Assembly (NCBI GenBank): GCA_027622005.1
Contig: JAQBZH010000024.1
Location: 1-34,824 of the forward strand
From: Bacteroidota bacterium
Lineage (GTDB): Bacteria; Bacteroidota; Rhodothermia; Rhodothermales; UBA10348
Length of the DNA: 34,824 nucleotides
Direction of reading: 5' to 3'
Below the pieces are notes generated by a model. The model was not told the origin of the DNA. It searched no databases and saw only the letters and a program-made list of their open reading frames with translations. Positions 1-34,824 of this stretch are shown piece after piece (within the stretch, counting starts at the first letter, position 1; each line of letters starts with the position of its first letter). A program made the translations under genes and the position numbers.

Positions 1-67
1 TCGAAGAGGCCGGCCCACTTTTTTATTACCCTTTTGGAACGAATGAGGGTCAGTAAGCTGAAACGGC

Positions 68-1555
68 CTACTTCATCACTCCGGTATGCTCTTTGATTTG
101 AGGATATTGCTGGAGGATACCCAGTTCAACCATCAACGTCTCGATGTCCTCAATTTCCATGGGCAGAAAATCCGAGACGATTTCAGCGCGGTCCTTATGG
201 ATGATTATCAGGTCTTCTAGGCGGATATAGATGTTCTCTTCAGGCACACGCAGGGCCGGCTCAATCGTAAAAACCATTCCTTCTCTTAGCGGGCCATCAA
301 ACGTTCCAACGTCATGTGTAGCCATCCCTACACCGTGACCCAAACGGCCGCTGCCAGGAGCTTGTGCTCCGGCCTCGTAAGACTGAACGAATCGTTCAGC
401 AGCTTCGCGATGGTTTGCCTTGGTAAATCGCCATCCTGCCAACGTAGTCCGCATAGAAGCCGCAGCTTCTTTTTTAATCTCATTGGCCGTAACACCGGGT
501 CGAATCCGATCCAGAATAGCCCGGTACGCGCGAACGTAAAACCCGTACAGCTCTCTCTGTTCTGTTGAAAAACGACCATTCACCGGCATCATTCGGGTTA
601 CATCCGACATGTAATACCCCACGTCGGGGGCATAATCCATCAGCAAAAGTTCGCCATCCTGCATAGTGCGCGCACCTTGATGGTAATGCGGGAATGGGGC
701 GTTGGGACCGCTGGCAATCAGCGAATAATAAGCGTCGCCTTGGGCGCCATGTCGGTAGTAAATGAACTTAGCTAACGCGTCTACTTCGCGTTCAACTACC
801 CCCGGTTCAACAGATCGCATCGCCTCCATAATGGCCAAACTAGCCAGATTGGTGGCTTTTCGGATGATATCCAACTCTAACGGGCTTTTTATAAGCCGCA
901 ATTCATCCAAAATGGGGTTCAAATCGGTAATTTGGAATCCTGGAAAGCGCTCTTCGAGCAACCCGATAAAGTGAGCCTCGCGGGACGGCCGGCCGTCCCA
1001 AGGGTCCGACAATCGATCCGTAATGCGCCTAATACCGAGATCCCGACTTTCAGCGAATCCTTCCGCAGGCTGAAAAAGGGTGTAAATGGTATTGGTTGAA
1101 TTTCTTCGAAGTATGCTCCCCAATTCGACACTGAGGTCTTCAACCGCGGCCACGCGGTCAATACCAGAAAGCGTGCGAGCCAATTCTGCATCCTCAAAGG
1201 AGAGTAGTTTGCCTTCGCTTCGTTCCCGCCCTTCCTTTCGGTGTTCCAAATAAAGAGTGGTTTGTCGGGTGCTCCCATTGAGTACCAAATACGAGTGCGG
1301 CACTTCAATACCGGACAAGTAATAAAATTCGTTGGATTGACGAAATTTTACGTAGCCGCGAACGGTGGCTTCACCTTGAACGACTGCCACGGCCCCGGGC
1401 CCGATGGCGTCGTAAACTTTCTCTCGACGGGCCGAAAATTCAGCGGGTGGAAAATCTTGGGTGAACAGGGGTGCGTCTTGCGCGGAAGTGAATTGGACGT
1501 TGGGCGTCCAGAGGATCAATCCCAACAAAAAAACAAACGGGGTTCTTGTTGACAT
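68..1555 (-). CDS. Secreted Xaa-Pro aminopeptidase (M24B)
   Basis: This 495-residue protein is a proline-specific metallo-aminopeptidase that removes N-terminal residues preceding proline. An N-terminal signal peptide (hydrophobic FVFLLGLILW, cleavage probably near residue 25) indicates export. An aminopeptidase-P N-terminal domain (about 35-190) precedes the pita-bread M24 domain (about 225-480). All five expected dinuclear metal ligands are visible: D307, D318, H407 in GHGVGMATHDVG, E432 in FTIEPAL and E447 in IRLEDL. The length fits the AMP_N plus M24 family. It is read toward the left edge, away from the repeat-rich gap. The first ATG directly precedes the signal peptide, so the start is well supported. 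The family is certain; peptide substrates are unknown. Confidence 0.93.
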   Translation of the reverse strand: MSTRTPFVFLLGLILWTPNVQFTSAQDAPLFTQDFPPAEFSARREKVYDAIGPGAVAVVQGEATVRGYVKFRQSNEFYYLSGIEVPHSYLVLNGSTRQTTLYLEHRKEGRERSEGKLLSFEDAELARTLSGIDRVAAVEDLSVELGSILRRNSTNTIYTLFQPAEGFAESRDLGIRRITDRLSDPWDGRPSREAHFIGLLEERFPGFQITDLNPILDELRLIKSPLELDIIRKATNLASLAIMEAMRSVEPGVVEREVDALAKFIYYRHGAQGDAYYSLIASGPNAPFPHYHQGARTMQDGELLLMDYAPDVGYYMSDVTRMMPVNGRFSTEQRELYGFYVRAYRAILDRIRPGVTANEIKKEAAASMRTTLAGWRFTKANHREAAERFVQSYEAGAQAPGSGRLGHGVGMATHDVGTFDGPLREGMVFTIEPALRVPEENIYIRLEDLIIIHKDRAEIVSDFLPMEIEDIETLMVELGILQQYPQIKEHTGVMK

Positions 1556-1628
1556 AATAGTGTGACGGGATCGCCGTTAGGTGGAAGTTACTCAATCTAC
1601 AAAAGCTGCTATTTTATGCACACAAAAA

Positions 1629-1754
1629 TTAGCGCGGTACGGAAAAATATTGGATCGAGAAGTGGCCTCCTCGAGCAAGAATGACGGCATTCTCGTAAGC
1701 CCAGTGATCGAGCGCTTTGCTGATAAACTTACTTCCATAGTCAACCTGAATGCG
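1629..1754 (-). pseudogene. IS3-family transposase (integrase core) remnant
   Basis: The minus strand reads RIQVDYGSKFISKALDHWAY followed by ENAVIL and then diverges to a stop. This closely matches the DDE integrase-core block of IS3-family OrfB proteins, where the family pattern is RVDNGPEFxSxALDxWAYENGV; the catalytic aspartate is the D of QVDYG. The usual asparagine after that D is Y, the FSRPGKPTDN block that should follow is missing or scrambled, and there is no start codon, upstream half or terminal inverted repeat. It is a short decayed relic of about 42 codons. The assignment rests on motif memory and is fairly sure for this block; the IS subgroup is uncertain. Confidence 0.72.
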
Positions 1755-1850
1755 TCTGGGTGTTGGGGGGGGGTCGAACGTGGTTAAGTGGCGCAATACC
1801 CTTCAAATGCCTTTGTATGGCACTCCCGAGTCACTTTATTGCTTATCAAG

Positions 1851-2153
1851 TGGCGCGATATCCTACCCATTGGCGCAATTGATCGATTTGTGACGCGATT
1901 CCTCCTCCACACGGCGCGATATCGTCCAATTTGGCGCCATTCCGTTTTTTTAAATTGATTGAACACTAATCAGCTCGCGCACCAGGGGGCGGGTGGTTGC
2001 CGTACCCTTCGTTCCCCATGCTTTGACCTATCCCGCTCGCAACGCCAACAGCCCCTCTTGAAATCGCGCCAAAGAGATTGAGATCGCGCCATAAATAACC
2101 GGTAACGCGCCAGAAATAGCCCCAATTGCGCCATTTGCTCTAAGATAGCGCCA
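1851..2153. repeat. Mirror-symmetric array of 9-bp TGGCGCRAT repeats, 20-21 bp period
   Basis: Five direct copies of a TGGCGCGAT/TGGCGCAAT-type 9-mer start at 1851, 1871, 1891, 1912 and 1932. Five reverse-complement copies (ATCGCGCCA type) occupy 2063-2071, 2083-2091, 2104-2112, 2125-2133 and 2145-2153. Steps outward from the centre are 20, 21, 20, 20 on the left and 20, 21, 21, 20 on the right, so the arms mirror each other to within one base about an axis near 2002. The 11-12 base spacers differ from one another. The copy at 1932 has a palindromic TGGCGCCA core. The period is close to two helical turns and not a multiple of three, which argues for same-face protein binding rather than coding. 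Function unknown. Confidence 0.85.
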
Positions 2154-2354
2154 TCATTAAATCCGAATTTTAGAAGGCGGGTGCTCAATATCATCCAAAA
2201 CTGGCTTAAAAGACGTCTTTTTAGCGGCGGAAGTGGATTATGATTGAGTTGATGAACGAATCGCGCCACTTTGACCTCGGCGCATACCCCCTAACACCTA
2301 CTCACTAACACCGAAAAACGCACAATTCTCTACAACGAGATCAATCCTCGTTTG

Positions 2355-2474
2355 GGCGGTGGCGGCGGCGGTGGCGGCGGTGGTGACGGCTGTGGTGACG
2401 GCGGCGGTGGCGGTGGTAACGGCGGTGGTGACGGCGGCGGCGCTGGTGGTGGTGGTGGCGGCGGGGGCGGTGGA
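2355..2474 (+). repeat. GGC/GGT glycine-codon simple-repeat tract
   Basis: About 120 bases consist almost entirely of GGC and GGT triplets with scattered GAC, AAC, TGT and GCT. Read on the plus strand in one frame they give long polyglycine runs with D, N and C interruptions, followed by MVILM and a stop at 2490-2492. The frame closes upstream at a TAA (2292-2294) with no ATG between, so I do not call a gene. Polyglycine linkers of this kind can lie near the C-termini of surface proteins, so it could be a relic of one. The opposite strand gives polyproline. The G-rich strand may also form quadruplex-like structure. Confidence 0.7.
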
Positions 2475-2605
2475 ATGGTAATTTTGATGTAGTATATTGA
2501 CGGACGCGCCATAGCATGAGAAGTGTCTTTTGGGAAGCTTTTCACGGCCTCTTTGGACGGTTTTGGCGCATTTCACTGCCTCATTGAATACCATTCTCTC
2601 GTATC

Positions 2606-3910
2606 ATGAAATTTCTAAATTCGGCCACCAAGCTGACCCTGCTTTTGGCCATTATGCTCTTTAGCGCTTGTACGCCAGCTGCTGAAACGGAAGAAGAACT
2701 TGTCGAGCGTGCGCGCGGCATTCACGACCGCGTCATTACGCTGGATACTCACGACGACATTAGCGTTGCTAACTTCACAGAAGAACGCAACTACACCATG
2801 GATCTAGGCAACCAAGTGAACATCCCGAAAATGGTCGCAGGCGGCCTGGATGTGGCGTGGTTGGTGGTCTACGTTGGTCAGGGTGAGCTAACCGAAGAAG
2901 GATTTGCCCAGGCGAATGCAGATGCATTAGCCAAATTCGATGCTATTCACTGGCTGACTGAAGTCAAGGCCCCGGATCAAATCGAATTGGCTTTGACCTC
3001 GGACGACGTCCGACGCATCGTTGCCTCGGGTAAGCGAGTTGCTATGATTGCCATTGAAAACGCCTATCAAGTTGGAATGGATATCGGCAATATCAAGAAA
3101 TTCCAAGAGCTTGGTGGTCGCTATATGTCGTTGTCGCACAATGGACACAGCCAGTTTTCTGACTCGAATACCGGAGAACGGGACTCTACCTGGCTCTATA
3201 ACGGTTTGAGCGAAATGGGTAAGGAAGCAGTCGCTGAAATGAACAAGTGGGGGATTATGATAGATCTCTCCCACCCTTCAAAGTTGGCTAACATGCAAGC
3301 GATGGCACTATCGCAAGCACCGGTTATTGCATCTCACTCGTCTGCTCGTGCCATGAACGACGTCAGCCGGAATATGGATGATGAGCAACTTATGGCTCTA
3401 AAAGCCAACGGAGGCGTCATTCAAACGGTTGCGTTCAAGAGCTATGTGAACTCGGCTAAAAATGATCTATATGCGTCCGCATCCGATTCTCTGCGTAACT
3501 CCATTGCGGCCGAAATGGGAATCACCCTGATTTCTGACCGTCGGGAGTTATTTCAAATGCCAGCTGAACAGCGCGATGCTTACATGGCTTCTGTAGCCCC
3601 CGTTAGCGAAGCTTTTGAAGCTCGTCGAGGAGAAATCACAGCAGAACCCGTAAACGTTGCCGATTTTGTCGACCACATTGACTATCTGGTCAAGCTGATT
3701 GGCATCGATCACGTAGGCATTAGTTCTGATTTTGATGGCGGCGGCGGTGTTGAAGGCTGGAACGATGCTTCCGAGACGTTTAACGTCACGCTTGAATTGG
3801 TTCGCCGAGGCTATACCGAAGAAGAAATCGGCAAAATGTGGAGCGGAAACTTGCTCCGGGTTCTCGACGAGGTTCAGCGCATTGCGGGAGAAATCCAAGG
3901 CCCAGGTTAA
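2606..3910 (+). CDS. Lipoprotein membrane dipeptidase, M19 family
   Basis: This 434-residue protein belongs to the renal-dipeptidase family of zinc enzymes that hydrolyse dipeptides. The N-terminus is a lipoprotein signal (hydrophobic [10 protein letters not shown], lipobox FSAC), so it is probably anchored in the envelope through that cysteine. Expected binuclear zinc ligands are present: H49 and D51 in THDD, the bridging E151 in AIENAY, H223 in DLSHPS and H244 in ASHSSA. The C-terminal [15 protein letters not shown] segment is also typical. It ends only 4 bases before glpK, so the two are probably co-transcribed, although no link between dipeptide and glycerol metabolism is obvious. No Shine-Dalgarno sequence precedes the ATG. 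Family sure; natural substrate unknown. Confidence 0.93.
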
Positions 3911-3914
3911 TTCC

Positions 3915-5399
3915 ATGATACTCGCACTCGACCAGGGAACGACAAGCTCTAGAGCCATTTTGTTTGATCATGCTGGTTCGATTGTAGGGGTTGCTCAGGA
4001 GGAGTTTGAGCAGATCTTCCCTACTCCTGGCTGGGTGGAGCATAATCCAAAGGACATCTGGCGGTCGCAATTGGCGACCGCCAGAAAGGTCCTCATAGAC
4101 TGCGGCGTAAAGACATCCGACGTTAAAGCCATTGGGATCACCAATCAACGGGAAACAACTGTCGTTTGGGACCGACGCACCGGCGAACCCATCTACAATG
4201 CCATCGTCTGGCAGGATCGTCGAACGGCCGCAGCCTGCGATGCTCTCCGTTCAAATGGACGGGCCCCCCTATTTCAACAAAAAACAGGGCTCGTTTTAGA
4301 CGCTTATTTCTCCGGAACCAAAGTCCAGTGGATTTTGGATCATGTAAAAGGCGCGCGAGACCTTGCCAATCAAGGCCATTTGGCTTTCGGAACCATAGAT
4401 TCGTGGCTTATTTGGAATCTAACCGGAGGGAAAACGCACGTGACGGATGCCAGTAATGCTTCCCGGACGCTGTTGTGCAACATTCATTCGGTGGCCTGGG
4501 ACCCAGAGCTGTGTCAGATTTTAGACGTTCCGCTGAGTCTGCTCCCTGAAATCGTTTCGTCTAGCGCCGTTGTAGCGCACACCCAAGCCGATTTGTTTGG
4601 CTCGGCCATCCCGATTGCGGGAATTGCCGGTGACCAGCAGGCCGCTCTGTTCGGTCAAGGCTGCGTGCAGGCCGGAATGGTTAAAAACACCTATGGAACC
4701 GGGTGTTTTATGCTGATGAATACCGGCACGAAGCCAGTACCATCAACCAACAATTTGCTCACAACCATCGCCTGGCAAATCGGCGGAAAAACCGAATACG
4801 CTTTGGAAGGCAGCGTATTTATTGGCGGCGCCGTGGTCCAATGGCTTCGAGATGGATTGGAGTTCGTGGGCGCCTCATCTGAAATTGAGGCGTTGGCCAT
4901 GGAGGTAAAATCGTCAGACGGAGTGGTGGTGGTTCCAGCGTTCACGGGTCTGGGTGCTCCGCATTGGGATGCCTATGCTCGGGGGACCATTTTTGGACTG
5001 ACCCGCGGCTCCACAAAGGCCCACATTGCTCGGGCCGCCCTTGAAAGTATCGCATTTCAAGTTTCTGATGTAATCCATGCCATGGAAAAGGACGCTGGAA
5101 TCGCTTTAGCTGAACTGAGAGTCGACGGGGGCGCTTCAGCCAACGATCTACTCATGCAGTTTCAAGCCGACGTGCTTCAAACCACTGTCATTCGACCCAA
5201 AATTCTTGAAACAACGGCTCTCGGGGCGGCTTTTCTGGCCGGTTTAGCGGTATCGTTCTGGAAAAATTCGGATGAAGTCAACGCTTATTGGCAGGTCGAT
5301 CATACGTTCGCTCCTTCCCCCATCGACGACCAAATGAAAGGCCTGATTCGCAATTGGAATCGCGCGCTTGATCGAACCAAAGGCTGGATTTCCGAATGA
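3915..5399 (+). CDS. glpK: Glycerol kinase
   Basis: GlpK (494 residues) phosphorylates glycerol to sn-glycerol 3-phosphate with ATP in the cytoplasm. The FGGY carbohydrate-kinase fold is recognisable from [16 protein letters not shown] at the extreme N-terminus (phosphate-binding loop), [10 protein letters not shown], the nucleotide-binding [13 protein letters not shown] and [12 protein letters not shown] segments, and the C-terminal [18 protein letters not shown]. Length matches the usual about 500 residues. The frame stays open upstream to 3732, but that stretch overlaps the dipeptidase gene and has no kinase homology; the ATG at 3915 directly precedes the conserved start. The stop overlaps the glpD start (ATGA, 5396-5399), implying translational coupling and matched expression with the next enzyme. 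Confidence 0.97.
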
Positions 5400-6901
5400 T
5401 TCCGAGCCGAGACGAATTGCTGAAAAAAGCAGTCTCGACCAAACGTTGGGATATCATCATAATCGGTGGCGGCGCAACCGGGCTTGGTGTCGCGGTGGAT
5501 GCTGCAACCCGCGGATATACGACGCTCCTTGTGGAAGCCCGTGACTTCGGAAAAGGAACGTCGAGCAAAAGCACCAAATTGATTCACGGCGGCGTCCGGT
5601 ACCTCAGGCAGGGCAATATTAAGATGGTTATGAAAGCGCTTCGAGAGCGTGGCCGACTTCTCAACAATGCCCCCCACATCGTACATCCGCTTCGATTTGT
5701 CGTGCCCTGTTATCGGTGGTGGCACAAACCCTGGTATGGGATTGGTTTGAAATTGTATGATGCATTGGCCCGAAATCTTGGAATTGCGCCATCCAAAATC
5801 TTGAATCGGGAAGAAACGCTCTCTTACGTGCCCGGAATTAATCCAGTAGGTCTTCGGGGCGGGGTCGAGTATTGGGATGGACAGTTTGACGATGCTCGCC
5901 TGCTCGTAAGTCTCGCTCAAACGGCCGTACTCAATCAAGCCATAGTTTTGAACTACGTCGAAGTCGTTGATTTGGTTAAAACTAAGGGTTTGGTAACCGG
6001 CGTTCGGGTGCGCGATGTTGAAAGTGGTACGACATTCGAATTGGAGGCCCAGTCGGTAATCAATGCAACTGGAATCGAGACCGATTTTGTACGTCGCATG
6101 GACAACGTCGCCGCCGCCCCGATGATGCAGGCCGCGCAGGGGATCCATGTCGTAGTAGATTCTTCGTTTTTATCTACGGATACGGCCATTATGATTCCAG
6201 ACACCGACGATGGTCGGGTCTTATTCGGAGTCCCTTGGCACGGGAAACTGCTTGTAGGCACGACCGATACGCCGCGGGAAGAAATCAGCAAGGAGCCGGA
6301 GCCGCTCGAAGTTGAAATCGACTATCTCATTTCTCACATCGCCCGGTATCTTTCAAAGCCATTCACCCGAAAGGATGTATTAAGCGTGTTCGCAGGACTC
6401 AGACCCCTGGTGCGTGCGAATAAAGCCGAAACCAAGTCGATTTCACGCGACCACACCTTAGAAGTATCTGCTTCTGGTCTGGTAACCATAACGGGGGGAA
6501 AATGGACCACTTACCGACAAATGGCTGAGGATGCGATTAATAGAGCCGAGCGGGCTTTAGGTAGACCCAGGCGCCCGAGCATTACGCGAACACTCGCTTT
6601 AAGCGATAGGACTTCGAGTGATGCTACATCTGGATCCGGATCGAAGCAGATTCATCCCGATCTTCCTTATACCGAGGACGACGTTCGGCGCGCCGTGACC
6701 GACGAATGGGCACGATCCGTTGAAGACGTATTGGCGCGCCGAACGAGGAGCCTGTTTTTGAACGCCGCCGTCGCAATGGAGGTGGCTCCAAAGGTTGCTA
6801 ACCTAATGGCCAATGAACTCGGCTGGGACGAAAACCGGCAACAAAGTGAAGTGAAAGGCTTTCTTCAAGTTGCGAAAATTTATTCCGTACACCATATTTG
6901 A
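5396..6901 (+). CDS. glpD: FAD-dependent glycerol-3-phosphate dehydrogenase
   Basis: GlpD (501 residues) oxidises sn-glycerol 3-phosphate to dihydroxyacetone phosphate at the membrane and feeds electrons to quinone. The N-terminal FAD Rossmann signature [20 protein letters not shown] is followed by the family block [37 protein letters not shown] and the C-terminal [17 protein letters not shown] are further GlpD/GlpA hallmarks. The C-terminal helical domain (about 400-501) is present, so the gene is complete. It overlaps glpK by 4 bases. Its product enters glycolysis; an aldolase gene lies at 24527 but is not linked in an operon. Confident. Confidence 0.96.
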
Positions 6902-6954
6902 ACGGTGTGCTTCGTATCAAGTATTGTACTGAAAAGCCCCATTACGTTAAGCAT

Positions 6955-7425
6955 GTTGTATGCAACCGCCGGAAGAATGTTAACTAACAACAGGCACTTG
7001 AAGTGAGAATAAAATTTTGGACAATTGCTTATTGGATACTTCTTATTTGTTGGGTGACCGGAGCGGCCCTATTCATGGCTCGAATTAAAGGGGGGTTCCT
7101 GACCAATTATTTATCAGACTTAACATTTCCTGCTTGGTATTACATTTATCTTCGGGGTCTCTCAACCACAGACCATAAGCTACCCAGACTGGTAGTTTTT
7201 AAGGACTGGTTTGGAAAATCACCTCAGAGAGCGTTGATATCAATTCTTTTTGTTGGCATCATTAGTGAGATAAAGACTTTCTATTGGCCGACAGGCATAA
7301 TCGCCGGAACTTTTGACTATTTAGATATCGCAGCGTACGCACTTGGACTTATAGTTTGCTTTTATTTTGACTTAAGGCAAATTCGACAAAATATTAGGGT
7401 TCGAGAGTAGGCGGCAGCGCACAAC
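6955..7425. repeat. Imperfect 16-bp inverted repeats bracketing a low-GC ORF
   Basis: Left arm 6955-6970 (GTTGTATGCAACCGCC) and right arm 7410-7425 (GGCGGCAGCGCACAAC) are inverted complements with 12 of 16 positions matching. They bracket the ORF at 7003-7410 exactly, the right arm beginning at the last base of its stop codon. A GTTAAGC sequence, fitting the integron core pattern GTTRRRY, lies just left at 6946-6952. The layout resembles a gene cassette or small insert, but I see no integrase and no canonical paired attC boxes, so the mobile-cassette reading is inference. Confidence 0.45.
7003..7410 (+). CDS. Small membrane protein, VanZ-like, unrecognised function
   Basis: I do not recognise a specific family. 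The 135-residue protein has a GTG start and about four hydrophobic segments (near residues 5-27, 35-50, 75-90 and 104-122), a basic tail ending IRQNIRVRE, and a GTFDYLDIAAYALG segment reminiscent of VanZ-like small membrane proteins, a weak resemblance only. Hand counting gives about 41% GC, below the roughly 50% of flanking genes. It interrupts the glycerol gene block between glpD and the phosphodiesterase and is bracketed by inverted repeats, suggesting later acquisition. Codons read sensibly throughout and the frame is intact. Function cannot be stated. Confidence 0.7.
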   Translation: MRIKFWTIAYWILLICWVTGAALFMARIKGGFLTNYLSDLTFPAWYYIYLRGLSTTDHKLPRLVVFKDWFGKSPQRALISILFVGIISEIKTFYWPTGIIAGTFDYLDIAAYALGLIVCFYFDLRQIRQNIRVRE

Positions 7426-7427
7426 TA

Positions 7428-8447
7428 ATGTTGCCTCAAAGAATGAATCATTCTCCAACGGTGCCCAGTAGGCCATTCGATCGATGTCGGAATCGACCAA
7501 ACTACAGTTGGTCGTCTTTTATATTCCTATTTTCATGTCTGGGTCTGTTAATTGGACCAGGTGGATGCACCCAACCTCCTTCTAACACCATGGACATCAA
7601 CACGATAGATGGAAAGCCGTTCGACCTTCAAGGGCATCGAGGTGCTCGGGGACTCCTACCTGAAAACACCATTCCTGCTTTTTTGCTCGCACTTGATATC
7701 GGTGTCACCACATTAGAAATGGACGCCGCTATTAGCCGCGACGGCGAAGTGATTCTTTCGCATGAGCCCTGGTTTTCAGCAGCCATTTGTTCGCACGCCG
7801 ATGGATCCCCCGTGACGCCGGAAGAAGAAAAGTCGCTCATTATATTCGAAATGACGGCCGCAGAGGTAGCCCAGTTTGACTGTGGTCTTCGAGGGCATCC
7901 CGGATTTCCGGAGCAACAACCGATGGCCGTTTTCAAGCCTCGATTGAAGGAGGTGATTACGGCCGTTAACGAACGCGTGGCGACACGAGGTCTCGTAGCC
8001 CCTCGGTACAATATTGAAATTAAGTCGAGCCCTGAAGGCGATGAGAAGTACCATCCATCGCCCGAAGAATTTGCCAGACAACTTTACGAAGTTTTAAAAG
8101 CCTTCAATTTGCTACAAATGGCGGACGTCCAGTCGTTTGACGCACGTGCATTGGAGGCCATGCACGCCATTGATCCATCGGTAAGATTAGTATGGCTGAT
8201 TGCCAACGAAGATGGAGTGGATACCAATCTGGCGAAGCTGACCTTTTTACCCGATATCTACAGTCCAAATTTCAATTTGGTTGATTCTGTGATGGTTTCC
8301 AGTTTGCATCAGAAAGGAGTGAAAGTGGTTCCGTGGACGGTTAATGACCCTCTGAAAATGAAAGAACTGATCGAGTTAGGAATTGATGGATTGATTACGG
8401 ATTATCCGGATCGCGGAAAGGCCCTTATTGAAGAATTAAACAAATAA
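7428..8447 (+). CDS. Exported glycerophosphodiester phosphodiesterase (GDPD)
   Basis: This 339-residue protein hydrolyses glycerophosphodiesters, the deacylated phospholipid headgroups, to sn-glycerol 3-phosphate plus an alcohol. A positively charged start leads to a hydrophobic stretch (SFIFLFSCLGLLIG) and GPGGC, a poor but possible lipobox, so it is probably exported or lipid-anchored. The GDPD TIM-barrel signature is complete: catalytic H70 in GHRGARG, PENT, metal ligands E97 and D99 in LEMD, and catalytic H112 in LSHEPW; the C-terminal GLITDYPD segment is also typical. An internal ATG at 7443 could be the true start. It ends 12 bases before the glycerol-channel gene, consistent with joint supply of glycerol compounds. 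Confidence 0.93.
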   Translation: MLPQRMNHSPTVPSRPFDRCRNRPNYSWSSFIFLFSCLGLLIGPGGCTQPPSNTMDINTIDGKPFDLQGHRGARGLLPENTIPAFLLALDIGVTTLEMDAAISRDGEVILSHEPWFSAAICSHADGSPVTPEEEKSLIIFEMTAAEVAQFDCGLRGHPGFPEQQPMAVFKPRLKEVITAVNERVATRGLVAPRYNIEIKSSPEGDEKYHPSPEEFARQLYEVLKAFNLLQMADVQSFDARALEAMHAIDPSVRLVWLIANEDGVDTNLAKLTFLPDIYSPNFNLVDSVMVSSLHQKGVKVVPWTVNDPLKMKELIELGIDGLITDYPDRGKALIEELNK

Positions 8448-8459
8448 AAACGTACGCAA

Positions 8460-9167
8460 ATGACTCCTTTTATAGCTGAAATTATCGGTACGGCCATACT
8501 TGTTTTGTTGGGTGATGGCGTCGTTGCTAACGTGGTTTTAAATAAGACCAAGGGTAACAACAGCGGATGGATTGTCATTACCGTAGGATGGGGGTTAGCT
8601 GTTTTCGCGGCCGTTTTCATAGTAGGACCGATTAGCGGCGCACATCTCAATCCAGCGGTTACGCTTGGGCTAGCGTACGCGGGGAATTTTTCGTGGGATC
8701 TGGTCCCCGGCTACATCGCTGCGCAGATGATTGGCGCCTTTATTGGCGCCGTTTTGGTTTGGCTTCATTACCATCCTCATTTCGCGGCGACCGCGGATAA
8801 AGGGAGTAAATTGGCCGTTTTTTGCACCGCACCAGCCATTCGGACATCCAAATGGAACCTGGTTTCAGAGTTTTTGGGCACGTTCGTGTTAGTTTATGGA
8901 GTGTTACACATTTCTTCTCCAGAAGTAGGCCTGGGGGCGCTCGACGCGCTTCCCGTTGGTCTTTTGGTATTGGTGATTGGTATCGGATTGGGCGGATCGA
9001 CGGGGTATGGCATTAATCCGGCCAGAGATTTGGGACCGCGTATTGCTCACTATTTGCTTCCTATAGCCGGTAAGGGCGATAGCGACTGGTCTTATGCCTG
9101 GGTACCAGTTGTGGGACCGATTCTGGGCGGCTTGGCAGCCGCCGCTTTATACGGAGTTTGGGTCTAA
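8460..9167 (+). CDS. glpF: Glycerol uptake facilitator (MIP/aquaporin family)
   Basis: This 235-residue integral membrane channel allows diffusion of glycerol across the inner membrane. The two half-helix signatures are NPA at 64-66 (SGAHLNPAVTLG) and NPARD at 186-190 (GINPARDLGPR). The aspartate after the second NPAR motif is characteristic of glycerol-conducting rather than water-only channels. Six hydrophobic segments fit the fold. The gene follows the phosphodiesterase by 12 bases and completes a GlpF-GlpK-GlpD route in one neighbourhood. No regulator of the GlpR type is in the window. Confident for the family; glycerol specificity is supported by motif and context. Confidence 0.95.
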   Translation: MTPFIAEIIGTAILVLLGDGVVANVVLNKTKGNNSGWIVITVGWGLAVFAAVFIVGPISGAHLNPAVTLGLAYAGNFSWDLVPGYIAAQMIGAFIGAVLVWLHYHPHFAATADKGSKLAVFCTAPAIRTSKWNLVSEFLGTFVLVYGVLHISSPEVGLGALDALPVGLLVLVIGIGLGGSTGYGINPARDLGPRIAHYLLPIAGKGDSDWSYAWVPVVGPILGGLAAAALYGVWV

Positions 9168-9279
9168 CCGCTTCCGTTCTTGGTTCCACTTTCTTTTTAG
9201 CTCGATTCCGGCGATGGATCGGACGGGCTTCGAGTGCGTGTAAGCGAACACTTTATAGCCGCCAATCCCATTTTAGCCG

Positions 9280-11175
9280 ATGAGCTCCCCACCTCCTTCT
9301 GATCAAGCCCAATCAACGGCTCTTGAAGACACGACAACGCCTGCCGTAGTCCAACCTTCAACAGATCCGAAGCCGGTCAAAAAGGCCAAAAATATGTCGG
9401 CCACGTGGAAGGAAGCACGTTTGCTGATGTGGACTCATCGTCGAAAGTTGGCCATAGGATTCGTGTTGATGGTCATCAATCGGGTGAGCGGATTTGTTCT
9501 ACCGGGTGGTTCAAAATATTTGATCGACAACGTGCTCGGCGAAGGAAAAATGGAGATGTTGGTTCCTCTGGCGCTGGCCGTCGGCGGAGCGACAATAGTT
9601 GGGGCAATCACCAACTTTTCTCTTTCCCAAATTGTGAGTGTTACAGCGCAGGGCGCCATTATGGAAATGCGGCGCAGGGTCCAAGCCCACGTAACCCGCC
9701 TCCCCATCAGCTTTTTTGATAGCACGAAAACGGGTGTATTGATTTCCCGCATCATGACGGATGCAGAAGGAATTCGGAATCTGGTCGGAACGGGCATTGT
9801 ACAGTTAGTCGGTGGCGTTTTTACGGCGGTCATCGCGCTTGTCGCACTTTTTTATATCAATTGGCAACTTACTTCCGTAACTCTGGCCCTCTTGATCCTT
9901 TTTGGTATCGGGATGGGCATGGCCTTCAAACGACTACGGCCCTTGTTTCGAGAACGGGGTGAAATCAATTCACAGGTGACAGGTCGACTCAATGAAACGC
10001 TTAGTGGCATTCGAATCGTCAAGGCGTATGGCGTAGAATCTCGCGAACAAGGGATCTTTGCCAAAGGTGTTGATGACTTGTTTCAGAACGTGAAGCAGTC
10101 GATTACGGGCGTGGCAGCCATTTCGACGTTTGCCGGGTTGATTATCGGTTGCGTCGGGATTCTGATGATAATCATTGGTGGACGCGCCATCGCCGGGGGT
10201 ACAATGACCCTTGGGGATTTCGTCTTGTACATCTTTTTGATCGGTCTGTTGGCCGCTCCCATCGTGCAAATGGCTTCTATTGGAACCCAAATATCTGAAG
10301 CATTTGCGGGACTAGACCGCATTCGTGACCTCATGTCGCTATCGACCGAAGATGATGAGGACGAAGAAAAAGCACCATTAGGGGTGATTGAAGGCAAAAT
10401 TGAGCTCGAAAATGTTCATTTTTCGTACGAAGAAGACGTTCCCGTGCTCAAAGGGGTCTCTTTACTGGCGGAAGCGGGTACTACCACAGCGCTGGTAGGG
10501 TCGAGTGGTTCGGGGAAAAGTACACTCGTAAGCTTGATTATGGCCTTTAATCGTCCTGAATCTGGGCGTCTTTTGGTGGATGGTCAAGACCTAGACCGCG
10601 TGAAATTAGCTGATTTCAGAGCCAATTTGGGCGTTGTATTGCAAGAAAACTTCCTGTTCGACGGCACGGTTGCGGACAATATTCGCTTTGCGAGACCCGA
10701 CGCTGACGCCGCGGAAGTACAACGAGTAGCTAAGCTGGCCCATTGTCATGACTTCATTTCAGAATTTCCACAAGGGTATGAAACGATTGTTGGAGAGCGT
10801 GGAGTCAAATTATCAGGGGGACAACGTCAACGCGTCGCCATCGCAAGAGCCATCCTAGCCAACCCGCGTATTCTCATTCTGGACGAAGCCACTTCCAGTT
10901 TGGATAGTGAAAGTGAATCGCTCATTCAGGCCGGTTTCGCCAGCCTTCGCCACGGCCGAACAACTTTCGTGATTGCACACCGGCTTTCGACTATTCGAAG
11001 CGCGGACCAAATTGTGGTCCTTGAAGGCGGCCAGATCGTGGAAATTGGTAAACACAACGAATTGATGGCCAAAGGCGGTCGCTACAAAGACCTACACGAC
11101 CAACAGTATGCCTGGGAAGAAAACCTGTTTGTCAATCCTGGCGAAGATTACCTCCCACCATCAGCAGATCTGTAG
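9280..11175 (+). CDS. ABC exporter, fused permease and ATPase (MsbA-like)
   Basis: This 631-residue half-transporter has a Pro/Lys-rich cytoplasmic N-terminus (about 1-55), a six-helix type I exporter membrane domain (about 60-350) and a C-terminal ATPase domain. The ATPase has Walker A GSSGSGKST at 407-415, signature LSGGQ at 511-515, Walker B ILILDE with D535 and E536, and switch H567 in IAHRLST. An acidic linker (EDDEDEEK, near 365) joins the domains. The architecture matches homodimeric MsbA/lipid or multidrug exporters. Substrate cannot be told from sequence, and neighbours give no clear clue. It may form its own transcription unit, since 112 bases separate it from glpF. Confidence 0.94.
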   Translation: MSSPPPSDQAQSTALEDTTTPAVVQPSTDPKPVKKAKNMSATWKEARLLMWTHRRKLAIGFVLMVINRVSGFVLPGGSKYLIDNVLGEGKMEMLVPLALAVGGATIVGAITNFSLSQIVSVTAQGAIMEMRRRVQAHVTRLPISFFDSTKTGVLISRIMTDAEGIRNLVGTGIVQLVGGVFTAVIALVALFYINWQLTSVTLALLILFGIGMGMAFKRLRPLFRERGEINSQVTGRLNETLSGIRIVKAYGVESREQGIFAKGVDDLFQNVKQSITGVAAISTFAGLIIGCVGILMIIIGGRAIAGGTMTLGDFVLYIFLIGLLAAPIVQMASIGTQISEAFAGLDRIRDLMSLSTEDDEDEEKAPLGVIEGKIELENVHFSYEEDVPVLKGVSLLAEAGTTTALVGSSGSGKSTLVSLIMAFNRPESGRLLVDGQDLDRVKLADFRANLGVVLQENFLFDGTVADNIRFARPDADAAEVQRVAKLAHCHDFISEFPQGYETIVGERGVKLSGGQRQRVAIARAILANPRILILDEATSSLDSESESLIQAGFASLRHGRTTFVIAHRLSTIRSADQIVVLEGGQIVEIGKHNELMAKGGRYKDLHDQQYAWEENLFVNPGEDYLPPSADL

Positions 11176-11234
11176 GATTCAGAGAGTGTAAGCATTGGTT
11201 AAAGAAGCGCTCGAAGTGACTGTGATAACCTACA

Positions 11235-12818
11235 ATGAGTAAAACCTTCGCTTTTTACAATCGATTCGTGCGGTCTCTTCCCGGCGATCCGCTGAAGACC
11301 AACGTACGTCGACAGGTGGAACGAGCCAGTTACTCCAAAGTGATGCCCACGCCAGTAGCCACTCCGAAACTGGTGGCGTATGCGCAAGAAGTCGCAGAAT
11401 TACTCGGCATGACCCCTGAATTTGTCTCGTCTCAGGAATTTGCTTCCGTATTCGGGGGCAATCAGGTGATGAAGGGGATGGATCCCTACGCCATGAACTA
11501 CGCCGGACATCAGTTTGGTCAATGGGCGGGGCAACTCGGAGACGGTAGGGCCATCAATTTGGGCGAGATGGTGGGAACGGACGGCCAAAACTGGACGCTG
11601 CAACTCAAAGGAGCTGGGCCGACTCCCTATTCGCGAACGGCGGATGGCCGGGCCGTCCTTCGATCTTCGATCCGGGAGTTCTTGTGCAGCGAGGCCATGG
11701 TTCACTTGGGCGTTCCCACGACTCGGGCCCTCAGTTTGGTCGTGACCGGGGAGTCTGTCGTTCGGGATATGTTTTACGATGGCCGGGCTAAAGAAGAACC
11801 GGGCGCTATCGTCTGCCGAGTGGCGCCTTCGTTTCTCCGATTTGGGAATTTTCAGATTCATGCAGCCCGGGAAGAACACGATATTCTGAAGCGTTTAATG
11901 GACTTTTCCATTACAAACGACTTTCCCGGTCTGGTTTCGGCAGAGGAAGCGCTCTCGAGATCCCACTACTTGACATGGTTTCAGGAAATCTGTGACCGCA
12001 CCTCAGATTTAATGGTGCATTGGATGCGGGTTGGGTTTGTGCACGGGGTCATGAATACGGACAACATGTCCATTTTAGGCCTCACCATCGATTATGGCCC
12101 TTACGGCTGGATCGATCACTACGATCACGACTGGACCCCCAATACCACGGATGCGCAGAGTCGCCGCTATATTTTCGGAAATCAAGGGGCCATAGCCCAC
12201 TGGAACCTAGCGCAGCTCGCACGGGCCATACTTCCCGTTGTTGAGGATGCCGAATCGCTCCAATCAATTCTGAACGGCTTCCCCAAACGGTACCAAACGT
12301 CCTACAACGCGATGATGGCGGCCAAGCTAGGCCTAACCGGCGCCGATTCAGTGGAAGTCGTAAAGGTGACCACGGGCGTTGAGGCCCTGTTACTTAGCGC
12401 CGAAACGGATATGACGATGTTTTTCCGGCTTTTGGCGGATTTGGACCCCTCGTCAACGATAGATGTCTGGCTGCGGACGCTCGAACCGGCTTATTACGGG
12501 CCCGAAACGCCAGATCGAGCAAAAAACCTAACCGAATGGCTGCTTGGCTGGCAAGCGGTAGTTACCCGGAGCGGAGTTAGTTGGTCCGAGCGCCGCGCAG
12601 GAATGAACGCCGTTAACCCCAAGTATGTGCTGCGCAACTACTTAGCGCAGGAAGCGATCGACCGGGCCCATTCTGGAGATTACTCCGGGATATCGGAGCT
12701 GCTCGAAGTTATGCGCCGCCCCTATGACGAGCAACCATCCTTCGAACGCTATTTCGCCAAGCGCCCGGACTGGGCCCGGCAGAAAGCGGGATGCTCTATG
12801 CTTTCCTGTAGTTCTTAA
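11235..12818 (+). CDS. selO: Protein adenylyltransferase SelO (YdiU family)
   Basis: This 527-residue pseudokinase-fold enzyme transfers AMP from ATP to Ser, Thr or Tyr of proteins, a role tied to redox stress in characterised members. Family blocks are complete: YAGHQFGQWAGQLGDGRA, LKGAGPTPYSRTADGRAVLR, and catalytic GVMNTDNMSILGLTIDYGP with D276 and D286, spaced ten residues apart as expected. The C-terminus ends GCSMLSCSS, the position that carries selenocysteine in eukaryotic SelO and cysteine in most bacteria, so the redox-active tail is retained. Length is slightly above E. coli YdiU (478) but within the family. No selenocysteine codon is needed. Confident. Confidence 0.95.
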   Translation: MSKTFAFYNRFVRSLPGDPLKTNVRRQVERASYSKVMPTPVATPKLVAYAQEVAELLGMTPEFVSSQEFASVFGGNQVMKGMDPYAMNYAGHQFGQWAGQLGDGRAINLGEMVGTDGQNWTLQLKGAGPTPYSRTADGRAVLRSSIREFLCSEAMVHLGVPTTRALSLVVTGESVVRDMFYDGRAKEEPGAIVCRVAPSFLRFGNFQIHAAREEHDILKRLMDFSITNDFPGLVSAEEALSRSHYLTWFQEICDRTSDLMVHWMRVGFVHGVMNTDNMSILGLTIDYGPYGWIDHYDHDWTPNTTDAQSRRYIFGNQGAIAHWNLAQLARAILPVVEDAESLQSILNGFPKRYQTSYNAMMAAKLGLTGADSVEVVKVTTGVEALLLSAETDMTMFFRLLADLDPSSTIDVWLRTLEPAYYGPETPDRAKNLTEWLLGWQAVVTRSGVSWSERRAGMNAVNPKYVLRNYLAQEAIDRAHSGDYSGISELLEVMRRPYDEQPSFERYFAKRPDWARQKAGCSMLSCSS

Positions 12819-12979
12819 CTCAGGGTCTGGGGGCTGACTCTAGAACACAAAAGCCGACAATGAGTAGTGAAAACAGGCTCGTCCTGCACGTTAGAATTGA
12901 AAAATAACTAAATCCTGAATCGTAGTCGGTTATGGAATCCCTTTCCATCTAAGATTTTTAACTTTACACTCGCTCCGTT

Positions 12980-15817
12980 ATGCGCTCCTCTATTCGAATT
13001 TTGGCTGGTCTTTTGTTGCTGGTCTTGATCGCACCGCTTTCCGCCCATGCTTTTCAAACGGGTGCCAGGGTTATTCCCACGGATAAAATTCCGCTCGACG
13101 AGAAAATTGTGGAAGGAGCGCTTCCCAATGGATTAAAATATCTAATTCGGAAAAATGCTAGACCGGAAAACCGCGTAGAACTGCGTTTGGTGCTCAATGC
13201 GGGTTCCATTTTGGAGCGTGAAGACCAGTTGGGCTTGGCCCATTTCGTGGAGCACATGGCCTTTAACGGCACCACCAACTTCGAAAAGCAGGACCTCGTA
13301 AAGTATCTCGAATCGGTGGGCATGCGCTTTGGTCCGGATGTCAACGCGTATACTAGCTTCGACGAAACCGTTTATATGCTACAATTGCCGACTGATTCGG
13401 TCAGAATTTTGAAAACGGGGCTCCAAATTCTTCGAGAATGGGCTGGGAATGTGTCTTTTGACTCCCTGGAAGTGGAAAAAGAACGAGGTGTAGTCGTAGA
13501 GGAATGGAGGCTTCGCCGGGGCGGAGATTCTCGCATTCAAGACCGACAATTTCCCGTCCTGTTGCACGATTCCCAATATGCCGAGCGACTTCCCATCGGT
13601 ACTCAGGAAAGTTTGTTGGGGTTTGATCAGGAGCGTCTCAAAGCTTTTTATGCCGAATGGTACCGACCTGATCTCATGACCATAGTAGCAGTTGGAGATG
13701 TCGATCCTGCTGACATTAAGGCCCAAATCACAGCTTTATTCAGCGACTTGTCCAGACAAAGGGGCTCGTTGGACCGTCCTTATTTCGATGTTCCGGACCA
13801 TGAAGAAACGCTTTTTTCAATCGAATCCGATCCCGAAGCCAGTTCGGCTTTTATTGGATTGACCTTCAAACACGACATCGAAGAGCCCGGGACCTTCGGC
13901 GAATATGACAATTCACTCCGGAGCTCGCTGTTTTCTTCCATGATCAATCAGCGATTGGGAGAATTGGCGCAAAAGGCTGACCCGCCTTTTATTGGTGCCG
14001 GCGTTGGCGATGGTCTTCTCGTTCGGACAAAAGCCGCATTTTCGATGAACGCGAGTGTAAAAGATGGAGACTATTTAGGAGCATTGGAAGCCACACTGAG
14101 CGAAATTGAACGGATTCGTCAGTTTGGTTTTACTCAATCGGAGTTTGACCGCGTTCGATTGGCCCGACTTCGACGGATGGAGGTTTCGTACAATGAAAGG
14201 GAAAACGAACATTCAGGGCAATTAGCGTCAGAATTCGTGCGGCACGCTCTCTACGGCGAATCGATTCCCGGAATCGGGGCGGAATTCAACATGCTGCAGC
14301 AAATCATCCCCCAGATTAAGCTGGAAGAAATCAACGCTTTAGTTCCAATTCTGATAAACAATGTCAACTTGGTTGTATCCGTTTCTGGACCGGGAGGAGA
14401 AGATCAACCTCTTCCTTTCAGAACAGATATCGAAAAAGTCTTTGCATCCGTTTCGAAGGTGGAGTTGACGGCATATGAGGACGCGATGACGGACGCCCCT
14501 CTTCTACCGAACACGCCCGTCTCAGGACGTATTGTCGAAGAAAAGTTTACCGAATCGCTTAACCTGACGGAATGGACGCTGTCCAACGGCATAAAAGTGG
14601 TTTTAAAACCTACAGATTTTAAAGCTGATGAGGTTTTGTTGAGCGCAACGAGTCCTGGAGGCCTTTCCCTAGTTTCTGACGAGGACTACATGTCCGCCTC
14701 GTTTTCGACTAATATTATTGGTGCGAGCGGAGTCGGTGCTTTTGGTGCGGTCGATCTAAGCAAAAAACTAACCGGAAAAATCGCACGGATTCGACCTTTC
14801 GTTTCGAACCTAGAAGAAGGTTTTTCAGGATCCGCATCGCCGAAGGATTTAGAAACGTTTTTTCAACTTTCCCATCTCTACGCGACCGCCCCGCGCGCAG
14901 ATAGCGCAATATTTTCTTCCTTTATGGGTCGAATCAACAGCATGCTTTCAACGCTGTCCGCCAACCCTCAATCGGCTTTTGGCGACACCCTCAATGTCAC
15001 ACTCAGCCAGCACCATTATCGCTCTAGACCCTTTTCGACCGATCTGTTGAGCGAAGTCGAACTTGAGGCTGGATTCGACTTTTTTAAAGATCGTTTTGCG
15101 GATTTTAGCGATTTCACATTCTATCTGGTCGGTTCGTTTGATCCGGCTGTCATCCGTCCATTAGTGGAGACCTATTGGGCCTCTTTGCCATCGACGGGAA
15201 GAGTGGAAGTTGCCGTAGACGACGGCAAGCGTACCCCACCTGGTGTTGTTAAAAAGACGGTTTACAAGGGAATCGAGGAGCAAAGTCAGGTAGCCTTAAT
15301 TTTTAGTGGCGAGTCTGACTGGTCCATGGAAGAACGCAGGCGCTTATCCCTTTTAAAGGATGTAGTCGATAAGCGACTTCGCGAAGTGTTGAGGGAAGAT
15401 TTGGGAGGGACGTATGGGGTTTCTGTTTTGGGTAATTTCCAGGATGAACCGTATCAGGGCTTCCAGTTTTCTATTTCTTTTGGGTGTGCACCAGATCGAG
15501 TTGACGAACTCGTTTCCAACGTGTGGGCCAGTATTATTGATTTGCAGTCCAATCCGCCATCTGAGACCCATTTACACGACGCTAAGGAATCGATTTCCAG
15601 GTCATGGGAGACCGGATTGAAAGAAAACGGGTATTGGTTGACCGCCCTTCAATTCTATATGAAACGGGATATGGATCCAGAACGAATCCTAACCAATCCA
15701 TCTGTTCAAGTTGGTGAGGAGATAACCGGCGCAGACATCGTCGCGGCGGCCAATAAATTCCTCAATGCTAATCGGTACGTTCAGGTGGTGTTGTTACCTG
15801 AATCCAAAAAACAATAA
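12980..15817 (+). CDS. Secreted M16 (pitrilysin-type) zinc protease
   Basis: This 945-residue exported protease carries a clear signal peptide (ILAGLLLLVLIAPLSAHA, then FQTG). The inverted zinc motif HFVEH lies at residues 88-92, and the distal glutamate ligand is within EVEKERGVVVEEW (about 164-176). Four M16 repeats follow the usual clamshell layout: two in the N-terminal half and two in the C-terminal half from about residue 530, which lacks HxxEH and is structural. EDLGGTYGVSV near 810 is the substrate-binding arginine/tyrosine region in relatives. Length fits single-chain periplasmic M16 proteases such as PqqL relatives. Substrates are unknown, presumably peptides in the periplasm. Confidence 0.94.
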   Translation: MRSSIRILAGLLLLVLIAPLSAHAFQTGARVIPTDKIPLDEKIVEGALPNGLKYLIRKNARPENRVELRLVLNAGSILEREDQLGLAHFVEHMAFNGTTNFEKQDLVKYLESVGMRFGPDVNAYTSFDETVYMLQLPTDSVRILKTGLQILREWAGNVSFDSLEVEKERGVVVEEWRLRRGGDSRIQDRQFPVLLHDSQYAERLPIGTQESLLGFDQERLKAFYAEWYRPDLMTIVAVGDVDPADIKAQITALFSDLSRQRGSLDRPYFDVPDHEETLFSIESDPEASSAFIGLTFKHDIEEPGTFGEYDNSLRSSLFSSMINQRLGELAQKADPPFIGAGVGDGLLVRTKAAFSMNASVKDGDYLGALEATLSEIERIRQFGFTQSEFDRVRLARLRRMEVSYNERENEHSGQLASEFVRHALYGESIPGIGAEFNMLQQIIPQIKLEEINALVPILINNVNLVVSVSGPGGEDQPLPFRTDIEKVFASVSKVELTAYEDAMTDAPLLPNTPVSGRIVEEKFTESLNLTEWTLSNGIKVVLKPTDFKADEVLLSATSPGGLSLVSDEDYMSASFSTNIIGASGVGAFGAVDLSKKLTGKIARIRPFVSNLEEGFSGSASPKDLETFFQLSHLYATAPRADSAIFSSFMGRINSMLSTLSANPQSAFGDTLNVTLSQHHYRSRPFSTDLLSEVELEAGFDFFKDRFADFSDFTFYLVGSFDPAVIRPLVETYWASLPSTGRVEVAVDDGKRTPPGVVKKTVYKGIEEQSQVALIFSGESDWSMEERRRLSLLKDVVDKRLREVLREDLGGTYGVSVLGNFQDEPYQGFQFSISFGCAPDRVDELVSNVWASIIDLQSNPPSETHLHDAKESISRSWETGLKENGYWLTALQFYMKRDMDPERILTNPSVQVGEEITGADIVAAANKFLNANRYVQVVLLPESKKQ

Positions 15818-15857
15818 CCTTAAAAAACATTAAGGATTTCGCGTCCTCAATTGGATT

Positions 15858-16142
15858 ATGGAGATATTTAATGGACGTATAGTTCGATTGCTCCATGACG
15901 ATGTTGTTGGCGATCGGCATCAGCGCTTTATTCTCGAACTATCGGAAGGGAGAACGATCTTGGTTGTACACAATATCGACGTCGCCCCGCGGATCGAAGA
16001 TTTGTATGAAAGCGCTCCTGTAACAGTTTTTGGAGAGTATGAATGGAATGAGCTTGGTGGATTGGTTCATTGGACGCACTTTGATCCCAAACTTGAGCAC
16101 GAAGGCGGTTGGATTGAGTTTAAAGGGAAGCGATACCAATAA
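15858..16142 (+). CDS. DUF3465 family protein
   Basis: This 94-residue protein matches the DUF3465 pattern: GDRHQRFILELSEGRTILVV, then HNIDVAPRI, GEYEWNELGGLVHWTH and a final GGWIEFKGKRYQ. The family is mostly short, beta-rich proteins of unknown function, and some relatives carry signal peptides; this one has none, so it is probably cytoplasmic. It lies 40 bases after the M16 protease gene and just ahead of a strong terminator, so it is likely the last gene of that transcript. The conserved HNID and HWTH histidines suggest a ligand or metal site, which is inference. Function unknown. Confidence 0.82.
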   Translation: MEIFNGRIVRLLHDDVVGDRHQRFILELSEGRTILVVHNIDVAPRIEDLYESAPVTVFGEYEWNELGGLVHWTHFDPKLEHEGGWIEFKGKRYQ

Positions 16143-16153
16143 AGTCCAAATGA

Positions 16154-16188
16154 AAAGAGGCGGGGCGCTTTTAGCGCCCCGCCTCTTT
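16154..16188. terminator. Bidirectional intrinsic terminator
   Basis: A perfect 16-bp stem (16154-16169 pairing with 16173-16188, core GAGGCGGGGCGC) encloses a TTT loop. Its ends are A- and T-rich, so each strand shows T residues after the stem. It lies between the convergent DUF3465 gene (plus) and the choice-of-anchor-B gene (minus) and should stop transcription from both sides. Confidence 0.9.
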
Positions 16189-16256
16189 AATTTCCTATCC
16201 TCGCTATGCAGGCCCTTTTTGGCCTTGCTTCGATAAACAAGAAGCTTCGAAAACTC

Positions 16257-18635
16257 TTACAGACCTTGATCCTGCTTACGGATCATAAAGAGTCCTTCAC
16301 CGCCGGAGGTAACCCCAATCGCACCCGATTTGAAGTAGGGGTAATTGCTCCAAGATCCCATACCACCGTTCGGTGTAGTATCCAAAAATCCCACTTCAAC
16401 CGGATTCGCACGGTCCGAAATATCGATAATACGAAGCCCGGCGTCGTAGTTGGACTGATACATCAAATTGTCCTTGATGTACAAGTTGTGGTCTGTTGCT
16501 TTGGTCGTTGCAATGTACTCCTTTGCCAAAATGGGCTCGTCGAGGTCACTTAGGTCCCAAACCAACGTCCGCGTTCCGGCTACTAAACCTGATCCCTCAT
16601 CGCCCTCGTCATTCATGTAGAAGTATTCCTGATCCTCAGAAAGCCATCCTTGGTGGGCATAGGCTACGTTAGGATAGACCACCATTGAAATGGCTTTAGG
16701 ATTTTTCTTGTCGGTCACGTCTGAAATGGAAAGAGCTGTTTCGTTTGAACCTAGGCAAATCTCTTTTCCAACGTGTTCGGAATCTGGACCGGAATAGATA
16801 ACGCACTGTGCGTCGTGAGAGTAACCCGTTCCTGTACGACCGGTACCTTCATGACCAAAGCAACCTGCAAAAGTTGGGTTTTTAGGCTGACGGATATCAA
16901 TCATGTGCAATCCGCCGCCACAAGTTTCACCGCCCGAGCTCGATCCGACCGAATAAGCAAATCCGGTATCTTCATTGATCACAATATTGTGGGCGCTGGC
17001 AATTTTATCGTACGTCACATCTGCCTTTACCGTTGGTGGATTAGAGCCGTCCAAAACGCGTAAACGTGCTAGATCAAAAACCTGCATTCCATGCTGTCCT
17101 GAAGCATCAGCTACGATGTAGGCGTGATCCTTATAGACCTTCATGTCTCTCCAAATGGCTGGGTTTGCCCCTGGGGTCATGGGCAAATTGGCCAGATAAA
17201 TGGGAGCGGCTGGATTCGTAACGTCTACAAATGACGTCCCATCCGTTCGTCCGACAATCGCGTATTCCTTTCCTGTCTGTGAATCGCTCCAGCCCCACAT
17301 ATCGTTGACTGCAGAACCGCGTGACGCGCCTATAGCACTTAGTGGTAAGAAGGACACGATGTCTACATTGCTGCACTCGAAGTCAGCCACTTTTGAATTT
17401 TCACAGCGAGCTTCTCCTTCGGTGATAGCCTCAAATCCTTTAGCTTGATTGATGACAACGCCAGCATCAACCCAACTGCCATCGGATCCAGCTTCCCAGA
17501 CGACCGCTCCACCAGAGCGTGAGTCCATGCCCGTTGCGCCTATCACGGCAATATTAGCAGTTCCTGCCATAGCTGAACCATAAGCTGCGCGGCCGGAAAC
17601 CGAGGTGCTATTGGACTTCGTAACATTTGCAAAACTACCATGTCCGTCCGATTCAAACGTATATAACGTTCCAGCACCGCGATTATCGCCAGGAGCTCCT
17701 ACAATTACCATATCTCCCACAAGAGCGACAGATTGTCCAAAGCTGGCTCCTCTAGCCGACACAAACGGCGAAAGTTTGGTCACACTATTGTACGCTTTGG
17801 ACGATTCATCCCATGCGAAAAGAGAGACAGAACCTGCCATCTGAGCGTCAAAAGGCGCTCCTACTGCTACTGAACTGCCATCTAAAGAAAGAGAGCTTCC
17901 AAATCCGGCACCCTCAAATACGCCTTGGGGGCCCAGCTGTCCAGCTCTTGCCCAGGTGCCATTTTCAAAACGAAATGCGTACGCCGAACCGACTTCCGTA
18001 AAGGTTGGCTGTTGCGGACCGCGGCCACCTCCACCTCCAGCTCTAGCTGGGGCGCCGATAATAATTACGTTTCCATCGGTCACAATAGCGGAACCAAATA
18101 AAGCGCCGGCCTTCAGTTCTTCTGGTGATAATTTGGCTTCCTGCTTCCACGAGCCATTGGTCAAACGAAAAACATACGCAGCGCCCGCTTTCTCACTTTT
18201 GTCCGTGGCTCCGACCACGGCGATCCCGCCTTCAATTGAAACCGTGCTGCCAAATAAATCTCCTTCCGCAGCATCATCCGGTGCTAAAGGCACACCACTT
18301 CCCCACTGGCCTGTACTGTTACGCGCAAAAACGTAAGCTTTGTTTTGGCCGGGGGCTCCGATAATCAAGTGGTCACCGTTGGAAGCTAGCGCTCTCCCAA
18401 AGGTATCGCCTCTTTCAGAGCCACCTGGGGCAACGATTTGATACGCTTCGCTCCATTTGCCGGACAATTTATTAAAGACATAAACGCTTCCTGGAAAAGC
18501 GGAATTTCCAGTTTCGCCTACAATTACGTCGTTTCCGGCAACCGCCAAGGTGCCTCCAAAACTCTGGGCGAATGACGGCGTGGCAATTACGCTAAATAGC
18601 GTAGCAACTACCATCCATTGAATTGTTTTTTTCAT
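16257..18635 (-). CDS. Choice-of-anchor B secreted beta-propeller protein
   Basis: This 792-residue secreted protein starts with a signal peptide (residues 1-24, ending PSFAQ). The N-terminal half (about 25-400) consists of seven or so FG-GAP-like propeller blades, each with a phrase such as GDTFGRALASNGDHLIIGAP. The C-terminal half (about 410-792) is the choice-of-anchor-B/LVIVD-type propeller with WGWSDSQTGKEYAIVGRTDG, SFVDVTNP, HNIVINEDTGFAYSVG and YSHDAQCV, and conserved cysteine pairs. No C-terminal sorting domain is apparent, so anchoring is unclear. Proteins of this family are surface or periplasmic with unknown roles. It is the last gene before the bidirectional terminator; a 176-base gap separates it from tonB upstream. 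Family confident, function not. Confidence 0.88.
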   Translation of the reverse strand: MKKTIQWMVVATLFSVIATPSFAQSFGGTLAVAGNDVIVGETGNSAFPGSVYVFNKLSGKWSEAYQIVAPGGSERGDTFGRALASNGDHLIIGAPGQNKAYVFARNSTGQWGSGVPLAPDDAAEGDLFGSTVSIEGGIAVVGATDKSEKAGAAYVFRLTNGSWKQEAKLSPEELKAGALFGSAIVTDGNVIIIGAPARAGGGGGRGPQQPTFTEVGSAYAFRFENGTWARAGQLGPQGVFEGAGFGSSLSLDGSSVAVGAPFDAQMAGSVSLFAWDESSKAYNSVTKLSPFVSARGASFGQSVALVGDMVIVGAPGDNRGAGTLYTFESDGHGSFANVTKSNSTSVSGRAAYGSAMAGTANIAVIGATGMDSRSGGAVVWEAGSDGSWVDAGVVINQAKGFEAITEGEARCENSKVADFECSNVDIVSFLPLSAIGASRGSAVNDMWGWSDSQTGKEYAIVGRTDGTSFVDVTNPAAPIYLANLPMTPGANPAIWRDMKVYKDHAYIVADASGQHGMQVFDLARLRVLDGSNPPTVKADVTYDKIASAHNIVINEDTGFAYSVGSSSGGETCGGGLHMIDIRQPKNPTFAGCFGHEGTGRTGTGYSHDAQCVIYSGPDSEHVGKEICLGSNETALSISDVTDKKNPKAISMVVYPNVAYAHQGWLSEDQEYFYMNDEGDEGSGLVAGTRTLVWDLSDLDEPILAKEYIATTKATDHNLYIKDNLMYQSNYDAGLRIIDISDRANPVEVGFLDTTPNGGMGSWSNYPYFKSGAIGVTSGGEGLFMIRKQDQGL

Positions 18636-18811
18636 TGCGTAGTGGGGTTGAAAATTGGGAAGTGGGATTGAAATAAAAGTTCAGACATTCTCGCGAATGT
18701 ACTTGAAATATGCGACGGAAGCGAGTCAATTCGCCAAACCCCCTTAAATTACCCGTTTTGCAGGCAATCTCGATCCAAACCCACAATTACTTTCGAGCCC
18801 TTCTACAAAAT

Positions 18812-19594
18812 CTACCTCAGATCAAAAACAACCGGAATCGAGATCCAAACAGAAACCGGGCGGTTTCGCTGTCTCGCAGGTTCGAATTCAAGCTGCATAA
18901 TGCCATTGATAGCCGCATCGTCCAACACTTTATGAACCGACTTCAGCACTTCGGGCTTGGTTGGCTTGCCTTCCGGCGACACCACGATTTTAATAACAAC
19001 GGTTCCTTCCAGACCCGCTTTCCGCGCTAAATCGGGATACTGTACGTACTTGTACAGCTGTTGAAGACCGCCTTTTATTACGGGCATTTGCTCAACAACC
19101 ACAAATATTTCGTCTTCCTCCTCTTCCATCTTCCTGGAGGGAGCTGGTGCCGGCGGTGGTAAATCCGTGATGGCCACATTGATATCAAGGAAAGCATCCA
19201 GATCCAGTTCCGAATCGTCCAAACGGGTTTCGTCCGGAACCTCTACCGGAACTGGGGGCCTTGGGGGAGGAGGAGGCCGTTGGATTTGCGCAGTTTGAAC
19301 CATCTCCTCCATTTGAACCAATTCTTGCTCTGGCGCCTCAATTGAATCCATTCCAGAAAGACCGATACTTGAGGTGAAAGCACCAATGGTCAAGGATAGC
19401 GAAAGAATCATCCCAATTTGACCAAAAACCAGGTACTCCAGATTCTTGTGATGGAAAGAAATAGCGCGCGCTTCAAAGCGTTTCGCAAGGGTTTCGGTTG
19501 AAATTGCCCCTTTCGTCAGTGCTCGTTTTGGTAATCTACCGAATGAAGCCCCGTGGGCTGGCAAAAAGCGTCCAATTAAAAATGGTCTGTCCAT
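18812..19594 (-). CDS. TonB energy-transducing protein
   Basis: This 260-residue inner-membrane protein passes proton-motive energy to outer-membrane receptors. It has one transmembrane segment (about 60-78, MILSLSLTIGAFTSSIG), a periplasmic spacer rich in proline and acid (PPPPPRPPVPVEVP, then EEEEDE) and a C-terminal TonB domain (about 170-260) with YPDLARKAGLEGTVVIKIVV and a closing PVSVWISIPVVFDLR. The segment before the membrane helix is about 55 residues and basic, longer than in similar short TonBs, and no better in-frame start was found. ExbB/ExbD genes are not in the window. The thiD start of the upstream cluster lies further right on the same strand, 64 bases beyond the gene pair boundary. 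Confident for family. Confidence 0.92.
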   Translation of the reverse strand: MDRPFLIGRFLPAHGASFGRLPKRALTKGAISTETLAKRFEARAISFHHKNLEYLVFGQIGMILSLSLTIGAFTSSIGLSGMDSIEAPEQELVQMEEMVQTAQIQRPPPPPRPPVPVEVPDETRLDDSELDLDAFLDINVAITDLPPPAPAPSRKMEEEEDEIFVVVEQMPVIKGGLQQLYKYVQYPDLARKAGLEGTVVIKIVVSPEGKPTKPEVLKSVHKVLDDAAINGIMQLEFEPARQRNRPVSVWISIPVVFDLR

Positions 19595-19658
19595 GATCCG
19601 CCTCCAAACACATTATTGTGTGATGATCGGTGGTCTACGAGTCTTCTTTCAAAAAAGT

Positions 19659-20465
19659 TTACGATTCAGCTTTTCTTAGGAAATGGAAGTGATCAGTCGG
19701 ACCGTGCCCTTTTCCAAAAGAAAAACCATTTTGAATCGCTTTGGTCACGTACTCTTTGGCGGTTTTAACAGAATCATAAATACTAAGCCCCTTGGCCAAA
19801 TTGGCCGCTATGGTGGAAGCGTACGTGCAACCCGTACCATGCGTATGTATCGTTTCAATACGAGGAGCCCTAAATACGTGCATACGATTTCCGTCAAATA
19901 GGATGTCGACCGCTTCTATTTCCGCATCCAGATGTCCCCCTTTGACCAAAACATTGGAGGGTCCCATTTTTAGAATAATCTCGGCCGCCGCCTTAGCCCC
20001 CTCCTCGTCAGTAATATCAAAACCTACCAATCGGGCCGCCTCATGTGCGTTCGGTGTACAGACCGATGCCAGTGGCAACAACAATTCGATCAAGGCCGAT
20101 ATCGCGTCCTCTTTTAGTAATGAAAAGCCACTTTTCGATATCATGACCGGATCTACCACCAAGGGAATGCCTCCGACCGTCTTCAATTTGGTCGCCACAC
20201 ACTCGATGATGGCTGTCGACGAAAGCATCCCGGTCTTAATGCTCGCAATCTGAAAATCTCCAAAAACGGCATCCATTTGAGAAGCGATAATGGAAGTCGG
20301 CAGGTCTATGGCATCCGTTACTGCGACGGAGTTTTGAGCCGTAATGGCCGTAATTACGGACATGGCAAAAACACCGTTTGCCTGCATCGCTTTGATATCG
20401 GCCTGAATTCCTGCTCCCCCACCTGAATCACTGCCCGCTATGGTCAATCCGATTGGAATATTCAT
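19659..20465 (-). CDS. thiD: Hydroxymethylpyrimidine/phosphomethylpyrimidine kinase
   Basis: ThiD (268 residues) phosphorylates the HMP precursor of thiamine twice, yielding HMP pyrophosphate for coupling with the thiazole. The ribokinase-like fold is marked by IAGSDSGGGAGIQADIKAMQ at the N-terminus, DPVMISKSG in the middle, VLVKGGHLD, and the anion-hole motif THGTGCTYASTIAANLAKG with the catalytic-base cysteine region near the C-terminus. Length is normal. Its ATG abuts the stop codon of the upstream thiE-like gene with no gap, so it is the last gene of the thiamine operon. Confident. Confidence 0.96.
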   Translation of the reverse strand: MNIPIGLTIAGSDSGGGAGIQADIKAMQANGVFAMSVITAITAQNSVAVTDAIDLPTSIIASQMDAVFGDFQIASIKTGMLSSTAIIECVATKLKTVGGIPLVVDPVMISKSGFSLLKEDAISALIELLLPLASVCTPNAHEAARLVGFDITDEEGAKAAAEIILKMGPSNVLVKGGHLDAEIEAVDILFDGNRMHVFRAPRIETIHTHGTGCTYASTIAANLAKGLSIYDSVKTAKEYVTKAIQNGFSFGKGHGPTDHFHFLRKAES

Positions 20466-21086
20466 TTACAGACCGGGAAGTACTTTTTTAAACTCTTGAA
20501 TGACCCCAAACATGCTAGCAGCTTCCAGAATGGATGAGTTTACGGCCACCCCATAAGCACCAACACTAAGGCAAGAAGTTACTTTTTCTGGCGTTATCCC
20601 ACCCATGGCCAGAACGGGCATTTTTCCCGTATGAAAACATACTTTTCGAAGTACTTCTAAACCGACACCTGGGACCCCTGGATGGGTCGAAGTTTCAAAA
20701 ATGGGGCTGAATATCACATACCGGGCTCTATTGTTGACGGCCACTGCCAACTCTTTCCCATTGTGAACGGAGACCCCAATGGGTGCATGAGAGCCCAAGA
20801 CCAACTTAGCCTCAAATAACGACGGTCCATGCAATCCCGTATGGAAATGCATTTTGTTTTCGGCGGCAAAGGTTATCCGGGAATTGATGGTAATGAGTAC
20901 ATTTCGATCAATTGCAATCAAGTCGCGCATCATTTTATTGGCCCCCACATCAAAATTATCTGAAGAAGCCATATGGTCGCGTAATTGAACCCAACAAACT
21001 CCATCTTTCACCGCATTTCTTACTTTGAAGGCTACTTGTTCGTCGGTGAACTTGTCGGCAATTAACAATAATCGGGGGAGATTCAT
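20466..21086 (-). CDS. ThiE/TenI family protein, thiamine phosphate synthase-like
   Basis: This 206-residue TIM-barrel protein belongs to the ThiE (thiamine phosphate synthase) and TenI (thiazole tautomerase) superfamily. VQLRDH near 33-38, GVSVHN near 103-108, FSPIFETSTHPG near 125-136 and LAMGGITPE near 160-168 align with family phosphate- and substrate-binding loops. The loop that in ThiE usually reads TxTK reads TSTH here, and HTGLHGPSL replaces the common HLGQxDxP, so substrate-contact residues are altered. It sits between thiG and thiD. Placement argues for the coupling step, but a tautomerase role is equally possible from sequence, because no other ThiE or TenI gene is present to decide. 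A gene symbol is therefore withheld. Confidence 0.82.
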   Translation of the reverse strand: MNLPRLLLIADKFTDEQVAFKVRNAVKDGVCWVQLRDHMASSDNFDVGANKMMRDLIAIDRNVLITINSRITFAAENKMHFHTGLHGPSLFEAKLVLGSHAPIGVSVHNGKELAVAVNNRARYVIFSPIFETSTHPGVPGVGLEVLRKVCFHTGKMPVLAMGGITPEKVTSCLSVGAYGVAVNSSILEAASMFGVIQEFKKVLPGL

Positions 21087-21100
21087 AACGCACTCGCGGA

Positions 21101-21928
21101 TTAGGTTTGGACTTGAATCCTGCCTTTCATAGAAGATGAAGCCTGAGCGTAAAAACGTTTAGGTATCCTCCCTGCTTTCCATGCTAAGCGCCCGCCCAAG
21201 ACGGCATGTCGCATGGCGGCTGCCATTTGCACCGGATGTTTGGCTTTTGAAACCGCGGTGTTCAACAAAATACCATCATAACCCATCTCCATGGCCATCG
21301 CGGCGTCACTAGCCGTTCCAATTCCAGCGTCAACAATCAGCGGCGTATGTGGAAGTAGTTCTCTAATCAACTGCAAATTGTACGGATTTACAATACCCAT
21401 TCCACTTCCAATGGGCGAGGCCAAAGGCATGACGGCTGCGCATCCCATTTCTGCCAGTTTTTTACACGTGATGGGATCGTCGTTTGAATACGCCATTACC
21501 GTAAAACCAGATCGAATAAGTTCGTTGGCTGCTTTAAGTAGCTGTTCCACGTCCGGTAATAGCGTTTCATCGTCTCCAATGACCTCTAGCTTAATGAGAT
21601 TGGTTTGAAGCGCCTCCCGCGCCATCTCAGCTACCAAAACCGCTTCTTTTGCGGTATAACACCCCGCGGTATTAGGAAGAATTTCGACCGGAAGAGAGGT
21701 GATCAAATCCAAAAAGCTTTCTTCTGATTGGTCTTGAAGATTAACTCGACGAATAGCCACGGTTACCAGTTGAGAGCCCGAAGCCGCCAGCGACTCCAAC
21801 ATAACGTGAGGATTGGGATATCCGCTGGTTCCCAAGAGAAGTCTGGATTGCAGCTTTAAATGACCAATTCGAAGCCAGTCGCCGCATTCGCTTTCCATAA
21901 TCGTGGGGGTTTTTTCCGTCTGAATCAT
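21101..21928 (-). CDS. thiG: Thiazole synthase
   Basis: ThiG (275 residues) builds the thiazole phosphate ring of thiamine from deoxyxylulose 5-phosphate, dehydroglycine and sulfur carried by ThiS. The (beta/alpha)8 fold is clear from [13 protein letters not shown], the [12 protein letters not shown] block, [10 protein letters not shown] containing the Schiff-base lysine, [17 protein letters not shown] and [30 protein letters not shown] and the [14 protein letters not shown] tail complete the family. It lies 3 bases after thiS and 14 bases before the thiE-like gene. Confident. Confidence 0.97.
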
Positions 21929-21931
21929 CTT

Positions 21932-22147
21932 TTATCCACCCTGCCTTGCGGTAACTATTTCAACTAGAGAACCGGGTTTGAGCATTGTCGACTCCCAATC
22001 GGAACGCCGAACGATTTCGTCGTTGACAGCCACAGCAATTCCACGCGCGGTATCTGGTGAAATATCCCGTTTACCAAGAATTTCGACCAGTGACACCCCA
22101 CTTTCATAATGCTCAACTGAACCGTTGACCGAAATTTGAATCGTCAT
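21932..22147 (-). CDS. thiS: Sulfur carrier protein ThiS
   Basis: ThiS (71 residues) is a ubiquitin-fold carrier whose C-terminal glycine is activated and thiocarboxylated to deliver sulfur to ThiG. It begins MTIQISVNGS, has the conserved AVAVNDEIVRRSDW strand-helix region and ends TARQGG with the required diglycine. Its ATG overlaps the thiO stop by 4 bases (ATGA, 22144-22147). The activating enzyme ThiF is not in the window. Confident. Confidence 0.95.
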   Translation of the reverse strand: MTIQISVNGSVEHYESGVSLVEILGKRDISPDTARGIAVAVNDEIVRRSDWESTMLKPGSLVEIVTARQGG

Positions 22148-23271
22148 ATCTCGTGCCGTGCAAATCGTTTAGGACTAAACTGGCCAAAAACCGGGCTATC
22201 CTTCCCTGAAAGGATGCTTTTTGCAGATTCAAGCGCGGTGACCGCACTGAGAATCACGCCATGTCGATAATGTCCGGTGGCCATATATAGACGCCTATCC
22301 ATACAATACCCAACGATGGGCTGATGATCCCGACTTCCCGGCCTCAGCCCGACATCAATGCCCAATAACTCCAGGTCTAGGATGCCCGGAACCATTTCCC
22401 AAGCCCCTTCTAGCACCGAAAACACCCCGCCAGCCGTCATTCGCTTATCAAAACCCATTTCTTCGCTGGTAGCTCCCACAATGAGCCGACCATCTGATCT
22501 GGGTACAAGGTAGGCCTTTCTGCCGCGAACCACGTGATTTAGTTCAAATGGACGATCCATTTTGAGCTCCAATATCTGTCCTTTGACCGGTCGTACTGGA
22601 GGTACATCAGGGGTAGGAATTCCGGCAATTTGTCGACTCCAGGCTCCGGCTGCGATCACAGCGACATTGGCCGTAACTGGTGGGCGCCCTTCAATCTGAA
22701 CGTCGACCATATCACCCGAAAAAACGATTCCTAAAACTTCCGCTTCTTCGATAATTTGACCTCCCAGATTGGAGATGGCCCTTTGCAGTCCTTTCAATAC
22801 CAGTCGATTGTCGACGGCGTGGTCTTCAGATGCAAACACCGAAGCCACGATTCTTGGGGACAAAAAGGGTTCTAAATCGAGCGTTTCTTCTCTTGAGAGC
22901 CATTCGACCGGGTAATGGTTCTCCTTTTGGAAATCGAATCCACGTTTCAACGCCGTGGCAGCATCCGCATCGTGTGCGACGATGAGTGTTCCATTCGAGC
23001 GATAGTCGACCTGGATACCTGAATCCGATTCCAATTCCCGGGCAAACTCAGGCCAAATTCGGAGCGATTCACGACAAAGGTGATATAGTTCTAATTCCTC
23101 GAATCCAACTTCTGCCGATGCTGCCAACATACCCGCGGCCACTCTGGAGGCCTCTGCGCCGACTTTACCCTTTTCGACAACGGTCACCTGGTGACCTTCC
23201 CTTACCAATCTCCAAGCGATGGATAGGCCGATTATGCCCCCTCCAATCACTACAGTCGATAAGTTTTTCAT
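22144..23271 (-). CDS. thiO: Glycine oxidase
   Basis: ThiO (375 residues) is a FAD enzyme that oxidises glycine with oxygen to the dehydroglycine used in thiazole formation. It has the DAO fold with VVIGGGIIGLSIAWRL at the N-terminus, EASRVAAGMLAASAE (the ThiO-typical GMLAP-like block), PVKGQILEL, the LVPRSDGRLIVGATSEEMGFD segment and the C-terminal ATGHYRHGVILS. It is the first gene of the thiamine operon and overlaps thiS. Use of ThiO rather than the radical enzyme ThiH implies an aerobic pathway. Its leader region (23272-23423) shows no recognisable TPP riboswitch. Confident. Confidence 0.93.
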   Translation of the reverse strand: MKNLSTVVIGGGIIGLSIAWRLVREGHQVTVVEKGKVGAEASRVAAGMLAASAEVGFEELELYHLCRESLRIWPEFARELESDSGIQVDYRSNGTLIVAHDADAATALKRGFDFQKENHYPVEWLSREETLDLEPFLSPRIVASVFASEDHAVDNRLVLKGLQRAISNLGGQIIEEAEVLGIVFSGDMVDVQIEGRPPVTANVAVIAAGAWSRQIAGIPTPDVPPVRPVKGQILELKMDRPFELNHVVRGRKAYLVPRSDGRLIVGATSEEMGFDKRMTAGGVFSVLEGAWEMVPGILDLELLGIDVGLRPGSRDHQPIVGYCMDRRLYMATGHYRHGVILSAVTALESAKSILSGKDSPVFGQFSPKRFARHEI

Positions 23272-23423
23272 GCCGATTCAGATGCGTTCACATCCGCCAA
23301 ATTTTGAAGCGATTCCAATGCTTCATTCTAGGGTATCATCACCAAACAATTGTTAGACTTTTAAAGAATTTGCGTATTTAGTTAGATGGGGTTAGTGAGT
23401 TAAATAATACGTTTTTCCAGTCT

Positions 23424-24473
23424 ATGAAGGGACATTATGACACCGTAATAGCCGGAGGAGGGTTGGCAGGTGCCTCATCTGCAAAAGCGCTATCTATTGC
23501 TGGTCAAAAAGTGTGTTTGCTGGATAAAGGATTGTTTGCATCGGGAGCATCCGGGAGCGGGTTGGCCCTGGTCTCTCCGATGATGTCTCGAAAAGGTCGA
23601 CCTGTCTGGAATGTGCGTGAAGCACTCGATATTCTAGGTTTCGAGGATACGGGCCTTCTGAGGCCTGCCAATTCGTTAGAACAAGCCGCTTATTTTGAAG
23701 AATCATCCCTTCAAAACCCGGATTTGGGTACCTGGATTAGCTCTGGGGAAGCGGCTGGTACTTTTCCTTATTTGTTAGCCCCCTTTGGATTGGTTCTCGT
23801 GCACCGCGGATATGCCATCGACCTGGCCACGACGACCAAATCGTGGATTGATGAAGCGGTGGATAGCGGTTGTGAGGCAATTGAAAACGTTTCCGTCGTC
23901 TCCTGGAGCGAAAGACGAGATCATGTAGTGGTCATTTTATCCAATGGGGACGAAATTCAAGCTAGTCGCCTGTTACTGACAATGGGCCCGGAGCTGGCGG
24001 ACCATCCAGAAACCCGCGATCTAAATTTGCATCCCATAAAAGGTCAACGGATAAGACTCAAAAAACCACTCGGTTGGTATCCATCCATTCTGCCAATTTC
24101 AGGAGCAGGATTTATCCTAGATGAAGGCGCGACCTTGAGTATCGGGGCGACGTTTGAACACGACTGGACGGAGAGTGGCCCGACGGCAGCAGGACGGCTG
24201 GAGCTATTGGATCAAGCTGCCGAAATGATTCCCGATATTCGTCAAATGGAAGTCGTGGAGCACATCTCTGGTATCCGAGTTACCGTTCCTGGCACTCGGA
24301 TGCCCATGTTAGGGCTGCTTCCCAACCATATCCGAACGTGGGTCTTTACCGGACTTGGCTCTAAAGGCGTTTTGATGGCCGCCCTTTTTGGTACGAAGAT
24401 GCCGGACTTTTTCAACGATATCACGCGAATTCCGTCAAGTTGCCGGGTAGCCATTCGTACAGCAAAAGTCTAA
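23424..24473 (+). CDS. FAD-dependent oxidoreductase, DAO fold
   Basis: This 349-residue flavoprotein has an N-terminal dinucleotide motif [21 protein letters not shown] and further DAO-family features: [17 protein letters not shown] near 40-55, [11 protein letters not shown] near 205 and the [18 protein letters not shown]-binding segment near 305-322. It resembles ThiO in fold but lacks ThiO's diagnostic blocks, so the substrate is unknown; amine or amino-acid oxidation is the family expectation. It is read divergently from the thiamine operon, with 152 bases between, which suggests but does not prove a shared regulatory region. No neighbour in its direction explains it. The ATG at 23424 precedes the motif by about 10 residues, as expected. 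Confidence 0.88.
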
Positions 24474-24526
24474 AATGTGTAACTTGTCTCCGCGAACATT
24501 TTAATCTTCTTCGACCGGATATTCCT

Positions 24527-25606
24527 ATGGCACCACTAACCACCTCTCGAATCGCCGACATTTTGGAGAACGAAGCATCGTATTTACTGGATCATCAATG
24601 TTCTACGATAGATAAAGGGCATCTTCACCTCCCCGGTCCCGATTTTGTCGAGCGCGTGTGGATGAGCTCCGATCGCAATATTCCCACGCTCAATTCGATG
24701 CAGCGCCTTTTTGGACACGGACGGATGGCCAACACCGGATACGTCTCCATTTTGCCGGTTGACCAAGGGATTGAGCATTCAGCGGGTGCCTCTTTTGCCA
24801 AGAATCCCATTTATTTTGACCCAGAGAATATTGTCAAATTGGCTATTGAAGGCGGATGTAATGGCGTCGCAAGTACGTATGGGGTCTTGGGTGCAGTGGC
24901 CCGCAAGTATGCCCACCGCATTCCGTTCATTATGAAAGTAAATCACAATGAGCTGCTGACGTATCCCAACCAATTCGACCAAATCATGTTTGCCCAGGTC
25001 AAGGAGGCATGGAACATGGGTTGCGTAGGCATTGGAGCGACCATTTACTTCGGATCCGAAGAATCCGGACGGCAACTTCAGGAAGTAACAGAAGCATTCG
25101 CCATTGCGCACGAACTCGGTATGATGACGATTCTGTGGTGTTATGTGCGTAACAACGGTTTCACGGTAAATGGTGTCAACCACGAAACCAGTGCTGATTT
25201 GACGGGACAGGCCAATCATTTGGGGGCAACGATTGAAGCCGACATTCTCAAGCAAAAGCAACCCACACAAAACGGTGGCTTCAAAGCGCTCAACTCTGGT
25301 TCTTCCTCCTACGGAAAACTAGATAATCGAATGTACTCGGATCTTTCGAGCGATCATCCAATTGATTTAACCCGATATCAGGTGGCCAATGGCTATATGG
25401 GCCGCGCCGGATTGATCAATTCAGGTGGTGCATCAGGCTCCAATGACCTTCAACAGGCCGTAAAAACGGCTGTTATCAATAAGCGAGCCGGGGGCATGGG
25501 GTTGATTTCAGGACGAAAGGCCTTCCAGCGCCCAATGAGGGAAGGCGTGGAGATTCTCCATGGCATTCAGGATATCTATTTGAATAACGAAATCACGATT
25601 GCGTGA
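24527..25606 (+). CDS. fbaB: Class I fructose-bisphosphate aldolase (DhnA/FbaB type)
   Basis: This 359-residue enzyme cleaves fructose 1,6-bisphosphate to glyceraldehyde 3-phosphate and dihydroxyacetone phosphate through a Schiff base. The DhnA-type class I fold is marked by [55 protein letters not shown] and the ILWCYVRNN segment with [14 protein letters not shown]. The frame continues upstream to 24440, but that extension overlaps the flavoenzyme gene by 34 bases and carries no family sequence; the ATG at 24527 gives a conserved start. It could act with glycerol-derived dihydroxyacetone phosphate, but the two loci are far apart in the window. Confident. Confidence 0.94.
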
Positions 25607-25665
25607 TTTTCGGGCAATAGTCTCGTTTTCACGATAGCTAATTTTTATGATTGATTGACTCTGGA

Positions 25666-25696
25666 CCCCGGCTTGGATGAAACATCCAAGCCGGGG
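25666..25696. terminator. Perfect 14-bp hairpin, possible terminator
   Basis: CCCCGGCTTGGATG (25666-25679) pairs perfectly with CATCCAAGCCGGGG (25683-25696) across an AAA loop. It lies after the aldolase gene and ahead of the AAA+ ATPase. There is no T-tract after the stem on the plus strand, so it may be a non-canonical terminator or a mRNA-stabilising structure. Confidence 0.65.
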
Positions 25697-25788
25697 CCCA
25701 CCGTATATTGCGCCTCTTCACTTTGCCAGAACAGGCTTTTAATCGACCGACGGGCATCATCATTCAGGAAGACAATACAGATTCAGTT

Positions 25789-27708
25789 ATGGGCGACAAA
25801 CCGGCAAAAAAAACAACCGCAAACGCGAATCCGAAAGCGGCTTCCGGTGGGAATAAATCAGCCGGTAGCCCGGCCGTAAAAGGATCGAAATCGGTCCCAG
25901 CGCCAAAGAATACCTCAAAAAGACCGCTTGGTATTTCAATGACCGTCCCTCCACCCGCCGGTCCAAGCCTTTTGGATCAATACACCGCTCATTATCCGGA
26001 ATGGGCCAAAGAATTTGCCCGAAAGTATTTTACCAAGACGCTAACGCAGTTTATTCTGTACGGTAACGTCCGCGATCTCGTCCCTAGTACCGACGACAGC
26101 GGCAAGCGATCGTACGTTTCGGTTCAGGAATTTCTACTGTCGGAGCTCTTTGCCTCGCGCGATCTCGTCCTGTTTTATGACCGCTCCAGTGGTATCCATT
26201 TCGCGGATAAGGAATCTCAGACCGATTTTAATCGCGCGCTTTCGGGCTACGACACCATTTTTGGAACAGATTACGCCCAAAAACTGCCGAAGGACCCTGT
26301 TCGGGTCTTAGCGGTGCTACAAAATTATTTTCGGATTCGGCTTGCCGATGGAAAACGCATCGCCTGCATTATTGATTATGCCGAGACCGTCATTCCGATG
26401 GCCGAAGCCTCCATGTATTCCGCCGAGGACCGCAACGCGTTGGTGTTTCTCCAGAAATGGGCTCACGACCCATTGTTTCTGAGTAGCGACTTTACCATCG
26501 CCCTTATCACCCAGAACCTGTCAGAACTGAACCAACAGATCGTTCAGAGTCCTTACACGGCTGAAATACAGATCCCCATACCTGATGAGAAATCACGCCT
26601 CGAATATGTGACGCATTATCTGGAAGGCCGCGAAAGTGACTGGGGACAGCATTCGGAGGTCGATGCACACGCTTTGGCCAACAATACGGCTGGGCTGGGA
26701 TACATTCAGCTTCGATCGATTCTGGCTGATGTAATCGAAAATCACACGTCGTTGACCTATGAAGTCCTTTCCAAGATGAAAAAAGAGTTCATCGAGGCAG
26801 AGGCTTACGGAATGCTCGAGTTCATGGAGACTGATTTATCGCTAGATATGGTGGCGGGTCATGCAATGGCTAAAGACCATCTCCGGGCCGCCGCCAAGGC
26901 GCTCAAAGCCGGTCGACCTGACGTCATGCCTATGGGATATTTAGTAAGCGGTCCTGTTGGCACGGGGAAAACGTTCTCAATTATGTGTTTTGCCGGCGAA
27001 ATCGGCGTGCCCATGGTCAAATTGAAGAACTTTCGTTCGCAATGGCAGGGCCAAACCGAAGCAAACCTTGAAAAGATATTAACGTTGCTTCAAGCCATGA
27101 CGCCGGTGGCCGTGATGATTGACGAAGCGGATGCGGCGCTTGGAAACCGAGGTGCCGACGGCGATTCCGGAGTATCCAAAAGGGTGTTCGGTCAGATAGC
27201 ACAGTTCATGTCCCAGTCCAAAAACCGAGGCAAAGTCATTTGGTTTTTGCTCACGGCGCGCCCAGATTACATGCCTGTTGACCTCAAACGGCAGGGTCGT
27301 GCGGAAGAACATATTGCCCTCTTCTACCCTTCTACGAGGCAAGAAAGAGAAGAATTGCTGACCGTCATGTTAAAAAGAACCGGCGTTGACATCCCAATGA
27401 GCGAAGTTCCGGTGGCGCTGCTCAACGGCGAGCGCACGTTCTCGGGTGCCGATATGGAAGCATTACTGACGCGAGCCAAATTCCGAGCGGCATCAACCCC
27501 TCGTTCCAAAGGCAAGGTAACGCTGAAAATATTGCAGGAGGTCGTGGATGATTTTATGCCTCCGACCTATCCTCTTGAAGTTGAGTTGCAGACGTTAGTG
27601 GCCGTTTTAGAGTGCACCAGTAAAGCTCTTTTACCCGAGATGTATCGCACAATGGATCGCGAAACGATTGTTCGCCGCGTGGATGAGCTCTCTCACTTGA
27701 TCAAGTAA
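25789..27708 (+). CDS. Two-module AAA+ ATPase of unknown role
   Basis: This 639-residue protein has an Ala/Pro/Lys-rich, probably disordered N-terminus (about 1-55), an AAA-like module lacking a Walker A loop (about 70-330; IACIIDYAETVIP resembles a degenerate Walker B and ALITQNLSELNQQI a sensor region), and a functional AAA+ module with Walker A GPVGTGKT near 388-395, Walker B VMIDEAD near 442-448, a sensor-1-like LLTARPD and an FSGADMEALLTRAKFRA lid. Inactive-plus-active tandem AAA modules are seen in Ycf46-like and Cdc48-like proteins. The frame also opens at a TTG (25708), but the ATG at 25789 is preferred. It stands alone between terminator-like signals. Function not identified. Confidence 0.88.
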   Translation: MGDKPAKKTTANANPKAASGGNKSAGSPAVKGSKSVPAPKNTSKRPLGISMTVPPPAGPSLLDQYTAHYPEWAKEFARKYFTKTLTQFILYGNVRDLVPSTDDSGKRSYVSVQEFLLSELFASRDLVLFYDRSSGIHFADKESQTDFNRALSGYDTIFGTDYAQKLPKDPVRVLAVLQNYFRIRLADGKRIACIIDYAETVIPMAEASMYSAEDRNALVFLQKWAHDPLFLSSDFTIALITQNLSELNQQIVQSPYTAEIQIPIPDEKSRLEYVTHYLEGRESDWGQHSEVDAHALANNTAGLGYIQLRSILADVIENHTSLTYEVLSKMKKEFIEAEAYGMLEFMETDLSLDMVAGHAMAKDHLRAAAKALKAGRPDVMPMGYLVSGPVGTGKTFSIMCFAGEIGVPMVKLKNFRSQWQGQTEANLEKILTLLQAMTPVAVMIDEADAALGNRGADGDSGVSKRVFGQIAQFMSQSKNRGKVIWFLLTARPDYMPVDLKRQGRAEEHIALFYPSTRQEREELLTVMLKRTGVDIPMSEVPVALLNGERTFSGADMEALLTRAKFRAASTPRSKGKVTLKILQEVVDDFMPPTYPLEVELQTLVAVLECTSKALLPEMYRTMDRETIVRRVDELSHLIK

Positions 27709-27748
27709 GACCTGCAAACCCCAGGGCTAGGAGAACCCAAAAGGTATT

Positions 27749-27961
27749 CTAACCCTTTTTTGATTTTTTCTTTTCGGCAGATTGCTCTGCATCTAGCAAT
27801 CTTTCATACAGTTCCCAACTGATCAGCACCGCGTAGGGACTGTTGTTTTTTTGAATCAGAATCCCACGCTCAATCTGTTTAGCGTACTCAACCAATTCTG
27901 AGGTATTTGACCTCAATTCAGTGATTGTAGCGATGGCATCGATGCCTTTAGTTAAATACAT
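27749..27961 (-). CDS. Phd/YefM-type antitoxin without visible toxin
   Basis: This 70-residue protein matches the Phd/YefM antitoxin fold: ITELRSNTSELVEYAKQIER (DNA-binding N-terminal half) followed by GILIQKNNSPYAVLISWELY and a basic tail ending KKKSKKG. In type II toxin-antitoxin pairs the toxin gene usually follows directly downstream; here the next gene in that direction is the convergent AAA+ ATPase (ending at 27708) and no toxin-like ORF is seen on either side. It may be a solitary regulator or a remnant. The 5' leader is strongly AT-rich. Family assignment is good. Confidence 0.8.
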   Translation of the reverse strand: MYLTKGIDAIATITELRSNTSELVEYAKQIERGILIQKNNSPYAVLISWELYERLLDAEQSAEKKKSKKG

Positions 27962-28294
27962 GGTGTTATAAATACTTTATTTAACTATAAATATACTTCT
28001 AAATTCATATCGTAAAAAACACTTATACGTGTCCTTCTTTGGAAGCCGGGGAGCAGATAATAACAAATAACAACATAAACTTTGCAATGAATTTATCTTT
28101 TTCTTTTCAATAAATGTCTAAGTCTTCTCCAGGTTTTCAGAGCGTTTACCTTAAAATCAGCCCCATTTTGCAGAAAAACCCTGAATCGTGATTGGGTTTT
28201 TAAAATTCCCTGCCTTTGTTTTGACCCTATATATTGTCGTCAACTTCACTACTTTATTCCACCCACAGAGTCTTTCCTCCTTAATGGCACCCAC
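27962..28294. other. AT-rich intergenic region with terminator-like hairpin
   Basis: The 333 bases between the antitoxin (minus) and EutN (plus) contain no gene I can support. The first half is strongly AT-rich and presumably carries the antitoxin promoter. A hairpin at 28174-28201 (AAAAACCC pairing with GGGTTTTT) is described separately. The 93 bases between that hairpin and the EutN start include no clear Shine-Dalgarno; a promoter for EutN probably lies there. Confidence 0.5.
28174..28201. terminator. Terminator-like hairpin in intergenic region
   Basis: AAAAACCC (28174-28181) pairs with GGGTTTTT (28194-28201) around a 12-base loop that itself contains an AATC/GATT inverted pair. The T5 end is terminator-like on the plus strand, and the A-run gives the same on the minus strand. 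No plus-strand gene lies just upstream to be terminated, so it could end an unannotated short transcript. Confidence 0.45.
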
Positions 28295-28573
28295 ATGTTT
28301 TTGTGCAAAGTAACCGGCACTGTAGTGTCGAGTCGAAAAGATGTCACCTTTCGAGACGGTAAACTGCTCGTCGTTCACCCCATTGACACCATAGGGGACC
28401 TTGATGGCGAGTTGGACATGTTAGCTATCGATCCAGGATATGGGGCCGGCATGGGCGACACCGTCTTGGTTGCCAAGGAAGGATCCGTTGTGCGCCAATT
28501 GATGAAGGGTAAAGACGTGCCCGCCAATGTCATCATTTTGGGAATTGTGGACGGCTGGTCGGCCGAAGCCTAG
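28295..28573 (+). CDS. EutN/CcmL-family microcompartment vertex protein, orphan
   Basis: This 92-residue protein has the BMC-P fold whose pentamers cap the vertices of bacterial microcompartments such as carboxysomes and Eut/Pdu shells. The start MFLCKVTGTVVSSRKDVTF matches the CcmL/EutN N-terminus, followed by LLVVHPIDTIG, AIDPGYGAGMGDTVLVAKEG with the glycine-rich loop, SVVRQL and a closing VIILGIVDGW. The fold is complete. No BMC-H or BMC-T shell gene, nor any typical signature enzyme, is nearby; the adjacent AAA+ ATPase and amidohydrolases are not known shell cargo. It could be a satellite gene for a locus elsewhere or a repurposed pentamer. The family call is confident. Confidence 0.9.
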   Translation: MFLCKVTGTVVSSRKDVTFRDGKLLVVHPIDTIGDLDGELDMLAIDPGYGAGMGDTVLVAKEGSVVRQLMKGKDVPANVIILGIVDGWSAEA

Positions 28574-28668
28574 CTCAGGATTCTTTATTCCGCTCAAATA
28601 CATATTGTGTCGATACGGAGCGGAGAGTACATTCAATGCTCTCTGCAACAACCAGACTATCGATTTCA

Positions 28669-30126
28669 ATGAAGGGTCTTCTTCGAACTCGCAAGCGCAT
28701 AGGTATTCCAGTTCGGATCCTATTAGTCGTTTTCACACTCTCCCTAGTCCTGCCCCAGGCGTCATTCGGACAAAAGAATAGTCCTGACATTCCAAAAGTG
28801 TCGAACGTGGTGGCCATCCAAGGCGCGACCGTCGTGGTATCACCCGGAAACACCATTGAGGATGCAACGGTAGTTTTTAGAAACGGCGTCATTGAAGCCG
28901 TCGGTAAACGGGCAACTGTTCCGTATGATGCCGAGATACTCGATGGCAAGGGGCTGACCGTGTATGCCGGCTTTATTGATGCCATGTCGCAGATAGGCGT
29001 GCCGGCACCTGACAACAACGCTCCGCAGCAAAACGTTGCGGATAGAAGTAATCCGACTTTCGATCAAGCGGGAATCACGCCGCAGCTCGATGTTCGATCG
29101 GTTTTAATGCCGTCGGACTCTTCCGTCTACGCGTTTCGCAAGTTGGGCTTTACCACGGCACATGTGGTTCCTCAAGGTCGAATGTTGCCCGGAACGAGTG
29201 CCATCATTCTGTTGTCTGGTGATGATGCAGATGCGATGGTACTTCGTGGCGACCAATCTATGTTTTTCCAATTTGCGGGAGCCAGGGGGGTGTATCCGGG
29301 AACGCCGATGGGAGTCATGGCCAAATTTAGGCGTCTGTACATAGAATCGGATCGCCGAATTCGTTTAAACGAAATGTATCGGCAAAATCCAGCAGGTATG
29401 TCGCGTCCTCCTTCAGATGTGGTACACGAAGCCTTTTTTCCGGTGATCACGCAAAATCGTCCTGTTTTCGTCTTTACCCAGAATGCCCTTGAAGTGCACC
29501 GCGCGCTGACATTGAAAAGCGAGCTCAAATTTAATATGGTGCTAACCGGCCTATCGAATGGTTTCGATACCATTGAGAAGGTCAAAGCGTCAGGAGTTCC
29601 CGTTGCCTTGACCCTTGGCGTTCCGGCTAAACCAGAGTGGGCGGCCAAAGTCAAAGCGGATTCCCTAGAGCAGATATTGGCTTCTTTTAACGACGATACC
29701 CGCACGGCTACTTTTAAAGATATCGAAGCCGAAAAACGGAATCTCGAGGCCAAACAATTGATTTCACGGAAGCAATATCTGGCCTTGCCGAGCCAGTTTG
29801 CGGCCGCAAGCGTACCCTTCTCCTTTACCTCTTTTGGCGTGAAGGCAGACGATGTAGCGTCGAATTTGCGAGAGTACACTGCAGCCGGCCTTAGTAAAGT
29901 CCAAGCACTCGCCGCTTTGACTACTACACCGGCGGGCCTACTTGGCCTATCTGCCTCCATGGGCAGTGTTGAAGTCGGCAAAATGGCCAATCTAGTAGTT
30001 AGCTCTGGCGACGTATTCGAGGAATCGTCGTTCGTCCAATTCGTATTTGTAAATGGCCAAAAATTTGAATACGAACGTCCCAAAAGCAAAGAAGAATCCG
30101 CCTCTAACGGTAGCAAAGGTCAATAA
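28669..30126 (+). CDS. Secreted amidohydrolase-fold protein lacking HxH metal site
   Basis: This exported protein (about 485 residues from this start) has the composite amidohydrolase fold: an N-terminal beta-sandwich (VVAIQGATVVVSPGNTIEDA) leading to GLTVYAGFIDAMSQIG. In active relatives this site reads PGFIDAHSHIG; both HxH histidines are absent here (M and Q), so the metal centre and ordinary hydrolytic activity are probably lost. The C-terminal LGLSASMGSVEVGKMANLVV block is typical of the family. The frame starts at 28636, but the in-frame ATG at 28669 gives a normal signal peptide (MKGLLRTRKR, then ILLVVFTLSLVLPQASFGQ). First of three tandem paralogues, 5 bases before the next. Confidence 0.85.
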   Translation: MKGLLRTRKRIGIPVRILLVVFTLSLVLPQASFGQKNSPDIPKVSNVVAIQGATVVVSPGNTIEDATVVFRNGVIEAVGKRATVPYDAEILDGKGLTVYAGFIDAMSQIGVPAPDNNAPQQNVADRSNPTFDQAGITPQLDVRSVLMPSDSSVYAFRKLGFTTAHVVPQGRMLPGTSAIILLSGDDADAMVLRGDQSMFFQFAGARGVYPGTPMGVMAKFRRLYIESDRRIRLNEMYRQNPAGMSRPPSDVVHEAFFPVITQNRPVFVFTQNALEVHRALTLKSELKFNMVLTGLSNGFDTIEKVKASGVPVALTLGVPAKPEWAAKVKADSLEQILASFNDDTRTATFKDIEAEKRNLEAKQLISRKQYLALPSQFAAASVPFSFTSFGVKADDVASNLREYTAAGLSKVQALAALTTTPAGLLGLSASMGSVEVGKMANLVVSSGDVFEESSFVQFVFVNGQKFEYERPKSKEESASNGSKGQ

Positions 30127-30131
30127 TCGCT

Positions 30132-31541
30132 ATGAAAAATAAACTATTTGTCGCCGCACTTGGACTTATTCTAACGACTCAAATCGGGTTTGCTCAGGAC
30201 GTCCTGATTCGGCATGCGACGGTATTGACCATTACCAAAGGCACGCTTCCAGACACCGATGTGCTCATTAGGGATGGGATTATCACTGAAATTGGAACGA
30301 ATCTTCGTGCTCCGCGCGGCATCGAGGAAGTCGACGCGACTGGAAAATTCCTCATGCCCGGTATTATTGATGCGCATTCGCACATCGCGCTTACCAGCAT
30401 TAACGAAGGATCGAGTCCCGTCTCTGCAGAAGTGACCATGGAAGATGTTATTGATCCTTACGATATCGGCATTTACCGCGCCCTAGCCGGCGGCGTTACT
30501 ACCTCGCACACGATGCATGGATCGGCCAACGTAATTGGCGGACAAAATGAAACCATCAAGCATCGATACGGAAAAAGGGACCCTGACGAACTTCGGTTCG
30601 TTGGCGCCCCCCGAACGATCAAATTTGCACTCGGTGAAAATCCCACTCGATCCCACGGACGCCGGGGATCCCAAGGAGGTGGAGGAATTGTACCAGCCAC
30701 GAGAATGGGAGTTGAACAAGTACTTCGGTCTTCCTTCGAGAATGGTAAGCGGTATATGGAGGCTTGGGATGCGTACAATCAAGCAGTGAAAACAAATCCT
30801 CGGGCGGTTTCACCCGAATACAATGATCGGTTGGAAGTTATGGCCGACATCTTGCGGGGCGATATTTTGGTCCATTGCCACAGCTACCGGGCAGATGAAA
30901 TTGCGATGCTTTTGCGGGTATTGAAAGATTTTGGCGTTACGAAAATCACGTTTCAGCACGCAAATGAAGCATTCAAAGTAGCCCCTGAACTGGCTGAATT
31001 TGGTGCTACCGCCTCGGTTTTTGCCGATTGGTGGTCCTATAAAATGGAAGTCTACTACTCGACCGCCTACAATGCTGCCATTTTAATGCGCAACGGCGTT
31101 TTGACATCCATCAATTCTGATTCGCGTGAATTTATCAGACATCTCTATCATGAAGCGGCCAAAAGTCAGCGCTACGGTGGACTCTCAGATGATGAATCCC
31201 TTTCGATGATCACCATTAACCCGGCCACACAATTAGGCATTCAAGATCGGGTTGGATCGATCGAAATTGGGAAAGACGGAGACGTCGTCCTCTATGATTC
31301 GCATCCTCTATCCGTTTATGCGATCCCGATGCAAACGTACGTTGACGGTAAAAAGTACTTTGATCGACTCACAGATCCCGACGATATGCGTATCCAGGTC
31401 AATCCTACGGCCAGTTTTAACTCATACGAAACGCAGATTACGGGTAAAGATCATTTCCACGGAGAAAACGAAATCCTGGATTTTGAAGATCTATTTGGCG
31501 TGGAATTCGAGTCCACAACGTCCACTTCCAAGTCTAATTAA
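30132..31541 (+). CDS. Secreted metal-dependent amidohydrolase
   Basis: This 469-residue exported enzyme (signal peptide 1-21, ending IGFAQ) is the intact member of a three-gene amidohydrolase set. The metal ligands are visible: HxH in PGIIDAHSHIALT, later histidines in LVHCHSYRADE and TFQHANEAF, and aspartate in TSINSDSREF. The GNxAxxLGIxDRVGSIE-type C-terminal block (NPATQLGIQDRVGSIEIGKD) is present. The family resembles imidazolonepropionase-like enzymes acting on cyclic amides or dipeptides, but the substrate cannot be read from sequence. It lies 5 bases after the first paralogue and 17 bases before the third, so the three are very likely one operon and may act together. Confidence 0.9.
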   Translation: MKNKLFVAALGLILTTQIGFAQDVLIRHATVLTITKGTLPDTDVLIRDGIITEIGTNLRAPRGIEEVDATGKFLMPGIIDAHSHIALTSINEGSSPVSAEVTMEDVIDPYDIGIYRALAGGVTTSHTMHGSANVIGGQNETIKHRYGKRDPDELRFVGAPRTIKFALGENPTRSHGRRGSQGGGGIVPATRMGVEQVLRSSFENGKRYMEAWDAYNQAVKTNPRAVSPEYNDRLEVMADILRGDILVHCHSYRADEIAMLLRVLKDFGVTKITFQHANEAFKVAPELAEFGATASVFADWWSYKMEVYYSTAYNAAILMRNGVLTSINSDSREFIRHLYHEAAKSQRYGGLSDDESLSMITINPATQLGIQDRVGSIEIGKDGDVVLYDSHPLSVYAIPMQTYVDGKKYFDRLTDPDDMRIQVNPTASFNSYETQITGKDHFHGENEILDFEDLFGVEFESTTSTSKSN

Positions 31542-31558
31542 TACTGAGCGCTGGAAAA

Positions 31559-32911
31559 ATGAATCTTATTCTAACCATAGTTCTTGGCTTCCTGTCCTTT
31601 GTTCAACAGCAAGAACAAGAGCCAAAAGCGCGTCAGGGAACCTACGCCATAACCAATGCGCGGATTGAAACCGTTTCCAATGGGACCATCGAAAACGGAA
31701 CGATTGTCATTCAGGGTGATCGGATTATTGCCGTCGGTAAGAATGTAGCCATTCCATCTGGTGCGGAAATTATTGACGGAACCGGACTACATGTCTATCC
31801 CGGGATGATTGATTCCGGAACCAGCCTCGGTCTGACGGAGATCGGGTCTGTCGCCGAAACCGACGACACCAATGAGATAGGCGATATTACTCCCCACATG
31901 GACGCGCTTACGGCTATTAACCCAAATGCAACTGCCATCCCGGTTACACGTCTTTCCGGTGTGACAACCGTCATCGCAGAACCTTCTGGCGGGCTGTTCC
32001 CTGGAACCGCCGCTATGATCAATCTTTTTGGTTATACCGCGGAGCAGATGCAGGCTGGCAATGCTAAAATGTTGGTTCTTCAGTTCCCGGTCAAGCCATC
32101 GGGTGGTGGCTTCGGAGGCGGAGGCGGATTTGGAGGTGGTGGTAACAGTGATCCTGAAGCCGAATACAAAAAGGCCATGGACAAACTGAACGAGGTCTGG
32201 AATCGAGCAGAGCTTTATAACCGCATTGAAGAAGCCTATCAGGCCAATCCACAAGGAAAAGAACGTCCCGTGTATGCGCCAGAAATGGACGCTATTCGTC
32301 CGGTTCTGTTAGGCACTCGGACTTTGATGGTTAAAGTGGACCAAGAAGCGGCCATTTTAGCCGCAATCGCATGGGTGAAGGAGCGTAAAATTCAAAAAGT
32401 GGTTTTTTCGGGTGTGTCTGAAGGATGGAGAGTGGCGGATAAGCTGGCTGAAGCCGGGATTTCATGCCTAGTTGGCCCAATGCTCGCCACCCCTACTAGG
32501 GGTTCCGACCGATATGACCGGGCGTATGCCAATGTCGGCCTGATGTCTCAAGCCGGTGTCAAAGTGGCTATTCGAAGCGGTGAATCCGAAAACGTGCGTA
32601 ATTTGCCTTTCAATGCTGGTTTTGCGGCGGCGTACGGCATGGGCAAGGAAGCAGCACTTAGAGCGGTCACCTTGGCTCCGGCGGAAATGTTTGGAATTGA
32701 CAATGATTTCGGATCGCTTACCGTTGGTAAGAAAGCCAATTTGTTTATTTCAGATGGAGATCCGTTTGAAACATCAACCAACATTTTGGCTCTTTTCATC
32801 GACGGATTTAATGTCCCCATCGAGAGTCGTCATCTGGATCTATACAAAGAGTTTCTTAACCGTGATTCGGGCCGTTTGAAACCAGTAGAAGTGCTTCCAG
32901 CTGGCAATTAG
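31559..32911 (+). CDS. Secreted amidohydrolase-fold protein, HxH lost
   Basis: This 450-residue protein is the third tandem amidohydrolase homologue. A short hydrophobic N-terminus (LILTIVLGFLSFVQ) suggests export. The site that should read DAHSHxG is VYPGMIDSGTSLGLTE, so both histidines are missing, as in the first paralogue. A glycine-rich insertion GGGFGGGGGFGGGG near residues 182-196 lies in a surface loop. The C-terminal ALRAVTLAPAEMFGIDNDFG and SLTVGKKANLFISDGDPFE regions are well kept, so the protein is constrained and not a decaying pseudogene. It is probably a non-catalytic or altered partner of the middle enzyme; this is inference. Confidence 0.84.
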   Translation: MNLILTIVLGFLSFVQQQEQEPKARQGTYAITNARIETVSNGTIENGTIVIQGDRIIAVGKNVAIPSGAEIIDGTGLHVYPGMIDSGTSLGLTEIGSVAETDDTNEIGDITPHMDALTAINPNATAIPVTRLSGVTTVIAEPSGGLFPGTAAMINLFGYTAEQMQAGNAKMLVLQFPVKPSGGGFGGGGGFGGGGNSDPEAEYKKAMDKLNEVWNRAELYNRIEEAYQANPQGKERPVYAPEMDAIRPVLLGTRTLMVKVDQEAAILAAIAWVKERKIQKVVFSGVSEGWRVADKLAEAGISCLVGPMLATPTRGSDRYDRAYANVGLMSQAGVKVAIRSGESENVRNLPFNAGFAAAYGMGKEAALRAVTLAPAEMFGIDNDFGSLTVGKKANLFISDGDPFETSTNILALFIDGFNVPIESRHLDLYKEFLNRDSGRLKPVEVLPAGN

Positions 32912-33005
32912 TCGGAATCGGCATTGAGATCTCATCGACCCGAGAAGGTCGACTGGATATAGGCTTGTCCACTCGGTTAGGGATAGGTGTAGGTGGGCGA
33001 ATTTA

Positions 33006-33827
33006 CTAGTCTACAGTCCTTTCGGTTCTTTTGATTGCGTCCCAATGTGCGTCCATCTGTTCCAGTGTCGCGTCCACAAGCGATATCCCCTCTGTTTCAA
33101 GCGCTTGCTCTACTCCCTGAAATCGGCGAATAAATTTATCATTCGTGCGGCCTAAAGCATTTTCAGGGTTGATACCGACTTTTCTGGCATAATTGATCAG
33201 AGCGAACAAAACGTCCCCCAATTCCTTTTCCTGTTCCTGGAGCGATGCCCCAGCGCCCGCCAGTTCTCTAAATTCGCCTAGTTCTTCTTCTACTTTAGTC
33301 CAAGCATCTTTGGGTGCTGGAAAATCGAAGCCCACGCCCGCCGCCTTTTCTTGCATTCGAAAAGCTCTTAGGAGTGATGGCAGGTGTCGCGGAACTCCCT
33401 CCATGGCCGACTTTTTTTCTCCTTCCCGTATTTTGATGGTTTCCCAGTTGGTTAATACCTCCTCGACGTTGGCCACTTTTACGTCGCCAAACACGTGAGG
33501 GTGGCGCCGGATCAACTTTTCCGTTTCCGTTTCTATCACTTCGGTCAAGGTGAACGAACCAGTCTCCGCCGCCATCACACTATGAAAGACCACGTGCAAT
33601 AAAATATCTCCCAGCTCCTTTTTGAGATTTTTCCAGTCTTCCTGGTCGATGGCTTCGACCGTTTCGTAAGCTTCTTCTATAAGAAGGTGTTTGATGCTGT
33701 CGTGAGTTTGAACTTTGTCCCAGGGACAATCTCTACGCAACTGCCTTACAATGGCCACGAAATCGGCAAAAGCTTCTAGTGAAGCTCCGGTTTCCGTAAA
33801 AGCAGGATCAAATATTTTCATGCTCAT
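33006..33827 (-). CDS. mazG: Nucleoside triphosphate pyrophosphohydrolase MazG
   Basis: MazG (273 residues) hydrolyses NTPs, especially non-canonical or oxidised ones, to NMP and pyrophosphate, protecting nucleotide pools. Both MazG domains are present: the N-terminal one has the metal site LLIEEAYETVEAIDQ plus KKELGDILLHVVFH, and the C-terminal one has KVEEELGEFRE followed by EKELGDVLFALINYARK. The CPWDKVQTHDSIKHLL block identifies the group. Length fits E. coli MazG (263). It is convergent with the amidohydrolase operon; a small TCGACC/GGTCGA hairpin (32935-32952) lies between. Confident. Confidence 0.95.
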   Translation of the reverse strand: MSMKIFDPAFTETGASLEAFADFVAIVRQLRRDCPWDKVQTHDSIKHLLIEEAYETVEAIDQEDWKNLKKELGDILLHVVFHSVMAAETGSFTLTEVIETETEKLIRRHPHVFGDVKVANVEEVLTNWETIKIREGEKKSAMEGVPRHLPSLLRAFRMQEKAAGVGFDFPAPKDAWTKVEEELGEFRELAGAGASLQEQEKELGDVLFALINYARKVGINPENALGRTNDKFIRRFQGVEQALETEGISLVDATLEQMDAHWDAIKRTERTVD

Positions 33828-34255
33828 TGGTATGAGGCGGGTTTTGAATCAGAATGGAGATTCAGAAAGGAGTTGTTTAGCGGCATCGACTTATGAAAAA
33901 CAGAGCTCCTTGTTGAAAACTTTTACTCCCATCAGTAGATCTTTTTTTACTCGAATCGTTCAAATTTGGGAGAAGACAAATTGGAAAGGCAAACGTTTTG
34001 ACACGCTGTGACAGAGGGTTGTCATTCTTGATTTGTTTCTTTCAAAGTTAAGTTACAAATCGTTCCCCTGCGGCTCTATGAAAAGAGCGCGTTTAAAAGC
34101 AGGGGGTATCAATACAACCACACCCTTTGCATCTCCTGGTGGTTTCCGAAGATGTACGACCTCGTCAACTCGTTTGATTGGGAAAAGGCCGGCTTGCCGG
34201 TGGACACGAATAGAATCGCCAGGGGCTCATGTAAAATATATTCAGGAGGTGTTAG
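33828..34255. other. Intergenic region upstream of ssb with structured leader
   Basis: The 428 bases between the mazG start and ssb hold no gene I can support. They contain an inverted repeat TGACA-6-TGTCA (34009-34024) and a two-part hairpin (CCCCTGC 34065-34071 with GCAGGGG 34099-34105, and inner GCTCT 34073-34077 with AGAGC 34084-34088). A 39-codon frame at 34152-34271 overlaps the ssb start but is not convincing. Both genes read outward from here, so two promoters are expected. Confidence 0.55.
34244..34250 (+). promoter_or_regulatory. Strong Shine-Dalgarno site of ssb
   Basis: AGGAGGT ends 5 bases before the ssb ATG. Most other genes in this window have no comparable purine-rich site, as is usual in Bacteroidota, so this perfect match stands out and fixes the ssb start. 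Confidence 0.8.
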
Positions 34256-34723
34256 ATGGCACGTGGAGTAAATAAGGTAATTCTTGTAGGTAATTTGGGT
34301 AAAGATCCTGAGTTGCGCTACACAGGAAGCGGGACGGCAGTTTGCAATTTCACTCTCGCAACCAACGAATCTTACAAAGATACCAATGGCGAAACGGTCG
34401 AGAAGACCGAATGGCATAACATGGTAGTCTGGAGTCGGTTAGCGGAGATATGTAATGAATACCTAAAAAAAGGATCACAAGCGTATTTCGAAGGCGCCAT
34501 TCAGACCCGTTCTTATGAGGATAAGGATGGCAATACTAAGTACATCACTGAAATCAAAGTGAAGGAGATGATGATGTTGAGCGGCCGGGAATCCGGTGGA
34601 AGTTCAAACGGTTCGTCTTCGTTCTCACAGAGCAAATCGTCGGCGCCAGCAATGGCAAAAGCCTCGGCATCAGGCCCAAGTGATGATTATACGTTTGAAC
34701 CTGACGACGACCTTCCGTTCTAA
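34256..34723 (+). CDS. ssb: Single-stranded DNA-binding protein
   Basis: SSB (155 residues) coats single-stranded DNA in replication, repair and recombination. The OB-fold domain (about 1-108) shows [20 protein letters not shown] at the N-terminus, [30 protein letters not shown] and the [17 protein letters not shown] region. A Ser/Gly/Ala-rich disordered linker (about 110-145) leads to the acidic tail ending DDDLPF, the conserved docking peptide for partner proteins. Length is typical. Confident; the SD and start support the first ATG. Confidence 0.97.
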
Positions 34724-34824
34724 CGCGATTTCCAAATTCAATTCGACAACTGGGTCGATTGGGATTTCCCCTTTCGACCTTAAAGTCTTTTGAATTAAGC
34801 AATCTTGGTGGCGCGGCGATGCGA

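Follow-up and report, generated by a model that had tools for sequence, protein, structure and literature searches.

A dispersed, two-ended element, proposed to be MITE-like, with mirrored arrays of helically phased 9-bp boxes in a Bacteroidota genus

Results

Box arrays between two peptidase genes

The DNA analyzed here (the window, 34.8 kb) is contig C40 of G000, a 2.79-Mb draft genome. Between its Peptidase_M24 gene and its Peptidase_M19 gene lies an array of 9-bp boxes in two mirrored arms (Table 1), and our recount bore out the ten box positions, the outward steps, and the 122-bp center given in the initial annotation. Seven of the ten array boxes match TGGCGCNAT exactly, and those at 1891, 1912, and 2104 carry a single mismatch. 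Two outer boxes, which that annotation had missed, lie beyond the array and bound an element of 480 bp, so that the true unit is 480 bp long and the mirror array is its inner part.

Table 1 Features of the copy in the window (positions of the window).
Feature	Position	Strand	Basis or remark
IS3-family transposase gene relic, reads RIQVDYGSKFISKALDHWAYENAVIL	1677..1757	-	Left flank common to G000 copies C40, C72, C95, and C2
Outer left flank with G-run	1763..1788	+	Common to several copies, some in other species
Left terminal box TGGCGCAAT, left tip of the element	1789..1797	+	In every aligned left end; similarity among divergent copies fades beyond the box
Left gap, terminal box to first array box 62 bp	1798..1850	+	Weakly conserved sequence
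Left array, five direct boxes at 1851, 1871, 1891, 1912, 1932	1851..1940	+	Box matches
Center, 122 bp	1941..2062	.	80–280 bp in other copies
Right array, five inverse boxes at 2063, 2083, 2104, 2125, 2145 (ends 2071, 2091, 2112, 2133, 2153)	2063..2153	-	Box matches
Right gap, terminal box to first array box 115 bp	2154..2259	-	Comparison of copies
Right terminal box TGGCGCGAT, right tip of the element	2260..2268	-	Identical in 14 complete copies and 2 solo right ends
Outer right flank	2269..2330	+	Common to G000 copies C40, C60, C72, and C95

In the whole window, 9 of the 10 exact box matches fall inside 1789–2268, and the matches with at most one mismatch number 49 against 33 expected, i.e., near chance level elsewhere. 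Chains of boxes at 19–21-bp steps reach five in each arm and never exceeded two in 200 dinucleotide shuffles of the window. The frequency of boxes elsewhere is about that of chance, yet their clustering is not due to chance.

Positions 2326–2490 of the window look like the C-terminal remnant of a gene of outer-membrane type, in which a GGC/GGT (poly-glycine) tract is expanded; G001 and G003 have a shorter tract at this place.

Copies in the genus

DNA and pattern searches identified homologous copies with ~80% identity on contigs C60 and C72 of G000, and further copies on C95 (right part deleted), C2 (left end), and C50 (strongly diverged, with the layout kept). The element is thus multicopy, as searches with models of its ends also found. 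G001, G002, and G003, from the same genus, harbor copies of identical layout with unrelated spacers, and the four genomes hold about 20 elements or solo ends in total, G002 having seven. Solo left ends occur on G003 C72 and C221, the left end on G000 C2 is also partnerless, and G002 has two solo right ends (C237 and C257). When sequence-only models of both ends were used to search G004, G005, and other genera, no convincing copy was found among the genomes tested; a possible copy in G019 is broken by an assembly gap.

Some copies show local rearrangements. In the C95 copy (L012, ~3180–3215), the right array and gap are gone, as if a box of the right array had recombined with the right terminal box. 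A two-gene block shared by G000 C60 (L010) and G002 C172 (L074) adjoins an element in both genomes, but in opposite orientation, which would fit an inversion with its breakpoint at the elements. On G003 C72, the solo left end is directly preceded by a short tandem array of TGGCGKGAT with a 21-bp period (20829–20879, in L332), ~370 bp before a DEAD-box helicase-like gene. A candidate arm on G003 C314 was rejected, as it appears to be located in a coding repeat.

Two rigid ends and a variable center

The 14 complete copies measure 438–636 bp and contain no gene. Measured from the left tip, the left boxes of nearly every copy are at 62, 82, 102, 122/123, and 142/143 bp. The arms have 4–6 boxes each, and almost all steps are 20 or 21 bp. 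Twelve of the 14 copies have a left gap of 62 bp, and the remaining two have 72 and 73 bp. The right gap measures 114–116 bp in 12 of the 14 copies, with 124 and 158 bp in the remaining two, and the two solo right ends also fall within 114–116 bp. Counted at ~10.5 bp per turn, these four exceptions amount to about +1, +1, +1, and +4 helical turns. The length of the center, 80–280 bp, is the sole freely varying part. These fixed gaps, with exceptions near whole turns, mean that each end behaves as one rigid body keyed to the tip and to the helix, and the element consists of two rigid end modules joined by a flexible center. Hence, the mirrored arms are present as first described, but what is invariant across copies is the distance of each arm to its own terminal box (62 and ~115 bp) and not the symmetry around the center.

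Terminal inverted repeats are present in opposite orientation, TGGCGCRATAC on the left and TGGCGCGATTC on the right. The element tips read 5′-TG...CA-3′. All 16 right ends, whether in complete copies or solo, have TGGCGCGAT as their terminal box. A CRISPR array was rejected because near-identical 20–50-bp repeats in one direction are absent and the boxes are 9 bp long, imperfect, and mirrored.

Empty places and flanks

The homologous G000 copies occupy different places. The interval between the pepP and dipeptidase genes (M24/M19), where the window carries its copy, lacks a box array in G001, G003, and G005, and the counterpart of the G000 C2 copy is likewise empty in G001; at neither place are the boundaries base-sharp. 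The comparison of empty sites proposed in the initial annotation is in line with a MITE. The target duplications that it also asked for were not seen: inspection of 14 copies by eye revealed no direct repeat adjoining the tips, although these copies are old and decay is possible. The IS3 relic and the right flank shared outside the tips imply that the stretch copied in G000 was longer than tip to tip; either the mobile unit in G000 was larger than the tip-to-tip element or the copies arose by another route. Movement or copying of the unit is demonstrated, its mechanism apart.

In plasmid and phage records, similarity was limited to the IS3 relic, found in Hymenobacter plasmids, and a viral contig search with the flanking dipeptidase gave no match. 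Viral matches to the box pattern were coding repeats and chance matches, with no such element among them.

Conservation at orthologous places

Three sets of copies lie at orthologous places as judged by flanking genes: G000 C50, G001 C85a, and G003 C224; G002 C237 and G001 C178; and G001 C85b and G002 C257. In the first trio, the array boxes are 90% identical against 37% for the spacers, with a random expectation of 29% (free position excluded), and in the second pair these values are 85% and 50%. For the recent G000 copies, they are 93% and 74%. For these identities, the register of the boxes was allowed to shift by one base, a choice that slightly favors the boxes. That the boxes are kept while the spacers saturate points to selection in place. 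Seen in the few orthologous sets available, it is unexpected of dead transposon copies, and among the hints at a present function it is the strongest. With genes called as mechanical open reading frames, all six orthologous copies with both neighbors visible lie between convergent genes, and several recent copies of the G000 family lie between divergent genes.

Similar arrays elsewhere

Arrays outside the genus were gathered by searching for the box itself, which does not imply a common origin, and beyond the family the scan returned, among the matches listed, mostly unrelated arrays and chance. In G015, from another genus of the family, ~12 compact mirror arrays of T[GT]GCGCRA[GT] with 20-bp steps were found (loci L274–L285), each with about three or four direct boxes, a short center, and about three or four inverse boxes, where TGGCGC and TGTCGC boxes alternate. 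Domibacillus enclensis (Bacillota) harbors at least four complete compact, intergenic mirror arrays of NGGCGCAAT boxes with the period of the element (L154:2925–3040, L167:7255–7330, and L169:3241–3340 and 6677–6780) and a fifth, partial one at a stretch edge (L187:1–90).

Among the matches listed, [Bacillus] enclensis (L132, L138, L153, L170, L184) and Rossellomorea aquimaris (L157, L161, L186) contain one-directional GGCGCAAT arrays, mostly at exactly 20 bp and often flanked alternately by GAAAG-T and GATTC-C; two Xanthomonas, also among the matches listed, have arrays of five plus one boxes. A literature search found no paper reporting the element's boxes as repeats, and nothing found in sequence libraries explains the element; the initial annotation likewise knew of no named element with such a layout.

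Search for a driver

No transposase gene lies inside any copy. No match to the IS21 transposase (NF033546, istA) exceeded the cut-off in G000–G005, and no rve-domain (PF00665) match was found in G002, which is rated 100% complete; rve-domain matches elsewhere were IS3-like, with a few others in some genomes. No autonomous element with shared ends was found in these genomes, draft assemblies that may hide a driver.

Discussion

The array in the window is best explained as one copy of a dispersed, non-coding, two-ended element, MITE-like and non-autonomous, that moves now or formerly moved as a unit, a reading on which our confidence is evenly balanced. The demonstrated parts of this reading are the multicopy rigid ends, the variable center, the places that are empty in relatives, and, where copies are orthologous, a conservation of the boxes that exceeds that of the spacers. 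We file the element as MITE-like by working principle and not as a proven MITE, since target duplications were not seen and no driver was found. A putative protein, a recombinase or a descendant of one, would bind one box per monomer, the monomers would align head to tail along each arm so that each end nucleates a filament, and the arms would pair through looping of the center. The original role would have been transposition, and the old, vertically inherited copies probably serve the host now, e.g., in local DNA architecture or insulation between genes. Two of the readings first proposed survive, same-face protein binding and the ends of a non-autonomous element, the size of which is 480 bp and not ~300 bp. 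The element is multicopy and relatives lack it at two places, but target duplications were not seen.

A tentative alternative is that these were host chromosome-architecture or insulator sites from the outset, where a nucleoid-type protein would fill the phased arms, loop the center, and bound the neighboring genes, with copies arising by duplication and not transposition. Copies that share an orthologous place across species, keep their boxes better than their spacers, and lie between convergent genes are consistent with such sites, as are the compact mirror arrays of G015 and Domibacillus, which are too small for cargo. However, rigid terminal boxes with a free center length resemble recombination ends, and the place occupied in the window is empty in relatives. 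Moreover, divergent genes flank several of the G000 copies, and G005 has no clear array. A further alternative, which we consider unlikely, is a non-autonomous relative of a known Mu/Tn7/IS21-type transposon whose boxes would be transposase sites and whose master element would be unassembled or lost. Multi-site, inverted, asymmetric ends are typical of that group, the 5′-TG...CA-3′ tips count for kinship, and IS21, at whose ends multiple repeats with GC-rich boxes stand about one turn apart, was a promising lead for that reason. Against this, the seven IS21 elements sampled have different boxes at their ends, the IS21 of G015 has ends unlike the element, and the two GC-rich conserved boxes per direct repeat looked for in the IS21 test were not seen, the element having one conserved box per 20 bp. 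IS21 ends were rejected on the different boxes and the lack of istA matches over the cut-off in G000–G005. No rve match was found in G002, and no 5-bp target duplication was seen at the tips.

A structured RNA or cruciform, in which the inverse boxes pair across the center into a long stem with symmetric internal loops, is very improbable. The array folds better than shuffles (z of −3.2 for the window and −6.8 for the G002 C2 copy), but good folding of the arms is expected of any inverse boxes. Opposed boxes showed no co-variation (23 of 65 matches at the free seventh position against 20.4 expected, p = 0.26, with partners shuffled within each element as the null), box numbers are often unequal between arms, solo left ends exist, terminal gaps of 62 and 115 bp make pairing in register impossible, and no Rfam match was found at the element. 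The lack of co-variation, the unequal arms, and the gaps out of register favor putative protein sites over a hairpin. Least credible of all is a replication origin of the iteron type, or a partition site. Iterons are typically direct repeats spaced two turns apart and bound on one face, but copies are many and dispersed along chromosomes, the window copy is flanked by M24 and M19 peptidase genes with no initiator gene, and plasmid and phage records share nothing of the element beyond the IS3 relic. The many dispersed copies leave the single origin or partition site proposed initially unsupported.

Returning to the MITE-like element, we regard its layout as new, and its function is inferred. 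An extension that we hold doubtful would have transposon-like ends domesticated into selected chromosome-architecture sites, as one form of a widespread mirror-phased GGCGC-box class (Bacteroidota, Bacillota) bound by a putative arm-pairing filament protein. If our reading of the element is right, transposon-type ends would be kept by selection at fixed chromosomal places with the enzyme absent, and the element would be a ready substrate for finding a DNA-binding protein that polymerizes along phased boxes. With distances this exact (62, 115, and 20 bp, and exceptions near whole turns), the mechanism is directly open to tests by binding, looping, and half-turn insertion, and the compact arrays in Domibacillus suggest that the phenomenon is wider than one genus.

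REP/BIME sequences are dispersed intergenic repeats that serve as protein sites, REPs being short hairpins. The element is likewise dispersed and intergenic with putative protein sites, but it is ~0.5 kb long and shows no co-variation between opposed boxes. With plasmid iterons, which are direct repeats at two-turn steps, it shares the repeats and their steps; unlike them, it is mirrored, chromosomal, multicopy, and without an initiator gene. The ends of Tn7-like (TnsB) and Mu (MuA) transposons have several boxes, inverse between ends, unequal left and right, and helically phased. IS21 (IstA) ends have this same organization (PMC10122671). The element resembles all three in these four respects and differs in its box sequences, in its 4–6 evenly spaced boxes per end, and in that neither a transposase nor a target duplication was found. 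BrickBuilt MITEs of Porphyromonas gingivalis carry a single one-direction run of contiguous 23-nt repeats, and their 12-bp terminal inverted repeats match IS5-family elements (PMC4596501), whereas the element described here has mirrored arms of 9-bp boxes, drifting 11–12-bp spacers, fixed terminal gaps, and no matching insertion sequence. BrickBuilt copies are also multicopy, intergenic, non-coding, and a few hundred bp long, with internal direct repeats and a conserved "leader" and "tail" (PMC4596501), and the element is like them in each of these features, its direct repeats and conserved end parts included.
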